Shown in pieces: positions 1 through 64,000 of a DNA stretch of 64,000 nucleotides. Below the pieces are notes generated by a model. That model was not told the origin of the DNA. It worked only from the letters and a program-made list of their open reading frames with translations, and searched no databases. Origin of the DNA: Bathymodiolus thermophilus thioautotrophic gill symbiont (GTDB lineage: Bacteria > Pseudomonadota > Gammaproteobacteria > PS1 > Pseudothioglobaceae); NCBI RefSeq assembly GCF_003711265.1, contig NZ_CP024634.1, forward strand, positions 2,604,001 through 2,668,000, in the 5' to 3' direction. A program made the position numbers and the translations under genes. Positions within the stretch are counted from its first letter, which is position 1. Each line of letters begins with the position of its first letter.

Positions 1-1186
1 CAGCACCCATCATAATCTTGTCTTTGGCTTTTTCAAATTCCTGCATACCCACCAATTCTTTGTCCTTACCCGCGGTAATCAACGCCGCTTCATTGCATAA
101 ATTTGCTAAATCTGCCCCTGAAAAACCGGGTGTGCCTTTGGCAATATCACTGGTTTTAACATTTTTTGCAATTGGTAATTTTTTCATGTGTACTTTTAGA
201 ATCGCATCACGACCACTAATATCTGGCAAACCCACCATGACCTGACGATCAAAACGCCCCGGTCTGAGCAACGCAGGGTCAAGCACATCTGGACGGTTGG
301 TAGCGGCAATGACGATAATGCCTTCAGACCCTTCAAAACCATCCATTTCAACCAACATTTGATTGAGTGTTTGCTCTCGCTCATCATGACCACCGCCCAT
401 GCCAGCGCCTCGTTGACGACCCACTGCATCAATTTCATCAATAAAAATAATACAAGGTGCATTTTTCTTGGCTTGTTCAAACATATCACGAACGCGTGAA
501 GCGCCAACACCCACAAACATTTCAACAAAATCAGATCCTGAAATGAAGAAAAATGGCACTTCTGCCTCGCCTGCAATGGCTTTAGCCAATAAGGTTTTAC
601 CTGTACCTGGAGGGCCAACCAACAAAACCCCTTTGGGAATTTTGCCACCGACTTTGGTAAATTTACTTGGTTCAGATAAAAAATCCACCAACTCTTTTAC
701 ATCTTCTTTGGCCTCTTCTACGCCAGCCACATCTTTAAAAGTAATGTTTGATTCATCTTTGGGGATTAGTCTTGCCTTAGACTTGCCAAAACTCATGGGA
801 TTTTTGCCACCCATTGCGCCACCAGCCCCTTTCATTGTATAAAGAATAACCCCAATCAATAATAAAATTGGCGCTAATGAAATAATCAACTGCTTAAAAA
901 ATCCATCTTTTTCAGGTGGCTTGGCAACCACATCAACCCCATTATTAAGCAAATCACCCATCAAACCTAAGTCGCCAGGACTGTAAGTAACAAACGCTTT
1001 TCCGTCTGAACCTATGCCAGTAATATTGCTACCTGAAATGGTTACATTGGAAACATCGCCCTGTTTGACGCTTTGAATAAACTGAGAATAGGTAATGCTG
1101 TCTTTCTCTTCATTGGACTGAAACTGACTGAAGATTGAACTTGCCACAGTACCCAAAACTAACCAAAATAATAAACTTTTAAGCAT
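1..1186 (-). CDS. ftsH: ATP-dependent zinc metalloprotease FtsH (C-terminal part beyond window)
   Basis: Membrane-anchored AAA+ protease that degrades misfolded and short-lived membrane and cytosolic proteins. Translated from the minus strand it starts [12 protein letters not shown], with a first membrane segment near residues 4-20, a periplasmic domain, a second membrane segment near 103-120, then the AAA module with Walker A GPPGTGKT (about 192-199), Walker B IIFIDEID and the second-region-of-homology arginines (RPGRFDRQV). The frame stays open to base 1, so the HExxH zinc-protease domain lies outside the window. No Shine-Dalgarno is visible before the start; the leader is a U-rich tandem repeat. 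Family assignment is firm; only the end is missing. Confidence 0.95.
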
Positions 1187-1190
1187 AATA

Positions 1191-1220
1191 AAAAATTAAG
1201 AAAAATTAAGAAAAATTAAG
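1191..1220. repeat. Three tandem copies of a 10-bp unit
   Basis: AAAAATTAAG is repeated three times exactly, just upstream of the ftsH start codon. In the ftsH transcript it reads as a U-rich CUUAAUUUUU leader where a Shine-Dalgarno would be expected. Copy number could vary by slippage; whether it affects translation is unknown. Confidence 0.8.
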
Positions 1221-1350
1221 GCAACAAATATACCCTATTATGTACCCGCATATTACAGAAATAGAATGTGTGTTTTTTAAGGTTTAATGCACAAATAAAT
1301 TCAAATTCTGTCATAATTCTTACTTTCAACCTTATATTTGATAAAAAAAT

Positions 1351-1797
1351 ATGTCAAAAACCAGCCTCTTTGTCATTATTCTCCTTTCCAGTTTACTGGG
1401 CGCTTGTGATTTTCACATACCCACCAAAGTTGTAGCACTTAATGCATCAATCACTGGCAAAACAGACAGCGTATTTGCAATCAAACTTAAAGAACATTTT
1501 GATACAGAAGCAGCTCAATCTTTCATTGTCCAAGTTGGCAATGAAGCACAAAGAAAACAAGCCGCTACTTATTTAGACGGTACTGCCAGTAGTCACACGC
1601 TAACACTTAGCGTACCAGTTAAAATATTTCGCAACAAAAAATTATTGTTATCCAAAACCCTAAGCGCCAGCACAACCACGGGCAAACTACCTACAACACA
1701 AGCCAATAGGCTACAAATTGATGCAAGTTATACACAACTCCGCAGTACCATTATTACAGAACTATTAAGAAGGCTGGAGTACCTAGATGAGAATTAA
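1351..1797 (+). CDS. lptE: LPS-assembly lipoprotein LptE
   Basis: Probable outer-membrane lipoprotein that plugs the LptD barrel during lipopolysaccharide export. The N terminus is a lipoprotein signal with lipobox LLGAC (Cys19). The remaining 130 residues are beta-rich and end in a charged helix, as in short LptE/RlpB proteins. The sequence is weakly conserved, so the call leans on the signal, the length and the position directly before holA, which is the usual lptE-holA order. It overlaps holA by 11 bases. Confidence 0.75.
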   Translation: MSKTSLFVIILLSSLLGACDFHIPTKVVALNASITGKTDSVFAIKLKEHFDTEAAQSFIVQVGNEAQRKQAATYLDGTASSHTLTLSVPVKIFRNKKLLLSKTLSASTTTGKLPTTQANRLQIDASYTQLRSTIITELLRRLEYLDEN

Positions 1798-2806
1798 ACC
1801 TGAACAATTGAAAAATAATGTAGCCAAGCAACTCAATTCTCTTTACTTTGTTTTTGGCCCAGAACTCTTGTTGACCGAACAAAGTTTAACTTACATCAAA
1901 AACAGCGCAAAAGCACAAGGCTTTGATGACAGAGTTAGTTTTGAAATAGATGGTAATTTTGATTGGACTGCAATCACTGCCGAGCTTTCAGCCGTATCGT
2001 TATTTTCACCAAAACGCATTATTGAATGTCGCTTAAAAACAGGCAAAATTGGCGTCAAAGGCTCAAAGGCACTCACTAAAATTGCCTCAAGCCTACCAAG
2101 TGACATTTTATTTATTGTCTCCACTGGAAAACTTGATTTTGCGCAACAAAAAAGCAAATGGTTTAAAACACTTGATCAATATGGCGTTATCGTTCAAGTT
2201 TGGGAAATGCAAAAAGACCATTTGGTCGGCTGGATTGCTAATCACATGGCAGAATCAGAACTACAAGCCAACCAAAAAATCGCAGAAGGCATCGCCTACT
2301 ACACCGAAGGCAATTTACTGGCATCTATGCAAGAAATCCAAAAACTCAAGATGGCTTACCCCGATGGCAATATCGATACCCAAGATTATCTGCAACAGCT
2401 TAACCAACAATCTCAATACACAGTTTACAACCTCATCGATTCCGCATTAGCAGGCGACAGCAATCAAGTGCTAAAAATTTACGCAACAATGACCGACAGT
2501 ACAGCAATGCCGATTATGCTAAGTGGTGCACTCTACCGAGAAATTGATGCAATCATTAATATGGCAATTGAATTGCAACAAGTAAAGCAAATCGACAGCG
2601 TGCTAAACAACCATAGAGTATGGAAAAATAGGCAAGCAACCATTGGCAATGCACTAAAACGCCTGCCTTATCAGCATTTACAAAAAATATTATTGTCACT
2701 TGGGCGCATTGACCGCTCAATCAAAGGCATGGATAATCTCAATGTCATTGACGAATTACGCGCATTATTACTAACCATTGCAGGGAAAACATTATGGACT
2801 CAATAA
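1787..2806 (+). CDS. holA: DNA polymerase III delta subunit
   Basis: Delta subunit of the clamp loader, which opens the beta clamp during replication. The protein is 339 residues, normal for HolA. It has the typical N-terminal pattern ([13 protein letters not shown]), a central region predicting the degenerate AAA fold, and the C-terminal helical collar domain. Its start lies inside lptE and its end overlaps proA by 13 bases, suggesting coupled translation of lptE-holA-proA. Confidence 0.9.
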
Positions 2807-4053
2807 CCAATTTAATCACCACACTCGGTAAAAATGCACGCACCGCTGCAAAAACACTCCGCAGTGCCAGCACACAACACAAAAACAACGCCTTAAATAA
2901 CATCGCCACACAAGTTAATCAAAACCGCAAAGACATTTTAAACGCCAACCAAAAAGACTTAGAACAAGGCAAATCCAGCGGACTGGATGCGGCACTATTA
3001 GACAGATTGATGCTGGACGATGCACGCTTAGACGGCATTATTGAAAGCCTTAATCAAATTGCCGCCCTACCCGACCCAGTTGGAGAAATTACCAATCTTA
3101 AATTCCGCCCAAGTGGCATTCAAGTGGGCAAAATGCGAGTGCCACTTGGGGTAATGGGCATTATTTACGAATCCCGCCCTAATGTAACAATTGATGCCGC
3201 AGCACTTTGCCTTAAATCAGGTAACGGTGCAATTTTGCGTGGCGGATCTGAAGCCATTCATTCCAATTTAGCACTTTATACTTGTGTAAAACAAGGTTTA
3301 ATTGATGCAGATTTAGACCAAAACTGCGTGCAATTAATCAACACCACCGACCGTGCAGCAGTTACCGAACTGGTTAAAGCCTCTGATTATATAGATGCCA
3401 TTATTCCACGCGGCGGCAAGGGCTTGGTTGAAGCCATTAGCAACAATGCCAAAGTACCTGTGATTAAACACCTGCACGGCATTTGTCACACTTATATCGA
3501 CAAAGATGCTGACACTCAAAAAGCCATTGATATTGCCTTTAATGGCAAAACACGGCGTTATGGCGTCTGCAATGCCACCGAAACTTTATTGGTACACGCT
3601 TCTGCTGTAGGGCGCATTATGCCCGAACTTGTTGCAGAATTTATTGCCAAAGGCGTAGAACTCAGAGGCTGTATAGAAACACAAAAACTCTCAAAACAAA
3701 TCAAACAAGCCACAGAAGAAGACTGGAACACAGAGTACCTGGATGCCATTTTATCCATTCGCATTGTCAACTCAATATCCGATGCCATTAACCACATTGA
3801 AACCTACGGCTCAGGACACACCGAATCCATTGTTAGCGAAAATTACACTTCTACACGGCGCTTTATGAGCGAAGTAGATTCCTCCTCAATCATGGTGAAT
3901 GCCTCTACTGCTTTTGCCGATGGCTTTGAATACGGACTTGGTGCCGAAATTGGCATCAGCACTGACAAATTTCATGTGCGTGGCCCTGTGGGTTTAGAAG
4001 GACTCACTTCACAAAAATATATCGTGTTGGGTGATGGGCATATTAGAAAATAA
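2794..4053 (+). CDS. proA: Gamma-glutamyl phosphate reductase
   Basis: Second step of proline synthesis: NADPH-dependent reduction of glutamyl 5-phosphate to glutamate 5-semialdehyde. It has 419 residues, the standard length. The aldehyde-dehydrogenase-like catalytic region is intact, with [12 protein letters not shown] containing the catalytic cysteine, plus the nucleotide-binding stretch [13 protein letters not shown]. It is last in the lptE-holA-proA run. proC is present at 26715; proB is not in the window. Confidence 0.96.
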
Positions 4054-4091
4054 TTGCCAAAAAAATCTTTTCAGTCTGCATTTTCCCAAAC

Positions 4092-4119
4092 TTGACAACT
4101 TGGCAACTTAGGTTAAAAT
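4092..4119 (+). promoter_or_regulatory. Sigma70-type promoter for the toxin-antitoxin pair
   Basis: TTGACA at 4092-4097 and TAAAAT at 4114-4119 with a 16-base spacer, 27 bases before the antitoxin start. This is one of the best promoter matches in the window. Confidence 0.6.
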
Positions 4120-4145
4120 AAAAATTTTAGTAACAGTCTAAGCTC

Positions 4146-4391
4146 ATGTTAAATATTTCAAGTGCCGATGCAAAGAACAATTTTTCTGATGTGTTAAAAC
4201 AAGTACAAAATGGCGAAAGTTTTGTGATTGAATACGGCAGAAAACAAAAAAAAATCGCCAAAATCATCCCTTACCAAGAAACAGAAATCCAACCCATTAA
4301 AATTGGTCTGTATAAAGACAACGATGCATTTGATTTTAAAATACATGATGACTGGGAAATGACTGCTGAAGAATTATTAGACTTGAAATAA
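4146..4391 (+). CDS. Phd/YefM-family antitoxin
   Basis: An 81-residue protein opening MLNISSADAKNNFSDVLKQV, the typical Phd/YefM DNA-binding N terminus (beta strand, then a helix with the KxxFSxxL pattern). An acidic C-terminal tail (HDDWEMTAEELLDLK) would bind and mask the toxin. Phd/YefM proteins usually repress their own operon. The cognate PIN toxin follows 77 bases downstream, unusually far for a pair of this kind, because a repeat element lies between them. Confidence 0.88.
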   Translation: MLNISSADAKNNFSDVLKQVQNGESFVIEYGRKQKKIAKIIPYQETEIQPIKIGLYKDNDAFDFKIHDDWEMTAEELLDLK

Positions 4392-4395
4392 TATA

Positions 4396-4467
4396 GAGGC
4401 CTTTGCATAAAATATGAACAATCATCAAAAATTGAATTCTACCAATCCATATTTATACAAAAATTTC
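4396..4467. mobile_element. Short deletion form of the GAGACC palindromic element, between antitoxin and toxin
   Basis: Left end GAGGCCTTTGCATAAAATAT and right end CATATTTATACAAAAATTTC match the inverted ends of the dispersed element, with decay (the right end differs from CATATTTATGCAAAGGTCTC at four positions). The core has shrunk to about 30 bases. It fills the antitoxin-toxin spacer and stops two bases before the toxin ATG. Confidence 0.75.
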
Positions 4468-4468
4468 A

Positions 4469-4864
4469 ATGTATATTATTGATACACATATTTTTCTTTG
4501 GCTGATAAAATACCCAGAAAAAATTAATCAGCACCAACTGCAAATATTACAAAATGCCCGAGAAAACATTTACATTAGTAATATTAGTTTTTTAGAAATT
4601 GCATTAAAGTTTCAAAAAGGAAAATTAGAATTATTTGGCTTTTCGCCCGAACAATTGGTAAAAATTGCCAAAAAAATGAACCTAAAAATAATTGATATAG
4701 ACGCACAAACCATGGCAAATTCTCACCAACTTCCCCCCGTTAAAAAACACAAAGACCCATTTGACCGATTGCTTGTTTGGCTGTGCTTGCAAAATAACTG
4801 GACCTTACTTTCAGCTGATAACAAACTTAATGAATACACACAACAAGGATTAAAGTGGATATAA
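4469..4864 (+). CDS. PIN-domain ribonuclease toxin (VapC-like)
   Basis: A 131-residue PIN protein with [10 protein letters not shown] at the N terminus (first catalytic Asp), [11 protein letters not shown] (conserved Glu), DPFDRLLVW (Asp pair) and LLSADNKL (C-terminal Asp), so the acidic metal site looks complete. Such toxins cleave RNA when the antitoxin is lost. No clear Shine-Dalgarno precedes the ATG; the mobile-element remnant forms its upstream region. The stop codon overlaps the GTG start of tyrS by 10 bases, so the pair sits directly against an essential gene. Confidence 0.88.
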
Positions 4865-6039
4865 ACCAACAATTAGAAATTTTCCAGCGTGGCACTGATG
4901 AAATCTTGCCACTTGAAGAACTAAAAGACAAACTGAAACGCAAAAAAGTTTTAAAAATCAAAGCCGGCTTTGATCCAACCGCACCTGATTTGCATCTAGG
5001 ACATACCGTTTTAATCAACAAACTCAAGCAGTTACAAGATTTGGGTCATGAAATCCAATTTTTAATCGGTGATTTCACTGCGATGATTGGCGACCCAACG
5101 GGCAAAAGTAAAACTCGCCCACCACTTTCAAGAGAACAAGTGCAAGAAAACGCCAAAAGTTACACCGAACAAGTATTTAAAATTCTAGACAAAAATAAAA
5201 CCACAATTGTATTCAATTCACAATGGATGGACAAAATGACGCCAATGGAATTTATTCAACTTGCCAGCAAACAAACAGTTGCCAGAATGCTAGAACGCGA
5301 TGATTTTTCCAAACGCTACAAATCAGGACAAGCCATTTCCACCCACGAATTCCTATACCCTTTGGTTCAAGGCAACGATTCTGTCGAATTGGCAAGCGAT
5401 GTAGAAATCGGCGGCACTGACCAAAAATTTAACCTATTGGTAGGCAGAGAACTGCAAAAACAAGCCAAACAAGAGCAACAAGTTATTCTCACCATGCCGA
5501 TTTTAGAAGGATTAGACGGTGTGCAAAAAATGTCAAAATCTCTCAATAACTATATCGGTATTGACGACACGCCCGATGATATGTTTGGCAAAATTATGTC
5601 AATTTCAGATGTGCTAATGTGGCGTTATTTCGAACTGTTGAGTTTTCAAAGCTTAACAGCCATTGCCGATTTACAGCAAGCAATGGCTCAAGGCAAAAAC
5701 CCAAGAGACATTAAATTTATCCTCGCCGAAGAAATCATTACCCGCTTCCATAATGCCGACGCCGCCCAACAAGCACAACAAAATTTCATTGACCGCTTTT
5801 CTAAAAATCAAATCCCCGATGAAATGGCAGAATTTACCTTTGATACAGGCATCAAAATCGCCAATCTACTCAAAGACGCAGGACTTTGCCCCAGCACCTC
5901 AAACGCCTATCAAATGATCAAACAGGGGGGTGCTAAAATCAATGGCGAAAAAATCACCGATAGAAATTTTGAACCAAAAGCAGGCACAGAAGTCTATCAA
6001 GTTGGCAAACGCAAATTCGCAAGAGTTACCATCCAATAA
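4855..6039 (+). CDS. tyrS: Tyrosyl-tRNA synthetase
   Basis: Class I aminoacyl-tRNA synthetase charging tRNA-Tyr. The chosen GTG start gives 394 residues beginning with an [10 protein letters not shown] stretch, as in the TyrZ-like subgroup. HIGH motif [13 protein letters not shown] motif KMSKSLNNY, and a C-terminal S4-like RNA-binding domain ([15 protein letters not shown]) are all present. The start lies inside the upstream toxin gene, so translation may depend on it unless a separate promoter lies within the toxin. Confidence 0.96.
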
Positions 6040-6045
6040 AAGGCG

Positions 6046-6051
6046 TATAAT
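6046..6051 (+). promoter_or_regulatory. -10 box of the tmRNA promoter
   Basis: A perfect TATAAT seven bases after the tyrS stop and 14 bases before the mature tmRNA 5' end. A convincing -35 box is not seen. Confidence 0.5.
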
Positions 6052-6064
6052 ACCTCCCTTATCA

Positions 6065-6409
6065 GGGGATGACATGGCTTCGACGAGGAGTTGGATCTCA
6101 AGGATGCATGCCGAGGATGAGAATAACTCGTAACCGTTTCTCAAAAAAGATAGTTGCAAACGAAGACAACTACGCTCTAGCTGCATAGCTAGCCGCTCCC
6201 TTGAGATTGTCTGTATCTCTTGGAAAGCGGTCGCTTACAGACTCGCTAGGATTATTTTTTCAGGATAATTCGGTTAAAACGCACTGAAATCGCGCTTACA
6301 TCCCTGATGGTCGGGTGGTAAGTTGCTAACTCTAATAGACTAAACTAAGCATGTAGATTCTTTGTTTGAAAGTTTTCGGACGCGGGTTCAATTCCCGCCA
6401 TCTCCACCA
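6065..6409 (+). ncRNA. ssrA: Transfer-messenger RNA (tmRNA)
   Basis: Rescues stalled ribosomes by acting as tRNA-Ala and then as a message for a degradation tag. The 5' end GGGGATGACATGGCTTCGAC and the 3' end CATCTCCACCA pair to form the alanine-type acceptor stem, and a T-loop GGTTCAATTCC precedes it. The tag frame at 6156-6188 reads ANEDNYALAA then TAG, a close variant of the ANDENYALAA tag. CCA is encoded. It is a one-piece tmRNA of normal length. Confidence 0.97.
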
Positions 6410-6615
6410 AATTAGTGATTATGCTCGTTTTTAACGGGAATCTTCTTTTGTACTACCAACCAACCCCTTCCTACGCACAAACCTAGGAATCTCCCTCTTA
6501 AAAACCAACATCAAAGCATCTATCCGTTGAACTAATTTCATTTTTATGACATGGGTAAACTTTGGCATATTGTCCTTAATAAAGCACCAAAAGGCCGTAT
6601 AGAAGTTTTTACATG
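6410..6615. other. Non-coding stretch after tmRNA
   Basis: No recognisable gene. Two very short open frames exist: a 21-codon plus-strand frame ending in RIEVFTC near 6551-6616, and a 36-codon minus-strand frame at 6431-6541 rich in Arg and Lys. Neither resembles a family I know. No copy of the tmRNA 3' end was found that would mark an integration site. Confidence 0.5.
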
Positions 6616-7917
6616 TTAATATTCTGAATCAATTAGCACCAACTCACCAAAATAACCAGGATTTGAGTTGCTTTCTGCATCTGAAATAGCGTTGCGCTTT
6701 ACTCTTACTGGTATCGCACTAGCCCGAAGTGCCGATGTAATGTCTGTGTCAGCATCGCCATAGTAATATTGTATACCCTTTGCTTTAATTTCCTGTGTTT
6801 TATCATCATCCCCTGTAAAGATTACATTAGCCGTCTCTTTACCCAAAGAAAATGTTTTAATCAAACGCTGAGTTAATGTCTCAACTTCTGTTTTGGGTCT
6901 AGCCGTAATAAAATAGATCTTGTCCTTACGGGATTGATGAAAACTCAGCAAATCTCTAGCAATTTTTTTTGGTAAACTAAAGGCATCTAACACTGTATTC
7001 ATTTGTTGCCAAAACTCATTTGGTAACTCAGACCCATACTTATTTACTCCGTAATAAAAAGGAGGGGTCGAAAATAATACGGTATCATCAATATCAAACC
7101 CAACAGTTAACTTAGATGACGAGCCTAATGCTTTTTTAAAATCATCCATAGTTAAAAATTTAGATGGTTTTCTAATGTGAATAGGTTTGTTTTGTTCGCA
7201 AGCATTTTTTATTTTTGGAACATTGAGATTAATAGGGTTAATCTGTTTGTCAAAATATTGATATGTTTGCATTAAATACTGCTTGTCATCAAAACTATAT
7301 TTGGCACAAATAAACTCAGAATGATTGACATCACCAAAAGCAGCCTTTAGGTCTTGATAAGCAACATCTCGACCAACATTATTTTTAATGAAACTTTGAA
7401 TTTTTTGCTGGGAATTTAAAGCAACAATGGTATTAAAGTAGTCTTGTTGGGTTTTATTAGAGCAAGTGCCATGCTTGCGCCATTCATGTGATTCTAAATT
7501 TGGGGTTATATCAGTGTATAAAAGGCCTAATTTATGACGCAAGTCTTCTGATATTTTTCCCACATCAAAAGGCGCATCGGTACAAAATTCAGGATATGCC
7601 GAACTGTTTTTTAGATTCGGCCATAAGCCATGTGGCGCTAAAGCATTACTGTTAGTAGTTTGATAAAGTATTTCACAAGAGTCTGCAGAAGGTTCATCAA
7701 CGCCAGTTTCCATATCACGACCGTCCGATATGCATAATTCATTTAACCAAAATTGACTAAACACATAATAATCAAAACACCCTGGAAGGGTTTTAATACC
7801 CCCAGATGATCCTTCTGGAATAATTGGGCAAATGGTTTCTTTGGTTGTAACTTCAGCATAGTTATTACAGCCTTGTAGCGTTAAAAACAATAGTAATAGT
7901 AAAAACTTATTAAGCAT
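6616..7917 (-). CDS. Lipoprotein fusing RNase T2 with a class B acid phosphatase (AphA-like)
   Basis: A 433-residue protein with a lipoprotein signal (MLNKFLLLLLFL, lipobox LQGC). The first half is an RNase T2: catalytic segments HGLWPN and HEWRKHGTCS, plus an FSQFW-type N-terminal strand. The second half is a class B acid phosphatase: GFDIDDTVLFSTPPF (nucleophile and proton-donor aspartates), FITARP, YYGDADTDI and the family-typical ending FGELVLIDSEY. RNase T2 cuts RNA to nucleotides through 2',3'-cyclic intermediates, and AphA-type enzymes remove phosphate from nucleotides. I infer one surface-anchored enzyme turning external RNA into nucleosides and phosphate. ATG at 7917 is preferred to an in-frame TTG at 7929. 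It is alone, convergent to tmRNA. Confidence 0.9.
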   Translation of the reverse strand: MLNKFLLLLLFLTLQGCNNYAEVTTKETICPIIPEGSSGGIKTLPGCFDYYVFSQFWLNELCISDGRDMETGVDEPSADSCEILYQTTNSNALAPHGLWPNLKNSSAYPEFCTDAPFDVGKISEDLRHKLGLLYTDITPNLESHEWRKHGTCSNKTQQDYFNTIVALNSQQKIQSFIKNNVGRDVAYQDLKAAFGDVNHSEFICAKYSFDDKQYLMQTYQYFDKQINPINLNVPKIKNACEQNKPIHIRKPSKFLTMDDFKKALGSSSKLTVGFDIDDTVLFSTPPFYYGVNKYGSELPNEFWQQMNTVLDAFSLPKKIARDLLSFHQSRKDKIYFITARPKTEVETLTQRLIKTFSLGKETANVIFTGDDDKTQEIKAKGIQYYYGDADTDITSALRASAIPVRVKRNAISDAESNSNPGYFGELVLIDSEY

Positions 7918-7986
7918 ATTATTATTCAAAGTCGTTTAATTAGAAAAAATTATATCAGATTATTTTGCAAAGAGTTGTGGGGATAA

Positions 7987-8112
7987 AGGATGTCACCCTT
8001 TTTATGATAAAATACTCAAGGTTGCCTTGCGGGGAATGCTAGTTTTATTGATAAGTTAAGTAGCATAGCCAGTTTAAAGATGTTAGCAGGCCTAAAAAAA
8101 GTGGTAGCGCCT
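7987..8112. mobile_element. Second miniature inverted-repeat element, copy A
   Basis: The left end AAGGATGTCACCCTTTTTA and the reverse complement of the right end (AAGGCGCTACCACTTTTTTT) are imperfect inverted repeats. The same arrangement recurs at 8989-9118, also followed by TATGATA. No open frame lies inside. The pair brackets the DUF4145 gene. Confidence 0.5.
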
Positions 8113-8180
8113 TTTTTTTCAAAAAATATAAATATATTTTAATTCAATTTACTTGCTAGTTAAATATTAAAAGAGGAATT

Positions 8181-8855
8181 ATGGAGGAAGTTAAGCTAAA
8201 AGCGCAATGTAATAAATGCCTTGGAGAAACCAATCATCTTTTGCTTCATAAAGAGGATCAGCCATGGGATGAAGACATGGGGTGTGGAAATATCATCTAT
8301 GGCAGTGAGACGTTTAACATGGTTAAGTGTTGTGGGTGTGACAGTGTAAAACTAATGTACACAAGCTGGTTCTCTGGAGCATGCGATGAAGACGGACCTA
8401 TAATAGAAACCAATTACTACCCGCCAGCAATATCTAGGGCTGAGCCGAAATGGGTTTCAAGTTTAGGTGGTTTTTTTTCACAGGAACAAGAACGATATTC
8501 TTTTAAACTTCTCCGAGAAATCTATTCAGCACTACACAATGATTCTAGGTGTTTAGCGGTTATGGGCATAAGAGCGCTTCTTGAACATCTAATGATCGCC
8601 AAGGTTACCGATAAAGGAACTTTTAAAAAAAATTTAGATGCATTTCAAGCGGAGGGATATTTGTCAAAAAAACAACGAGGAATCATTGAGCCAATTCTTG
8701 AAGCAGGGCACGCAGCGATACACAGAGCATATCACCCTAGCTCAGAAGATGTTTTAACTGCAATAGAGGTAACTGAAAGTCTAGTTGAAACTATCTATGT
8801 TCATCCAAAGAAAGCAAACAAGCTTAAAGAGCGAGTTCCAAAGCGCAATGAATAA
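8181..8855 (+). CDS. DUF4145-domain protein with N-terminal zinc-ribbon-like motif
   Basis: A 224-residue protein. Residues 9-60 hold CNKC and CCGCDSV, likely a zinc ribbon. The C-terminal half (AVMGIRALLEHLMIAK, HAAIHRAYHP) matches the DUF4145 helical domain, often found near restriction or defence genes and in gene cassettes. Function is unknown. A good Shine-Dalgarno (AGAGGA) precedes the ATG. An attC-like site begins three bases after the stop, the layout of an integron cassette, and miniature elements lie on both sides. It is on the strand opposite to the next two cassette-like genes. Confidence 0.75.
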   Translation: MEEVKLKAQCNKCLGETNHLLLHKEDQPWDEDMGCGNIIYGSETFNMVKCCGCDSVKLMYTSWFSGACDEDGPIIETNYYPPAISRAEPKWVSSLGGFFSQEQERYSFKLLREIYSALHNDSRCLAVMGIRALLEHLMIAKVTDKGTFKKNLDAFQAEGYLSKKQRGIIEPILEAGHAAIHRAYHPSSEDVLTAIEVTESLVETIYVHPKKANKLKERVPKRNE

Positions 8856-8857
8856 AC

Positions 8858-8956
8858 ACTTAACAAGTGGCTCCCATCGTGCTTTTTGTGCATTTACTTC
8901 GCAAATTATTGCAAAAAAACATGTCACTTTATCTACCCCTGAGCATGGCGTTATAG
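8858..8956 (+). other. attC-like recombination site, 99 bp
   Basis: Starts with the R'' box ACTTAAC followed by AAGTGGCTC and ends with GAGCATGGCGTTATAG, so the outer AAC/GTT and inner GCTC/GAGC pair around an unpaired spacer, as in integron attC sites. The last base of the R' box departs from GTTRRRY. It lies just after the DUF4145 stop codon. Confidence 0.5.
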
Positions 8957-8988
8957 TAAAGGAGTAATGATGTTTAAAAATGGGAAAT

Positions 8989-9118
8989 AAGGGGGCACTA
9001 CCCTTTTTATGATAGAATCCTAGAAGCGTATTTGCCAACATTCCACACCACATAACCCAAAGAGGTAATCACAATTGTGATGCAGATTATTACTTTAAAA
9101 AAGTGGCGGCACCCCCTT
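8989..9118. mobile_element. Second miniature inverted-repeat element, copy B
   Basis: Left end AAGGGGGCACTACCCTTTTT; the reverse complement of the right end is AAGGGGGTGCCGCCACTTTT. Same layout as 7987-8112, including TATGATA after the left end. No open frame inside. Confidence 0.55.
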
Positions 9119-9134
9119 TTTTTTTTAGTTCCAA

Positions 9135-10121
9135 CTAGAATATAACAATTTGAGGTATATTCATTTCATCTTCTATTTCGCCTTTTTTACTCACACACTC
9201 ACTAAGTATTTTTCTTTCTGTTGCATCCAGATTTTCCCATATAGAGGGTTTAATGCATAAATCCTCACTCTCGTTTAATAAATACGAGTTTAATATCTTA
9301 GATATATTTTCTGTTTCTAAATTTATAGTCATAAAATCTGAACACATAGAATCAAATTCAGATAGCCAAACAAAAGAAATTATTGTTTTATCAATATCCG
9401 GAACAACACTTAAAGCCACTATTGGCTGAGCATTGCTAAAGTGGTTTGACATCCAGTCAGAATAATTCCCGCGTAAGAGAGAAATACAGGTTGTCGATGA
9501 TATGCCAATGTTTTTGGGGATTATAAAAGAATTGTGTGATATTTTAGAATAATCACCTGTTTCATAACAATCAAATAATTTCTCAAAATAATATGGTGCA
9601 TCTATATCAAGAAAAGCCTTCATCCCCCCTATATGACGATTATATTGTCTAGCGCCCTCATCTCCGAATAAGTGCTGACACTCTTTATAAATACCTTTTG
9701 ACCTATCATGAGTATTTCTTTTATTGGCATACTCATAACTAAAACATCTTAGAAAAAGCAATAAGCTATGTTCATCTAAATTTGCTTCTAAATTCCCATT
9801 TTCTATTGGTTCAAATATACTTGCATCATGTTCATTACAATAACCAACAAAAGTTGATGCTTCAGCTATTTGCTTTTTTTGGAAGATATTAAAATTACCC
9901 TGTCGGCTAGCCATGAAGCTTTTATAAATATTCTTTTCTACTGAAATAACTTTTAAATCTTTTGCTATAGAATTAAGCTGATGTTTTTTTTGCTGAGAGT
10001 GCGAGCGTATACCCTTCTTTGAACATGATGGAAGCATGCATTTATACTTGATGCGACTTGCTAATTTCTGAGCTTTACCAAGCCCCTTTTGTATCAACTT
10101 AATCTTTTGTGTTTCACGCAT
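9135..10121 (-). CDS. Uncharacterised protein with Cys/His zinc-binding-like N terminus
   Basis: A 328-residue protein I cannot assign to a characterised family. The N terminus has CMLPSCSKKGIRSHSQ and later GYCNEHDASIFEPIE. This Cys-x4-Cys, Ser-His and Cys-x2-His-Asp pattern occurs in unannotated bacterial proteins and suggests a treble-clef/HNH-like zinc fold. The rest is mixed alpha/beta without visible membrane segments. It lies downstream of an attC-like site on the same strand as the next upstream gene, so it may be a gene cassette. Codon use is AT-richer than the housekeeping genes. Confidence 0.6.
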   Translation of the reverse strand: MRETQKIKLIQKGLGKAQKLASRIKYKCMLPSCSKKGIRSHSQQKKHQLNSIAKDLKVISVEKNIYKSFMASRQGNFNIFQKKQIAEASTFVGYCNEHDASIFEPIENGNLEANLDEHSLLLFLRCFSYEYANKRNTHDRSKGIYKECQHLFGDEGARQYNRHIGGMKAFLDIDAPYYFEKLFDCYETGDYSKISHNSFIIPKNIGISSTTCISLLRGNYSDWMSNHFSNAQPIVALSVVPDIDKTIISFVWLSEFDSMCSDFMTINLETENISKILNSYLLNESEDLCIKPSIWENLDATERKILSECVSKKGEIEDEMNIPQIVIF

Positions 10122-10174
10122 TTTGCATACTATTCCTAATTGAATCTATGAACATAATGTAGTGCTACTTTTTA

Positions 10175-10244
10175 ATCTAACGACTAACTTGAGAAATAGT
10201 TTTCCCGTTAGGGGAAACTATTTTTCTCCAAGGTTTTGTTAGAA
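10175..10244 (-). other. attC-like recombination site, 70 bp
   Basis: Read on the minus strand it begins TTCTAACAAAACCTTGGAGAA and ends TTCTCAAGTTAGTCGTTAGAT. CTTGGAGAA pairs with TTCTCAAG leaving one extra G, a hallmark of attC folded strands, and an inner AATAGTTTCCCC stem continues the hairpin. The stop codon of the upstream gene (10239-11360) lies inside the R'' box, as is common in cassettes. Confidence 0.6.
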
Positions 10245-11360
10245 TCTTATACACTCAACAAAACCTGAATTTAAATCTTCTGTAACTAAAATAGGATAAC
10301 TATTTTGAACTACTATTTCTGATATTAACTTATAAGACGGATGCCCATAACTATTTTTTTCTCCAACAGAGATGGGGCACCAATAGTATTTATCATCAAG
10401 GATGGATTTGTCAAAACTTTTTAGATCTCCATGATGTGGTATTTGAATTGTTCCTACACTTTCCCAAAAAAATTTAAAGATTGATTTGATTTTTACTTTA
10501 TTCAAATCAGTGTCACCAGTATATATACAACTTACTCTATGCCTTTGTTTCACCATTCTATACCATCGAATATGATGAAATTCTGCATAACATCTAAAAT
10601 ATCTATAAGGGCAATCAAAACAAAACGCCTCTTGTTTACAATCTTTATACAAACAATTTATTCCAGAATAAAGTAACATAGAATTTTGATTTATATTACC
10701 CTTAACTTTTGTGTAAATCTTTTTTATTTCTGTGCGACGAGATACAATTTCATCAATAGTGTATTTTGAATCATTTTTTAATTTTTCAACATCAAACCCA
10801 CTGCTTCTTAATAATTTTTCAAGTTCAATCTTTCTAGAATTACACAGGTAATTGTATGGAATAAATACCCACTTATAAGAATTAAAAGTTTTTCTTAAGA
10901 TTGACCCACTTTGTATATTCGTAGTTTTTAAGTTTTCTAGATCAATCGTAATATTATCATTTATTGGTCTTTCATTATCTTCTGACTCTTGGACAGTTAT
11001 TATTTGAGTTTCTTGGCCAAAAAACTCTTGAGGATTTTCGATTAAAGTCCAAATTTGAAAATCTAAAGCTTTATATAAGTTGATTAACAATGTTTTTTCT
11101 TCATCATGTAATAGTGGCATAACAACTTTTTTTATTTTAGTATGCTCATTTAATGTCTTAATTTTATTAACATGGTCGTAATCAAAATGTGATATAAATA
11201 ATATATCTATAACTTCATCTTTTTTAAATGCTCGTTCAACAACTTTATTGGCTTCTAGAGTGTCCTTCCAATTTCCACAATCATAAACAATATTGAAATT
11301 ATTATGCCTTTCAGAATAAAAAGCACCTTGTCCAATCGGATGAAAAATTCGTTCTATCAA
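10239..11360 (-). CDS. Metallo-beta-lactamase-fold hydrolase, ComEC-like domain
   Basis: A 373-residue cytosolic protein. The metal site is visible in SHFDYDHVN (HxHxDH variant with Asp in place of the second His), YTGDTDL, QIPHHGDLKSF and SYGHPS, the pattern of the MBL domain related to the C-terminal part of ComEC. A cysteine cluster (CLYKDCKQEAFCFDCPY) may bind zinc. Proteins of this type are frequent in defence loci and gene cassettes; the substrate is unknown. attC-like sites lie on both sides in the same orientation. Confidence 0.75.
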   Translation of the reverse strand: MIERIFHPIGQGAFYSERHNNFNIVYDCGNWKDTLEANKVVERAFKKDEVIDILFISHFDYDHVNKIKTLNEHTKIKKVVMPLLHDEEKTLLINLYKALDFQIWTLIENPQEFFGQETQIITVQESEDNERPINDNITIDLENLKTTNIQSGSILRKTFNSYKWVFIPYNYLCNSRKIELEKLLRSSGFDVEKLKNDSKYTIDEIVSRRTEIKKIYTKVKGNINQNSMLLYSGINCLYKDCKQEAFCFDCPYRYFRCYAEFHHIRWYRMVKQRHRVSCIYTGDTDLNKVKIKSIFKFFWESVGTIQIPHHGDLKSFDKSILDDKYYWCPISVGEKNSYGHPSYKLISEIVVQNSYPILVTEDLNSGFVECIRF

Positions 11361-11376
11361 AATGCTCCTTATGTAA

Positions 11377-11468
11377 TACTAACGCCTTGCTCAGCGGTAT
11401 AGAAAATCGTGCCGATTACTCTTCAATTAGAACGCTTTTTTGTATCCAGCCGTAGCAATTTGTTAGAC
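11377..11468 (-). other. attC-like recombination site, 92 bp
   Basis: On the minus strand it begins with R'' GTCTAAC, then AAATTGCT, and ends AGCAAGGCGTTAGTA. AAC/GTT and TTGCT/AGCAA pair across a three-base unpaired spacer, the standard attC arrangement. It precedes the MBL gene start by 16 bases. Confidence 0.6.
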
Positions 11469-11523
11469 TTAAATATAACAGATATACAGAAAGATTATAT
11501 CATAACACGCACAGCTAGCATGT

Positions 11524-11657
11524 TTACACATCTAATTTCAAAACATCCGCATTAAATAACTCAGTATTTTCACTAGATAATAACAACTCTCCATTATAAT
11601 TTAGAGAATTTTTTTAATAGCTCTTGCTCAATAACCCTTGCATCTAAACCAACTTCA
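11524..11657 (-). pseudogene. Gene fragment, frameshifted, family unknown
   Basis: Two minus-strand frames together read like the end of one protein: EVGLDARVIEQELLKKF then, after a frame change near 11598, NGELLLSSENTELFNADV and KLDV followed by TAA. No intact start is found. It may be the remains of another cassette gene. The surrounding bases 11470-11760 hold nothing else that I recognise. Confidence 0.3.
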
Positions 11658-11762
11658 AAATTCTATATACATTACCAAAAATCCTTTAGTTTACGGATTT
11701 TAAATAAGAAAAATTAAATTTTTGTCTGGGGTTGCTGGGGTATTATAATTGTGCCAATCATC

Positions 11763-11782
11763 CATATTTATGCAAAGGTCTC
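11763..11782. mobile_element. Solo right end of the GAGACC element
   Basis: CATATTTATGCAAAGGTCTC, identical to the ends of full copies, preceded by CCAATCATC. No left end is found nearby. It lies 10 bases past the rhlE stop codon. Confidence 0.65.
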
Positions 11783-11791
11783 AAATAAGCA

Positions 11792-13078
11792 TTATTTTTT
11801 ATTCCCCCAAAAACTTTTTTTCTTTTTGGCTTTGTTTTCTTGAGAATTGCTATTTTTGCCATATCTCGGCTTATTGCGAGGGTTGCTCTTCTTGGGTTTT
11901 TTATTTTTTGGTGGCAATAGGTTTTTGCTGGATTCTGGCAGGTTGTGGTCGGGGATGAAGTCGTCTATCATGATGCGATCGAGTTTTTTCTGGGTGAGGC
12001 GTTCGATGTCGAAAAGCTGTTTGGCTTCATCGGCGCTAACTAATGAAATGGCTTCGCCTTTTGAGCCTGCACGGCCTGTTCTACCGATACGATGAACATA
12101 GTCTTCTGGCACATTTGGTAGGTCAAAATTGACCACGAGTGGGAGTTCGACGATGTCAATGCCACGAGCGGCAATATCGGTGGCGACTAGGACATTAACT
12201 TTGCCTTTTTTGAAGTCGTCAAGCGCTCTGGTGCGTGCGCCTTGGCTTTTGTTGCCGTGAATGGCGGCGGCGGTGATGCCGCGTTTTCCGAGTTGTGTGG
12301 CAATGCGATTGGCGCCGTGTTTGGTGCGACTAAAGACCAATACTTGGTACCAGCTGTGCTCTTGAATGAGGTGGGTGAGTAGTGCTTGTTTTTTGGATTT
12401 GTCAACGGGGTGAATCCATTGCTTGACTGATTTTACTGTGGTGTTTCGTGGGGTTACTGAGATTTCTACGGGGTTGTTGACTAGAGTTTTTGCTAACTTT
12501 CTGATGTCATCTGAAAAAGTGGCTGAAAACATTAGGGTTTGTCTATTTTCAGGCAAAATCTTTAAAATCTTCTTAATATCATGAATAAAACCCATGTCTA
12601 ACATTCTGTCGGCTTCATCCATTACTAAGATTTCTAATTGATCAAACTTCACTGCATTTTGTGAATATAAATCCAATAATCTGCCAGGAGTTGCCACTAA
12701 AATATCCACGCCACTTCTGAGCTTTTGCATTTGTGGATTGATTTTTACGCCACCAAATACCACGGTTGATTTGAGTGGCAAGTGCTTGCCATAAGTGGCT
12801 ACACTATCATTAACTTGGGCGGCCAATTCACGCGTTGGCGTTAGGATAAGTGTGCGCACTTGGTTGGATTTTGCCAGTGTTCCTTTGGATAAAATTTGCA
12901 AGATTGGTAAGGTGAAACCTGCGGTTTTTCCTGTGCCTGTTTGTGCGGCAGCCATTACATCTTTGCCTTGCAATACCGCAGGAATTGCCTGCTCTTGGAT
13001 TGCTGATGGCTTATCGTAGCCTTTTTTAGTAACAGCGTCGAGAATAGAATCTGATAAACCTAGTTTAGAAAAACCCAT
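11792..13078 (-). CDS. rhlE: DEAD-box RNA helicase RhlE
   Basis: ATP-dependent RNA helicase for ribosome assembly and RNA turnover. Motifs are complete: Q motif near residues 5-28, AQTGTGKT (motif I), PTRELAAQ (Ia), VMDEADRML (II), SATF (III), [12 protein letters not shown] (IV), [11 protein letters not shown] (V) and [10 protein letters not shown] (VI). The basic Lys/Asn-rich tail (about 385-428) is typical of RhlE and would bind RNA. Confidence 0.93.
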
Positions 13079-13128
13079 AAGAAATTGTTTTTTGAAATAA
13101 AGGGGCGTATTTTACATTGTCATCTTGT

Positions 13129-13347
13129 AAGACCTTTGTATAAATATAGATGATTAGCAAAATTCAATTTTTGCCCTCTTAAAGAGTGCTGTGTAGCGTT
13201 AACTCAATTGGTGATTTCTTTAAATCTTGTTTTAATAAGAGAGGAACGGTTATAAACCGTTCCCTACGGTTGGGTATTGTTGAAAAAAATTGTCGAATGG
13301 GTAAAAGGTGGGTGCTTGATGATTGTTCATATTTATGTAAAGGTCTC
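13129..13347. mobile_element. Long form of the GAGACC element (about 219 bp)
   Basis: Ends AAGACCTTTGTATAAATATA and CATATTTATGTAAAGGTCTC match the standard ends. The interior is longer and contains a perfect hairpin GGAACGGTT-ATA-AACCGTTCC at 13243-13263. A TATAAT follows immediately at 13348-13353, seven bases before the DUF1289 start. Confidence 0.7.
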
Positions 13348-13359
13348 TATAATATATTT

Positions 13360-13530
13360 ATGAATAATCAAACCATTAAAACACCGTGCGTGGATATTTG
13401 CAAATACAATAAGCAGAACTTTTGCGTGGGGTGTAAACGCAGTAGTGACGAAATCAGCGGTTGGATTCATTATTCAGACGAAATGCGTCAGGCGATTATG
13501 CAAGATTTAAAAAATAGGAAAATTGATTAA
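13360..13530 (+). CDS. DUF1289 domain protein
   Basis: A 56-residue protein with CVDICKYNKQNFCVGCKRS and the downstream EISGWIHYSDE, the conserved cysteine signature of DUF1289 (CxxxC...CxGCxR). Probably binds a metal; role unknown. I place the start at ATG 13360 because the family begins here and the longer upstream frame is the repeat element. The stop overlaps the convergent ibaG stop by 4 bases. Confidence 0.85.
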   Translation: MNNQTIKTPCVDICKYNKQNFCVGCKRSSDEISGWIHYSDEMRQAIMQDLKNRKID

Positions 13531-13757
13531 CCTATTTCTTCTGGCGTTCTTGCTTTGATACTTAAAGCATGCAATTCGCCAGAATCGATCTCCGCACGCA
13601 CGGCAGCCAATACCATTTTTTGCCTAGCCAATAACGACATCCCTGCAAAAATTGGTGAAACTACCAGGGTTGAGCAATTACAGCCATCCCCTTCCATGGT
13701 AACCGTTGAATTTTCAATACCTGCTTCAAGTTTTACTTGTACTTCTTCTAAAGTCAT
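13527..13757 (-). CDS. ibaG: BolA-family protein IbaG
   Basis: A 76-residue BolA-type protein (MTLEEVQVKLEAGI), partner of monothiol glutaredoxins in iron-sulfur traffic. The GDGCNCSTLVVSPIF stretch and IHALSIKA-like ending (LHALSIKARTPEE) fit the IbaG/YrbA branch. The start at 13757 matches family length; the longer upstream frame runs into the phosphate transporter gene, which ends two bases upstream. Convergent with the DUF1289 gene. Confidence 0.88.
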   Translation of the reverse strand: MTLEEVQVKLEAGIENSTVTMEGDGCNCSTLVVSPIFAGMSLLARQKMVLAAVRAEIDSGELHALSIKARTPEEIG

Positions 13758-13759
13758 AA

Positions 13760-15028
13760 CTACGCTCCGAACGCACCTTTCAGTGCAAAGAAAAATAAAA
13801 TAGACATCAATGCACCTGCTGGCAAGGTGATGAGCCATGATAAAAAGATTTTGTTAATCATACGCAAATCTAATGCCGCCATACCTCTGGCTAAACCAAC
13901 GCCCAATACTGCACCTACCAACACTTGCGTTGTTGAAACAGGCAAGCCTGTGCCTGAGGCAATGACCACAGTGGTTGCCGCTGCGAGCGTCGCTGCAAAG
14001 CCTCGTGAAGGGGTTAATTGGGTAATGCCAGTGCCGATTGTGGCAATGACTTTATGTCCATAAGTAACCAAACCAAGCACAATACCAACGCCACCTACCA
14101 ACAAAATACCAACTGGCAATGCACTTTTAGAGCCAATAACGCCTCCGCTTTCAATAACACCGTAGATTGCTGCCAATGGGCCAATCGCATTTGCCACATC
14201 ATTCGACCCATGTGCAAATGCCATTGCTGCTGCGGTAACAATCATTAATACGCTAAATACTCGCTCCATAGAGGTAAAGTGGAAATCTCTATTTTCATTA
14301 GGGTCAAGATGAATACGGCGAATAACAATAGCACCAATAATGGCAACCAATAGTCCAAATATGGTCGCCAATAAATAACTTGTCATCATATCAAATTCCA
14401 AGCCAACATGCTTAAGTCCTTTAAAAATTGTGACCAAAGAAATGATAAAGCCAACTAAAAACATATAAAACGGCACATATTTTTTGGCATTTTCAAAAGG
14501 TTTGGAAGTGTCAATAATCAAACTTTGCAAACTCTTAAACAAAACAAACGCAATACTGCCCGCTAAAATTGGCGACACAATCCAACTCATCGCAATGTTA
14601 CCAACTTTACCCCAAGCAACAGCATCAACGCCAATACCTACTGCACCAAACCCAACAATAGCGCCAACAATGGAATGTGTTGTTGACACTGGCCAACCTA
14701 AAGAGGAGGCAATCATCAGCCAAACGCCTGCTGATAATAAGGATGCCAACATCCCGTAAACCAACAAATGAGGATCATTGGTAAAAAGAGAAGCGTCCAA
14801 GATGCCTTTACGAATTGTTGCCGTTACCTCTCCGCCTGCCAATACCGCACCTGCAAATTCAAAAATAACCGCAATAACAATCGCTTGTTTAATCGTAATT
14901 GCACCCGAACCAACCGATGTACCCATCGCATTTGCCACATCATTCGCACCCACGCCCCACGCCATAAATAACCCAAAAGCAATAGCAAGAATTAATAAAA
15001 TGCCACCGTAATTTGCAATAATTTCCAT
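13760..15028 (-). CDS. Inorganic phosphate transporter, PiT family
   Basis: A 422-residue integral membrane protein with about ten membrane segments and the duplicated PiT signatures GANDVANAMGTSVGSGA (N-terminal) and GSNDVANAIGPLAAI (C-terminal), each with a following PVSTT-type motif (WPVSTTHS, LPVSTTQV). Imports phosphate coupled to H+ or Na+. A DUF47/PhoU-like gene lies just upstream on the same strand, the usual partner pair. Confidence 0.95.
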   Translation of the reverse strand: MEIIANYGGILLILAIAFGLFMAWGVGANDVANAMGTSVGSGAITIKQAIVIAVIFEFAGAVLAGGEVTATIRKGILDASLFTNDPHLLVYGMLASLLSAGVWLMIASSLGWPVSTTHSIVGAIVGFGAVGIGVDAVAWGKVGNIAMSWIVSPILAGSIAFVLFKSLQSLIIDTSKPFENAKKYVPFYMFLVGFIISLVTIFKGLKHVGLEFDMMTSYLLATIFGLLVAIIGAIVIRRIHLDPNENRDFHFTSMERVFSVLMIVTAAAMAFAHGSNDVANAIGPLAAIYGVIESGGVIGSKSALPVGILLVGGVGIVLGLVTYGHKVIATIGTGITQLTPSRGFAATLAAATTVVIASGTGLPVSTTQVLVGAVLGVGLARGMAALDLRMINKIFLSWLITLPAGALMSILFFFALKGAFGA

Positions 15029-15086
15029 AATTTACCTCTTTTTTTATTTAATAAGTTATATATACTATAATTATTTATAACTTCAT

Positions 15087-15764
15087 TCATTTAGCGAGTA
15101 ACACTTCTAAACGAGAGCCAACTTTTTGAGCTGCATCCGCCAACTCACCGAGCCACTCAACTGCTCGATAATAAAACATCACATCAACAGGTGGGTAATC
15201 CTCTTCCAAGGGAAATAACTTAGTGCGAATTTCGTGCTGAATTCTATCCGATTGACTTTCAAGTTCATTAACTTCTGCAATAATAGAGCCAACAACTTTG
15301 CGCTCTCTATTGCCAAATGCAGTTTCCATTAGTTCATCCAATTCATTCACTGCTTTAAGCGCCGCTGCTGAAGTTTTAATACACACATCGGTAAGCTCAA
15401 TCACATCGTCAGAGATTTCATCTGGCAAAGTCATTTTGCGATTAATTATTAATCCTGAAACATCTTTGGTGGTGTTGGCAATAGAATCTTGAATCAACAA
15501 CAAGTCCAATAAATCCCGACGAGAAAACGGCATCATAAAGGTGGAAGGTAGGCTTAAACGCAGTTCTTTTTTCAAAACATCAGCCTCACCCTCTTTGTGT
15601 CCAATGGTTTTTCTAATTTCTTCAGCGGCCTTCCAATCTTTTTCATGGATAGCAATCATAAAGCCTTTCAACTCTGAAATGCATGAATGAACGCTCGTCA
15701 TGTGCTTTTGTAGTGGGCTAATTGGTGATTTTCCAAACAGTCCATCAATAATACTTTTTGCCAT
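15087..15764 (-). CDS. DUF47 family PhoU-like protein
   Basis: A 225-residue all-helical protein (MAKSIIDGLFGKSP) of the TIGR00153/DUF47 family, distantly related to PhoU. These are found next to PiT transporters and are thought to modulate phosphate uptake. Conserved features include ESQSDRIQHEI and FYYRAVEWLGELADAA. The start at 15764 is chosen for its Shine-Dalgarno GGAGGAGT. It forms an operon with the transporter, 58 bases apart. Confidence 0.9.
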   Translation of the reverse strand: MAKSIIDGLFGKSPISPLQKHMTSVHSCISELKGFMIAIHEKDWKAAEEIRKTIGHKEGEADVLKKELRLSLPSTFMMPFSRRDLLDLLLIQDSIANTTKDVSGLIINRKMTLPDEISDDVIELTDVCIKTSAAALKAVNELDELMETAFGNRERKVVGSIIAEVNELESQSDRIQHEIRTKLFPLEEDYPPVDVMFYYRAVEWLGELADAAQKVGSRLEVLLAK

Positions 15765-15909
15765 CTTTTCTACTCCTCCCAAATAAAGCGAATTTTAACA
15801 AAGAATCTTTGTGCGTCAAGTTTTATATTCAATTTTTTTAACCCTCCATTCAAGTTCGTAAAATGGTTATAATTTAAGACTGTTATTTTTAATGCGAATT
15901 AACCTAATT

Positions 15910-16860
15910 ATGAATTTAGATTATCTTGATTTCGAACAGCCAATTGCCGAACTAGAAGGCAAAATTCAAGCCCTGCAAAATGTTAAAGAAAAAGTTGATA
16001 TTTCTCAAGAAATACAAGCGCTACAAGACAAAAGCGCCACACTAACAAAAAAGATTTTTGCCTCACTCTCAGATTGGCAAATTGCACAATTAGCACGCCA
16101 TCCTAATCGACTCTATACCCTTGATTATATCGATGCAATCTTCGATGAATTCATCGAACTTCATGGCGACCGTGCTTATGCAGATGATACTGCTATCATT
16201 GGCGGTATTGCCAAACTTGATGGTATTTCTATTATGTTTATCGGCCAACAAAAAGGTCGCACAACACAAGAAAAAATCAAACATAACTTTGGTATGCCAA
16301 AACCAGAAGGCTATCGCAAAGCCTTGCGTTTAATGAAATTGGCAGAAAAATTTTCCCTACCAATTGTTACCTTTATTGACACCCCAGGGGCTTATCCTGG
16401 TATTGGTGCAGAGGAGCGTGGGCAGTCTGAGGCAATTGCCAAAAACTTATTTGAAATGTCAACACTGGCAACACCGATTGTCTCTGTGGTCATTGGTGAA
16501 GGCGGCTCAGGTGGTGCGTTAGCGATTGGCGTGGCAGATAAAATAATGATGTTTAAATACAGTATTTATTCGGTTATCTCACCTGAAGGGTGTGCATCTA
16601 TCCTCTATCAAGATGCAGCCAAAGCGAATGTTGCCGCAGAATCACTCAAATTAACCAGTACACATCTACTAAGCAAGGGATTGGTTGATGTTATTATTGA
16701 TGAGCCCCTAGGTGGCATTCATCGCAATCCCGATCAGGCAAAAGTTTTGTTAAAAAATGCCCTAAAACAGCAACTACAAGAAGTAACGGCGACAAACATT
16801 AACCAGTTGGTTCAGCAACGAGCGGACAAACTCTTAAGTTTTGGACAGTTTCAAGAGTAA
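15910..16860 (+). CDS. accA: Acetyl-CoA carboxylase carboxyltransferase alpha subunit
   Basis: Alpha half of the carboxyltransferase that makes malonyl-CoA for fatty-acid synthesis. 316 residues from [19 protein letters not shown], which matches the family N terminus better than the upstream in-frame ATG at 15892. Key stretches [34 protein letters not shown] and [12 protein letters not shown] are intact. Overlaps tilS by 20 bases. Confidence 0.96.
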
Positions 16861-18013
16861 AGATGCCTTCTTGGAGGGTAAAAAAATTGTCCTTGCCTTA
16901 AGTGGTGGCATTGATTCAATTGTATTGTTGCATTATTTACACGCACATTATCCCAACAACCTGCGTGCCGTTCATTGCAACCACCATTTGTCCAAACATT
17001 GTACCGAGTGGGCAACATTTTGCCAAACCCAGTGTCAAACGCTCAACATTCCTTACACTAATATCGATTTATATTTAGAAAAATGTTCTAATATCGAAGA
17101 AAATGCGCGTAAAAAACGCTACCATGCGCTATCCTGTAACTTGCAAGAAAATGAGATATTATGCACTGCACATCATCAAAATGATCAAGCAGAAACTTTG
17201 CTATTACAACTTTTTCGTGGCTCTGGCGTGGCTGGACTGGCATCTATGCCCACATTAAAGCCTTTTGGCAAAGGGCAGCATTATCGACCGCTACTCAACA
17301 CAGGGAAATCCACAATTCTTAAATACGCTCAAAACAACCGTCTATCTTGGATTGAAGACGACAGCAATACAGACACCCGTTTTCGGCGTAATTTTCTACG
17401 ATTGGACATTATTCCCAAATTAGAAACAACTTATAAAAATTTAACCCAATTATTAGCGCGAAGCGCCAAACACCAATCCGAGGCTTTGCAACTAACACAA
17501 GATTTGGCCAAAATCGATATGGCAACCCACCAAATCATCAATAACAACCGATTAAACACCGCACACCTAATTAAACTTAACCCTTATCGTATTAAAAATA
17601 TCATTCGCTACCATTTAATTGGCTTAAAATTTTTGCCACCCTCAGACAAGGTTATGCAGCAAATTTTAGAATTATTGTCCGCCAAACAAGACACCAACCC
17701 TATGGTTAGCTGGGGCAATTTTGTAGTGCGTCGCTATCGCAATGAACTTTATTTTATCAATACGCAAGTGCCGACACAGTCAAGTGATTGCCCGTATTTT
17801 GCCGAATTTAAAGACGCCGATAGTTTTTCTATTCGCTATCGAAATGCTGGCCAACACATTAAATTACCCAACAAAACACACACGCAATCACTCAAAAAAG
17901 TTCTGCAAGAAGCGGGCATTCCGCCTTGGGAGAGAAACACTTTGAAAATGTATTATATTGCAGACGAACTGCGTGCAATGGAGCGTATCGGCTACATGGC
18001 ACACGCTGAATAA
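16841..18013 (+). CDS. tilS: tRNA(Ile)-lysidine synthase
   Basis: Modifies C34 of tRNA-Ile(CAU) to lysidine so that it reads AUA. The PP-loop [16 protein letters not shown] lies near residues 17-32, followed by [11 protein letters not shown] and the TilS signature [12 protein letters not shown]-terminal substrate-binding domains are present. The start is a TTG inside accA; no ATG or GTG lies upstream of the PP-loop in this frame, so TTG is likely. The substrate tRNA is encoded at 38843-38919. Confidence 0.93.
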
Positions 18014-18066
18014 CACCATGCCCCTCTTACGATTTTAAAATAAATACCTAAGGAGGTACAATAAGC

Positions 18067-18235
18067 GATTAACAAAGATCAATTCTTGCCCTCTTGAAGG
18101 CATGCCAACCCATCTTTAGTCCTTACTCTAGCAGGAGAGAAATGGTTGCAAACCACTCTCTACAGCTAGGTTTACCCCAAAGGACTGTGTGTATCGCTGG
18201 AAAAATTGCCAAGTGGATATATATTTACACCAAAA
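18067..18235. repeat. Decayed internal part of the long GAGACC element
   Basis: Resembles the interior of the 13129-13347 copy: CGATTAACAAAGATCAATTC, TTGCCCTCTTGAAGG and a hairpin AGAGAAATGGTT/AACCACTCTCT. The ends are lost or unrecognisable. Flanking bases 18014-18297 hold no gene. Confidence 0.4.
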
Positions 18236-18297
18236 GTTCAAAAAAACACGCCCCCATCTATTTTTATGGCATAATTCGAAACTTATCAATACATTAT

Positions 18298-18460
18298 GAG
18301 ACCTTTGCATAAAATATGAATAATCATCAAGAATTCACTTTTCATCCACTTGGTAATTTTTTTAAACCCAGCCTTAGCCCTGCCAGGAAAAGATTTAAGA
18401 AAATCACCCATTGGGCAAAAATTGAATTTTGCTAATCATCCATATTTATGCAAAGGTCTC
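18298..18460. mobile_element. GAGACC element, 163 bp, with target duplication ATTAT
   Basis: Ends GAGACCTTTGCATAAAATAT and CATATTTATGCAAAGGTCTC. The five bases before and after the element are both ATTAT, a clean target-site duplication. It is inverted relative to the copies at 24578 and 52696. It lies 46 bases before the sorting-tail cytochrome gene. Confidence 0.85.
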
Positions 18461-18506
18461 ATTATGCATCAACCCTTACCAGCATTATTTAATCTCGGAG
18501 TTTACT

Positions 18507-20660
18507 ATGAGTACACTTAATCGTTTTATTGTCAGGATTTTATTTGTTTTATTTACTTCACAGGTGTTTAGCACCAGTGTAAATGCAACTGAGGCAGCAA
18601 CTTTGGCGACCAATAAGTGTAGTTCTTGCCATGGGGGAGATTTTACTGGTTCTTCTGCACCCACACTTATTGGAAAGGCATCTGATTATTTACGAACAAG
18701 GCTGAATGCCTTTAAAGGTGGGCAGGGTAATACAACAATGCAAGGTATAGCCGCTAATCTTAGCGCTGCAGAGATTAATACATTGGCAAATTATTTTCCA
18801 ACTTTAGGGGCACTTGAAATTAGCACGGGTAATGTTGCTGTGAATGAGAATGCGCAAACCGTTACTACACTTGTGGCGAATAAAACTGGGGTAACTTTTA
18901 GCCTTAATGGAAGTGGGAATGACAATAGTTTGTTTATGATTGATGGCGCTGTGTTGAAGTTTAAAAATGTCGATGGTGCAAATTTTGAAGCCTCACCGAC
19001 TAAACATAGTTTCACCGTCAATATTCAAGTTGCTAAAAGCAGTGTAGAGGTTAAGAAAACCCTTACCGTTACCCTGAGAGACCTTAATGACGAAACCCCT
19101 ACTAACATCAACTTCATAGGCAGCTCTACCATCGCTGAAAACACCGCCATTGGCTCTGAATTAGGTACATTTTCTACCATTGATGCTGATGCTAACGACA
19201 CTTTTACCTACACCAGTAACAATGCCATATTGGCCATTGACGGCAACACACTCAAACTCAACGCCGCTCTAAACTATGAGAGTGCCACTAGTTTCACTGC
19301 CACCATTACCGTAACCGATGGCAACGCCCACAGTTTTAACAAAACCTTTGACTTTTTAGTTAGCAATATAGAAGAGGACGCCATTACTCTAACTAGAAAA
19401 GAAATTGCATTTAACGCAACTGCTGGCGCAATCATAGGCACCTTATCCAAAGTAGATGCAAGCACTTTAACTTACAGCGTTAACGACACCACCAATTTTG
19501 AAATTACTGACAATCAACTAAAAATCAAAATTGATGCTACTGCGATCACATTCCCAGCCACCATTACCATTACCGCCAGCGACGGCGCCCTAACCTCTAC
19601 AAAAGACTTTACCATTACCAAAACCATCGATAATGCTGACACTCCAGTAATCAATCAATTCATCGTAACCCAAGGTGGCAACAACGGTCGGCTGATTGGT
19701 AAAACTGGCGGAACAGTTACCGTCAATGCTTTAGTATCAGCAGAAACTTATGATTGGAGTAAATCTGATATTACTGGCACAAGCAATCAAACAATTTTTT
19801 CTTTTGACCCTGTCAACACAAATACTGGCATTCTAAAGATTACATTAAAAGCCCAGAACAATAACCTCTCATCAGAAAGAGTTTTAAAACTTAAATTGAT
19901 TGCAGGAAATGTCAACAGTGAGAACAATGACAAGGACAGCGATGGCATTCCCGACAACAAAGACACCCATATCGAAAGCAATAAAATCCAAGCAGGCGAG
20001 GGGAAAACTATGACCAGTTTAGGCGATACTAGAATATTGCTAGGCGCTATGGGCAAAGATTCTGGGCGATTAACCCTTGATCGAATAAAACAACATATAA
20101 CAGATAATCATTTGACTGAAAATGCCATAGATACATTAACTACTGGCAATATCTATGACTATGTAGTTGAGGGCTTAAGCGCTATTGGCGCCTCCACCCA
20201 AGTGATCATTGAACTCACCACCGCAATCCCTAAAGATGCAGTATTGCGTAAATATTCATTGGTGAATGGCTGGAGTAACTTTATGGTTGATGACAACAAT
20301 ACGATTAAATCCAGTGCAGACAATACTTGCGCCAATAACGCTACTTGGCAAACTGGGTTAATCACAGGTGCAACTTGTCTTAAATTAACCGTTAAAGATG
20401 GTGGTGCAAATGATACCGATGGCGACCAGACCAACAACACTGGTCAAGCCAACGGTGTGGTTGAAAGCACTATTTCAATAGCAACGCCTGCTGTCATTAG
20501 CGACGATGACAACAGTAGCAGCGATAGTAGCAGTGGTGGCGGTGGCGGTGGTTGTGTTTACAATCCTAATGCGCCTGCCAGATTTGATATGGGCTTTATT
20601 CTATTGATGACATTAAGCGCTTATTATTTAATGAGAAGAAGGCGTCGATTTGTCCGTTAA
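18507..20660 (+). CDS. Exported cytochrome c / cadherin-like protein with C-terminal sorting tail
   Basis: 717 residues. Signal peptide (FIVRILFVLFTSQVF) at 1-30, then a class I cytochrome c domain with heme site CSSCHGG and a candidate axial Met (TTMQGIAANLS). Next come cadherin-like beta repeats (DADANDTFTYTS, LNYESATSFTATITV), a calcium-type DKDSDGIPDNKD loop, and a domain resembling choice-of-anchor U (LTVKDGGANDTDG). The end is Ser/Gly-rich SSGGGGGGC, a hydrophobic helix, and RRRRR, the layout of the JDVT-CTERM/GlyGly-CTERM sorting signals. The start at 18507 is set by the Shine-Dalgarno CGGAG. The next gene is the likely processing protease. Base composition shifts from G/T-rich to A/C-rich near 19070. 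Confidence 0.82.
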   Translation: MSTLNRFIVRILFVLFTSQVFSTSVNATEAATLATNKCSSCHGGDFTGSSAPTLIGKASDYLRTRLNAFKGGQGNTTMQGIAANLSAAEINTLANYFPTLGALEISTGNVAVNENAQTVTTLVANKTGVTFSLNGSGNDNSLFMIDGAVLKFKNVDGANFEASPTKHSFTVNIQVAKSSVEVKKTLTVTLRDLNDETPTNINFIGSSTIAENTAIGSELGTFSTIDADANDTFTYTSNNAILAIDGNTLKLNAALNYESATSFTATITVTDGNAHSFNKTFDFLVSNIEEDAITLTRKEIAFNATAGAIIGTLSKVDASTLTYSVNDTTNFEITDNQLKIKIDATAITFPATITITASDGALTSTKDFTITKTIDNADTPVINQFIVTQGGNNGRLIGKTGGTVTVNALVSAETYDWSKSDITGTSNQTIFSFDPVNTNTGILKITLKAQNNNLSSERVLKLKLIAGNVNSENNDKDSDGIPDNKDTHIESNKIQAGEGKTMTSLGDTRILLGAMGKDSGRLTLDRIKQHITDNHLTENAIDTLTTGNIYDYVVEGLSAIGASTQVIIELTTAIPKDAVLRKYSLVNGWSNFMVDDNNTIKSSADNTCANNATWQTGLITGATCLKLTVKDGGANDTDGDQTNNTGQANGVVESTISIATPAVISDDDNSSSDSSSGGGGGGCVYNPNAPARFDMGFILLMTLSAYYLMRRRRRFVR

Positions 20661-21060
20661 GTTTTTAGTTGACAAACAATTTTGGGTCGCTATTGTAGCG
20701 GCTCTTATTGTTTGGATTCTGGTTTATTTTTTTGCCAGTGCTTTGATTGTAAAAAGTGAATTCAATCCAATTTATGCCATTTTCCTTTACCCTATCATTG
20801 AAGAATTGGTTTTTAGAGACTTAATACAAGATTATTTGCACACTAAATTTGCAGGCACTGTTGCTCAACTTTCGCTGGCCAATATCTTAACGACTATTTT
20901 ATTTGTGTTGTTACACTTAGTTTATCACCCAATTTTATGGGCGCTGGCAGTTTTTATTCCTTCATTAATCTTTGGTTATTTTAAAGACAGAGCCAACCAT
21001 GTATTACCTGCGATAATCTTGCATATATTTTATAACTTTGGGTTCTTTTTATTGCTTTGA
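20650..21060 (+). CDS. CPBP-family intramembrane glutamic protease, likely MrtJ-type sorting enzyme
   Basis: A 136-residue membrane protein with about four membrane segments. It carries IIEELVFRDLIQDYL (paired glutamates and Arg), HLVYHPILW and AIILHIFYNFGF, the three CPBP/CAAX-protease motifs. It starts at TTG 20650 inside the upstream gene's last codons, an 11-base overlap. The overlap and the tail on the upstream product suggest it is the dedicated protease for that tail, as described for JDVT-CTERM systems. The assignment to that subfamily rests on context; the protease fold is clear. Confidence 0.8.
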   Translation: MSVKFLVDKQFWVAIVAALIVWILVYFFASALIVKSEFNPIYAIFLYPIIEELVFRDLIQDYLHTKFAGTVAQLSLANILTTILFVLLHLVYHPILWALAVFIPSLIFGYFKDRANHVLPAIILHIFYNFGFFLLL

Positions 21061-21093
21061 AAATGAAGGCGCCTGTATTTAGATATAAATATT

Positions 21094-21175
21094 GAGACCT
21101 TTGCGTAAATATAAATAATCATCAAGAATCCACTTTTTTATTTTTATTAATTTTGATTATTTTATGCAAAAATCT
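21094..21175. mobile_element. Short deletion form of the GAGACC element (about 82 bp)
   Basis: Left end GAGACCTTTGCGTAAATATA followed by ATAATCATCAAGAATCCAC; the right end is decayed to ATTATTTTATGCAAAAATCT. A TATAAT follows at 21181-21186, so the element lies at the promoter of the next gene. Confidence 0.65.
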
Positions 21176-21220
21176 TAATGTATAATCAAAGTGAATTTTC
21201 TAACAATGGAGAAGAAAAGT

Positions 21221-21928
21221 ATGTTTAAAAACAATATATATTTATCATCTGGAATGTTTAATGCAGACACCAACCTTTATAACGCTTGTCTTGCAAAATA
21301 CCTTGAAAGTAAAAAACATCGCTGTTATTTACCGCAACGAGATGGGCTTTCGGTAGCAAAATTGAATTCTTATTTACAAAAACATTATCCAAAAATTGCC
21401 AATGAAGTCTCTTGTTATATTCCATATTATTTTGATCTAGGCTGTGGCATGAGGGATGCTATAGCAGTTGTTGCCAATATGGATGATCCAGTGGACATAG
21501 GGATGACCGTTGAAGTTTCCTACGCAAGCATTGTTAATTTACCTGTTGTTGGTGTGAGAACAGATATTAAATCTCCATTTGGAAATGTGAACGACTTAAT
21601 ATCTATTAACCCATTTCCAGTGATGCAATGTGATGTTTATCTAGCAACACAGCCATTTAATGGTGAATACAAAGACATTATGCATCACCTTGATAATATA
21701 TTTGATACAATTGAAGCAAGTGTGGAGCAGTTGATAAAAATAAAAAGCAACAATATGACACATTCTAAAAACCCAGTTATAATAAATATTCTAAAAGCTT
21801 CGGAAATACTCTTTGATGGCATAAAAGATATACATACAGAGGCAGCCATAGAAAAGGTTGTTAAAAGATATCTTGCACATAAAGAGTTTTTTGATTCTAT
21901 TGTGCCTAAAGCAATACCAGAATTGTAA
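21221..21928 (+). CDS. Nucleoside 2-deoxyribosyltransferase-like protein
   Basis: 235 residues from ATG 21221, which has the Shine-Dalgarno GGAGAAG. The N-terminal half follows the deoxyribosyltransferase pattern: IYLSSGMFNADTN, CYLPQRDGL, NMDDPVDIGMTVEVSYA (Asp and catalytic-type Glu) and VVGVRTD. The C-terminal extension is charged and helical and I do not recognise it. Enzymes with this fold transfer or hydrolyse nucleoside bonds; some relatives act in defence. It stands alone between a mobile element and a terminator. Confidence 0.75.
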   Translation: MFKNNIYLSSGMFNADTNLYNACLAKYLESKKHRCYLPQRDGLSVAKLNSYLQKHYPKIANEVSCYIPYYFDLGCGMRDAIAVVANMDDPVDIGMTVEVSYASIVNLPVVGVRTDIKSPFGNVNDLISINPFPVMQCDVYLATQPFNGEYKDIMHHLDNIFDTIEASVEQLIKIKSNNMTHSKNPVIINILKASEILFDGIKDIHTEAAIEKVVKRYLAHKEFFDSIVPKAIPEL

Positions 21929-22004
21929 AGTTGCTTCTTTATTACTTTTACGCTTAGAGATTAAAACCGAACTAAGCGGTTAAGCGTATTAAAGAAAGGA
22001 ATAA

Positions 22005-22039
22005 AAATAAAGGGGAGGTCTATGGCCTCCCCTTTATTT
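22005..22039. terminator. Bidirectional intrinsic terminator
   Basis: A perfect 14-bp stem, AAATAAAGGGGAGG with CCTCCCCTTTATTT, and a seven-base loop. The A- and T-rich flanks let it work in both directions, for the deoxyribosyltransferase-like gene (plus) and ybeY (minus). Confidence 0.85.
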
Positions 22040-22050
22040 TGTTATCAATG

Positions 22051-22066
22051 GAGACCTTTGCATAAA
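22051..22066. mobile_element. Solo left end of the GAGACC element
   Basis: GAGACCTTTGCATAAA, ending six bases before the ybeY stop codon. No partner end is seen. Confidence 0.55.
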
Positions 22067-22071
22067 GTTTT

Positions 22072-22512
22072 TTATTCATAAGGATTACAGATTTTCAATC
22101 CATGCAAAATCTTAATTTCTAAAGCCTCCATTGCTTCTGCCTCCTCTTCTTCAATGTGGTCATAACCCAATAAATGTAATGCCCCATGCACCGCTATATG
22201 CATTAAATGATGCTCGAATGTTTTGTGTTGCATTTGAGCCTCTGCTTTCACCACTGCACTGCAAATAACCACATCTCCCAAAATAGCTTCGTCAATTTCC
22301 TTAGGCAAATCACTTGGAAAGGACAACACATTGGTGGGTTTGTCTTTATTGCGGTAGGTTTTATTTAAATGTTGAATTTCGGCAATATCCACAATACGAA
22401 TCAACAACTCACTTGCGCCAACCCCTAAATCGGCAATCACTTGTTGCAAAATATCAGTCAGATTTTGCACATCAATAGATAAATCGTTAATACTATTTTG
22501 AATAACAACCAT
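22072..22512 (-). CDS. ybeY: Endoribonuclease / rRNA maturation factor YbeY
   Basis: A 146-residue metalloprotein needed for 16S rRNA 3' end maturation and ribosome quality control. The zinc motif [11 protein letters not shown] (H-x3-H-x5-H within [15 protein letters not shown]) is intact, as is TNVLSFPSD. Divergent from priA; the 5' regions touch. Confidence 0.95.
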
Positions 22513-22563
22513 ACTTTTATTTATTGTATAAAATCATTTATTTTATACAACAATAAATTTCAC

Positions 22564-24528
22564 TTGTCATCAATCCTTAAAGTTGCTGTTCCCGTTCCAT
22601 TAAATCAAACTTTTGACTATAAATGCGAAGTTGAAGTGGCTCAAGGTATGCGGGTTAAGGTGCCTTTTGGACGCAAAAAAGTTATTGGCATTGTACTTGC
22701 TAAAAAAGACAAAAGTGATTTTGCAAAACTAAAAACCATTGAAGAAGTATTGGACGACACGCCAATATTAGATCAACCAATGCTCGATTTTTTGCATTGG
22801 TCAGCAAATTATTACCATCATCCAATTGGCGAAGTGATTGCCGCTGCATTGCCAAAAAATCTACGCATTGGCAAACCAGCAATCATCAAAAAAGTGGTCG
22901 GACTGCCAATTGAAACCAGCGAACCCAATTTTGAACCCACAGACGAACAACAACATGCCATTGCGCAAATCTCAACTTCTTTAAACCAATATCACGGATT
23001 TTTACTCCACGGGGTAACCGGCAGTGGCAAAACTGAAGTCTATCTACGCATCGCTCAGAAGGTACTCAATCAAGGCAAACAAGTGCTAGTCCTAGTACCT
23101 GAGATTGGACTTACGCCACAGATGATTGCACGCTTTGAATCCAGACTGAACACGCACATCGTCTCAATTCACTCTCAACGCAACGAAACACAAAAATTAG
23201 ACGCCTATTTAATGGCAAAAGACGGCTCTGCTGGCGTGGTACTTGGCACACGCAGTGCGATTTTTGCACCCATGCCAAATTTAGGGTTAATTATTATTGA
23301 CGAAGAACACGACACTTCTTTTAAGCAACAATCCAGTTTTCGCTATTCTGCCAGAGATTTGTGCTTTGTGCGTGCCAAACAAGCCGATATTCCTGTGATA
23401 TTAGGCACAGCCACACCATCTTTGGAAATGCTCAAGCAAGTGATGGACAAAAAAATTACTCGCCTAACCCTAAAAAAACGCGCAAGTGGTGCACCCTTGC
23501 CAAAAGTAAATTTGATTGATATGCGCACCGAAACAGGTAGTGCACTTTCTGCATTATTAATCGAAAGAATGCGGCAACATCTGAAAAATAACAAACAAGT
23601 TATGTTGTTTATCAACCGCCGTGGCTACGCTCCCGTGTATTTTTGCACGCAATGCGATTGGAAATCAGAATGCGACCACTGTGATTCGTCAATGATTTAT
23701 CACCGCCACATTAATCGCCTTAGGTGCCACCATTGTGGCGATGAAAAAATACCCGAACAAACCTGCCCCGACTGTGGCGAACAATCGCTAGAAGTGTTTG
23801 GTTACGGCACCCAAAGACTGGAAGAAACACTAGGCTCACACTTCGCCAACACCTCAATCATTCGCATCGACCGCGACACCACTCGCCGCAAAAAAGCCTT
23901 TGAACAACATTTAGAACAAATCAACTCTGGTGAACCCTGCATTATTGTCGGCACGCAAATGCTGGCCAAAGGGCACGACTTCTCTAATCTAGCAATGGTA
24001 GGCGTTTTGGACATTGACGGTGGCTTATTATCCAGCAATTTCCGTGGCACAGAATACTTGGCGCAACTCCTAATTCAAGTATCAGGGCGTGCCGGCAGAA
24101 GTGGCGAACAAGGCGAAGTGGCTATTCAAACCCGCTACCCTGACCACCCCATTTTTAACTTCGTACTGTCCAACCGCTACACTCAATTTGCCAGCACCCT
24201 ACTCAAACAACGCACCCAAGCCAAAATGCCACCATTTTCCCATCAAGCCCTCATCTGCGCTAACGCCAAAGTCAAACAAAATGCCCAAGATTTTTTACAA
24301 GAAATGGCAACACTACTCAAAAGCATTCAAATAGACACCGTGGAAATTTGGGGGCCCGTTTCTGCCGTTATGGAAAAAAAAGCCGACTATTATTATTTTA
24401 ATCTCTACTTGCAATCCGACAACAGAAAATCCCTACACCAAATGCTTGCCACCCTCAACCAACACACCAAAACACTTACCCTTAAAAATAAAGTCCGTTG
24501 GTATTTAGATGTTGATCCCGTCGAATAA
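22564..24528 (+). CDS. priA: Primosomal protein N' (replication restart helicase PriA)
   Basis: Restarts stalled replication forks. I place the start at TTG 22564 so that the protein opens SSILKVAVPVPLNQTFDY like the family; the open frame extends to ATG 22498 without homology. Present are GVTGSGKTEVY (Walker A), IIDEEHD (Walker B), eight zinc cysteines (CTQCDWKSECDHC, CHHCG, CPDCG) and the C-terminal helicase motifs (QVSGRAGR). About 654 residues, slightly short for PriA. Confidence 0.93.
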   Translation: MSSILKVAVPVPLNQTFDYKCEVEVAQGMRVKVPFGRKKVIGIVLAKKDKSDFAKLKTIEEVLDDTPILDQPMLDFLHWSANYYHHPIGEVIAAALPKNLRIGKPAIIKKVVGLPIETSEPNFEPTDEQQHAIAQISTSLNQYHGFLLHGVTGSGKTEVYLRIAQKVLNQGKQVLVLVPEIGLTPQMIARFESRLNTHIVSIHSQRNETQKLDAYLMAKDGSAGVVLGTRSAIFAPMPNLGLIIIDEEHDTSFKQQSSFRYSARDLCFVRAKQADIPVILGTATPSLEMLKQVMDKKITRLTLKKRASGAPLPKVNLIDMRTETGSALSALLIERMRQHLKNNKQVMLFINRRGYAPVYFCTQCDWKSECDHCDSSMIYHRHINRLRCHHCGDEKIPEQTCPDCGEQSLEVFGYGTQRLEETLGSHFANTSIIRIDRDTTRRKKAFEQHLEQINSGEPCIIVGTQMLAKGHDFSNLAMVGVLDIDGGLLSSNFRGTEYLAQLLIQVSGRAGRSGEQGEVAIQTRYPDHPIFNFVLSNRYTQFASTLLKQRTQAKMPPFSHQALICANAKVKQNAQDFLQEMATLLKSIQIDTVEIWGPVSAVMEKKADYYYFNLYLQSDNRKSLHQMLATLNQHTKTLTLKNKVRWYLDVDPVE

Positions 24529-24577
24529 TACAATATCCCATAAAGTAGGAAAGGGCAAAAGATAGAAATATTATTAA

Positions 24578-24736
24578 GAGACCTTTGCATAAATATGGAT
24601 GATGAGCAAAATTCAATTTTTGCCCACTTGGTGATTTTCTTAAACCTTGTCCTAGTAGGGCTAAGGCTGGGTTTAAAAAATTACCAAGGGTAAAAAGTGG
24701 ATTGTTGATGATTATTCATATTTATGCAAAAGTCTC
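24578..24736. mobile_element. GAGACC element, 159 bp
   Basis: Ends GAGACCTTTGCATAAATATG and CATATTTATGCAAAAGTCTC (one change). Inner inverted repeats CCACTTGGTGATTTTCTTAA and TTAAAAAATTACC, with the central CTAG-type hairpin, make it one long imperfect palindrome. It fills the space between priA and bioA and ends one base before the bioA stop region. Confidence 0.85.
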
Positions 24737-24737
24737 A

Positions 24738-25973
24738 TCAAGTATTAACAACAACTTTAATCGCACTGGTAATAACTGACAATTCATCATCAGTAACCGT
24801 AAACGGTGGCATAGTATAAAGAAATTTACCATACGGCCTAAGCCAAACACCATTATCAATAAGCTGGTTTTGAGTTTTTTCAACCTCGATATCGCTTACC
24901 ATTTCTATGATACCAATAGCACCTAAAATCCGCACATCAGCCACTTTGTCATTTTGCTTAAGTGGTGCAAGTTCATCGTAAAAATGTTTTTCAATACGAG
25001 CAATATTATCTTGCCATGGCGAATTAAGTAACAAATTAATACTGGCATTTGCCACCGCACACGCAAGTGGATTTGCCATAAAAGTAGGGCCATGCATCAA
25101 AGTACCAACTGTCTGTGCTATCTCATCGGTAGTAAGTGTGGCAGCCAGCGTCATATAGCCACCTGTCAGCGTCTTGCCCAAGCACAAAATATCCACTTCA
25201 ACATCCACATATTCCAGGGCAAATAACTCACCTGTTCTGCCAAAACCAGTGGCAATTTCATCAAGAATAAACAGCACTTGGTGTTGCTTGCAAAGTGCCT
25301 TGGCTTTAAGCAAATATTGTGGATTGTAAAATCGCATGCTACCAGCACCTTGCACCACAGGCTCTAAAATCATGGCAGCAATGGCGCCAGAATGTTGCTT
25401 TAGCGTTGCCTCTAAATCTGCCAATGCCTCATCCATAGGGGTAACAGATGGACTTTTGACAAAAAAATGTTGGGGCAAAATGCCTGAGAATACATGATGC
25501 ATGCTGTTGCTTGGATCACATACGCTCATTGCGCCGAAAGTGTCTCCATGATAGCCACCCTGAATGGTGACAAATTTGTGCTTGTCTGCCTTGCCTTGAT
25601 TGTACCAATATTGACATGCCATTTTGAGTGCCACTTCTACAGCAACTGAACCTGAATCAGAAAAAAACACTTTATTCAAAGGCTCTGGCGTGATTGTTAC
25701 CAAAGTTTTTGCCAAGTCAATGGCACTTTGATGTGTTAAACCGCCAAACATAACATGCGCCATCTTTTTGAGTTGCTCAGTTACAGCTTGATTCAAAACA
25801 GGATGGTTGTAACCATGAATCGCTGACCACCACGAACTCATGCCATCAATGACCCGTCTATCACCTTCTAAATTAAGACAAACGCCATCAGCTGACAGCA
25901 CTGTATGCGATTTTATGGGATTAGGCACTTTGGCATACGGATGCCAAATATGTTGATGGTCAAATGTATTCAT
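24738..25973 (-). CDS. bioA: Adenosylmethionine-8-amino-7-oxononanoate aminotransferase
   Basis: Biotin synthesis: transfers an amino group from SAM to KAPA, giving DAPA. 411 residues of a fold-type I aminotransferase, with DSGSVAVEVALKMA, the PLP lysine in LCLGKTLTGGYM, and HGPTFMANPLA. The end abuts a mobile element. Seven bases downstream of gph on the same strand, so probably co-transcribed. Confidence 0.94.
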   Translation of the reverse strand: MNTFDHQHIWHPYAKVPNPIKSHTVLSADGVCLNLEGDRRVIDGMSSWWSAIHGYNHPVLNQAVTEQLKKMAHVMFGGLTHQSAIDLAKTLVTITPEPLNKVFFSDSGSVAVEVALKMACQYWYNQGKADKHKFVTIQGGYHGDTFGAMSVCDPSNSMHHVFSGILPQHFFVKSPSVTPMDEALADLEATLKQHSGAIAAMILEPVVQGAGSMRFYNPQYLLKAKALCKQHQVLFILDEIATGFGRTGELFALEYVDVEVDILCLGKTLTGGYMTLAATLTTDEIAQTVGTLMHGPTFMANPLACAVANASINLLLNSPWQDNIARIEKHFYDELAPLKQNDKVADVRILGAIGIIEMVSDIEVEKTQNQLIDNGVWLRPYGKFLYTMPPFTVTDDELSVITSAIKVVVNT

Positions 25974-25980
25974 ACAACCA

Positions 25981-26649
25981 TCATAAATACTGCTTAAGCT
26001 CAGCCATCGAATCGATCACCAAATCAGGCTTGGCATCACGAATATCATTGCCATGATTGTAACCATAAGACACACAAATAATATCAAAACCTGCTGCGCG
26101 TGAAGCCTTTACATCGCTGATTGAATCGCCCAACATCATTGAATCTTTTGGGTCAATGCCAAAAAATTTGGCTGCATGAAACAAAGGCAACGGGTCTGGT
26201 TTTTTCTTCGCCAAAGTGTCACCAGAAATAACCAATCCAAATTCATCAAAAATACCCAAATCTTTTAAAATCGGCAGTGTAAATTGTTCAGCTTTGTTGG
26301 TCACGCAACCCAAAATATAGCCTTGTGCTTGCAGATAATCCAAACCTTCTCGAACGCCGTCATACAACGATGAGCGAGCCGAAGTGTTGTTGGCATATAA
26401 ATCCAAAAAAATTGGATAGGCCTTATCATATTCAGCCTGATTAGCCGTGCCCTCCAATTCGCCTGTGAGTGTGCGTTCTACCAATTTTGGCACACCGTTA
26501 CCGACCCAATGACGCACTTTTTCCTCACCCCATTTTTCCCTGCCCATGGTTACCATTAGTTCATCAACGCAATATGCCAAATCTGGCACGCTATCGACCA
26601 AAGTGCCATCAACATCAATCATAATTAGTTTTGGATTAAATTTTTTCAT
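25981..26649 (-). CDS. gph: Phosphoglycolate phosphatase (HAD family)
   Basis: 222 residues from MKKFNPKLIMIDVDGTLVDS. HAD motifs DVDGTLVDS (I), CVTNKA (II), KKPDP (III) and MLGDSISDV (IV) are complete, with a helical cap typical of Gph. Removes phosphate from 2-phosphoglycolate, made by Rubisco oxygenation or DNA repair, which would suit an autotroph. The start at 26649 follows an AAGGAAAA-like ribosome site. Divergent from proC. Confidence 0.88.
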   Translation of the reverse strand: MKKFNPKLIMIDVDGTLVDSVPDLAYCVDELMVTMGREKWGEEKVRHWVGNGVPKLVERTLTGELEGTANQAEYDKAYPIFLDLYANNTSARSSLYDGVREGLDYLQAQGYILGCVTNKAEQFTLPILKDLGIFDEFGLVISGDTLAKKKPDPLPLFHAAKFFGIDPKDSMMLGDSISDVKASRAAGFDIICVSYGYNHGNDIRDAKPDLVIDSMAELKQYL

Positions 26650-26714
26650 TTTTTCCTTGTTGTCCTTGTTGTTAAAGGTAGAATACACAATTTTACGAGT
26701 TTTGAGATATTTTA

Positions 26715-27545
26715 ATGCAAAAAACAACAACAATCGGCTTCATTGGTGCAGGCAATATGTCTTATGCTTTGATTTCTGGCTTACTTAAAAACGGATTTTC
26801 AGCAAAAAACATCAGACTCAGTGACAAAGATGAAGTTTTATTGTCGCAACGACAAGTAGAATTTGGCGTTAAAACTTTTGCCGATAATGCACAACTTGCT
26901 GCACAATGTGAGGTTATCATTCTTGCCGTAAAACCACAAATATTATCAAATGTTTGCAAAGAAATACAAGTGCACATTCACCACCAACCTTTAATCATTT
27001 CTATCGCTGCTGGCGTCAAAAGCAATGACATTAATCGCTGGTTAGGTGGCACTGCACCTATTATACGCACGATGCCAAATACACCTGCACTGCTCGGCAA
27101 CGGCGCAACGGGGCTTGTTGAAAATGAGGCGGTTAATAACCAACAAAAAGACTTGGCAGAACAAATCCTTAGCGCTGTTGGCCAATGCTTTTGGGTGGCA
27201 AATGAAGATCTGCTTGATGCCGTTACAGCACTCTCAGGCAGTGGCCCCGCTTATTTCTTTTTAATGATTGAATCAATGTCCAATGCAGGCGTTGCTCTCG
27301 GGCTAGATGAAAAAATGGCTGAAAAACTCAGCATTCAAACTGCACTAGGTGCCAGCATGATGGCAAACCAAAACAACGAATCAGCACGCCAACTACGCAA
27401 CAAAGTTACCTCAAAAAATGGCACAACACAAGCCGCAATCGAGTCTTTTCAAGACCAAAATTTTGAAGCAATCGTTTCCCATGCAATGCGTGTTGCCTTT
27501 AACCGTGCTAAAGAAATAGGCTTTGAACTAGGTGCAGATGAATAA
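26715..27545 (+). CDS. proC: Pyrroline-5-carboxylate reductase
   Basis: Last step of proline synthesis. 276 residues, with the Rossmann motif IGFIGAGNMSYALISGL, AVKPQ, RTMPNTPAL, and the signature ALSGSGPAYFF plus VTSKNGTTQAA. Overlaps the YgfX-like gene by 8 bases. Confidence 0.96.
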   Translation: MQKTTTIGFIGAGNMSYALISGLLKNGFSAKNIRLSDKDEVLLSQRQVEFGVKTFADNAQLAAQCEVIILAVKPQILSNVCKEIQVHIHHQPLIISIAAGVKSNDINRWLGGTAPIIRTMPNTPALLGNGATGLVENEAVNNQQKDLAEQILSAVGQCFWVANEDLLDAVTALSGSGPAYFFLMIESMSNAGVALGLDEKMAEKLSIQTALGASMMANQNNESARQLRNKVTSKNGTTQAAIESFQDQNFEAIVSHAMRVAFNRAKEIGFELGADE

Positions 27546-27942
27546 CAAACTGGAGACATCAGCCATCTATTTAACTTTAAGCCTTGCCACTTATCTGCTT
27601 GTTCTATTTGCAACTTGGTATTATTTTTATAATATATGGCTGAGTTTAGGAATGAGTACCCTATTGTCCCTATGGCTGGTTTATTTCTTACCAAGAGCGG
27701 TGTGGTTAAGCCACCCCCGTTCAGTTGTTAAAATTTCTTTAGACAAAAACAGATTGACATTGGAAAGAAAGGACCATTCCACACAGCAATATACTGCCTT
27801 TTATCCTGCATATCAATCTCGTTTTTTGCTTATTATTAATGTGGGAAAAGAATCGGTGGTTATATTTAAAGATGCGCTGGCATCGCAATCCCTTTCACAA
27901 TTTAATCGATATTTTAATACGCAGAAAGATGTTAACACCTGA
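27538..27942 (+). CDS. Small membrane protein, YgfX-like
   Basis: 134 residues. Two membrane segments lie near residues 13-50, then a soluble beta-rich part ending SVVIFKDALASQSLSQFNRYF, which resembles the (V/I)xFxDxLxxxxFRxLR ending of YgfX proteins. Similarity is weak. The ATG at 27538 is favoured by an AGGTG site and overlaps the proC stop; the dsrS start lies within its last codons. Confidence 0.5.
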   Translation: MNNKLETSAIYLTLSLATYLLVLFATWYYFYNIWLSLGMSTLLSLWLVYFLPRAVWLSHPRSVVKISLDKNRLTLERKDHSTQQYTAFYPAYQSRFLLIINVGKESVVIFKDALASQSLSQFNRYFNTQKDVNT

Positions 27943-28969
27943 AGACACACTCAGACTCAATGTACTCATTGCCACTTGTGTGGCAATTCGTGTTGATGTA
28001 TATAAATTGGTGGTTGTAGGCTTAACACCAGACCAAAAAGAACAGACTATTACCCTCAACCCAACAGCTGATAGTGGCAAAACCATTCAAGCCGCACAAA
28101 AACTTCTGGTGTCTAAAGTGCTTGGCAGTATGGGTGGTTACCCCTCTTATTTAAAACGCTGGTCAAGAATGGGGCAAGTCGGCTCTACCAACCTAAAATC
28201 ATTGCTAAAAATTGGCAATATTGAAGCCGTAGTTGCCGTAGCAAATTCGCAAAACTTAGACGATGAAGTGCTTGATTTGGTTTGGTGGTGCGCCACCAAC
28301 ACCGACCAACAAGCAGAAATTGGGCGTTTTCTACTCACCCGAGATTTTGTCGTCAAACACACCGTTGGCAAACAAATTGCTGATTATTTATTAGAATTTT
28401 TACCCTTTACTGACGACACAACACAACTGATTGACACCGCCAATTTACTCTTACAAGGTGATTTAATCTCTCAACAAGCACGAGACAGACTGTGGAAACA
28501 GGGTCAACGAAAAACCGCCTTTTTAGTGGGTTTCATTGAACGAATGGCAGGCAATTTACCCAATAATAACAACACAATCGCATTAGACACAAACAGCAAA
28601 GAATTGGACTATGTCAACAGCGAACAAGGTCAAATTATGCTGCAAACCATCGCCCACATTCTAAAAAAAATCAACCAAGAACATGTCCTATACCGCACCT
28701 TAGAAGTGTTAGGCAGTTGTTTATCGCACCCCATGATTCAACCCCTTGCAGACATTCAACACTGCCAACACCAAGCGCAAACCGTCGCCAAACAACTAGG
28801 CTTAGAAGACGAAAAAATCAAAGCCCGACTGCTACTTGCCAGCGCCAGCGAACAATTGGCCGTCAGCACAATTTCCGCCCACAGCCTCGCAGGCTCTGCC
28901 ATTCGCAAAAAATTGGCCAATGTATTAACCCCTATTCAAGACGCCTTAAAACTGTTAACCACCCCATAA
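27929..28969 (+). CDS. dsrS: DsrS-like protein of sulfur oxidisers
   Basis: 346 residues. The opening MLTPEDTLRLNVLIA, followed by LNPTADSGKT, GSMGGYPSYLKRWSRMGQ and the GNIEAVVAVA and RKTAFLVGFIERM stretches, matches my knowledge of DsrS, a cytoplasmic protein of unknown function encoded with dsr genes of reverse dissimilatory sulfite reductase bacteria. The other dsr genes are not in this window. Overlaps the preceding gene by 14 bases. The assignment is from memory of the family, not a search. Confidence 0.72.
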   Translation: MLTPEDTLRLNVLIATCVAIRVDVYKLVVVGLTPDQKEQTITLNPTADSGKTIQAAQKLLVSKVLGSMGGYPSYLKRWSRMGQVGSTNLKSLLKIGNIEAVVAVANSQNLDDEVLDLVWWCATNTDQQAEIGRFLLTRDFVVKHTVGKQIADYLLEFLPFTDDTTQLIDTANLLLQGDLISQQARDRLWKQGQRKTAFLVGFIERMAGNLPNNNNTIALDTNSKELDYVNSEQGQIMLQTIAHILKKINQEHVLYRTLEVLGSCLSHPMIQPLADIQHCQHQAQTVAKQLGLEDEKIKARLLLASASEQLAVSTISAHSLAGSAIRKKLANVLTPIQDALKLLTTP

Positions 28970-29024
28970 ACCACTGTCTAAATACCTAGAATAACGCTTA
29001 CACAACAGCATTAACGACTTTATC

Positions 29025-30185
29025 TTATGTTTTCATTCGCAAAATTAAATAACCAACAATACCTGATGCAAACGAGCCTATTAGTATTGCCAATTTATCC
29101 GTATATTGAAAAATATTGTCATCTTCAAATGCCAAAGAAACAATAAACAAACTCATCGTAAACCCAATACCTGTCAGTATTGACACCCCATACAATTGCA
29201 TCCAATTACTGCCTTTGGGCATTTCAACAAGTTTAAGTTTTATTGCAATCCAGCTGAACCCAAAAACACCAATTTGTTTGCCAAAAAATAGCCCAAACAT
29301 AATGCCTAATGGCACAGAACCAGACATTTGACTAAGAGATATGTCAATAACATTAACACCTGCATTGACGAATGCAAACAATGGCAGAATGAAAAATGCA
29401 GTCCAAAAATGTAAATTATGCTCTATTTCTTTTAAAGGTGAAATTGCTTGTTTGTTTTCATCTTTTGCATTTAACGGAATGGTAAATGCCAGCACCACCC
29501 CTGCTAATGTTGCATGGACACCAGATTTAAGCACGCTAATCCACAATACAGTTCCGACAATAAAATACGCTGCTTTTTTTGAGACACCGAATAAATTAAG
29601 CGCAATTAAAACAAGTAAAGACAATAATGCCACAACAATTGACAAAGTGGACAAGTCAGTGGTATAAAAAATGGCAATAATAACAATCGCCCCCAAATCA
29701 TCAATAATAGCCAATGCCATTAAGAATATCTTAAGAGAAGCAGGAATGCGATTGCCCAACAAAGAAAGAATTGCCAACGCAAAAGCAATATCTGTTGCCG
29801 TTGGGATTGCCCACCCATGCACTGCCATTGGATTATTTTGATTGAAAGCCAAATAAATAACTGCGGGAACTATCATACCTCCAATAGCGGCAATACCAGG
29901 TAAAGCGATTTGACTCAAGGAAGACAACTCCCCTTCTAATATTTCCCTTTTTACTTCGAGACCAATCAATAAAAAGAAAATAGCCATCAAGCCATCATTC
30001 ACCCAATGATAAAGTGATTTATCAAGATTCAACGAGCCGACTCTTATTTCAACAGGAATATGCAAAAATGACTCATATATTGGCGATAAAAATGTATTGC
30101 TCAGTATTAACGCACAAATGGTTGCAAACACCAATAAAACGCCACTAGAAGACTCTTTCTTTATAAAATTTTCAATTATTTTCAT
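29025..30185 (-). CDS. nhaA: Na+/H+ antiporter NhaA
   Basis: 386 residues with about twelve membrane segments. The signature aspartates (TDIAFALAIL, AIIDDLGAI), the membrane-entry GLEVKRE motif and the ESFLHIPVEIRVG-type dimer hairpin region are present. Exports sodium in exchange for protons, in keeping with a marine cell. Confidence 0.95.
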   Translation of the reverse strand: MKIIENFIKKESSSGVLLVFATICALILSNTFLSPIYESFLHIPVEIRVGSLNLDKSLYHWVNDGLMAIFFLLIGLEVKREILEGELSSLSQIALPGIAAIGGMIVPAVIYLAFNQNNPMAVHGWAIPTATDIAFALAILSLLGNRIPASLKIFLMALAIIDDLGAIVIIAIFYTTDLSTLSIVVALLSLLVLIALNLFGVSKKAAYFIVGTVLWISVLKSGVHATLAGVVLAFTIPLNAKDENKQAISPLKEIEHNLHFWTAFFILPLFAFVNAGVNVIDISLSQMSGSVPLGIMFGLFFGKQIGVFGFSWIAIKLKLVEMPKGSNWMQLYGVSILTGIGFTMSLFIVSLAFEDDNIFQYTDKLAILIGSFASGIVGYLILRMKT

Positions 30186-30220
30186 TGTAATATCTGTTTA
30201 GTTTTCATTAATAAATTCCA

Positions 30221-30937
30221 TTAACTGCCCCATAATAATTGCATATTAGCAATAGCAGACAATGAAGCAGTTTCAGTTCTTAGTACCCTTGATCCCAAAA
30301 GCAAACTTTGGGCGCCTTGTGCCTTTGCATCGGCTATTTCTTGGTCGCTGAGTCCGCCTTCAGGGCCAATGATAATGGTCGCTTGATTGATTTTATCTAT
30401 TTCTAACAGCGATTGCTTGGCACGATGATGTAGCACAAATCCATTGCCAAATTTGGTGTTAATAAAGGTTTCAAAATTCATGGCTTGGATTAAATCCGGT
30501 ATAACGGATCTGCCCGATTGTTCGCAAGCGCCAATGATAATTTTTTGCCAATGGGCAATGCGTTTGTGTAATTTATCGCCTTGAAGTTTGACAATACAGT
30601 GTTCAGTAAAAAGGGGAATGATTTTATTAACGCCCAGTTCTACCGATTTTTGTATTAAAAAGTCCATTTTTTCACCTTTAGCAATCCCTTGCGCTAAGGT
30701 AAGATTAAGTTTTGATTCACACAGGTTTGGTGTTTTTTCTAGAATTTGAACAACACACTCGTTTTTCACTTGCAATACTTCAGCACTATAATTTATGCCA
30801 TCGCCATTAAATAAAATGATATTTTTTCCTTGCGGGAAACGCAATACTTTGGTTAAATGATGTGAGGCGTATGCGCTTAATATCAACTCATTACCGACAA
30901 TCAGAGGGGTATTTTGGTATAAACGCACATTTTTCAT
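30221..30937 (-). CDS. rsmE: 16S rRNA m3U1498 methyltransferase
   Basis: 238 residues from MKNVRLYQNTPL. SPOUT-class knot motifs IIGPEGGLSDQEI and LLLGSRVLRTETASLSA are present, along with a PUA-like N terminus. The start at 30937 fits family length better than the longer upstream frame. Divergent from pepP by about 36 bases. Confidence 0.93.
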   Translation of the reverse strand: MKNVRLYQNTPLIVGNELILSAYASHHLTKVLRFPQGKNIILFNGDGINYSAEVLQVKNECVVQILEKTPNLCESKLNLTLAQGIAKGEKMDFLIQKSVELGVNKIIPLFTEHCIVKLQGDKLHKRIAHWQKIIIGACEQSGRSVIPDLIQAMNFETFINTKFGNGFVLHHRAKQSLLEIDKINQATIIIGPEGGLSDQEIADAKAQGAQSLLLGSRVLRTETASLSAIANMQLLWGS

Positions 30938-30973
30938 AGCTTCTAAATCAAGCACTTTATAATGAGGGGGATA

Positions 30974-32194
30974 ATGATACATCAAATTAGACAAAAAAAA
31001 TTACTAAGCCAACTTGCAAAAAATGCTTTGGTGATTGTTAGCACCAATCCAGAGCAATATCGTAATGGCGATGTGCATTATCCTTTTCGTCCGCACAGTG
31101 ATTTTTGGTATTTAACAGGTTTTACTGAGCCTGAGGCAATTGCGGTTTTTTCCAAAGAAAGTTATACAATTTTTTTGCGTGACCAAGACCCAAGGCGTGA
31201 AATTTGGGATGGCGAACGATTGGGCGTTGCCAATGCACCACAGGCTTTAAACGCAGATTATGCTTATCCTATTAGTGAGTTAAAAACACAATTGCCTCAA
31301 TTAATTGCAAATACAACCTTATATTACGACTTCAAGCCTTGTGCATTGGACGATGACATTATGGCATACTTGACGACAACCAAAACGCAATCGCTCAATG
31401 AATATTTACATGAAATGCGTTTAATTAAAGACACCAATGAGATTGCATTAATGCAAAAAGCCGCTGATATTTCTACACAAGCACACCAACTGGCAATGCA
31501 ACAAAGCAAAGCGGGGGCGTTTGAATATGAAATTGCCAGTATTTTTGACGCTAATTTTAGAAAAAATAATGCCGAACACGCCTATACACCAATTGTAGCA
31601 GGCGGTAAAAATGCCTGTATATTGCATTATATTAAAAACGACCAAGTGCTGAATGAAGGTGATTTGTTGCTAATTGATGCCGGTTGTGAAGTTGCTGGAT
31701 ACGCCGCAGACATTACCCGTACTTTTCCAGTAAATGGGACATTCAGTCAAGCGCAACGACAAATTTATCAAATTGTACTGGATGCACAATTGGCTGCCAT
31801 TGAATGTATCAAACCGGGGGAAACTGTTACCAAGCCCCATCAAATTACGACAAAAATTATCCGACAAGGCTTAATAGCATTAGGAATTTTACAAACTGAT
31901 GGCGATTTGGCGCAATTTTATATGCATGGCACAGGGCATTGGCTAGGGCTAGATGTGCATGATGTTGGGCGTTATAAGCAAGGCGAACAGCATCGACAAT
32001 ATCAAGCAGGTATGGTAACCACGGTTGAACCCGGTATTTACATCCGTAAGGATGATAAAATTAACCCAATTTATTGGAATATTGGCGTAAGAATTGAGGA
32101 TGATATACTGGTTACTGAAAATGGCAATCGTGTGTTAACCAAAAATCTAGCAAAAACGATTGATGAAATTGAATTATTAATGAGAAAAAAATGA
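30974..32194 (+). CDS. pepP: Xaa-Pro aminopeptidase
   Basis: Manganese-dependent peptidase removing N-terminal residues before proline. 406 residues from ATG 30974, which has the Shine-Dalgarno GAGGGGG. Metal ligands are visible in LLIDAGCEVAGYAADITR, GTGHWLGLDVHDVG, TVEPGIYI and RIEDDILV. Overlaps trpD by 4 bases (ATGA). Confidence 0.93.
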   Translation: MIHQIRQKKLLSQLAKNALVIVSTNPEQYRNGDVHYPFRPHSDFWYLTGFTEPEAIAVFSKESYTIFLRDQDPRREIWDGERLGVANAPQALNADYAYPISELKTQLPQLIANTTLYYDFKPCALDDDIMAYLTTTKTQSLNEYLHEMRLIKDTNEIALMQKAADISTQAHQLAMQQSKAGAFEYEIASIFDANFRKNNAEHAYTPIVAGGKNACILHYIKNDQVLNEGDLLLIDAGCEVAGYAADITRTFPVNGTFSQAQRQIYQIVLDAQLAAIECIKPGETVTKPHQITTKIIRQGLIALGILQTDGDLAQFYMHGTGHWLGLDVHDVGRYKQGEQHRQYQAGMVTTVEPGIYIRKDDKINPIYWNIGVRIEDDILVTENGNRVLTKNLAKTIDEIELLMRKK

Positions 32195-33210
32195 ACATAC
32201 AAGAGGCAATAAAAGCAGTCATCGCAAAACAAGATTTAACCGAAGATGAAATGAGCGCAGTGATGAACGACATTATGACAGGCAAAACGCAAGAGGCTCA
32301 AATCGGTGGTTTTTTGGTGGGATTGTCAATCAAAGGAGCAACTGTTATAGAAATTACAGCAGCGGCAAAAGTAATGCGCTCATTGGCATCTAGTGTTACC
32401 GTTCATGACCCAAAACACTTGGTTGACACTTGTGGCACGGGTGGCGATGGCTTGGGATTGTTTAATATTTCAACCGCCTGTGCTTTTGTCGTGGCAGCAG
32501 CAGGTGCGCAAGTTGCCAAACACGGTAATCGCTCTATTTCTTCTAAATCAGGTAGTGCCGATGTCCTAGAAGCGGCAGGCGTTAATTTAGAGATGACAGC
32601 AGAAGCGATTGGTAAAAGCGTAGAAAAAATTGGGGTTGGATTTATGTTTGCACCTGCCCACCATTCAGCAATGAAACACGCCATTGGCGCACGCAAAGCC
32701 TTAGCAGTGCGCACTATCTTTAATGTCCTAGGGCCCTTAACCAACCCAGCAAAAGCGCCTCATCAAGTGATGGGCGTTTACGACAAAGCATTGGTTGAGC
32801 CAATGGCCAATGTACTCAAAAGCTTAGGTTCTAAGCATGTAATGGTGGTGCATTCTAAAGATGGATTAGACGAAATTTCAATTGCTGACGATACTTTTGT
32901 CGCTGAATTGAAAAACGACAAAATTACTACTTATACAATCAATCCAACAGAATTTGGTCTATCACTTGGCAATTTAGATGACATTAAAGCAGAAGATGCC
33001 GACAGTTCATTGGCATTAATTCAACAAGCATTAGACGGCAAAGATGGTGCCGCTAAAGACATTATTGCACTGAATGCTGGTGCAGCAATTTATGTATCAG
33101 GCGTGGCTGATTCGTTGCCAGCAGGCATCAATAAAGCCATTAAAATTTTAAACAGTGGCGCAGCTCATCAAAAACTTGATGACTTCGTCAAAGAAAGCAC
33201 AGGATGTTAA
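32191..33210 (+). CDS. trpD: Anthranilate phosphoribosyltransferase
   Basis: Tryptophan synthesis, second step. 339 residues with [47 protein letters not shown] and [12 protein letters not shown]. Other trp genes are not nearby. Start coupled to the pepP stop. Confidence 0.95.
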
Positions 33211-33211
33211 T

Positions 33212-33757
33212 ATGAGCAATAAAGAAACCAACCTAATTTGGATCGATTTAGAGATGACAGGCTTATTGCCAGAAAAAGATGTCATTATTGAAATTGCCAC
33301 AATTGTTACAGACAAAGATTTGAATATTTTGGCAGAAGGTCCCGCACTTGTTATTCATCAAAGCAACGAAATTTTAGCAGGTATGGACGAATGGAACACC
33401 GAACACCACACCGCTTCTGGACTGGTTCAGCGTGTTAAAGACAGCAATGTCTCTGCACAACAAGCCGAAAAACAAACCATCGAATTTCTCAAAAAATATA
33501 TAGACACAGGCGCCTCACCCATGTGTGGTAATACCGTCTGCCAAGACAGGCGTTTTTTATACAACTATATGCCTGAATTAGAAAAGTTTTTCCATTATCG
33601 CCATATTGATGTTAGCACACTAAAAGAGTTAGCCGTACGCTGGAAACCTGAGGCAAAAATGATTCGTGAGGGAGAATCTGCACACTTAGCACTGGCTGAT
33701 ATTCGTGATTCTATTGATGAGCTTAAACACTATAGAAAAACCTTTATCAGGGATTAA
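33212..33757 (+). CDS. orn: Oligoribonuclease
   Basis: 3'-to-5' exonuclease degrading short RNAs. 181 residues with DEDDh motifs: [10 protein letters not shown] (D, E), [11 protein letters not shown] (D) and [11 protein letters not shown] (H, D). ATG 33212 follows the trpD stop by one base with AGGAT as a ribosome site. Confidence 0.96.
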
Positions 33758-33772
33758 TTTTTTTGGTATAAT
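33744..33772 (+). promoter_or_regulatory. Promoter after orn
   Basis: TTATCA at 33744-33749, a 17-base spacer and TATAAT at 33767-33772 preceded by TGG (extended -10). A small CCATTC-TTTA-GAATGG hairpin follows at about 33775-33790. It would drive the two unknown genes and ispE. Confidence 0.5.
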
Positions 33773-33840
33773 GGCCATTCTTTAGAATGGATTTTAGATA
33801 AAAAATTAGTCTATTTTTACTATAGAATTAAAAAATTAGG

Positions 33841-34062
33841 ATGATAAAAAAGATGAAAATGATCTTTCCAACTGCAGAAAGCATTGAATTTGCACAAAAG
33901 TCTGCGAAAAAAATTGCCACAGTAAAAATCATAGCTGACACTTTTATGAATTTTGATGCAGATTATCAAAATTTCAATAAAGTTGACAGAGGATTTATGC
34001 AAAACTTAATTGAAGAAAAAGACTTGTCCAGAGAATACACCAAAAAATACATTTATGGCTAA
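33841..34062 (+). CDS. Small conserved-looking protein of unknown function
   Basis: Up to 73 residues, Lys-rich, no signal or membrane segment; a later start at MKMIFP (33853) is possible. I do not recognise the family. It is coupled by an 8-base overlap to the next gene and preceded by a good promoter, which supports its being real. Confidence 0.5.
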   Translation: MIKKMKMIFPTAESIEFAQKSAKKIATVKIIADTFMNFDADYQNFNKVDRGFMQNLIEEKDLSREYTKKYIYG

Positions 34063-34585
34063 AAAGCCCCATAAATTGCCAACTTACAACCAAGATTACG
34101 ATATTGTTCTACAAGCAATTACCACAAGATTACCCATTGCGTACTGTAAATGGTCGACTGTTAACAACATTGACCCCGCTAATTACACCGCTATTTTGGA
34201 TAGCGTCATTAAGGGTTTTGAAAAATATACACTTGAAAATTTTGAGTATATATACACAGAAACCAAAGCGAAAATTACCGACTACATCAATACCTTTGAA
34301 GTTGCACCACAAGGCTCTATTGACGAATTTAAATTAATATTTTTCTTATCAAGGACACTATCGGAAAACCTAGAAAACAAAGGCTTAAAGGTTATATCAG
34401 AAGTTGTTTTAACAGCCATGATTTGGCTGTTAGATCTACGCCTAGATTCTGTCAAATGCCGTAGAGAGGCACTAAGCACACAAATTATTAAGATGATACA
34501 TAGGAATGGTATCGCCAAAGAAACAGGCAAAGTTGGGCTATACCTAACTTACAAATGTTTGTATAACTCTGCAAAAGACAATTAA
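34055..34585 (+). CDS. Unknown helical protein upstream of ispE
   Basis: 176 residues from MAKKPHKLPTYNQDY. Mostly helical with one hydrophobic helix (VLTAMIWLLDLRLD) and a short CRREAL motif. No family recognised. Its stop TAA overlaps the most likely ispE start, so it probably feeds translation into ispE. In many relatives lolB occupies this place; this protein lacks a lipobox and is not LolB. Confidence 0.55.
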   Translation: MAKKPHKLPTYNQDYDIVLQAITTRLPIAYCKWSTVNNIDPANYTAILDSVIKGFEKYTLENFEYIYTETKAKITDYINTFEVAPQGSIDEFKLIFFLSRTLSENLENKGLKVISEVVLTAMIWLLDLRLDSVKCRREALSTQIIKMIHRNGIAKETGKVGLYLTYKCLYNSAKDN

Positions 34586-35444
34586 AAAAATTAGCCCTTG
34601 GTACTCTCCTGCAAAGATCAACTTATTTTTGCACATTAACTCGAAACGAGCAGATGGTTATCACCACTTACAAACCATTTTTCAATTATTGGATTATTGT
34701 GATGAACTTAATTTTACTGTTAAGCAAGATGGCGTTATAACACGCATTAGTGGTAATGATGGCGTGCCGTTAGAGCAAGATTTAATCATTAAAGCGGCTA
34801 AAGCACTACAAAAAGCAACAGGTACCAGTTTGGGTGCTGATATTTCTATCATAAAAAATATTCCCACTGGGGGTGGATTGGGTGGCGGTAGTTCAAATGC
34901 GGCAACTACATTAATTGCACTAAATCAATTATGGGGCACCCAATATTCAACACAACAATTGGCAGAAATTGGTTTAACACTGGGTGCTGATGTACCTATT
35001 TTTATTGCTGGATATAGTGCTTGGGCGGAAGGTGTGGGGGAAATTTTGACACCCATAAACTTGCCAAAACACTATTTTTTAGTGGTCTCTATTAACAAAC
35101 ATATTTCAACCAAAGAAATTTTCTTGCATAAAGCATTGACAATGACCCCTATAGTGGGGAAAATATACCCTTTCTCAGAACTAATCAATCCACACAATGA
35201 TTGTCTTGAGGCTGCCATTCAGTTGGAGAGTGAAATTTTAGAAGTGTTAACGCATTTGAAATTATCCAAAAACCACTTATACCAGCCGAGAATGACAGGC
35301 ACAGGAAGTTGTGTCTTTGTAGAGTTTAGAGACGAGAAAGATGCTTTGGTAGCATTTAACAAGCTACCAAACAAATGGTCAGGTTTTGTAGCGCAAGCGC
35401 TCAATACCTCGCCAACACTTAATTGGGCTGTCGCCAAGCGGTAA
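34581..35444 (+). CDS. ispE: 4-diphosphocytidyl-2C-methyl-D-erythritol kinase, non-standard start
   Basis: Kinase of the MEP isoprenoid pathway, about 287 residues. GHMP motifs are complete: SPAKINLFLHI (1), PTGGGLGGGSSNAA (2) and MTGTGSCVF (3). The conserved SPAKINL lies upstream of the first ATG/GTG/TTG-type codon (TTG 34629), so a start there would remove it. In frame upstream only ATT (34581, 34590) and CTG (34569) occur before a stop. ATT 34581 overlaps the preceding stop as ATTAA and gives the family-typical leader length. The 3' end overlaps tRNA-Gln by 21 bases. Confidence 0.85.
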   Translation: MKKISPWYSPAKINLFLHINSKRADGYHHLQTIFQLLDYCDELNFTVKQDGVITRISGNDGVPLEQDLIIKAAKALQKATGTSLGADISIIKNIPTGGGLGGGSSNAATTLIALNQLWGTQYSTQQLAEIGLTLGADVPIFIAGYSAWAEGVGEILTPINLPKHYFLVVSINKHISTKEIFLHKALTMTPIVGKIYPFSELINPHNDCLEAAIQLESEILEVLTHLKLSKNHLYQPRMTGTGSCVFVEFRDEKDALVAFNKLPNKWSGFVAQALNTSPTLNWAVAKR

Positions 35445-35498
35445 GGCAACGGGTTTTGATCCCGTCATGCGCAGGTTCAAATCCTGCCAGCCCAGCCA
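35424..35498 (+). tRNA. tRNA-Gln (UUG)
   Basis: Acceptor stem TGGGCTG/CAGCCCA, D-arm GCCAAGCGGTAAGGC, anticodon loop with TTG inside CGGGTTTTGATCCCG, T-arm GCAGGTTCAAATCCTGC, discriminator G and encoded CCA. The U1-A72 pair is normal for bacterial tRNA-Gln. Its first 21 bases are also the last seven codons of ispE. Confidence 0.96.
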
Positions 35499-35504
35499 AT
35501 TTAA

Positions 35505-35572
35505 AAAACCTTTGAAATACTGAGTCGTTTAGTCTAACTAAACTTCTTCGTCTTTTAGAAGGTGAAGGTTTT
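35505..35572 (+). terminator. Possible structured terminator after tRNA-Gln
   Basis: AAAACCTT at 35505 pairs with AAGGTTTT at 35565, enclosing a GTTTAGT-CTA-ACTAAAC hairpin at 35527-35543. The T-run is short, so this could instead be a processing structure. Confidence 0.35.
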
Positions 35573-35604
35573 GCACGGTAACTCCATTTTCAAAAAATAT
35601 AAAT

Positions 35605-35765
35605 GAGACCTTTGCATAAATATGGATGATTAGCAAAATTCAATTTATATCCACTTGGTAATTTTCTTAAACCTTGTCTTAGCAGGGCTAAGGCTGGGTT
35701 TAAAAAATTACCAAGTGGGTGAAACGAGGATTCTTGATGATTATTCATATTTATGCAAAGGTCTC
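35605..35765. mobile_element. GAGACC element, 161 bp
   Basis: Perfect 19-base ends GAGACCTTTGCATAAATAT and the inverted counterpart. Second inverted pair CCACTTGGTAATTTTCTTAA / TTAAAAAATTACCAAGTGG, and central CTTAGC-AGG-GCTAAG hairpin. No target duplication is evident. Confidence 0.88.
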
Positions 35766-35880
35766 ACTATCAATAAACTTGGGCGATTATAAGCCCGATA
35801 CTCTTTATTTTATTTCTAAAAATGGTATAAATGCCCCAACCTCACCCCAACAGATTTAAGGAATTTCTAAGTAAACGAAA

Positions 35881-35918
35881 AGTGGATTCTTGATTATTCA
35901 CATTTATGCAAAGGTCTC
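35881..35918. mobile_element. Right end of a truncated GAGACC element
   Basis: AGTGGATTCTTGATTATTC then CACATTTATGCAAAGGTCTC. The left part is missing. It ends 42 bases before prs, so the whole 35.5-35.96 kb spacer is largely repeat-derived. Confidence 0.7.
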
Positions 35919-35960
35919 ACAGGTATAATTTAAACACTTTAACGGCTATTAGCAATTTCT

Positions 35961-36923
35961 ATGTCACTTGACAAAATTAAAATCTTTAGCGGCAACGCTA
36001 ATCCTCAACTTTCTGGCGAAATTATTTCAAATTTAAATATTGTGCAAGGAAAGGCACTGGTTAGTCAATTTAGCGATGGAGAATCGCAAGTTGAAATCTT
36101 AGAAAATGTACGCGGTTGCGATGTATTCGTTTTACAGCCTACTTGCGGACCATCACCGGCAGAAACTTTAATGGAATTACTCATTATGGTTGATGCATTA
36201 AAACGCTCTTCAGCCGCCAGAATTACGGCTGTGGTTCCTTATCTTGGCTATTCTAGACAAGACCGCCGTTCGCGTTTAACACGGGTGCCAATTACAGCAA
36301 AACTGGCTGCAAAAATGATTGAAGCATCTGGCGTTGACAGAATTTTAACCATTGATTTACACGCCGACCAAATTCAAGGATTCTTCAACATTCCAATTGA
36401 CAACATTTATGCCCAACCAGTATTGATCAAGGATATTCTTGAAAAAAACTATCGTGATATGATTGTAGTATCGCCCGATGTCGGTGGCGTTGTGCGTGCG
36501 CGTGCTTCTGCTAAAAAACTAAATGATGCTGATTTGGCCATTATTGACAAGCGTCGTCCAGAAGCAAATATGGTTGAGATTATGAATGTGATTGGCGATG
36601 TTGAAGGCAAAACTTGTGTGTTAATTGATGACATGGTGGACACCGCTGGCACACTCTGCCAAGCGGCGAATATTTTAAAAGAAAAAGGGGCTAAAAAAGT
36701 TGTGGCTTACGCCACACATGCCGTTTTATCTGGCAATGCAATTGACAATATTAATACTTCAAAATTAGACGAACTTGTAGCCACCAACACCATTCCCTTG
36801 TCCGACCCAGCCGCTCGTTGTAAAAAAATAAGACAACTGTCTATTGCACCAACACTTGCAGAAGTCATTAAGCGTATTAGCGAAGAACAATCTATTAGCA
36901 CCATCTTTTCTGACTTTGAATAA
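35961..36923 (+). CDS. prs: Ribose-phosphate pyrophosphokinase
   Basis: Makes PRPP for nucleotides, His and Trp. 320 residues. Signature [23 protein letters not shown], and the PRPP loop [17 protein letters not shown] are intact. Usual neighbour of ispE and tRNA-Gln. Confidence 0.97.
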
Positions 36924-37020
36924 CAAAAAAACGCACTAAAAATTTGAATTGTAACAATTGCACAAGGGTCTAATGTATAATTACTCTCTTTCGGTCAGTC
37001 ATAAAATAAAATAATTACTT

Positions 37021-38832
37021 ATGAAATCTACAACAAAAGAACACAAAAAAGCGCTCGAAAAACTCATCATGATTGGCAAGGACAAAGGTTATTTAACCTA
37101 TGCCGAGCTAAACGACCTATTGCCAGAGGACTTGCTAACACAAGATCAAATCGAGCCCATTGTTTCTATTTTAGAAGAATTGGATATTGTCGTCTCCGAA
37201 ACTATTCCTGATGCAGATACCTTAGTTGTAGAATCAGGCGCCAAAGCGCAATCAACTTCTGCGGAAGCAGCTGTTGCCGCCTTGGCAGCCCTTGACTCAG
37301 AATTTGGCAGAACCACCGACCCAGTTAGAATGTATATGCGTGAAATGGGCGTGGTAGACTTACTGGAACAAGAAGATGAAATTCGCATTGCCAAAGAAAT
37401 CGAATCTGGTATCTTTGAAATTATGCAAGCAATTACCCTGTATCCATCAATTACCGAACACTTTTTTAAGGCGCACACACGACTTGAAGAAGGAAAATGT
37501 AAAATTACAGATGTTATTATCGGCTACCAAAACGATGCACAAGATTTTGCCAAGAAAAAAGAGGCTTTTGATGCAGGTGAGTTTGACGATGACGAAGAAT
37601 ACGCAGACATGGAAGAAATGGAATATACAGGTCCCGATGAAGACCAGGTATATGTGCGTTTTGACAAAGTTTCAAAATTGTCTGAAATCTATCAAAATAC
37701 CAATCAAGAGCTTGGCTTTCGCAACGAAAAAACCGTTACTGCACGCGAAAAATTATCCACCAGTTTATCAGACTTGCGTTTAGCACCAAAATTAGTTACT
37801 GCCATGGTAGAAACCATTTGCAACCGTGTTCACCAAGTCAAACAACAAGAAAAGATTGTGCAAAGCGCTTGCTTATACGCTGGCATGGAAAGACTACAAT
37901 TTTTTGAATTATTTACCAACAATGAAACGAACTTTGATTGGCTAAAAGAAGCCACATTAGATAAAAAAATTGCAGATGCTTTGCTTGAGAGCAAAGATGA
38001 AATTTATTATGCACAAAAAAATCTTCGTGAGCATGAAGAAGAAATGCAAATCACCATTGTTGAATTAAAAGCACTAAACAAACTTTATCGCCGTGGCGAC
38101 CGCCATGCTAAAAAAGCAAAGGCACAAATGATTGAAGCAAACTTGCGTTTGGTTATTTCAATCGCTAAAAAATACGCCAACCGTGGTTTGCAATTCTTAG
38201 ATTTAATTCAAGAAGGCAATGTTGGCTTAATGAAAGCAGTTGATAAGTTTGAATATCGCCGTGGTTATAAATTCTCAACCTACGCAACTTGGTGGATTCG
38301 TCAAGCCATTACTCGCTCAATTGCAGACCAAGCACGCACCATTCGCATTCCAGTCCATATGATTGAAACCATCAACAAACTCAATCGTGTTAAACGCCAG
38401 TTACTGCAAAAGTTTGGTCGTGAAGCAACACCTGAGGAATTGTCAGGAGAGATGGAATTACCGGAATACAAAATTATTAAGATTTTAAAGATTGCCAAAG
38501 AGCCTTTATCAATGGAAACCCCAGTTGGCGATGATGAAGATTCTAATATTGGTGATTTTATTGAAGACACCAATCTTTCTTCACCTGTAGAAATCACCAC
38601 CAGAGAAAGCTTAAAGGAAACAACGGGTGATTTACTTGCCAACCTCTCGCCAAGAGAGGCAAAAGTGTTAAAAATGCGCTTTGGCATTGATATGAACACC
38701 GATCACACTTTAGAAGAAGTTGGTCGTCAATTTGATGTAACGCGTGAACGCATTCGTCAAATTGAAGCAAAAGCGTTGCGCAAACTTAGGCACCCTTCTA
38801 GGGCGCATAAATTGCAAAGTTTCCTAGAGTAA
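37021..38832 (+). CDS. rpoD: RNA polymerase sigma factor RpoD (sigma70)
   Basis: Main vegetative sigma factor, 603 residues. Region 1.1 at the N terminus; 1.2 [11 protein letters not shown]; an acidic spacer ([17 protein letters not shown]); 2.1-2.4 with [19 protein letters not shown] and [13 protein letters not shown]; 3.x; 4.2 [20 protein letters not shown]. dnaG is not directly upstream. Confidence 0.98.
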
Positions 38833-38842
38833 AATTTTTTTC

Positions 38843-38919
38843 GGGCCTATAGCTCAGTTGGTTAGAGCAATCGACTCATAATCGATTGGTCCTTGGTTCA
38901 AGTCCAAGTAGGCCCACCA
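38843..38919 (+). tRNA. tRNA-Ile2 (CAU, lysidine type)
   Basis: Acceptor GGGCCTA/TAGGCCC, D-arm AGCTCAGTTGGTTAGAGC, anticodon stem CGACTCATAATCG with CAT, T-arm TTGGTTCAAGTCCAA, encoded CCA. The anticodon stem and the TGGTC variable region resemble E. coli ileX rather than elongator tRNA-Met, so I call it the AUA-reading isoleucine tRNA that TilS modifies. tRNA-Met remains possible. Confidence 0.85.
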
Positions 38920-38924
38920 TTTTA

Positions 38925-38966
38925 AAACCTTGATAGACTTCGTAAGCAACAAGTCTATCAAGGTTT
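38925..38966 (+). terminator. Hairpin after tRNA-Ile2
   Basis: A perfect 16-bp stem AAACCTTGATAGACTT / AAGTCTATCAAGGTTT with a ten-base loop, five bases after the tRNA. No strong T-run follows, so it may be a weak terminator or an RNA-processing barrier. Confidence 0.55.
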
Positions 38967-39024
38967 GCAACTTGTTATTACTTAACAAGTATTTACAAAA
39001 TCGCAAAGATGGCGTAAGACCAAC

Positions 39025-39064
39025 AAATGCCCTGTTTATCTATTGATTGCAGGGCATTTTTAAC
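39025..39064 (+). terminator. Intrinsic terminator
   Basis: AAATGCCCTG / CAGGGCATTT stem, 15-base loop, then a T-run. Likely ends transcription from rpoD and tRNA-Ile2. Confidence 0.7.
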
Positions 39065-39217
39065 TTTATGGATAAACAATTTCAACCACTTGGCGTTGGA
39101 CAAAATAACCAAAGCCCGATACAAATATCCAGTTAGTATTGTGCCTTGTCTTTGGCAATATAACAAAGCAACCAATACCCTTTTCAAAAAATAAAATGAA
39201 TAATATAGTGTTGATAA

Positions 39218-39292
39218 TCATCCAAGTATTAGCAATAAAAATACCTGTTACTTATTGATAGCATAGGTATTTTTACTGCCAATACTTGGATG
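39218..39292 (-). other. Long imperfect hairpin of unknown role
   Basis: Arms of 29 bases, starting TCATCCAAGTATTAGC and ending CAATACTTGGATGA, around a 17-base loop. The two arm mismatches are A-C on the plus strand but become G-U pairs in a minus-strand RNA. That hints it folds as a minus-strand transcript. No gene is seen between 39065 and 39443 otherwise. Confidence 0.5.
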
Positions 39293-39443
39293 AGGATGAG
39301 CGCTAGATTGTTTGGTTTATTTTTGAAAATGGTATAAGATAGGCTTTATAAAAATTTACAAATGAGTGAAAGTTGGCCTTTGGTTAATATTTATGTCAAA
39401 TGCAGGAGTCTCAGGTGGCATAAATTCGATTGAGAATGGAACC

Positions 39444-39824
39444 CTATTGATTAATATAATCTCTATAAAATTTCTTTACTTTATTTGGCGTTTGCTTTGA
39501 TTGTAACAAACCTTGAATTATGCGTCTAAAGACATCGTCAGCAACTTGCTCCAATTGCCTTATGGTTATATTTTCTAATTGAGTAGCCTTTAATATTTCT
39601 GAACGATGGTACACGATATAACTTTTATGTTTGATAAAAGGGTGGTCGCCTTTATCTAAAACACAAGACTTGTCATCAAATGAAGTTTTGTAACTACTCA
39701 GATTAACGGTAACAATTTCACCATTAACAGGTTCAGTCAATATGATAAAAAGGTGCTTTAAGTCTTTATCTCCTTGTCTTGGTGTTGCCACAAGCAAGGT
39801 AACCCTGGGCAACGGAATAAACAT
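39444..39824 (-). CDS. Putative toxin partner of Panacea antitoxin, PemK/MazF-like
   Basis: 126 residues. The segment LKHLFIILTEP, VNLSSY, SCVLDKGDHPFIKHKSYIVY resembles small SH3-barrel proteins related to PemK/MazF, which cut mRNA. A charged helical tail follows. It is four bases downstream of the Panacea-domain gene, the arrangement of Panacea toxin-antitoxin pairs. The toxin role is inferred from context. Confidence 0.55.
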   Translation of the reverse strand: MFIPLPRVTLLVATPRQGDKDLKHLFIILTEPVNGEIVTVNLSSYKTSFDDKSCVLDKGDHPFIKHKSYIVYHRSEILKATQLENITIRQLEQVADDVFRRIIQGLLQSKQTPNKVKKFYRDYINQ

Positions 39825-39828
39825 TATA

Positions 39829-40392
39829 TTATGCGTTTAACGCCAAATTGATTGCATTGCGTTTGTCTATTTCTTGGGATAAAGATGAGGCTGTCTCTTT
39901 GTCCAGTCCAATAGATATAAAAATATCATGATAACTTACTGGCATTGACGAGCCCTGAGGGTCTTTCCACTCAGGGCATATTTTAGGGTCGTGTTGCATA
40001 TCTGCTAACTCCCACTGATTTTTATTGCCATACTGCTGCCAAACTTTATCAATAATCTCAATATCTGCTTCGCTCAATTCATCAAAGCTCTCAATATTGA
40101 CATTTTGTCTCTTGAGAGACACATTGTGATTTTCTTTATCAGACACCCAGCTTTCCCAACCATTAGGCTCTGACTTTATCGTACCACTTGCTAAATCATA
40201 AGTGTTTGATAAAACCATGCCAAAGCGCATTGCCACCATACTATCGTATGATATCGGACATCCATATTCAACCAATGAAGCCCTGTCTATAAAATACAGT
40301 AATTTCATCAACTTTAGTATAGACATTGTTTGCTCGTCCTCTTTAGAAAGAACATATCCAGCAACTTGAGAAATTTTCAATTCATCTAACAT
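39829..40392 (-). CDS. Panacea-domain (SocA/DUF4065-like) antitoxin
   Basis: 187 residues from MLDELKISQVAGYVL. The pattern LKLMKLLYFIDRASLVEYG, ISYDSMVAMRFGMVLSNTYDL matches the Panacea domain, an antitoxin module that pairs with many unrelated toxins. ATG 40392 is preferred over an in-frame upstream codon at 40419; neither has a strong ribosome site. Confidence 0.8.
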   Translation of the reverse strand: MLDELKISQVAGYVLSKEDEQTMSILKLMKLLYFIDRASLVEYGCPISYDSMVAMRFGMVLSNTYDLASGTIKSEPNGWESWVSDKENHNVSLKRQNVNIESFDELSEADIEIIDKVWQQYGNKNQWELADMQHDPKICPEWKDPQGSSMPVSYHDIFISIGLDKETASSLSQEIDKRNAINLALNA

Positions 40393-40541
40393 AGATGTTA
40401 TTATATACAAAAACACCAACTACAATTCCAATCCAAAAATAGAAAATGTAAATTCCAGAATAAAAACAAAATTCACACTTGATTCATCATTCAAGCCCAG
40501 TGGATCTAAATTACTTTCCAGCAATAAGGTATGATAGTCGT

Positions 40542-41303
40542 ATGACATTTGACAAAATCTTGCCACAACTTATCGAACTGACGACCCAAGTTGGGGATGA
40601 AATTTTGTCACATTATAAAAATGACCTTGAAATTGAATTTAAGGCAGATGAAACGCCACTTACTATTGCTGATAAAAATGCGCACCGTTCCATTGTCAAT
40701 GTCTTATCTCAATTAACGCCCAACATACCCATCTTATCGGAAGAATCTGATGCTATTGCCTTTGAAAAACGCTCAAAATGGCAGGAATATTGGCTGATTG
40801 ACCCCTTGGATGGCACACGCGATTTTATAGAGCGAACAGGGGAGTTTTGCATTTGCATTGCTTATATCAAAAATCATCAGGCAATTTTTGGATTGGTCTA
40901 TGCGCCTTTTGATCGTACGCATTATTACGGTTTTGACAATCAAGCGTATCAAATTCACAACCACACCAAAACACGCCTCAAAGTATGCACAGCGACACAG
41001 CCACTACGCGTGGTAACTGGACACTATTCAGCACACAGCGCCCACTTGAAAACCCATCTCCAACAACTGGGTAAACATCAACTCTCACACTTGGGTAGTG
41101 CGCTAAAATTTTGCAAAATTGCACAAGGTGAATACGATTATTACCCTAAATTTGGCCCTTGTTCTGAATGGGATACGGCGGCAGGCGCTTGTATTTTGCA
41201 AAATGCGGGTGGCTCTGTTGTTGATGTCAATGGCAAATCACTCAGATACAACACCAAAGATAATTTGTTGTCGCCTGTGTTTTTTGCTTCAGGTAAATCT
41301 TAA
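40542..41303 (+). CDS. cysQ: 3'(2'),5'-bisphosphate nucleotidase CysQ
   Basis: Clears PAP made during sulfate activation. 253 residues from MTFDKILPQLIEL. Inositol-monophosphatase-type metal site: ILSEESD, WLIDPLDGTRDFI and EWDTAAGACILQNAGG. Its end overlaps the convergent nadC end by 15 bases. Confidence 0.92.
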   Translation: MTFDKILPQLIELTTQVGDEILSHYKNDLEIEFKADETPLTIADKNAHRSIVNVLSQLTPNIPILSEESDAIAFEKRSKWQEYWLIDPLDGTRDFIERTGEFCICIAYIKNHQAIFGLVYAPFDRTHYYGFDNQAYQIHNHTKTRLKVCTATQPLRVVTGHYSAHSAHLKTHLQQLGKHQLSHLGSALKFCKIAQGEYDYYPKFGPCSEWDTAAGACILQNAGGSVVDVNGKSLRYNTKDNLLSPVFFASGKS

Positions 41304-42122
41304 CGACAAATCAATGGCTTGAATGTTTTTGGTGATAGCACCAGTAGAAATATAATTGACACCCGTTTCTGCCACAGCCACAATTGTCTTTTCATCGATA
41401 TTACCTGACGCTTCTAAAGGCAGTTTGTTGTGCGTTACTTTCACCGCTTGCGTCAAATCAGCAATTGAAAAATTATCACAAAGCACCCTGTTAATACCAG
41501 TCAATTCCAGCGTTTCAGTAAGTTGGGTCAAATCTTCCACTTCTACAATCAAAGGCAAATTTGGGTATTTAGCATGCGCCAATTGAACTGCGCTTTTGAT
41601 TGAACCAGCAGCAATAATATGGTTCTCTTTGAGCATAACACAATCATACAATCCCATGCGATGATTCACGCCACCACCACATTTAACTGCATATTTTTGT
41701 GCCAATCGCAAGCCAGGAATCGTTTTTCTGGTGTCTAAAAGTTGGGCATTGGTGTGTGCAATTTTTCTCACCAAATACTGGGTTTGTGTTGCCACAGCAC
41801 TAAGTGTTTGCAAAAAATTGAGTGCCACCCTTTCCGCACTAATAATTGCCCTAGAAGCACCTGATAAAATGCACAAAACTTGCCCCTGCTTGATGTTGTC
41901 GCCATCATTCAACTGCCATTTCATTTGAATATCACCATCAAGCGATAAAAAAGCCGTTTGCGCATACTCAATACCACACACAACCGCCGATTCTCTGGCG
42001 ATAATCTGTGCCGACACCCCGCTCTCATCCAACAAACTGGCAGACACATCACCCGCACCAATGTCTTCGCTCAATGCCCGTGCAACAATACTGCTAACTG
42101 GCTCACTCATTGATAAATTCAT
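41289..42122 (-). CDS. nadC: Nicotinate-nucleotide pyrophosphorylase (carboxylating)
   Basis: De novo NAD synthesis: quinolinate plus PRPP to nicotinate mononucleotide. About 277 residues; LDTRKTIPGLRLAQKYAVKC without the following bases is typical, as are KENHI and EVEDLTQ. Starts at 42122 or 42110 are both possible; both overlap the end of lpxB. Confidence 0.93.
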   Translation of the reverse strand: MNLSMSEPVSSIVARALSEDIGAGDVSASLLDESGVSAQIIARESAVVCGIEYAQTAFLSLDGDIQMKWQLNDGDNIKQGQVLCILSGASRAIISAERVALNFLQTLSAVATQTQYLVRKIAHTNAQLLDTRKTIPGLRLAQKYAVKCGGGVNHRMGLYDCVMLKENHIIAAGSIKSAVQLAHAKYPNLPLIVEVEDLTQLTETLELTGINRVLCDNFSIADLTQAVKVTHNKLPLEASGNIDEKTIVAVAETGVNYISTGAITKNIQAIDLSLRFT

Positions 42123-43194
42123 AAATAAGCCGTGCCGATTCTGTGCTGGCATTTAAATGAAGTTGTTGATGGATTTTTTTAAATTCTGTTGCCAAATTTT
42201 GACTATCGCCATTTAAAATTTCCAGTGCGTGCTTGGCAATATTCTCACCCTTCGCATCTTTTTGAATCAACTCTGGCACCAAAGACTTATTAGCAATGAT
42301 ATTCGGCAAACTAACCCACTTAATTTTGACCAATCTGGAGACAATAAAATAACTAAACGCTGACAATTTATACACCACCACCATCGGCACACCAATCAAC
42401 GCCAACTCCAAAGCAGCTGTCCCCGATGCCACTAACACCAAATCCGCCTGTGGCATCCGCTGATGCGCATCTCCCGTAGAAATACTCACTTTAGCAGCAT
42501 CGCTCAATGGCTTTGCCCATGCCAACAATTCCTCATTTGCCAATGCCACATGGAAAGTCAATTGCGGATCCTGCTTTGCCATTATCTCTGTTGCTGCTAA
42601 CAATTCAGGCAACAATCTAGTCACTTCACTCGTGCGTGAACCGGGCATTAGTAAAACCGTTTTGGTGCTTTGGTGATTACTTCTAGGATGCAGCATTTCA
42701 GCCAATGGATGCCCAACAAAAACGGCTCGTTGCCCATGTTTTTGATAAAAATCTACTTCAAAGGGAAACAAGCACAAAACCAAATCGGTTGATTTCTTAA
42801 TTTTTTTAATACGACCCTGACGCCATGCCCACACTGAAGGCGAGATAAAATGCACAGTCTTAATGCCTTGGCGTTTTAACTTCTTCTCAATCACAAAATT
42901 AAAATCAGGCCCATCCACACCAATAAACACATCTGGCACATCAGCAGAAAAATAGGCAATCATCCGCTTGCGTAAGCGCAATAAAGCAGGCAATTTTTTC
43001 AATACCTCACTCACCCCCATCACATTCACCTGCCGCTGATCCCACAACTGCACACAACCAGCCGCCAGCATCTTCTCACCCGCCAGCCCCTGTATTTGCA
43101 CCGTGTCATCTTGCGCCTTTAATGCAGCCACCAACTTAGCGCCGATTAAATCCCCCGAAGTCTCAGCAGCACTAATCGCAATTTTGAGTGCCAT
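42103..43194 (-). CDS. lpxB: Lipid-A-disaccharide synthase
   Basis: GT19 glycosyltransferase joining UDP-diacylglucosamine and lipid X. 363 residues. AAETSGDLIGAKLV at the N terminus, FIGVDGPDFNF, HFISPSVWAWRQGR, PFEVDFY and LVASGTAALELAL are all present. Together with lptE it indicates an ordinary LPS outer membrane. Confidence 0.96.
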   Translation of the reverse strand: MALKIAISAAETSGDLIGAKLVAALKAQDDTVQIQGLAGEKMLAAGCVQLWDQRQVNVMGVSEVLKKLPALLRLRKRMIAYFSADVPDVFIGVDGPDFNFVIEKKLKRQGIKTVHFISPSVWAWRQGRIKKIKKSTDLVLCLFPFEVDFYQKHGQRAVFVGHPLAEMLHPRSNHQSTKTVLLMPGSRTSEVTRLLPELLAATEIMAKQDPQLTFHVALANEELLAWAKPLSDAAKVSISTGDAHQRMPQADLVLVASGTAALELALIGVPMVVVYKLSAFSYFIVSRLVKIKWVSLPNIIANKSLVPELIQKDAKGENIAKHALEILNGDSQNLATEFKKIHQQLHLNASTESARLIYEFINE

Positions 43195-43200
43195 TAACTG

Positions 43201-43503
43201 TTATTTTCTCGGCAAAATAATTTGTGGCTCTTCATCAAATGCACGATAAATCACCATCACATTGCCAATCACCTGCACCAAATGCGCCCGAGTAATATCA
43301 ACAATCTTATCAATCATCACCTGCTTACTCTCCTTGTCATCCGTCCGAATTTTGATTTTCAACAACTCATGCTTAGTCATCGTCAATGCCAATTCCGCCA
43401 CCACCGACTCACTCAGCCCATGCTGTCCGACCATCACCACAGGCTTTAGCCCATGTCCACGAGCGCGTAAGAATTTTTTTTGATTGTTTGTTAGTTTTTT
43501 CAT
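43201..43503 (-). CDS. yhbY: RNA-binding protein YhbY (CRM domain)
   Basis: 100 residues with the GxxG-type loop ARGHGLKPVVMVGQHGLSES and LLKIKIRTDDK, typical of the CRS1-YhbY domain that binds pre-50S particles. Six bases before lpxB on the same strand. Confidence 0.93.
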   Translation of the reverse strand: MKKLTNNQKKFLRARGHGLKPVVMVGQHGLSESVVAELALTMTKHELLKIKIRTDDKESKQVMIDKIVDITRAHLVQVIGNVMVIYRAFDEEPQIILPRK

Positions 43504-43588
43504 TTAGTAATCTATTTTTTGTTTAAATAAGTAATTGAATTTCATCGGCAACCTATTGGCAAATAAGAAACGCCCAATAGGTCAAACC

Positions 43589-43714
43589 CTATTCAAATGA
43601 TTTTGCCATCATTTGCACCTCAAGAACGGCTTGTTTGTTATTATTTTCCCACTTGGATTTATCGGCTTTATTAACCAAACCCAATAATTCTAATTCGTAA
43701 TCATCCAGTTTCAC
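43589..43714 (-). CDS. 41-residue protein coupled to the D12 methyltransferase
   Basis: GTG start at 43714 overlapping the methyltransferase stop as GTGA. The product, beginning MKLDDYELELLGLVNKADKS and ending AKSFE, is acidic and helical. The four-base overlap suggests it is translated. Function unknown; it could be a small regulator of the adjacent restriction-modification genes. Confidence 0.45.
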   Translation of the reverse strand: MKLDDYELELLGLVNKADKSKWENNNKQAVLEVQMMAKSFE

Positions 43715-44706
43715 TGTTTCTCCAAAATATGTAAATATTCAGTGGTTTTATTTGTTTTATTAAATCGATTGCTGTCCGCTTTGAATCTCTGATATTCTGT
43801 TGTGGTTAAATCATACTTGCCATATTTTTGCATAATATTTTTTATTACTTTGCTACTCATTAACCCTTCATTGTTGTAACTCAAAAATATATGTTTAAAC
43901 TGTGCATCTTTAATTAAATTTTCAAAACTCTCGGCCACTTCTGATTTTTTACAATACTGTGAGCGATTATACTCCCTCAACCCAGTTTTTCCCTTTGGAA
44001 TAAAATCATCATACTTGGCAATCGTATTTAATAAATGATAATTTGCCCCGTATTGCCTTTGATTATAAGGCGGATCAAGATATAAAATATCACCTTCAAT
44101 TTTTTTAATCAATGTATTGCCATCTTCATTAAAAACTTGATGGTCATTGTCATTTAATTCAAACATTGCGGGCTTTAAAATTAACGATTTTTGCGCTGAT
44201 TTTTTAAGGTGCTTTAAATAAGCCCCATAAACTGATGCCGTGTTAGCAACTTTATCAGCACTCTCTAAAAGCGAGGCTAATAAAAAATAATATAAATCAT
44301 CGCCTATCTCCCGTTTATCCTTCCACTGTTTAATTTTCAACCTAATTGTATCAATTTTTAATCCATTTTCATCACTAAAATATTGTCTCCCCGTGCCACC
44401 ACCCAAACAATAATTTTTATAAATAAAGCCTTCCTTTGGGAGTAACTTATTAAGTATATTGATATAATTTTCAGCGCCTTTAATTTCTTTATGGTTTTCA
44501 ATATAATTTTTATTTAATACAAAAGCATAAAACTCTAAATCATTACTGATTACACCTTTTACTTGAGTCTTGAAACTCCGTGCCACCGCCCCTGTTCCTG
44601 CAAAAATATCACAGAAAGTTTTATCTTTTAAATCCTTGCCAACCACACCGTGAATAGATTTTTTTAAAAAACTAGACAGTTTATTTTTTGAGCCGATATA
44701 GTTCAT
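43711..44706 (-). CDS. D12-class DNA adenine N6-methyltransferase
   Basis: 331 residues. The N terminus MNYIGSKNKLSSFL, FCDIFAGTGAVARSF (SAM site) and LYLDPPYNQRQYG (catalytic DPPY) are in the alpha-class order of Dam/D12 enzymes. It lies within the defence island, overlapping its upstream partner by 4 bases. It probably protects host DNA from a nuclease encoded nearby. Confidence 0.92.
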   Translation of the reverse strand: MNYIGSKNKLSSFLKKSIHGVVGKDLKDKTFCDIFAGTGAVARSFKTQVKGVISNDLEFYAFVLNKNYIENHKEIKGAENYINILNKLLPKEGFIYKNYCLGGGTGRQYFSDENGLKIDTIRLKIKQWKDKREIGDDLYYFLLASLLESADKVANTASVYGAYLKHLKKSAQKSLILKPAMFELNDNDHQVFNEDGNTLIKKIEGDILYLDPPYNQRQYGANYHLLNTIAKYDDFIPKGKTGLREYNRSQYCKKSEVAESFENLIKDAQFKHIFLSYNNEGLMSSKVIKNIMQKYGKYDLTTTEYQRFKADSNRFNKTNKTTEYLHILEKQ

Positions 44707-45053
44707 GCTGATTTTTTTAAATTGTGTTTAAAAACTTCCATAATAGTTAAAGATAGCAATATTTTTGGTGGTTCAAATTTATTTGTTAAATCGTAATTAA
44801 AAACCTTAATGTAGTATTTTTCTAAAATATCCTCTTTGGTTAATACTTCATTCGTGAATAGATTAAACAAATCATCATTATAATAATGAATTTTATCTAA
44901 ACCAAGAATAATGGCTTTGTTTTTAGGCGATAATCCATAGTCATCAGTATTAAGATAAATAGACTCTAACACTGATATAACCGTAGTAATTTCATCGCCA
45001 AGATAGTCAAATATATTGTCATTTTCAGTTAATGTTATAATTTTATTTTGCAT
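44703..45053 (-). CDS. Unknown protein between XRE regulator and D12 methyltransferase
   Basis: 116 residues, acidic N-terminal half, no recognised domain, no membrane segment. It overlaps the regulator by 11 bases and the methyltransferase by 4, so it is clearly part of the same operon. Its position suggests a restriction or accessory subunit, but nothing in its sequence shows catalytic residues that I recognise. Confidence 0.6.
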   Translation of the reverse strand: MQNKIITLTENDNIFDYLGDEITTVISVLESIYLNTDDYGLSPKNKAIILGLDKIHYYNDDLFNLFTNEVLTKEDILEKYYIKVFNYDLTNKFEPPKILLSLTIMEVFKHNLKKSA

Positions 45054-45261
45054 TTTTATTTCCTTGTTTAATAATCTTCAAAGGACTAACCCCAAAAAAT
45101 TCTGCCAATTCATTAACATTACTTTTTATTGGATTAAACCGCTCAGATAAAATATTAGATAACTGATTTTTAGAAATACCCAGCATTTGTGCTAGTTCAC
45201 TTTGCGTACTAATGCCCTGCTTCGCCATAAGTTCCTTTATCTTAAATTTATCTAACTGCAA
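45043..45261 (-). CDS. XRE-family helix-turn-helix regulator (controller-like)
   Basis: 72 residues from a TTG start at 45261 preceded by AAGGAG six bases upstream, better placed than the upstream ATG. Helix-turn-helix: STQSELAQMLGISKNQLSNIL. Size and position first in a methyltransferase operon resemble restriction-modification controller proteins. A symmetrical TTAACTAATTAA lies at 45300-45311 upstream and may be its operator. Confidence 0.75.
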   Translation of the reverse strand: MQLDKFKIKELMAKQGISTQSELAQMLGISKNQLSNILSERFNPIKSNVNELAEFFGVSPLKIIKQGNKNAK

Positions 45262-45314
45262 AGTATACTCCTTTATTAAAACAAAATACAACTATTTTAT
45301 TAACTAATTAATAA

Positions 45315-45980
45315 TTATTTATTAACTATCTTATTCAACTCTTCACGCCACTTGTAAGGATCGTACCAAAAACAACCAACACAACCATTTTCATCATGTT
45401 TATCTTTCCCTTGCCACTTTTTATTACCTTGATGCCAAAAATAAATACCAGGAAAAGATCCTCGCTCACCCGTCTTAACGCATTTTTCACAAAATCTTGA
45501 TTTAAGTAAATTATTACTCCTATTAAGCAAAATAAACCGTTCTTTAATTTCATTTGCCGACATAGTTGAACTATTTGCCTTTTCATCGCTAGCCCACCTT
45601 GTTTGAGGAAATTTATGATCAATCTCTAATTGATTGGAGGATATCTTTCTAAGTAAAAATGCCTCTTCATTATCAAACAACATTTTTATTTTTCTAGCCA
45701 AATATAATGAAATGCCTGCACGACTTTTGGTTTCATCCAAAATCTTTAAAGATTTTAATTTTCTATGAACTGTATTGTAACCACAAGTTGGGCAAAGTTT
45801 CGTTTTATACCACTTACTTTCATCTTTATCTAGTTGAATACCCTTCTCTTGTCTCCAAATCTGCCAAGTTTTTGCTTGCCCTGACTGTAATTCGCATTTA
45901 GTACAATGCCAATTTAAATCTTTTAGAACTTCCCAATCATGATGTGAAGTTGTATTTTCTTTAAATGGATTTTCATTCAT
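45315..45980 (-). CDS. HNH-type endonuclease, probable restriction enzyme
   Basis: 221 residues. Zinc-type cysteine pairs CTKC, CPTC and CEKC; an HNH-like core LEIDHKFPQTRW with LLNRSNNLLKSRFCEKC, and a late CVGCFWYDPYKW. The layout resembles HNH restriction enzymes. It lies four bases after the HEPN gene. The recognition sequence cannot be read from the protein. Confidence 0.7.
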   Translation of the reverse strand: MNENPFKENTTSHHDWEVLKDLNWHCTKCELQSGQAKTWQIWRQEKGIQLDKDESKWYKTKLCPTCGYNTVHRKLKSLKILDETKSRAGISLYLARKIKMLFDNEEAFLLRKISSNQLEIDHKFPQTRWASDEKANSSTMSANEIKERFILLNRSNNLLKSRFCEKCVKTGERGSFPGIYFWHQGNKKWQGKDKHDENGCVGCFWYDPYKWREELNKIVNK

Positions 45981-45984
45981 GCTG

Positions 45985-46608
45985 TTACCCCCTTCTGTAT
46001 TTTTTATTTTGTAACAAATCTTGAATCTCTTCTTTAAAAGTTGACATTATATTTTCTAAAAAACCAATATATTCCTCAATTTTTTTAAAATCTTCAAATA
46101 CATATGAATTTTCCCCATGTGCAATTGAGTTTCTTATACTAAGCAATTTATTTAAAGTTCTTTTATATTGGTCAAAATTTTCTATTTCTAACTTAGTTTT
46201 CTGACAAACTTCCTCTAAAGTTTTAAAATTTAAATTAGATTTCAAATTTAATTTCTCAGGTAATTTTATATTTTTATTGAATTTTCCATACAAATTAACT
46301 AAATGCCTTTTTCTTCTATCAAAGCCACTAGAGCCATCCAAACTACTTAAAGTATCTTCATAGGCAACCGTTAAGTAAGTACTGCAATAATCTTTATCAG
46401 TCAAATTCAAATTATTTAAATAATTAAAAACAACTTTTATAGAGTTTGCAACAAACCCTTCCCAATGGGCGTAAATTGCTGGAATCATATTCTTAAGAAA
46501 TATCGTTCGTTGCTTTTCATCTAAAGCTGTCAATATGTCCTTAATATTACCCAACTCCTCAAGTCGCCAATCAATATCTTCTTGTATTTCATCAAAAACT
46601 TTATTCAT
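45985..46608 (-). CDS. HEPN-domain protein, MAE_28990/MAE_18760-like
   Basis: 207 residues, all helical. The HEPN ribonuclease motif R-x4-6-H is visible in LLSIRNSIAHGENS, and PAIYAHWEGFVANSI matches the MAE_28990/MAE_18760 HEPN family, known mainly from neighbours of DUF262 proteins. HEPN proteins are often RNA-cutting effectors in defence. It overlaps the DUF262 gene by 8 bases. Confidence 0.82.
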   Translation of the reverse strand: MNKVFDEIQEDIDWRLEELGNIKDILTALDEKQRTIFLKNMIPAIYAHWEGFVANSIKVVFNYLNNLNLTDKDYCSTYLTVAYEDTLSSLDGSSGFDRRKRHLVNLYGKFNKNIKLPEKLNLKSNLNFKTLEEVCQKTKLEIENFDQYKRTLNKLLSIRNSIAHGENSYVFEDFKKIEEYIGFLENIMSTFKEEIQDLLQNKKYRRG

Positions 46609-47644
46609 TAAATAATTCTTTAGCTATCGTCAACTTTTTTACAAACCTTCTTGTGTTACTTGTTCCATGTCCTGAAGCTTCTTTATAAGATTCATTACTC
46701 AAAATCCTGTTAATCTTTTTTTGAAAAGCACCAACATCTGTAGAATTATTTTCGTTATAAATATATGCTAAATACATAACTGTATCATAAGTACTGGCAG
46801 AAAATTGCTGTTTCCCTTTAAATGGGGTTTCTACTTGAGAAAGAAAAGTAACAATGTCAATGAATTTACTTTCCTCCACCTCGTAATCAAATGATTCTTT
46901 TTCCGTTTCATTTCTCATAAAATCGGTTAAGTAAAGTTGTATGTTGGAATTAATCTCCCAACTATTGTATTGGGTAACAATAGCAAAATATCTTAACACA
47001 AGTTCCTCTAAAGCCATTTTTTCTTTTTTCTTTTCACTTCCTTTGACAAGAGGATCTAATTTTTCTGACAACCTATTTATTAATTTATTGAAATTCCCTC
47101 TAAAAACACAATTTCTAATTTCTTGCTCGCTTAATGGGCTTCCACCTGTATTTAAACGATTAAATAATTCATATCGCATGTCAAAACCGCTATCCCACCT
47201 CAATATCTCTACCCTGCAAACCGATCTCTTTATAGATAACGATAACTTTGCTGGTATTTCTTGATTACCTAAACCATTTAACAAGTCTTTTATTAAAGAC
47301 GATTTTCCTAACTTGAAATTATTCTTACTATCATCTCTCAAAATTCCAAAAAAAGAAAAAATAGTGGATATTCTTTGTAAACCATCAACAAGCTCCCACT
47401 TACCCTCTTCATCTTCTGCTACAAATATTGGGGGAATTGGAATGCCCAGTAACAGCGACTCTATGAACCTCGTCTTTTGTTCGTCTTGCCACCTAAATGC
47501 CCTTTGGTACTCTGGAGAAATGATTAGATCTTTTTCTTGATATATATTCATAATTTCACCGAATGACATATCTAGCCTATCTGACTTTAAATCACTTCTT
47601 AACTTGGTTATTTCTTCCTCTATTTCTATTTTATTCACAATCAA
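46601..47644 (-). CDS. DUF262 (GmrSD N-terminal-like) protein
   Basis: 347 residues. ISPEYQRAFRWQDEQKTRFI, LLLGIPIPPIF and WELVDGLQRISTI are the DUF262 hallmarks; this ParB-like domain couples NTP use to DNA recognition in GmrSD. The C terminus lacks the HNH domain (DUF1559-type) of full GmrSD, so the nuclease part may be supplied by the neighbouring HEPN or HNH gene. Overlaps both neighbours (4 and 8 bases). Confidence 0.88.
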   Translation of the reverse strand: MIVNKIEIEEEITKLRSDLKSDRLDMSFGEIMNIYQEKDLIISPEYQRAFRWQDEQKTRFIESLLLGIPIPPIFVAEDEEGKWELVDGLQRISTIFSFFGILRDDSKNNFKLGKSSLIKDLLNGLGNQEIPAKLSLSIKRSVCRVEILRWDSGFDMRYELFNRLNTGGSPLSEQEIRNCVFRGNFNKLINRLSEKLDPLVKGSEKKKEKMALEELVLRYFAIVTQYNSWEINSNIQLYLTDFMRNETEKESFDYEVEESKFIDIVTFLSQVETPFKGKQQFSASTYDTVMYLAYIYNENNSTDVGAFQKKINRILSNESYKEASGHGTSNTRRFVKKLTIAKELFNE

Positions 47645-48408
47645 AACTCCTTCTTAAAAACAAAAATATACTCATGCTTAAAAATATAATAATCACTACT
47701 CAAAGCGCGATATCGCCAAATACCACCTGTACCTAATTTTCCACGATTACCTTCAATATTTTTGATAATTGTACCTTTTAATTTAACTTTAAAATGACGC
47801 TTTATCATGTCCATACAATAAAAACCCAACGGCAAAACTTCACTATTTTTATAAACATCACCAATAACAATGGCAAAATAGCGATTTTTTTCCAAATGCT
47901 TTAAACTGTTTTCACAAACTATTTTAAATTGTTTGATAAATTCATGGATATTGTCGCAAGCAGATAAATCCTCTTTTTTATTGGTAAACTTAACAATATC
48001 CATATAAGGCGGATGCATTAAGACAAACTGCACTTTTTTATCAATAACTTTATCCATGTTTTTAGCATCTAAAGCACTGCATTCCCTGATTTTAAAATCA
48101 GCACTTGAGCCTTGCATTTTCTCGTTAACATAATTTATCATTTCTGGATTTATATCAACACCAATATACTTTCTGCCTAATGTTTCACATTCAAAAAGTG
48201 CAGTGCCACTACCCATAAATGGCTCAAAAACAATTTCATTTTGTTTAGTGTATCTTTGAATAAGTTGGTTTGGTATTTGAGGAATAAAATTACCGTGATA
48301 AATATTTTTATGCTTACCTGATTTATCTCGTTGATTGATAATCCATAAACTGTCGGTATTTACTTCCAGTTCTTTCCAGTTTGATAAATCTAAGTCGTTA
48401 AATTTCAT
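47641..48408 (-). CDS. Site-specific DNA methyltransferase (N4/N6 type)
   Basis: 255 residues from MKFNDLDLSNWKEL. SAM motif EIVFEPFMGSGTALFECETL precedes catalytic MHPPYMDIVKFTNKKE; FAIVIGDVYKNSEVLPLG follows. The motif I before IV order and the HPPY form fit a common N4-cytosine/N6-adenine methyltransferase family. The ATG at 48408 lies inside the last codons of lysA (11-base overlap), so the defence island begins as a read-through of a housekeeping gene. Confidence 0.88.
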   Translation of the reverse strand: MKFNDLDLSNWKELEVNTDSLWIINQRDKSGKHKNIYHGNFIPQIPNQLIQRYTKQNEIVFEPFMGSGTALFECETLGRKYIGVDINPEMINYVNEKMQGSSADFKIRECSALDAKNMDKVIDKKVQFVLMHPPYMDIVKFTNKKEDLSACDNIHEFIKQFKIVCENSLKHLEKNRYFAIVIGDVYKNSEVLPLGFYCMDMIKRHFKVKLKGTIIKNIEGNRGKLGTGGIWRYRALSSDYYIFKHEYIFVFKKEF

Positions 48409-49639
48409 ACAAATATTCATTAGCAAACAAATCCTGCACAGTCTCACGCTTGCGTATTAACTGGTGGTTGGTGTTTGAGACTATGACTTCGGCGACTCGG
48501 GGGCGGCTGTTGTAGTTGGAGCTCATGGTGAAGCCGTAGGCGCCGGTGGACATTAGTGCTAAATAGTCGCCTTCGGATAGGGATAAATCTCGGTTTTTGG
48601 CGAGGAAATCGCCGGTTTCGCAGATGGGGCCGACTAGGTTCCAGTTGGCTTGGGTGCCGGCGGGGGTTTTGTTGATGGGTAGGACTTGGTGGTAGGCGTT
48701 GTAGAAACTGGGGCGTAGGAGGTCGTTCATGGCGCCATTGACAATGGCGAATGCGTGGGTGGAGTTTTGCTTTAGAAATTCAACTTTGGTGATAAAAATA
48801 CCGGCATTGCCGACAATGGCTCTGCCGGGTTCTAGGATGATTTCGGTTTGCCCTACTTTGCTGATGATGGCGTCAATGTAGGCTTGGATATTGATGGTTT
48901 CTTCGCCTTCGTAATTGATGCCAACGCCGCCGCCTAGGTCTAGGTGTTGAATGTTGATGTTGTGTGTGTTTAATTGGTCGAGTAGGGTTAATACTTTATC
49001 TAGGGCATCTAAGAATGGGGAAACATCGGTGATTTGTGAGCCGATGTGGCAGTCTAGTCCTTGTACTGTTAGGTGTTCGGAATGTTGGATGTGTTGGTAT
49101 AAATCAAGTGCTTCGCTCATGTCAACGCCGAATTTGTTTTCTTTTAGTCCTGTGGAGATGTAGGGGTGGGTTTTGGCGTCAACATTGGGATTGACACGGA
49201 TGGAAATTGGGGCTTGTTTGCCGACGGAGCGGGCGACGGATTCTATTCTATTAAGTTCGGAGGCGGATTCTACATTAAAGCAACGCACGCCTACTTCGAG
49301 TGCTCGTTCGATTTCTATTGCGGTTTTTGCTACGCCTGAAAAAACGCATTTATTTGCTGTGCCGCCTGCGGCAAGTACGCGTTCTAATTCGCCAATGGAG
49401 ACGATGTCAAAGCCTGCGCCGATTTTTGCCAATACATTCAGCACTGCCAAATTAGAATTTGCTTTGACTGCATAACACACTAAGTGTGGATGCGTGCCAA
49501 AGGCTTGGTCAAATTCACGCCAGTTGTTTTCAATATCGGTGCGAGAATAGACATACAGTGGTGATCCGTAAGTATCGACTAACTCTGGAATGGCAACAGA
49601 GTCGGCGTGCAGGGTGTTGTTTTGATAAGAAAAGCTCAT
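48398..49639 (-). CDS. lysA: Diaminopimelate decarboxylase
   Basis: Last step of lysine synthesis. 413 residues from MSFSYQNNTLHADSV. PLP lysine in CYAVKANSNLAVL, EHLTVQGLDCHIGSQI, LDLGGGVGINYEGE and GPICETGDFLA identify it. The start codon overlaps the lptM stop (ATGA). Its coding strand is visibly richer in C and G than the genes of the defence island that follow. Confidence 0.96.
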   Translation of the reverse strand: MSFSYQNNTLHADSVAIPELVDTYGSPLYVYSRTDIENNWREFDQAFGTHPHLVCYAVKANSNLAVLNVLAKIGAGFDIVSIGELERVLAAGGTANKCVFSGVAKTAIEIERALEVGVRCFNVESASELNRIESVARSVGKQAPISIRVNPNVDAKTHPYISTGLKENKFGVDMSEALDLYQHIQHSEHLTVQGLDCHIGSQITDVSPFLDALDKVLTLLDQLNTHNINIQHLDLGGGVGINYEGEETINIQAYIDAIISKVGQTEIILEPGRAIVGNAGIFITKVEFLKQNSTHAFAIVNGAMNDLLRPSFYNAYHQVLPINKTPAGTQANWNLVGPICETGDFLAKNRDLSLSEGDYLALMSTGAYGFTMSSNYNSRPRVAEVIVSNTNHQLIRKRETVQDLFANEYLYEI

Positions 49640-49773
49640 AATGTAGAATCCGTTTGTGTGGCATTTAGTGTGGTTAATGGGGCAGGTTTGACCTGTTCCA
49701 ATTCGCCCATTCTGCCACAAGCAGAAAGGCCGATGACAACGATTAATGCTGTTAATTTAATGATTATTTTCAT
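49636..49773 (-). CDS. lptM: LPS translocon maturation lipoprotein LptM (YifL-like)
   Basis: 45 residues: lipoprotein signal MKIIIKLTALIVVIGL with lipobox LSAC, then a short Pro/Thr-rich tail. LptM helps LptD oxidative maturation in enterobacteria, and lptM directly before lysA/dapF is a common order. The TGA stop overlaps the lysA ATG. Confidence 0.85.
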   Translation of the reverse strand: MKIIIKLTALIVVIGLSACGRMGELEQVKPAPLTTLNATQTDSTL

Positions 49774-49797
49774 GTTAATCTTCTGTTAATTTAGTGC

Positions 49798-50469
49798 TTA
49801 TTTTAACAGCAATTCGTCTAATCGTTGAATGAACGCATCTCGTGGCAGATTGAATGCGCCTAGGCTTTGTAGGTGTGGGTTTTGCACCTGACAATCAACC
49901 AATTCATAACCCATATTTTGTACCAAATGCACAAAGGCTATTTTTGAGGCGTTGCTTACTAGAGAAAACATGGATTCACCAAAAAACACCTTGCCCATAC
50001 GCACGCCATACAATCCGCCGACCAGTTCCGTATTTTGATAGACTTCCACCGATTGCACCACACCTTGTGCGTGCAATTCGGTATAGGCTTGTACCATCGC
50101 TTTATCAATCCAAGTGCTGTCTTGTCCTTTACGCTTGATGCTTTTACAGTGATGAATGACGCGTTCGAAATTGCTGTTGGTTTTGAGGGTGAATTGATTG
50201 GTTCGTAGTGTTTTTCTTAAACTTTTAGAAATATGTAGCGTCTCAGGCGTAATCACCATTCGTGGATTTGGACAATACCAAAGCACTGGATCGTTTTCAC
50301 TATACCAAGGAAAAATACCTTGTTGATACGCGCTAATAAGCCGATTAGGGGATAAATCGCCACCAATGGCAATCAAGCCATTTGGCTCCTCTAGTGCTAA
50401 TTCAACCTGTGGAAATGGCGTGTTTGGCGTGTATAGAATAAATGCTTCAGGAATGTTGATTTTTAACAA
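49798..50469 (-). CDS. aat: Leucyl/phenylalanyl-tRNA-protein transferase
   Basis: N-end-rule transferase adding Leu or Phe to proteins starting with Lys or Arg. Conserved FPQVELALEEPNGLIAIGGDL, GIFPWYSENDPVLWYCP, QNTELVGGLYGVRMG and GESMFS. The start is uncertain: TTG 50469 gives family length, lies inside nudE and has a GGGAG too close to it; the frame extends to 50496. Confidence 0.93.
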   Translation of the reverse strand: MLKINIPEAFILYTPNTPFPQVELALEEPNGLIAIGGDLSPNRLISAYQQGIFPWYSENDPVLWYCPNPRMVITPETLHISKSLRKTLRTNQFTLKTNSNFERVIHHCKSIKRKGQDSTWIDKAMVQAYTELHAQGVVQSVEVYQNTELVGGLYGVRMGKVFFGESMFSLVSNASKIAFVHLVQNMGYELVDCQVQNPHLQSLGAFNLPRDAFIQRLDELLLK

Positions 50470-50998
50470 TCTCCCTTGCCATATACAACGCTGCAATACT
50501 TCTGGCTTCGGTTAAATCTTCGTGATAAACCAATTTTTCTAAGTTAGACAATTGATGCTCAACCACCTCTAACGGCTCTGGTTCATCACCTTCTGCACTG
50601 TCTTTATACAAATCCTGTGCCAGCACGATGTGCGTCACACTAGATTGATAACCGGGGGCAATGGTTATTTCTTTGATAAAAGTGAGTTTGTTGGCACCAT
50701 AACCAATTTCCTCAATTAATTCTCTATTGGCGGCTTCAAGTGGCGTTTCGCCATCGTCAATTTTTCCTTTCGTGAGTGCCAATTCATATCTATCTGTGCC
50801 GCCAGAATATTCATAAATCATCAGCACAGTGTCATCATTTAACATAGGCACTACCAGCACCGCACCGTTTTCAGAAGGTTTTAGCCGTTCATATTGGCGT
50901 TTTTCGCCATTGGAAAAGGCAACATCCATACTTTGAATGTTGAAAAATTTTGTCGTGGCAATATTTTTAATATTAGATACTTTAGGTTTTTTTTGCAT
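50447..50998 (-). CDS. nudE: ADP compounds hydrolase NudE
   Basis: 183 residues, Nudix box GKIDDGETPLEAANRELIEE followed by IGY. The N-terminal strand and the APGYQSSVTHIVLAQDLY stretch fit NudE, which hydrolyses ADP-ribose-type and NADH-type dinucleotides. Overlaps aat. Confidence 0.88.
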   Translation of the reverse strand: MQKKPKVSNIKNIATTKFFNIQSMDVAFSNGEKRQYERLKPSENGAVLVVPMLNDDTVLMIYEYSGGTDRYELALTKGKIDDGETPLEAANRELIEEIGYGANKLTFIKEITIAPGYQSSVTHIVLAQDLYKDSAEGDEPEPLEVVEHQLSNLEKLVYHEDLTEARSIAALYMAREIVKNQHS

Positions 50999-51019
50999 AT
51001 ATCTATTATAAAGCATTTA

Positions 51020-51049
51020 AAGGTCTTTACATAAATATGGATAATTAAC
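51020..51049. mobile_element. Decayed left end of a GAGACC element
   Basis: AAGGTCTTTACATAAATATG then GATAATTAAC resembles the left end GAGACCTTTGCATAAATATG then GATGATTAGC. It reaches the stop codon of the next gene. Confidence 0.5.
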
Positions 51050-51311
51050 AACAATCATTATCCGTTGGGCAACATTGCGACTTAAACCATGATAGGACTG
51101 TTACTTTGTCAGGAATACCACCTGCGTGTGCGATTTTTCCATCTACGATAACACCAGGGGTGGACATAATTCCATAAGACATAATTTCTGCTGTATCTTC
51201 AATTTTCTTTAAATTAATTGAAATGGCGTTATCGCTGGCTACCTTTTCAATTAATTTTTGTGTTGCCTTGCAATTTGCACACCCAACACCCAGTACTTTA
51301 ACTTCAATCAT
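51045..51311 (-). CDS. Small thioredoxin-like disulfide protein
   Basis: 88 residues with redox motif GVGCANCKATQKLIEKV and a cis-Pro segment IMSTPGVIVDGK, the TM0996/MTH895 type. The C terminus has a CCPTDNDCC cysteine cluster that could bind metal or arsenite. It is last in the arsR-permease operon, where such proteins regularly occur. Confidence 0.85.
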   Translation of the reverse strand: MIEVKVLGVGCANCKATQKLIEKVASDNAISINLKKIEDTAEIMSYGIMSTPGVIVDGKIAHAGGIPDKVTVLSWFKSQCCPTDNDCC

Positions 51312-51327
51312 TTACTTCTCCTTTTTT

Positions 51328-52281
51328 TTATAAAATAACATTAAACACAACGCCAATAAGGGTAATTGCAATGGCAATAATCGTGGTAAAAAGTATAAGC
51401 GCTTGCCATTTGATCACCTTTCTTAAAATCAATAATTCTGGCAAAGAAATTGCCGCAATACTCATCATAAAAACCAAAGTTGTGCCAACTGCCACTCCTT
51501 TAAGTAACATTGCTTCAGCCAACGGAATTACGCCTACTGCATTTGAGTATAAAGGTACGCCAACTAAAACTGCCATTGGAACAGCCAAAAGATTGTTGGA
51601 CTGACCCAGACTTTGCACCCAAGTTTCTGGAAAAAAGCCATGGAACCAAGCGCCCAAGCCAACGCCTAAAATCACCCATTTCCAAATTCTCCCTACAATT
51701 TCCTTTACCTCGCCTATTGCATAACGATTTCTGACTTTAAAACTATTGTCTTGCTTGAGAGTGGGCATTTCCCCCATTTGAATATCCCAAACATAGTCCT
51801 CAACCCATCTTTCAGGTTTAAATTTTTCAATAATAATGCCACCAAAAAAAGCAACTAGCAAGCCAGCACCAACATACATAGCAGTAATTTCCCAGCCTAC
51901 AATCCCCAATAACATCATCACAGCAATTTCATTAATCATAGGGCTGGCAATTAAAAATGAAAAGGTAACGCCAAGTGGAATGCCTGCCTCAACAAAGCCA
52001 ATGAATAACGGCACAGATGAGCATGAACAAAATGGTGTGAGTGCACCTAAGAAAATAGCAAGAATTCTAGCGATAAATTTGGATTTTCCACGCACATAAT
52101 GACGCACTTTTTCAGGTGAAACAAACGAGCGGAATAACCCCATAATATAAATAACGATAACCAGCATAAAAAATATCTTGCTAATGTCCATTACAAAAAA
52201 ATGCATACTTTCGCCAAGTTTGGTTTTGGCATCCATGCCCATTAAGCCAAATACTAAATAATTGGCTAAAATTTCAAACAT
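51328..52281 (-). CDS. Permease of the SO_0444/ArsP (UPF0718) family
   Basis: 317 residues, about eight membrane segments. Core signature LTPFCSCSSVPLFIGFVEAG, with the cysteine pair, and SPMINEIAVMMLLGI. Members include ArsP, which exports trivalent organoarsenicals; with an ArsR regulator and thiol protein beside it, metalloid export is likely. Overlaps arsR by 8 bases. Confidence 0.85.
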   Translation of the reverse strand: MFEILANYLVFGLMGMDAKTKLGESMHFFVMDISKIFFMLVIVIYIMGLFRSFVSPEKVRHYVRGKSKFIARILAIFLGALTPFCSCSSVPLFIGFVEAGIPLGVTFSFLIASPMINEIAVMMLLGIVGWEITAMYVGAGLLVAFFGGIIIEKFKPERWVEDYVWDIQMGEMPTLKQDNSFKVRNRYAIGEVKEIVGRIWKWVILGVGLGAWFHGFFPETWVQSLGQSNNLLAVPMAVLVGVPLYSNAVGVIPLAEAMLLKGVAVGTTLVFMMSIAAISLPELLILRKVIKWQALILFTTIIAIAITLIGVVFNVIL

Positions 52282-52618
52282 TATTTTGCTCTGTATTTGG
52301 TCTATTTTCCATTTCTGTTAATCTTTGTAAATCTTGCTTACATAAGGTTTGTTTGCACGCTTCTATTGTTACAAGTTTAATAATTGTCGCTTGAAAATCC
52401 GTCAAATTTGGGTGGATAGAATACAAAACCCATTTGCCGCAACGGCGTTTACAAATCAAGCCATTAAGTTTTAGGATGCTTAGATGGCGTGAAGTTTTAG
52501 ATTGTCCAAGATTAAGCGCATACTCTAATTCACAAACACACAACTCTTTATACTTATAAATAAGCACCAAACACCTAAGTCTAGTTTCATCAGACAAAAC
52601 ATTAAAAAAATCATTCAT
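52274..52618 (-). CDS. arsR: ArsR-family transcriptional repressor
   Basis: 114 residues. The arsenite-sensing ELCVCELEYAL motif, the winged helix GQSKTSRHLSILKLNGLI, and KRRCGKWVLYSI are typical of ArsR. A palindrome CGTATATACG at 52639-52648 upstream may be its operator. Confidence 0.88.
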   Translation of the reverse strand: MNDFFNVLSDETRLRCLVLIYKYKELCVCELEYALNLGQSKTSRHLSILKLNGLICKRRCGKWVLYSIHPNLTDFQATIIKLVTIEACKQTLCKQDLQRLTEMENRPNTEQNNV

Positions 52619-52638
52619 ATTTTATTTATTCGTTTATT

Positions 52639-52648
52639 CGTATATACG
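52639..52648. promoter_or_regulatory. Possible ArsR operator
   Basis: Perfect palindrome CGTATATACG 20 bases before the arsR start, in an AT-rich stretch with further symmetry (ATATATGAAAAACCGT on the minus strand). Confidence 0.4.
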
Positions 52649-52695
52649 GTTTTTCATATATTATATAGTAAAAAAATAAATAGAATAAATATGGT

Positions 52696-52856
52696 GAGAC
52701 CTTTGCATAAATATGGATGATTAGCAAAATTCAATTTTTGCCCACTTGGTAATTTTCTTAAACCTTGCCCTAGTAGGGCTAAGGCTGGGTTTAAAAAATT
52801 ACCAAGTGGGTGAAACGAGGATTCTTGATGATTATTCATATTTATGCAAAGGTCTC
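52696..52856. mobile_element. GAGACC element, 161 bp, with target duplication ATGGT
   Basis: Ends GAGACCTTTGCATAAATATG and CATATTTATGCAAAGGTCTC. Both flanks read ATGGT, a 5-bp target duplication. Nearly identical to the 35605-35765 copy. It lies between arsR and the MBL hydrolase gene. Confidence 0.9.
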
Positions 52857-52897
52857 ATGGTGTATCATATTTCATAATTTAATTCGGGGAGAGTATT

Positions 52898-53845
52898 ATG
52901 AAAAAAGGTCTATTGATATTATTGGTAATCGCTGTTGGTATTTATTTATTCTCCAATTCAGAAGCCTATAAATTTGAAAAAATTGCCAAGAATGTTTTCG
53001 TCATGCACGGCTCATTGGATGAGCCTAACCCAGAAAACAAAGGATTTATGAACAATCCGGGGCTTATCGTTGGCAAAAACGGTGCTATTATTATTGACCC
53101 TGGGAGCAGTTACCAAGTGGGAAAGATGGTGCTTGATAAAGTTAAGGCCATTACCGACAAACCCATTGTTGCAGTATTTAACACCCATGTTCACGGCGAC
53201 CACTGGCTGGGCAACCAAGCCATTGTTGAGCAATATCCAGCCATCAAAATTTATGCTCACAAAAATATGATTAAACAAGCCAAAGAGAGTGAAGGTGAGC
53301 GCTGGATAGCACTGATGAGTGATTTAACCAAGGGTGCATCTGATGGCACTATTGCCACTTTTCCCACCAATACTACCACGCACTTACAAATTATCAAGGT
53401 AGGGGGTGAAACTTTCAGGATGCACCACGATATTACAGGCGTGGCGCACACCAATACCGATTTAATGGTTGAGCATCTGCAAAGCAAAACTTTGTTTCTT
53501 GGTGACAATGGTTTTGTCCACAGACAGGGCAGATTTGACAATACCTCTGATATGCACGGCAATATCAAAGCCTTAGAATATGCGATTAATTTAAAACTTG
53601 CACATTATGTACCGGGACATGGGCCAACGGGCGATGCAGACCATGCTGTTAAACCATTTTTAGATTATTTATTGATTATTCAAGATGAAGTTGAAAAAGG
53701 CTATAAAGAAGATTTAGCCGACTATGAAATTAAGCCCACTGCGCTTAAAAAACTAACAGCCTATCAAGAATGGCATGGATTTGATGGTCAATTTGGCAGG
53801 CATATTAATAAAATGCTACTTGAGATTGAGGCACTGGACGATTAA
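52898..53845 (+). CDS. Membrane-anchored metallo-beta-lactamase-fold hydrolase
   Basis: 315 residues. The N-terminal signal/anchor is MKKGLLILLVIAVGIYLF. Zinc ligands: NTHVHGDHWLGN, GVAHTNTDLMV, FLGDNGF, VPGHGPTGD. It resembles the periplasmic SoxH/quinoprotein-relay type hydrolases more than antibiotic-destroying enzymes. Substrate unknown. A strong ribosome site GGGGAGAG precedes the start; a terminator follows. Confidence 0.85.
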   Translation: MKKGLLILLVIAVGIYLFSNSEAYKFEKIAKNVFVMHGSLDEPNPENKGFMNNPGLIVGKNGAIIIDPGSSYQVGKMVLDKVKAITDKPIVAVFNTHVHGDHWLGNQAIVEQYPAIKIYAHKNMIKQAKESEGERWIALMSDLTKGASDGTIATFPTNTTTHLQIIKVGGETFRMHHDITGVAHTNTDLMVEHLQSKTLFLGDNGFVHRQGRFDNTSDMHGNIKALEYAINLKLAHYVPGHGPTGDADHAVKPFLDYLLIIQDEVEKGYKEDLADYEIKPTALKKLTAYQEWHGFDGQFGRHINKMLLEIEALDD

Positions 53846-53863
53846 CTTGAGGCTTAAATACTG

Positions 53864-53882
53864 TGCCTTTTAGGCATTTTTT
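53864..53882 (+). terminator. Intrinsic terminator
   Basis: TGCCT-TTT-AGGCA hairpin followed by TTTTTT, 19 bases after the MBL hydrolase stop. Confidence 0.7.
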
Positions 53883-53963
53883 GGCAAAATCGAGAACGCA
53901 GGATAGGGTTTTTATCGAAAGGTTAAAGGTGCGTTGATTTTTTTTAGAATTTCCTTTTCGTTA

Positions 53964-55568
53964 CTATTTCTTAGAAACGACATCGGACATAACGGCGTAT
54001 TCTAAATACTTTATGGCATCTTCTGTTACTTGTTGGCAATCACCCATAAAGCAAACTTGCATCCAATTATTTTCTAATAAATAATTACTGTTGTAACTAA
54101 CCAAAATACCTAAATTAAGCATTTTTTGTCCTAATTTTGAGGACGATACGCCTTCTGGCAAAACAATGGTGGTAATATGTGGTGCACGATAGTTTTCATG
54201 TGCCAATACTTTAAGTCCAGTTTTTTCTATTTTCACACGAAAATCATGTGACCATTTTTCAACTTGGCTAAATTGAGCGTCCCAATCCTTTTTTAAGGCA
54301 ATAATTAACCCATAAACCGCATTGGAAGAAATGGTATATGGCACACCTTGTGCATATATATAGTCAGACAAATCAAAGCAACGAGGCAACAAGCAATTAA
54401 CTTCACTCACCAATCCACTGCTAAAAATAAGTGCCAATCCAGGCAAGGAGCCTACCCCTTTGCCACTCGTTGCCGAGGCAAGATAAACATCTGTCAAATC
54501 AACAGTGCATGAGCCGATTGTGCTAATGGCATCCAAACACAATAAAACTTGTTGCTGTTGACACCATTCTCGTATTGAATTTAAATCATTTAATACGCCT
54601 GTTGAGGTTTCGCAATGCACCATCCACAACCAGCGAAATTCACCATTGTCATTATTAATTTGCTTGAGAAAGTCTTGTGTAAATGCCAAGCCATCCTCCA
54701 CAACAAAAACTTCATAATCTAAATTAGCCCGCCTTGCATGGTCTTCTATACGCCTGCCAAACTCTCCACTCACCAAAACAATCCCTTTGCCCGATATTTT
54801 TGACAGTTGTGCTGCAATAATATCATTGGCAAATGTTCCGCTTCCAGTGGTAATATACGCTTGCTTTGTGTTTAAACGCTGGCACAAGGTATCTTGCAAA
54901 CGGGAAAAATCATTCATAAAATCACCCCCTCTGTGCGAGATTGGTGTTTTTGAATAGGCTGCCATAATGTTTTTACTAATAGAAACAGGGCCCGGCAAGT
55001 AATTGAAAATTGTTTGATTTTGATTCAGAGATTTTAGTTTTTTCTTAAAATCAATTGCACGGTCAAGTGTAATATACATAGGTTGAAATTGCACATCTTG
55101 CGCACCAACAAGATCACCAAATGCTTGAAATCCAACATGTCGATAAAGTCTTGCCTGCTTGGTAATGCCAGAGATAACCATTAAATCATAACCTTGATTT
55201 ATAACAAATTCAAACAACTTTTCAAAAATGCCAGACAAAACATCGCCATGCCGATTTTTAGACACAATGCTTAACAGTCTAATCTCACAAATCGACCGAA
55301 AACTAGGCAAATGCTCATCAATATTCTTTAACTTATTGTCCAAAGAAAATGGACGATTGTCATTCACGGACAGCATTCCTAATAAATCTTGACCTTGCAA
55401 ACAAACAATATAGGCGTTGTGTTCATGGAATTTATCAATCAATTTTTCTTCTTGATTGATATCATGTTGTGGAATTTCCTCAACAAAAGTTTGATAATTC
55501 AGCCGATGTATGGCGTCAAATTCCCATGCTTCAGAGGCTACTTTAAAAATTAATGGATTATTATTCAT
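53964..55568 (-). CDS. Fusion of GNAT-like acetyltransferase and class V aminotransferase
   Basis: 534 residues. Residues 1-175 look like an acyltransferase of the GNAT superfamily (RLLSIVSKNRHGDVLSGIFE, GITKQARLYRHVGFQAFG). From about 190 it is a class V aminotransferase: YLPGPVSIS, TGSGTFANDIIAAQL, the PLP lysine region SATSGKGVGSLPGLAL and NWMQVCFMG. The closest relatives would be alanine-glyoxylate or aminoethylphosphonate transaminases. It overlaps the PlsY-like gene by 4 bases. I infer a two-step synthesis of an amino-acyl or amino-lipid product; the substrate is unknown. Confidence 0.82.
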   Translation of the reverse strand: MNNNPLIFKVASEAWEFDAIHRLNYQTFVEEIPQHDINQEEKLIDKFHEHNAYIVCLQGQDLLGMLSVNDNRPFSLDNKLKNIDEHLPSFRSICEIRLLSIVSKNRHGDVLSGIFEKLFEFVINQGYDLMVISGITKQARLYRHVGFQAFGDLVGAQDVQFQPMYITLDRAIDFKKKLKSLNQNQTIFNYLPGPVSISKNIMAAYSKTPISHRGGDFMNDFSRLQDTLCQRLNTKQAYITTGSGTFANDIIAAQLSKISGKGIVLVSGEFGRRIEDHARRANLDYEVFVVEDGLAFTQDFLKQINNDNGEFRWLWMVHCETSTGVLNDLNSIREWCQQQQVLLCLDAISTIGSCTVDLTDVYLASATSGKGVGSLPGLALIFSSGLVSEVNCLLPRCFDLSDYIYAQGVPYTISSNAVYGLIIALKKDWDAQFSQVEKWSHDFRVKIEKTGLKVLAHENYRAPHITTIVLPEGVSSSKLGQKMLNLGILVSYNSNYLLENNWMQVCFMGDCQQVTEDAIKYLEYAVMSDVVSKK

Positions 55569-56146
55569 AATAAAGTTAAGTCTTTTTGTATATTATTTCT
55601 ATGTGCATAAACGACCAGTATACTAGAAATAACGATGGCGTAAGTAATAGGTGGAGATTGAAAATCTCGGATAATGATTATTAGCAATAATAAAATAACG
55701 CTCAGTATCCAAGACAAAGTAAATCGCCGTGTTATTAAAAACAACAACCCACTCACAAGCGCTATAAAGACAACAACATAGATATCAACCATTAAAAATG
55801 CACCCAACGCTGTTGCAATACCTTTGCCGCCATGAAAGTTTAGATAAAATGGCCATATATGTCCAGCAATAACCGCAATAACCATAAGGGAGATAATCGT
55901 ATCACTTTGGTTTAACATCCGAGCAATTGACAACGCCAACACCGCTTTTAAACAATCGCCAAGCAGCGTTATGGCAAAACCAGGTTTGCCCATTAAACGA
56001 CCCACATTTGTTGCCCCTATGCCACCACTACCGTGGTTACGAACATCTTGTTGCATTTTCCACCAAATCAAATGATAGCCAGTTGCAAAACTTCCCATAC
56101 AATAGGCAAATACAACCAACAAAGTGCCAACTGTCAAATCAAGCAT
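55565..56146 (-). CDS. PlsY-like glycerol-3-phosphate acyltransferase
   Basis: 193 residues, about six membrane segments, start at 56146 with GGGAAGG upstream. PlsY-type motifs: HGSGGIGATNVGRLMGKPG (usually GSGNPGATNV) and GHIWPFYLNFHGGKGIATALG. The first motif differs from ordinary PlsY (Gly-Ile for Asn-Pro), so this may be a specialised paralogue working with the fused enzyme downstream. Confidence 0.82.
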   Translation of the reverse strand: MLDLTVGTLLVVFAYCMGSFATGYHLIWWKMQQDVRNHGSGGIGATNVGRLMGKPGFAITLLGDCLKAVLALSIARMLNQSDTIISLMVIAVIAGHIWPFYLNFHGGKGIATALGAFLMVDIYVVVFIALVSGLLFLITRRFTLSWILSVILLLLIIIIRDFQSPPITYAIVISSILVVYAHRNNIQKDLTLL

Positions 56147-56452
56147 AACACCTTCCCCTCGTTTTTTCACTTCTTAACACAGAGAAAATCCGCAAACTTA
56201 AGGTAGCAATAATGCGCTTAATTAAGTGAACGCCTAAAAAATGCAATACTTGTGTGTCAAAATACGCCAAAACTTGAGCAAGAATACGCCTGACCAATAA
56301 AAACCAATAAGGCTTTACGCCATTAGATTGGCTTTTAAGGTTAAATAAAATAATTGAAATAATCAGTATTTGCATTTTCTATTTTTGGGTTAGCGTATAA
56401 AGTAATAAGAAACACCTTGAGCATTTTAACTACCAAGTTAATCTTAAATTTT
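56147..56452. other. Spacer upstream of the PlsY-like gene
   Basis: A 78-codon minus-strand frame (56139-56375) runs through this region. It opens MQILIISIILFNL and is hydrophobic and basic, but it has no homology I recognise and overlaps the PlsY-like start. It may be a small leader gene or chance. Nothing else is seen. Confidence 0.3.
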
Positions 56453-56633
56453 AGGCCTTTGCATATAATATAAATAATCATCAAAATCCACTATTCGCCC
56501 ACTTGGCAATTTTTTAAACCCAGTCTTAACTTTGCTAGGACAAGGTTTAATGAAATCACCGATTTGGTTAGCGCTCTTTATAGGAGGGCAAAAATTGAAT
56601 TTTGCCAATCACCCATATTTATGCAAAGGCCTC
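56453..56633. mobile_element. Variant GAGACC element, 181 bp
   Basis: Ends AGGCCTTTGCATATAATATA and CATATTTATGCAAAGGCCTC; the third and fourth end bases are GC rather than AC on both sides, a matched change. Internal CCCACTTGGCAATTTTTTAA and GATTAGC-type segments are present. No target duplication is evident. Confidence 0.75.
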
Positions 56634-56675
56634 ATCCATGTCGTTCTTAATTTAACAAATCTCAAAAAAATAAAA

Positions 56676-56915
56676 CTAGTCGAAAAATCCATCCATATGT
56701 AACTCGGTAAGATCGCTAAAGCCACCAATATGTTTATCATCAATCACAATTTGCGGCACCATTCTAGCGCCATTAGTAACCTTTGAAAACTCTGTCATCA
56801 GCACCCGGTCTTCATCAATCATTTTTTGCTCAAAAGGTAGTTTCCATTTATCCAACAAGGTTTTGGTTTTAACGCAAATTGGGCAAGTGTTAGTAGAATA
56901 AACGGTTATTTTCAC
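56676..56915 (-). CDS. Glutaredoxin
   Basis: 79 residues, GrxC-like. Redox site [16 protein letters not shown], cis-Pro [11 protein letters not shown], and GGFSDLTEL for glutathione binding. Overlaps the leuB stop by 4 bases. Confidence 0.92.
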
Positions 56916-57982
56916 GCCAATGCCTCCACGACCAAATCACCCATTTTGCTTGTGCCAACAACGCTACTACCTTTACTGGCAATGTCTTGCGTGCGATAAC
57001 CTTGGTCTAACACCGTAATAACTGCCGCTTCGATTTTTTCAGCCAAGTCTGCTTGATTAAGCGAATAACGCAACATCATTGCCACTGATAAAATAGTTGC
57101 TAAAGGATTGGCAATATCTTTGCCTGCAATATCAGGTGCTGACCCATGAATAGGTTCGTACATACCAAAACCATTGCCATTCAGTGAAGCCGATGGCAAC
57201 ATACCAATTGAACCGGTAAGCATTGCTGCACAATCAGACAACACATCGCCAAACAAATTACTGGTAACCATAACATCAAATTGCTTGGGATCTTTAACGA
57301 GTTGCATGGCCGCATTATCTACATACATGTGCGATAATTCTACGGTTGGATAATCTTTTGCCACATCCTCCATCACCTCACGCCACAACTCACACACCTC
57401 TAATACATTCGCCTTATCTACCGAACAAACACGCCCCTGACGAAGTTGTGCAATTTTGAACGCTGAATGCCCAATGCGCCTAATTTCTGACTCATGATAA
57501 GTGGCTGTATTAAAGCCATATTTCTGCCCATCACGCACTTCAATCCCGCGCGGTTGTCCAAAATAAATACCTGCCACTAACTCACGCACAATCATTAAAT
57601 CCAGTCCAGACACCACTTCTTCTTTAAGGGTTGAAGCGCCAGCAAGTTGCGGATATAAAATCGCAGGACGCAAATTAGAAAACAAATCCATCTCAGTACG
57701 CAAACCCAATAAGCCTCGCTCTGGTCTCAAATCTCGCTCTAATTTCTCCCATTGATAACCGCCCACAGCACCTAACAAAATACTATCACATTCTTTAGCA
57801 GCGTCTAATGTTACTTGTGGCAAAGGCGAACCCGTCTCATCATAAGCTGTTCCGCCAATCAAGCCATGCACCAATTCCATATCTAGTGCATCATTTTTGT
57901 TTAAAAAATCAATGACTTTTAACGCTTGCTTGACAATCTCTTGCCCGATACCATCTCCTGGCAATATAAGTATTTTTGACAT
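56912..57982 (-). CDS. leuB: 3-isopropylmalate dehydrogenase
   Basis: Leucine synthesis. 356 residues with [47 protein letters not shown] and [13 protein letters not shown]. The ATG shares one base with the rubredoxin stop (TAATG). leuA, leuC and leuD are not in the window. Confidence 0.97.
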
Positions 57983-58146
57983 TAAATTTCTATCATATCA
58001 AATTGATCCTTACTAACGCCACAATCAGGACAAACCCAATCCGAAGGCACATCTTCCCATTTTGTACCGGGTGCAATACCTTCTTTTGATGAGCCTGTTG
58101 CCTCATCATAAATCCAACCACAAACCATACATTTGTATTTTTTCAT
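57982..58146 (-). CDS. Rubredoxin
   Basis: 54 residues: [18 protein letters not shown], then [18 protein letters not shown]. Two CxxCG iron ligand pairs are present. Carries single electrons in the cytoplasm. The ribosome site GGAGG is clear. It is translationally linked to leuB. Confidence 0.95.
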
Positions 58147-58323
58147 TATAAACCTCCAATTTTTAAATTATTATTATCTTAAAGTTCCTACAATTGACAA
58201 AACAGTGATTTAAGCGCATAAAAACAACACATTCTACCTATTCAAATATGAAGAAAGTAGTGGTTGAAACCAGCAATTAAATAAAAGATGTTGTCTTTAT
58301 AGGTTTACCAAGTGATGCGTTAA

Positions 58324-58674
58324 CTACAAAGATTTTGCATTGGGATAGGGAGGATATTGTTTAATTGTACATTCACTTGGAATCCTTTCAGAATGAGGGT
58401 GGTTAAAAATTTCTGTACTAGCAATACAATTGTTATAGAATGCTGCATTAAAATTTGCTCCCACCTTGAGACAAGCTTCTTCGCTCTCATGAGCTGAAAT
58501 AATTTTGTCTTCGGTTGATAGCCATAACACATCCTTCCATTCGGGATTCATACAACAAGCGTATGATGGAGCATTAGGGCAATCAGCCACTTGTACAAAT
58601 TTACTATCAGCATAAGAATGACTGGAAATTGACATAACCAGTAAACCAAAAATAAAAGTAAAAAAGTTTTTCAT
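58324..58674 (-). CDS. Secreted cysteine-rich protein of unknown function
   Basis: 116 residues from MKNFFTFIFGLLVMS with a cleavable signal peptide (cut after HSYA). The mature part has six cysteines (DCPNAPSYACCMN, ACLKV, NNCIAS, ECTIKQ), which would form disulfides in the periplasm. No family recognised. Shine-Dalgarno GGAGAAA. It follows the peroxiredoxin gene on the same strand. Confidence 0.65.
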   Translation of the reverse strand: MKNFFTFIFGLLVMSISSHSYADSKFVQVADCPNAPSYACCMNPEWKDVLWLSTEDKIISAHESEEACLKVGANFNAAFYNNCIASTEIFNHPHSERIPSECTIKQYPPYPNAKSL

Positions 58675-58707
58675 TTTATTTCTCCAAATGTTAGAAAATA
58701 TTATCAA

Positions 58708-59307
58708 TTACAAATTATCTGCATTTTTAGCCAAATACTCAGCCACACCTTCAGGCGTGTCTTTCATACCTTCATCACCTTTGTTCCAACCCGCTGGACA
58801 CACTTCACCGTGTGTGGTGTGGAAATCAAGAGCATCAACCATACGCAACATTTCATCCACATCTCGACCCAAAGGCAAATCATTGACCACTTGATGGCGA
58901 ACCACAAAATCTTCGTCAATTAAGAACGAAGCACGCAATGCAATACCTGCAGGGTGGACAATGCCATAGGCTTCCATAATTGAATGATTAACATCAGCAA
59001 CCAATGGAAAGTCAATCTTACCTAAGCCACCATCTTTAGGCTCAGTGTTACGCCATGCGTTGTGCGTGAATTGTGAATCGACTGATACGCCAACCACTTC
59101 AACACCTTTTTCTGCAAATTGCGCTATACGATGATGATGTGCCAAAATCTCTGATGGGCAGACAAAAGTAAAATCTAACGGATAAAAGAACACGCAAATT
59201 TTCTTGCCTTTAAGGCTAGAAAGCGTGAAATTATCTACGATTGAACCATCTGCTAATACTGCCGCAGAAGTGAAATCTGGTGCTGGTTGTGTTACTAAAA
59301 CGCTCAT
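58708..59307 (-). CDS. Typical 2-Cys peroxiredoxin (AhpC/Prx type)
   Basis: 199 residues. Peroxidatic cysteine in DFTFVCPSEILA, resolving cysteine in HGEVCPAGW, and the C-terminal YLAKN helix. Reduces hydrogen peroxide and organic peroxides. ATG 59307 with GGAGAAG. Confidence 0.93.
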   Translation of the reverse strand: MSVLVTQPAPDFTSAAVLADGSIVDNFTLSSLKGKKICVFFYPLDFTFVCPSEILAHHHRIAQFAEKGVEVVGVSVDSQFTHNAWRNTEPKDGGLGKIDFPLVADVNHSIMEAYGIVHPAGIALRASFLIDEDFVVRHQVVNDLPLGRDVDEMLRMVDALDFHTTHGEVCPAGWNKGDEGMKDTPEGVAEYLAKNADNL

Positions 59308-59407
59308 ATTCTTCTCCAAGATATAATAATAAAAAAAGGATAATTATACAACCATAACGCCTTTAAATTCCATAAAAAATGCAAGCAAATACCGTAAAAT
59401 AATAATC

Positions 59408-60796
59408 ATGCTAAAAATATACAACACACTCAGTAAACAAAAAGAAGATTTTCATCCCATTAATCCAGAAAAAGTAGGGATGTATGTTTGCGGTATGACG
59501 GTTTATGATTATTGCCACATGGGTCATGCACGAGTGCTGGTTATGTTTGATGTCATTACCCGCCATCTTAGGCGACATTACCCCACTGTTGAATATGTGC
59601 GCAATATTACCGATATTGACGACAAAATTATCCAGCGTGCCATTGAAAATGAAGAGGATATTTACACATTAACCAACCGTTTTATTGAAGCGATGCACGA
59701 AGATGAACGCGCACTCGGCATCTTGCCACCTGATATTGAGCCACGCGCCACTGATGCGATTGATCAAATGTTTTATATGATTGAATCTTTGATTAAAAAA
59801 GGCATTGCTTATCAAGGTAAAAGTGGCGATGTCTATTATTCAGTGCGTAAATTTAAAGGTTATGGCAAACTGAGTGGTAAAAATCTTGATGAACTTGAGG
59901 CAGGCGCTAGAGTTGATGTGGAAACAGACAAAAAAGACCCTTTGGATTTTGTGCTTTGGAAAATGGCAAAACCAAACGAACCAAGTTGGACATCGCCTTG
60001 GGGCAAAGGTCGCCCTGGTTGGCATATTGAATGTTCAGCCATGTCATGCACGCACCTTGGTAAACATTTTGATATTCACGGTGGCGGTATGGATTTAGCA
60101 TTCCCCCATCACGAAAATGAGATTGCACAATCTGAGGGGGCTAACGACTGCACTTTTGTTAATACTTGGATGCATGTGGGGTTTGTCAATATCAATGATG
60201 AAAAAATGAGTAAATCGCTCAATAATTTTTTCACCATTCGTGGCGTATTGGAAAATTATGATGGCGAATCCTTGCGTTACTTTATTATGAGTTCACATTA
60301 CCGCTCTCCACTGAATTTTTCAAACGAAAATTTAGACCTTGCCAAAACCGCCTTAACCCGACTATATACGGCAATGCGTGGACTGCAAGCCTCAGAATCG
60401 GCAATGACAGAAATCTCACAACGCTTTGATTTTGAAACACGAGTAATCGCAGCCTTAGATGATGACTTTAACACTCCAATTGCGCTCAGTGTCTTATTTG
60501 AATTAGCCAAAACTGCAAATGCCGAGCGTGAAAAAGACCGAGATCAAGCAAATGCCTTAGGTCAATTATTAAAAAAACTCGGTGGCTACCTCGGTATTTT
60601 GCAAATGAATGCAGAAGAATTTCTCAAACAAGGCGTGTCGTTATCCGACAAAGAAATTGATCAAAAAATTGAACAACGAAATGCAGCCCGAGCCAATAAA
60701 GATTTTGCCACATCCGATCAAATTAGAGATCAATTGGCTGAATTGGGCATTATTTTAGAAGACAGCGCAGGCGTAACGACATGGCGCAGAAAATAA
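59408..60796 (+). CDS. cysS: Cysteinyl-tRNA synthetase
   Basis: 462 residues. Zinc and HIGH region [38 protein letters not shown] and KMSKSLNNF are intact. Overlaps the following HAD gene by 16 bases. Confidence 0.97.
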
Positions 60797-61482
60797 AACC
60801 AAAAAACTCAGATTCTGAGCCAATCAATTGGTCAAATATTGACACTATTCTACTGGATATGGACGGCACACTGCTAGATTTAAACTTTGATTTACATTTT
60901 TGGATGGAATACATACCCTTGGCTTTTGCCAATAAGCATAATTTAACGCATGATGAAGCCAAAGATAAACTTTTCCCTATTTTCAGAGCCGAAGAAGGAA
61001 AGTTACATTGGTATTGCCTAGATTATTGGCAAGAAAAATTACAACTTGACATCGCCAAGCTCAAAGAGGATGTTGCACATTTAATTCAAATCCATCCTTT
61101 TGTATTAGAATTCCTAACCCAAGCCAAAGTCCATAAAAAACGCATTTATTTGGTTACCAACGCCCACAGAAAAACCATTCAACTGAAAATGCAGATAACC
61201 AATTTAGCCTCTTATTTTGATGACATTATCTCTTCTCATGATTACAATGTTGCCAAAGAAAAACAAGAATTTTGGCATAAATTAGAAAATGCCATTCAGT
61301 TTGATAAAACCAAAAGCATCTTCTTTGACGACTCACTATCCGTCCTCAAATCTGCCAAACAATACGGCATCGGTACCGTAGTCGCCATCAGCAAACCCAG
61401 CTCCAAAGTGGAGACTAAACAAATTGAAGGTTTTATTAATATTGAAACTTTTGAACGCGCACTCATCAATTTAAAGCATTAA
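60781..61482 (+). CDS. HAD-family nucleotidase YrfG-like (GMP/IMP nucleotidase)
   Basis: 233 residues. HAD motifs [28 protein letters not shown]. The ENWxEY-like cap opening ([12 protein letters not shown]) fits YrfG, which dephosphorylates purine monophosphates. Start inside cysS. The metallophosphoesterase gene follows after four bases. Confidence 0.85.
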
Positions 61483-61486
61483 TAAA

Positions 61487-61960
61487 ATGAAAATCGGCAT
61501 CCTCTCAGACTCTCACGGCTGGATTCACCCTGAAATTATCAGTTTAATGAACAGTTGTGATCAAATAATCCATGCTGGCGATATTATAGAGCAACAAACC
61601 TTAGAAGTGTTTACCACCCCTCTAACCGCAGTAAGAGGCAATAATGACGCACACCTTAAGTTTGCCGATATTGAAACATTTGAACTGTTTGGCAACCTAT
61701 TGGCGGTGGAGCACGGACACGAACATGGATGGAAAACGCCATCACATGACTCCTTACGAAAAGCCCATGCCAATGCAAAAATGGTCATTTATGGCCACAC
61801 ACACAAACAAGTGATTGACAAAACTGCCACACCTTGGATCGTTAATCCTGGTGCATCAGGTGCGGTGCGCAATGGTGGCAGTTCCAAATGTTTAATTCTC
61901 ACGATTGATGAACTGCAAAAATGGGAAATTACCGCTCATCACTTTGCCAATAATGACTAA
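61487..61960 (+). CDS. Metallophosphoesterase, YfcE/MJ0936 type
   Basis: 157 residues. Metal-binding motifs ILSDSHG, IIHAGDI, VRGNNDAH, HGHEHG and YGHTHK, followed by NPGASGAVR. A small cytosolic phosphodiesterase; substrate unknown. Probably co-transcribed with cysS and the HAD gene. Confidence 0.9.
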   Translation: MKIGILSDSHGWIHPEIISLMNSCDQIIHAGDIIEQQTLEVFTTPLTAVRGNNDAHLKFADIETFELFGNLLAVEHGHEHGWKTPSHDSLRKAHANAKMVIYGHTHKQVIDKTATPWIVNPGASGAVRNGGSSKCLILTIDELQKWEITAHHFANND

Positions 61961-61963
61961 GTA

Positions 61964-62265
61964 GTGAATATAACAATCCAGCCTAGCAAGTCAAAACAAG
62001 CTGCAGAAATAACAACATTGTTGCGACAATCAATTACCGAACTGTGTGCCCCAGATTATAGCAACAACAAAGCCTTTTTGGGCAACTGGTTAGAGAATAA
62101 AACAAAAACAAACATTGCAAAATAGATTAAAAATAACGACACTTGTGCAATCTCTGCTTTTCTTGAAGACAAAATAGTCGGTTTCGCTTGATTTACAATT
62201 GATGGGAAAATATTACTTCTTTATGTGTTGCCGATATTCAAAGGCAAATATATTGGCAAATCCTT
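61964..62265 (+). pseudogene. Broken GNAT acetyltransferase
   Basis: From GTG 61964 the frame reads like a GNAT enzyme (QSITELCAPDY, FLGNWLENKTKTN, then FLEDKIVGFA and LYVLPIFKGKYIGKS, the acetyl-CoA loop region). It is interrupted by TAG at about 62123 and TGA at about 62189. It ends where a solo repeat end begins, so the C terminus is missing. Confidence 0.75.
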
Positions 62266-62287
62266 GTATCTTTATGCAAAGGTTTCA
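62266..62287. mobile_element. Solo right end of the GAGACC element truncating a pseudogene
   Basis: ATCTTTATGCAAAGGTTTC matches the right end CATATTTATGCAAAGGTCTC with changes. It abuts the last readable codons of the broken acetyltransferase. Confidence 0.5.
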
Positions 62288-62313
62288 TTATAACGCTAAA
62301 GCCTGATTTATTT

Positions 62314-63753
62314 TTAGTGTGCCGTGCAAACCATACAAGGATCAAATGATCTAACAATATGCTCTACTTTAACTGATTGACTACTAGGGGCATTGGTTCC
62401 AATTAATGCTTGCTCCAAAGCGCCTTTTTGTTTTTTATCATCCATTGGGGAGAAATTCCAAGTAGTAGGAGCAATGATTTGATAATTACTAATTTTGCCA
62501 TCTTTGACTTCCATCCAATGACCTAAACTACCTCTGGCAGCCTCTATCAACCCTTCTGATTGAAAATTCTTAGGTAACTCTAAGGCTTGATAAAAAGGGT
62601 TACCTATTTCAAATTCATCCGCCCACTGTTCAAGCAATAGTGCAATTCTTGCAACTTCTATCATTCTCGCAATAACTCGATTGGCAACATTTGACTTGGT
62701 GTGGTGATTTAAATCAACTATTAATGGCTGTTGATCAATCACTTGTCGAGCAAAAGCACCCACTTCAATCACTTTTCCATCTAACCTCGGTGCCTTGCAC
62801 CAACTATAGGCTTCATCGGGTAATGCAGTTGGCATCTCTGTCGTATTTTTCAAAGGATGTTTGCCACTACAGGTGTTGTTTAAATAACTATATTGGGTAT
62901 GCTCTTTAATTTTATCAGCATCTAATGGTTGTAATTTTCCTTGATGAAAAATGCCTGATGCAAAAGCGGTTGCTTCAGCCGATTGGTAATTTCCATAACT
63001 CATCAGGGTTAAATCCACACTGCCTAAATCCTCCAATTCATTGACTTCAATTAACTGAATAAATTGTGCAAAATCAGAGGCATTGTCATTAGCCCAATCT
63101 AGCAATTCTGCTCTGGTTTGCTTCTCTAAGAGTGTATGCAATGAGCCACCAAAAACACTTTCTTCTAAAAATAGTTTAAACTGACGAATTGTGTTTTTCA
63201 ATTCAATTTGTTCATATTTGTCAATCGCCTTACTGCTACCACCCGGCTGAATACTAAGCGTATGAGGCCATTTCCCTGCTAGAAGTGCCACCACTTTTAA
63301 CAAGTCGGCCCTTGCTGGGAGTATGTCATTTAATGCTTTGCCTTTTCCTGCTTGAAAGCGGTTTTTAATAGTTGGATACCAAGGTTTAGATTGATATTCT
63401 GCTTTAGCAAAATCTGGCATAAAAAACAAATAAAAATGCGTTAAATGATCCAATATATTCTCTGTTGCTAAAACTAAGTTGGTGGCAATTCTACCATTGT
63501 GTGGCACTGTTTTTGACTGACTATTTTCTAAAGCATAAGCACAAGCAATAGATTGTGATACCGAACAAATACCGCAAATTCTAGGTGTATAAACCAAGGC
63601 ATCTAGCGGTGGCTTACCAAGCAAAATTTGCTCAAATCCTCTATACATAGGCGAAGTTACTTTAGCGTCTAATATCTGATTGGATTGTATGTCTAATTTA
63701 AGTTCTAAATCGCCTTCAACTCGATTAAAAGGCCCTACAATAATATCAGACAT
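62314..63753 (-). CDS. NiFe hydrogenase large subunit with sensor-type residues
   Basis: 479 residues from MSDIIVGPFNRVEGDLEL. Nickel ligands: RICGIC (Cys60, Cys63) and the terminal DPCMVCTAH. Unlike ordinary uptake enzymes it has Asp15 (RVEGD, not RVEGH), Gln67 after the first CxxC (SVSQS, not a His), and it ends exactly at the final His with no cleavable extension. These are features of H2-sensing group 2 hydrogenases (HoxC/HupV). Overlaps the small subunit by 8 bases. A catalytic uptake role is not excluded. Confidence 0.9.
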   Translation of the reverse strand: MSDIIVGPFNRVEGDLELKLDIQSNQILDAKVTSPMYRGFEQILLGKPPLDALVYTPRICGICSVSQSIACAYALENSQSKTVPHNGRIATNLVLATENILDHLTHFYLFFMPDFAKAEYQSKPWYPTIKNRFQAGKGKALNDILPARADLLKVVALLAGKWPHTLSIQPGGSSKAIDKYEQIELKNTIRQFKLFLEESVFGGSLHTLLEKQTRAELLDWANDNASDFAQFIQLIEVNELEDLGSVDLTLMSYGNYQSAEATAFASGIFHQGKLQPLDADKIKEHTQYSYLNNTCSGKHPLKNTTEMPTALPDEAYSWCKAPRLDGKVIEVGAFARQVIDQQPLIVDLNHHTKSNVANRVIARMIEVARIALLLEQWADEFEIGNPFYQALELPKNFQSEGLIEAARGSLGHWMEVKDGKISNYQIIAPTTWNFSPMDDKKQKGALEQALIGTNAPSSQSVKVEHIVRSFDPCMVCTAH

Positions 63754-64000
63754 CGGTGCCTCCTTTATTTGGCGTGCCTGACTTATAAGAAACCACATCT
63801 GCAGTAGCGCCCTCTTTTAAACGCTTCGGTGTTGCTGCTTTTGCCAAAGTGGACAAGGCAATAAACCAAGCCTTGGGCATATCCAATGGCAAGCCAACAG
63901 GAATACCACCCAATTTAGGTGTTTTCATAAAAGATTGCCTAGGTTCTTCAAAATCAGGTGCCGTGCAGTTAATACAAGCAAATCCACCTGATGTACAAGA
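63746..64000 (-). CDS. NiFe hydrogenase small subunit (C-terminal part only)
   Basis: The last 84 residues, open to the window edge. SCTSGGFACINCTAPDF provides ligands of the medial/distal iron-sulfur clusters. The end has no membrane helix, so the enzyme would be soluble. Its stop overlaps the large-subunit ATG. Confidence 0.88.
   Translation of the reverse strand, partial: SCTSGGFACINCTAPDFEEPRQSFMKTPKLGGIPVGLPLDMPKAWFIALSTLAKAATPKRLKEGATADVVSYKSGTPNKGGTDV

Follow-up and report, generated by a model that had tools for sequence, protein, structure and literature searches.

The window, a stretch of 64,000 nucleotides from the genome of a sulfur-oxidizing (thioautotrophic) symbiont in the gills of the deep-sea mussel Bathymodiolus thermophilus, carries a gene whose single reading frame joins an RNase T2 domain to a following domain of the class B acid phosphatase (AphA) type. 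The fusion is genuine and has no second example in the collections that we searched. What is new is the combination, as each part was already known with its own role in the periplasm. We mildly favor the reading that the product is an envelope-tethered two-step enzyme, which would degrade RNA to 3'-nucleotides and then remove their phosphate.

A single reading frame with two enzyme domains

The fusion gene occupies positions 6616..7929 on the minus strand and encodes 437 amino acids from a TTG codon at 7929. The initial annotation used the ATG at 7917, four codons further on, which yields 433 amino acids. The 437-codon frame is free of interruption and contains one signal peptide with a lipobox, then the RNase T2 domain and then the AphA domain. 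About 10 residues link the two domains, counted from the last cysteine of the RNase T2 half (residue 244) to the start of the AphA match (residues 251-255). Inspection of the residues at the junction revealed no hydrophobic segment or second signal sequence between the domains, and both alternative frames are full of stops at this point. Hence, the AphA half, which lacks a signal peptide of its own, relies on the RNase half for export.

We considered whether an error in assembly or sequencing had merged two genes, as a PacBio-only assembly could carry indels (PMC9789115). The genome containing the window is one closed contig of 2,832,685 bp, and the PacBio genome of EPR9N, the thioautotrophic gill symbiont of B. 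thermophilus, was reported to be circular and to represent a single strain (PMC9789115). The short in-frame junction without a second signal sequence makes an assembly join unlikely, the other frames are closed, no signal peptide would be available to a separate second half, and the two halves are similar in composition. On these grounds we rejected a frameshift or assembly join between the halves, a concern raised in the initial annotation, and regard an artefact of either kind as very improbable.

At the N-terminus, a signal peptide with a lipobox (residues 5-21; 7867..7917, minus strand) ends at Cys21, the predicted site of lipidation. The sequence LLLLFLTLQGC fits a PS00013-like pattern, which permits the glutamine at position -2. 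The residue at position +2 after the cysteine is asparagine and not aspartate, so that retention in the inner membrane by aspartate is not predicted. Thus, the fusion is predicted to be a lipid-tethered protein of the cell envelope. It had initially been described as a surface protein, which goes too far: from the lipobox and the +2 residue one can predict lipidation and sorting to the outer membrane but no more, and the counterparts of the two halves in enteric bacteria such as E. coli, RNase I and AphA, are separate periplasmic enzymes.

The RNase T2 domain spans residues 52-229 (7243..7776, minus strand) and matches the Pfam family Ribonuclease_T2 (PF00445) with an E-value of 4.4e-24 and 86.1 bits, against a cut-off of 26. 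CAS I (HGLWP, residues 100-104, 7618..7632) and CAS II (HEWRKHGTC, residues 148-156, 7462..7488), both read on the minus strand, are present with all catalytic residues of the family (H100, E149, K152, and H153). Four cysteines, C66, C116, C156, and C244, are invariant across an alignment of eight sequences and are candidates for the disulfide cysteines of this half. In a sequence search of the PDB, E. coli RNase I matched the first half of the fusion with an E-value of 2e-9, and plant T2 RNases matched as well; depending on the stretch used, the best match was either RNase I or the plant RNase MC1.

The AphA-type domain covers residues 251-437 (6619..7179, minus strand), as delimited with PF03767, TIGR01672, and the sequence of solved AphA. 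The Pfam family Acid_phosphat_B (PF03767, HAD subfamily IIIB) matches residues 271-399 with an E-value of 7.5e-12 and 45.7 bits, against a cut-off of 27. The NCBIfam model for AphA (TIGR01672) aligns over residues 251-437 with an E-value of 4.4e-45, but its 154.1 bits remain below the equivalog cut-off of 195.8. By sequence, the phosphatase half is therefore an AphA-like domain and not an AphA equivalog. Solved E. coli AphA (1n8n, 2b82) matches residues 255-437 at 5e-33 with about 38-40% identity, and the match reaches the end of AphA. All on the minus strand, the domain contains HAD motif I (FDIDDT, residues 278-283, 7081..7098) with the nucleophile Asp279 as identified by alignment, HAD motif II (FITAR, 340-344, 6898..6912), Lys377 (6799..6801), and HAD motif IV (YGDADTD, 390-396, 6742..6762).

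Asp279, Asp281, Thr342, Arg344, Lys377, Asp392, and Asp396 of the fusion align with Asp44, Asp46, Thr112, Arg114, Lys152, Asp167, and Asp171 of AphA. The initial annotation had considered that catalytic residues might be lost on structural alignment; in sequence alignments those of both halves are in place, whereas the surroundings of the phosphatase site differ. According to a pairwise HMMER alignment, AphA Gly113 is replaced by Ala343, Tyr70 has no counterpart and falls in a four-residue gap of the fusion, and Tyr193 aligns with Ala418. The fusion has two short deletions relative to AphA. Tyr70 and Tyr193 are residues that we take to line the substrate pocket of AphA. The catalytic core of the phosphatase half thus appears intact, but its pocket may be altered and its substrate preference may differ. 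Structure models of the fusion were of low confidence (pLDDT of 34 from the single sequence and 41 from the eight-sequence alignment) and were discarded. Taken together, the Pfam and PDB sequence matches and the motif positions bear out the initial description of one chain with both domains, complete catalytic signatures, and a lipobox.

Distribution and genomic setting

Domain and protein searches of 83 genomes of the same family, including that of the window, identified each of the two domain families once, in the fusion gene. There was no second fusion in this set, which includes genomes of other mussel symbionts from the genus. In partly overlapping samples from the class (369 genomes) and the phylum (398 genomes), RNase T2 and AphA were numerous as separate genes, and no fusion was present. 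No place in 72,556 plasmid records or 50,697 phages covered 80% of the fusion protein, and no fusion was present in viral contigs. Two pattern scans of the genomes of 84,980 species, with one genome per species, patterns that miss divergent members, and UniProt and the metagenome collection outside their scope, returned seven RNase T2 relatives and no fusion. Two rows of the scan alignment (A2) consist of separate Piscirickettsia RNase T2 and AphA sequences placed end to end; they served as query only and are not evidence for a fusion. Our literature search found no paper that describes an RNase T2-acid phosphatase fusion. The initial annotation did not know the pairing as described, and this has held up, with no second example either published or in the sequence collections searched.

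A phylogeny of bacterial RNase T2 sequences places the RNase half together with the RNase T2 of Piscirickettsia, with a support of 99/97. Two short pieces of plant RNases, when added, fall in the same group as the fusion and Piscirickettsia with weaker support; long branches occur in both trees. For the AphA half, the branch is too long to allow placement: its preferred position with Paracoccus and Neorhizobium was weakly supported (45/73), and a clade with Piscirickettsia was not rejected (p = 0.376). Among the AphA homologues, that of Deinococcus sp. QL22 (locus L082, 1417-2138) is annotated as two overlapping reading frames and adjoins genes for phosphonate transport and a polyphosphate polymerase.

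Comparison with relatives places the fusion gene within a low-GC insertion with approximate boundaries at 6416..11791. The insertion is flanked on the left by ssrA, which encodes tmRNA (6065..6409, plus strand), and on the other side by a DEAD-box helicase gene (11792-13078). The spacing between ssrA and the helicase gene is 5.4 kb in the window and about 85-220 bp in four relatives compared. The GC3 values of the two fusion halves (0.25 and 0.28) are within the range of the other insertion genes (0.18-0.32), while seven surrounding core genes have values of 0.32-0.43. The similar composition of the halves is consistent with their joint arrival, and the gene was probably acquired by horizontal transfer within the 5.4-kb segment. 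Canonical integrase-mediated insertion at ssrA found no support: the 3' end of the tmRNA gene is not duplicated in the window, there is no clear flanking repeat, and no integrase was recognized among the ORFs of the insertion.

The insertion also encodes a DUF4145 protein and, as possible defence or mobile cargo, an unknown protein next to a protein with a metallo-beta-lactamase (MBL) fold (9135-10121 and 10239-11360, minus strand). A Vibrio parahaemolyticus plasmid encodes a homologue of the unknown protein with 44% identity, close to FRG-domain and MqsRA genes, and the MBL-fold protein gives weak PADLOC matches. These neighbors are separate genes on either strand and form no evident operon with the fusion gene. 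Upstream of the fusion gene, a consensus scan for a promoter performed no better than on shuffled sequences, and nothing resembling a PhoB box exceeded chance, so that nothing ties the fusion to phosphate starvation. The initial annotation pointed to a PiT phosphate transporter pair 6 kb away, which consists of a PiT gene and a PhoU-like partner (13760-15782). This pair is conserved across the genus and adjoins ssrA and the helicase gene in relatives without the fusion; its proximity is therefore no evidence of a link with the fusion. Between the helicase and PiT genes lie interspersed repeat elements (13130-13180 and 13284-13358) that have dozens of copies in this genome and in other members of the genus. 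On the other side of the insertion, between proA and tyrS, a gene for a Phd-family antitoxin with an NCBIfam match precedes one for a small PIN-like protein without such a match (4146-4864, plus strand), a probable toxin-antitoxin pair.

Proposed activity and alternative explanations

From what is known of the two families, the RNase T2 half would cut single-stranded RNA via 2',3'-cyclic phosphates, yielding 3'-mononucleotides and ends with a 3'-phosphate. With Mg2+, the AphA half would then strip the 3'-phosphate, so that the net products would be nucleosides and inorganic phosphate. Mononucleotides with a 5'- or 3'-phosphate are strongly preferred as substrates by class B acid phosphatases, which leave diesters intact (PMC8475336), and the RNase T2 of E. 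coli, RNase I, is known to form 2',3'-cyclic nucleotides from RNA (PMC8765455). Because AphA enzymes do not cut diesters, the RNase half must first open the 2',3'-cyclic intermediate. Should 2',3'-cyclic nucleotides be its main product, they would be of no use to the AphA half; our proposal has the RNase half also complete the ring opening to 3'-phosphates. More tentatively, the protein may reside in the outer membrane, and the RNA could come from lysed bacteria or from the host bacteriocyte.

The symbiont might use the phosphate and not the nucleoside. Nucleosides had been put forward as a useful product alongside phosphate, but family searches of the genome detected neither the C-terminal domain of CNT nucleoside transporters (PF07662) nor the PNP_UDP_1 phosphorylase family (PF01048). 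Judged from these two families, phosphate is a likelier gain than nucleosides. The main text of a metaproteomic paper on the mussel symbiosis mentions neither an RNase T2 nor an AphA enzyme (PMC6976577). Joining the RNase and phosphatase steps in one protein suggests that both act on the same substrate stream, and the fusion could give an uncultured mussel symbiont a concrete way to take phosphate from RNA outside its cytoplasm. We are doubtful of the fullest version of this idea, in which an intracellular chemosynthetic symbiont would have acquired one outer-membrane chain whose coupled active sites draw phosphate from host or bacterial RNA, an undescribed class of bifunctional enzyme. The fusion is a rearrangement of known parts in one genome, and its wider importance hinges on more strains and on enzyme activity.

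Several features of the protein would also fit a chain in which only one half is enzymatically useful, either an envelope RNase joined to an AphA domain of drifted specificity or an AphA-type phosphatase whose RNase partner has degenerated. Both halves have long branches in the trees, pocket residues of the AphA half are altered alongside its two short deletions, and its score lies under the equivalog cut-off. We nevertheless consider this explanation unlikely, as neither half has lost a catalytic residue and the AT-rich frame runs through 437 codons with no stop.

Other explanations accept two working domains and assign them a different purpose. Instead of scavenging nutrients, the protein could interact with the host, an exposed or released RNase T2 acting on the RNA of the mussel bacteriocyte and the phosphatase on host nucleotides. 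The symbiont is intracellular in gill cells (PMC5581435, PMC9789115), Bathymodiolus symbionts have many horizontally acquired interaction genes (PMC4612132), and the nearest bacterial relatives of the RNase half come from Piscirickettsia, with the short plant pieces joining the group at weaker support. However, the lipid anchor favors attachment to the cell, and the genomes of other mussel symbionts in the genus lack the fusion, which leaves a host-directed role rather improbable in our assessment. Less probable still is that the insertion is a mobile set of defence genes, whose envelope RNase and phosphatase would degrade invading nucleic acid or the RNA of competitors. The weak PADLOC matches of the MBL-fold protein and the plasmid homologue near toxin-antitoxin genes point in this direction, but the fusion itself matches no PADLOC family, and its neighbors lack the arrangement of an operon.

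Comparison with known systems

Several known systems resemble the fusion in one respect and differ in another. Rheinheimera (loci L030 and L031) also has a bacterial RNase T2 in one open frame with a second hydrolase-like domain, but there the partner is an N-terminal ComEC-like domain with an MBL fold and not a phosphatase. The two Rheinheimera frames are located at 4834-6633 in L030 and 786-2657 in L031 and measure 618 and 634 amino acids from stop to stop. The MBL-fold protein of the insertion is only 34% identical to the MBL domain of the Rheinheimera fusion, over 77 residues. Piscirickettsia (locus L028; genomes G255, G139, and G354) has both families in one genome and an RNase T2 that is the sister of the fusion half; its genes for the two enzymes are not fused and lie at a great distance from each other, 1.1 Mb on one contig in G354.

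The individual halves can be compared with known enzymes. The fusion shares CAS I, CAS II, and the conserved cysteines with RNase I of E. coli (PDB 2ea1) and with the family PF00445, which it matches at 86 bits. RNase I, however, stands alone and has no phosphatase attached, and in the bacterial tree the fusion domain is nearest to the RNase T2 of Piscirickettsia. With E. coli AphA, the fusion shares the four motif aspartates and the equivalents of Thr112, Arg114, and Lys152. In E. coli, AphA is a soluble protein of the periplasm that is encoded separately and forms homotetramers with Mg2+-dependent activity, while the fusion domain forms the C-terminal half of a predicted lipoprotein. In this last respect the fusion is reminiscent of lipoprotein e(P4), a class C acid phosphatase (TIGR01533) related to class B, which is a membrane-anchored lipoprotein nucleotide phosphatase (PMC8475336, PMC10694654). 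Lipoprotein e(P4) has a single domain and no RNase, however, and TIGR01533 matches the fusion only weakly (1.5e-6), its phosphatase half being clearly class B by score.

Follow-up and report, generated by a model that had tools for sequence, protein, structure and literature searches.

A MrtJ/JDVT-CTERM sorting system with at least 32 putative adhesin-like targets in the symbiont of Bathymodiolus thermophilus

In the thioautotrophic gill symbiont of Bathymodiolus thermophilus, a sorting system of the MrtJ/JDVT-CTERM kind has probably (we would put the probability at about 0.7) expanded from a single target to 32 or more, with adhesin-like substrates. The published description gives the protease of this system one target only (NF033192/NF033191; Haft 2024, as related in PMC11980579); what is new here is how many targets there are and of what nature. 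The domains of the tailed proteins point to adhesin-like display as their function, and the best reading is that MrtJ would serve generally as the protease that sorts a diversified set of adhesins to the surface. The window analysed, that is, the whole 64-kb stretch of DNA to which the coordinates below refer unless a contig is given, spans C1:2604001-2668000 of a genome that consists of a single contig of 2,832,685 bp.

Results

A target-protease pair of the MrtJ/JDVT-CTERM family

A preliminary description had read the pair in the window (Table 1) as a JDVT-CTERM protein with its CPBP protease, and both curated models bear this out: NF033191 matches the tail over the full length of the model (34.9 bits, cut-off 27; 41.1 bits for the last 50 residues alone), while NF033192 matches the mrtJ product (102.8 bits, cut-off 75), which also scores 56.6 bits against Pfam PF02517 (cut-off 22.4). 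By these models, the pair is assigned to MrtJ/JDVT-CTERM. Chance is excluded for the window tail, because at E<=1e-4 the JDVT model finds no match in 14 control genomes, nor in 81 of the 83 genomes of the family. As in MrtJ/JDVT-CTERM, the target gene adjoins mrtJ; the two genes overlap by 11 nt, and the AGAAGG in the target's Arg codons is likely the Shine-Dalgarno sequence of mrtJ.

The target is laid out as a signal peptide, a cytochrome c domain, cadherin-like repeats, a C-terminal domain and the tail. The cytochrome c domain (27.6 bits against Pfam Cytochrom_C, cut-off 21.3) carries a single heme motif, CSSCH, at 18618-18632, and the PF00028 Cadherin score reaches 110.7 bits in paralogues. 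In the tail, an invariant Cys codon (20553-20555) is followed by a hydrophobic helix and an Arg cluster; the protein ends in SSSGGGGGGCVYNPNAPARFDMGFILLMTLSAYYLMRRRRRFVR, the tail closing with GGGGGGCVYNPNAPARFDMGFILLMTLSAYYLMRRRRRFVR.

Table 1. Features of the target-mrtJ pair (window coordinates)
Feature	Position	Strand	Remarks
JDVT-CTERM target gene	18507..20660	+	ATG start, 717 aa; heme-headed member of the 32-member family
Signal-peptide-like N-terminus, MSTLNRFIVRILFVLFTSQVFSTSVNA	18507..18587	+	predicted; similar in 31/32 family members
Cytochrome c head domain	18582..18797	+	PF00034 above cut-off; unique in the family
Cadherin-like stalk repeat	19128..19325	+	PF00028, 22.1 bits, below cut-off of 28.8
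C-terminal domain common to all 32 tailed proteins	19872..20489	+	profile A1, E=1e-104
JDVT-CTERM sorting tail	20538..20648	+	NF033191; alignment of 32 tails
AGAAGG in the target's Arg codons	20637..20642	+	7 nt upstream of the mrtJ TTG; read from the sequence
mrtJ, glutamic-type intramembrane protease, 136 aa	20650..21060	+	TTG start; NF033192 and PF02517 above cut-off
MrtJ residues E51 E52 R56; H89; H125/N129	20800-20817; 20914-20916; 21022-21036	+	conserved in 31 MrtJ sequences

Membership in three other families was considered and rejected. The genome has no PF01694 match at E<=0.01, whereas 14 of 14 control genomes do; there is no rhomboid and hence no rhombosortase, which rules out rhombosortase/GlyGly-CTERM and also answers the concern that a better-fitting rhombosortase might lie elsewhere in the genome. 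GlyGly-CTERM is absent from the matches listed for window proteins. Myxosortase/MYXO-CTERM fails on both partners: the MYXO-CTERM model has no match at E<=1 among window proteins, and the window MrtJ stays under cut-off against MrtX (37.5 bits, cut-off 180), MrtC (39.4, cut-off 195) and MrtP (47.1, cut-off 250). The C-terminal domain is weakly choice-of-anchor-U-like; the match to NF041766, a model put forward in the preliminary description, is sub-threshold (19.8 bits for the window target and at most 24.9 in the paralogues tested; cut-off 32), and this family too was set aside.

A MITE-like element of ~160 bp with inverted GAGACCTTTGCATAAA ends recurs in the window (copies at 18298-18460, 24578-24736, 35605-35765 and 52696-52856, among others), one copy stopping 46 bp before the tailed gene. 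Its ends give 17 matches window-wide against 0.1 expected, nothing that is special to the target-mrtJ pair, and the flanking inverted repeats were therefore dropped as the mark of a mobile cassette.

Conserved motifs and one unusual residue in MrtJ

The CPBP motifs EExxxR, H and HxxxN are all present in the window MrtJ, and the six residues concerned (E51, E52, R56, H89, H125 and N129) are invariant across an alignment of 31 MrtJ sequences, for which the EE..R part also served as a means of selection. Codon 57 (20818-20820), beside the conserved Arg56, encodes Asp in the window and Gly in the other 30 sequences, a change that could alter activity. Were Gly57Asp to have crippled MrtJ, the system would be inactive and the tailed proteins would either remain in the inner membrane or be released by some other cleavage. 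Asp57 is indeed unique in the alignment, the two nearest relatives having Gly, and a related genome has lost the MrtJ/JDVT system; however, mrtJ keeps its frame and each of the six conserved polar residues examined, 31 of the 32 targets are intact, and the genome in which mrtJ truly broke (G059, below) retains no tails. We find an inactive system quite unlikely. An AlphaFold model of MrtJ made without an alignment was poor (pTM 0.34) and was set aside.

Thirty-two tails and a single protease

The preliminary description took the pair for a dedicated system of one protease and one target, and had fixed in advance a search for other tailed proteins as its check. That search overturns the proposal: JDVT-CTERM matches number 32 in the genome, each of them exceeding the curated NF033191 cut-off, and they stand against one CPBP protease and one MrtJ. 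The published trait of a single target per protease, which lies outside the models, thus does not describe this genome, and this lowers the claim to a dedicated single-target system; membership in the family still rests on the curated models. Eleven of the tailed genes stand in an array at 733-775 kb on the minus strand and nine in another at 1.726-1.753 Mb on the plus strand, the other 12 being scattered.

All of the tailed proteins are long open frames that close with the tail (369-2224 aa in those measured), and 31 of the 32 are read from a similar signal peptide, of the MNTFNRFIVTTLLVLFASQVFA type; the remaining member has a signal-peptide-like N-terminus in a shifted frame. This member (L021, G000:C1:171047-174000) is the only gene of the 32 with a frameshift, which falls in the head. 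The Cys and nearby Y, P, R, F and D are invariant in 32/32 tails, and a pN/pS of 0.23 for the tail codons, from the alignment of the 32, indicates that the tails are under purifying selection. Searched with a profile of the ~200 aa that precede the tail, this genome yields 32 loci, each followed by a tail, and that of the B. brooksi symbiont (G057) yields 9 places; the remaining 81 genomes of the family yield none. Because every domain locus here carries a tail, the tails of this genome spread as one target gene was duplicated; they were inherited with the common domain, not recruited independently, and duplication alone could account for the 32.

It is conceivable, then, that MrtJ cuts only its overlapping neighbour and that the other 31 tails are duplicated, uncleaved membrane anchors. 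The overlap of the target and mrtJ genes fits such a dedicated pair, as do the usual presence of one JDVT target (median 1 in 52 genomes) and the single target of the published description, as rendered in PMC11980579. Yet the 32 tails are near-identical around the Cys and under purifying selection, the neighbour's tail has no distinguishing feature, and in G057 the tail is found on unrelated bodies as well. Exclusive cleavage of the neighbour seems to us unlikely.

Elsewhere in the genome (G000:C1:430839-446015), five genes in a row, with open frames of 557-690 aa, have no JDVT match and have a short segment in common with a tailed protein of G057; this is perhaps another surface-protein family.

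Variable heads on a common C-terminal domain

Seven of ten sampled tailed proteins pass the Pfam Cadherin cut-off. By BLAST linkage, the heads of the 32 form six groups of 20, 6, 2, 2, 1 and 1 members; one of the two-member groups joins the frameshifted gene to a gene that opens directly with stalk-like sequence, and the cytochrome head is a singleton, the window gene alone having a CXXCH (1/32). A system meant to display a cytochrome at the cell surface, there to transfer electrons, would account for a cytochrome c domain with CXXCH in the very gene that adjoins mrtJ, but CXXCH is found in 0 of the 31 other tailed proteins, and the mrtJ-adjacent target of G057, truncated by the contig start, has the common family C-terminus. 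Since the heme head is unique among the 32, electron transfer was rejected as the role of the whole system, and we regard heme display as very improbable. The preliminary description had offered electron transfer or adhesion as the role of a surface heme protein; the former falls with the single CXXCH, and adhesion fits better.

Among neighbouring array genes, the heads often resemble each other no better than shuffled DNA does, with identities mostly of 0.40-0.51 (shuffled control, 0.44 +/- 0.03); in the clearest array pairs, the last 750 bp are 0.91-0.99 alike and the signal-peptide DNA 0.92-0.98. Along the pair J1740360/J1743815, identity per 100-bp step runs 84, 57, 50, 41, 50 and 91, after which it stays at 88-100 as far as the end. 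This mosaic pattern of unlike heads between like ends is best explained by recombination that would swap heads between the conserved 5' and 3' ends.

Distribution in other genomes

MrtJ scores above cut-off in 53 of the 369 genomes of the class, this one included. In the other 52, JDVT tails at E<=1e-3 number 0 in 10 genomes, 1 in 27, 2-5 in 14 and 7 in one (median 1, maximum 7); where none is found, the tails may be too divergent for the model. The 32 tails lie far outside this sample, in which several-target genomes do exist, and a single target looks like the common state of MrtJ/JDVT-CTERM, not a rule.

In the family, MrtJ occurs in 4 of 83 genomes, and tails only in the two where an intact target-MrtJ pair stands (this genome and G057), the 79 genomes without MrtJ having no tails; this co-occurrence is suggestive, reflecting few independent events. 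In G057, 13 tails exceed the cut-off and one narrowly misses it; since they often sit where a contig stops, the true number is probably higher. The target and mrtJ genes of G057 overlap too. Two of its proteins end in the same tail after a C-terminal body without similarity to the common domain, and their N-terminal parts resemble the heads of J747477/J739289; this makes the tail a portable signal and shows that heads are combined with more than one kind of body. In the B. heckerae symbiont (G059), the pair has decayed (L057, G059:C18, 9441-10159): mrtJ is split in two frames, the target remnant keeps its start and the last tail residues without the Cys motif, and there are no tails elsewhere in the genome.

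The fourth genome, of another genus (G001), has an intact mrtJ beside ybeY and priA (L056, G001:C70) and no tail was detected in it, the contig ending just upstream of mrtJ. The order and orientation mrtJ - ybeY - priA are common to this contig and to the window (20650-24528), where mrtJ and ybeY are separated by one additional gene; being kept in two genera, the order suggests an old locus. The target-mrtJ pair stands elsewhere in G057 (near pyrG) and in G059 (near adk).

Discussion

The machinery that surface sorting would call upon is encoded in the genome. A T2SS locus, gspC-K, lies at C1:1,023,517-1,032,961; GspD, GspG and GspK are above NCBIfam cut-offs, the best-scoring models for GspC and GspE are the corresponding T2SS ones, albeit below cut-off, and F, H, I and J were assigned from order and resemblance only. 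There is one Lgt. We propose that the conserved signal peptide exports each target, which its C-terminal helix and Arg cluster would then hold in the inner membrane. In Myxococcus, cleavage and surface sorting of Cys-tailed proteins have been demonstrated for the MrtJ relative MrtX; for MrtX/TraA, the cleavage is reported to depend on the Cys, the product to be anchored at the surface and transport to use the T2SS, and lipidation is proposed (PMC11980579). By analogy, the tail Cys would probably be lipidated first, MrtJ would cut next to it, and the processed targets would be transferred to the surface, possibly through the T2SS whose genes are present. The substrates are built like adhesins, a conserved anchor domain bearing a head that differs between members, in most cases on a cadherin-like stalk; recombination between the conserved gene ends would have exchanged the heads. 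The window cytochrome, alone among them in its heme head, has the protease gene as its neighbour.

If MrtJ/JDVT-CTERM acts here as a general sorting system, it is a candidate mechanism for how the B. thermophilus symbiont surfaces its unusually many attachment proteins. For this symbiont, 129 attachment-related proteins are reported as detected in the gill, where they make up 23.9% of its proteome, and attachment-related genes are said to be rare in its relatives (PMC6976577). Domain content and distribution suggest that the 32 tailed proteins are among the 129: like those, and in the same symbiont species, they are exported, of cadherin type and exceptionally numerous compared with relatives; the portion of PMC6976577 drawn on here names no sorting tail or protease. 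One small membrane protease serving at least 32 same-tailed proteins with exchangeable outer parts may thus provide a route of adhesin display. More tentatively, a two-gene sorting cassette might have become the export and anchoring route of a recombining, head-swapping surface repertoire, the tailed proteins accounting for a good share of the attachment proteins (about a quarter of the symbiont's proteome in the gill) and MrtJ the single gate for the variable surface shown to the host.

Compared with known systems, the window pair is like MrtJ/JDVT-CTERM in that both curated models pass, target and protease are adjacent, the CPBP motifs are present and the bacterium is a gammaproteobacterium, but its targets number 32 and are for the most part adhesin-like proteins of cadherin type whose heads have probably been exchanged. 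Myxosortase MrtX/MYXO-CTERM of Myxococcus xanthus also pairs a CPBP protease with dozens of Cys tails (35 in M. xanthus; PMC11980579), but its tails have another motif and its protease is longer, the window MrtJ scoring best to its own model; T2SS-dependent surface display was shown in M. xanthus, whereas the MrtJ system is known here from sequence. With GlyGly-CTERM/rhombosortase of Vibrio it has in common a Gly-rich segment, a helix, an Arg cluster and the link of T2SS to surface proteins, but the Vibrio enzyme is a serine rhomboid protease, of a class that the symbiont genome lacks. At five loci of other Gammaproteobacteria (L076, L091, L092, L093 and L098), a gene for a putative outer-membrane protein of OmpA type, with a beta-barrel-like front and an OmpA-like end, stands after the JDVT target and directly before mrtJ, forming a three-gene set.
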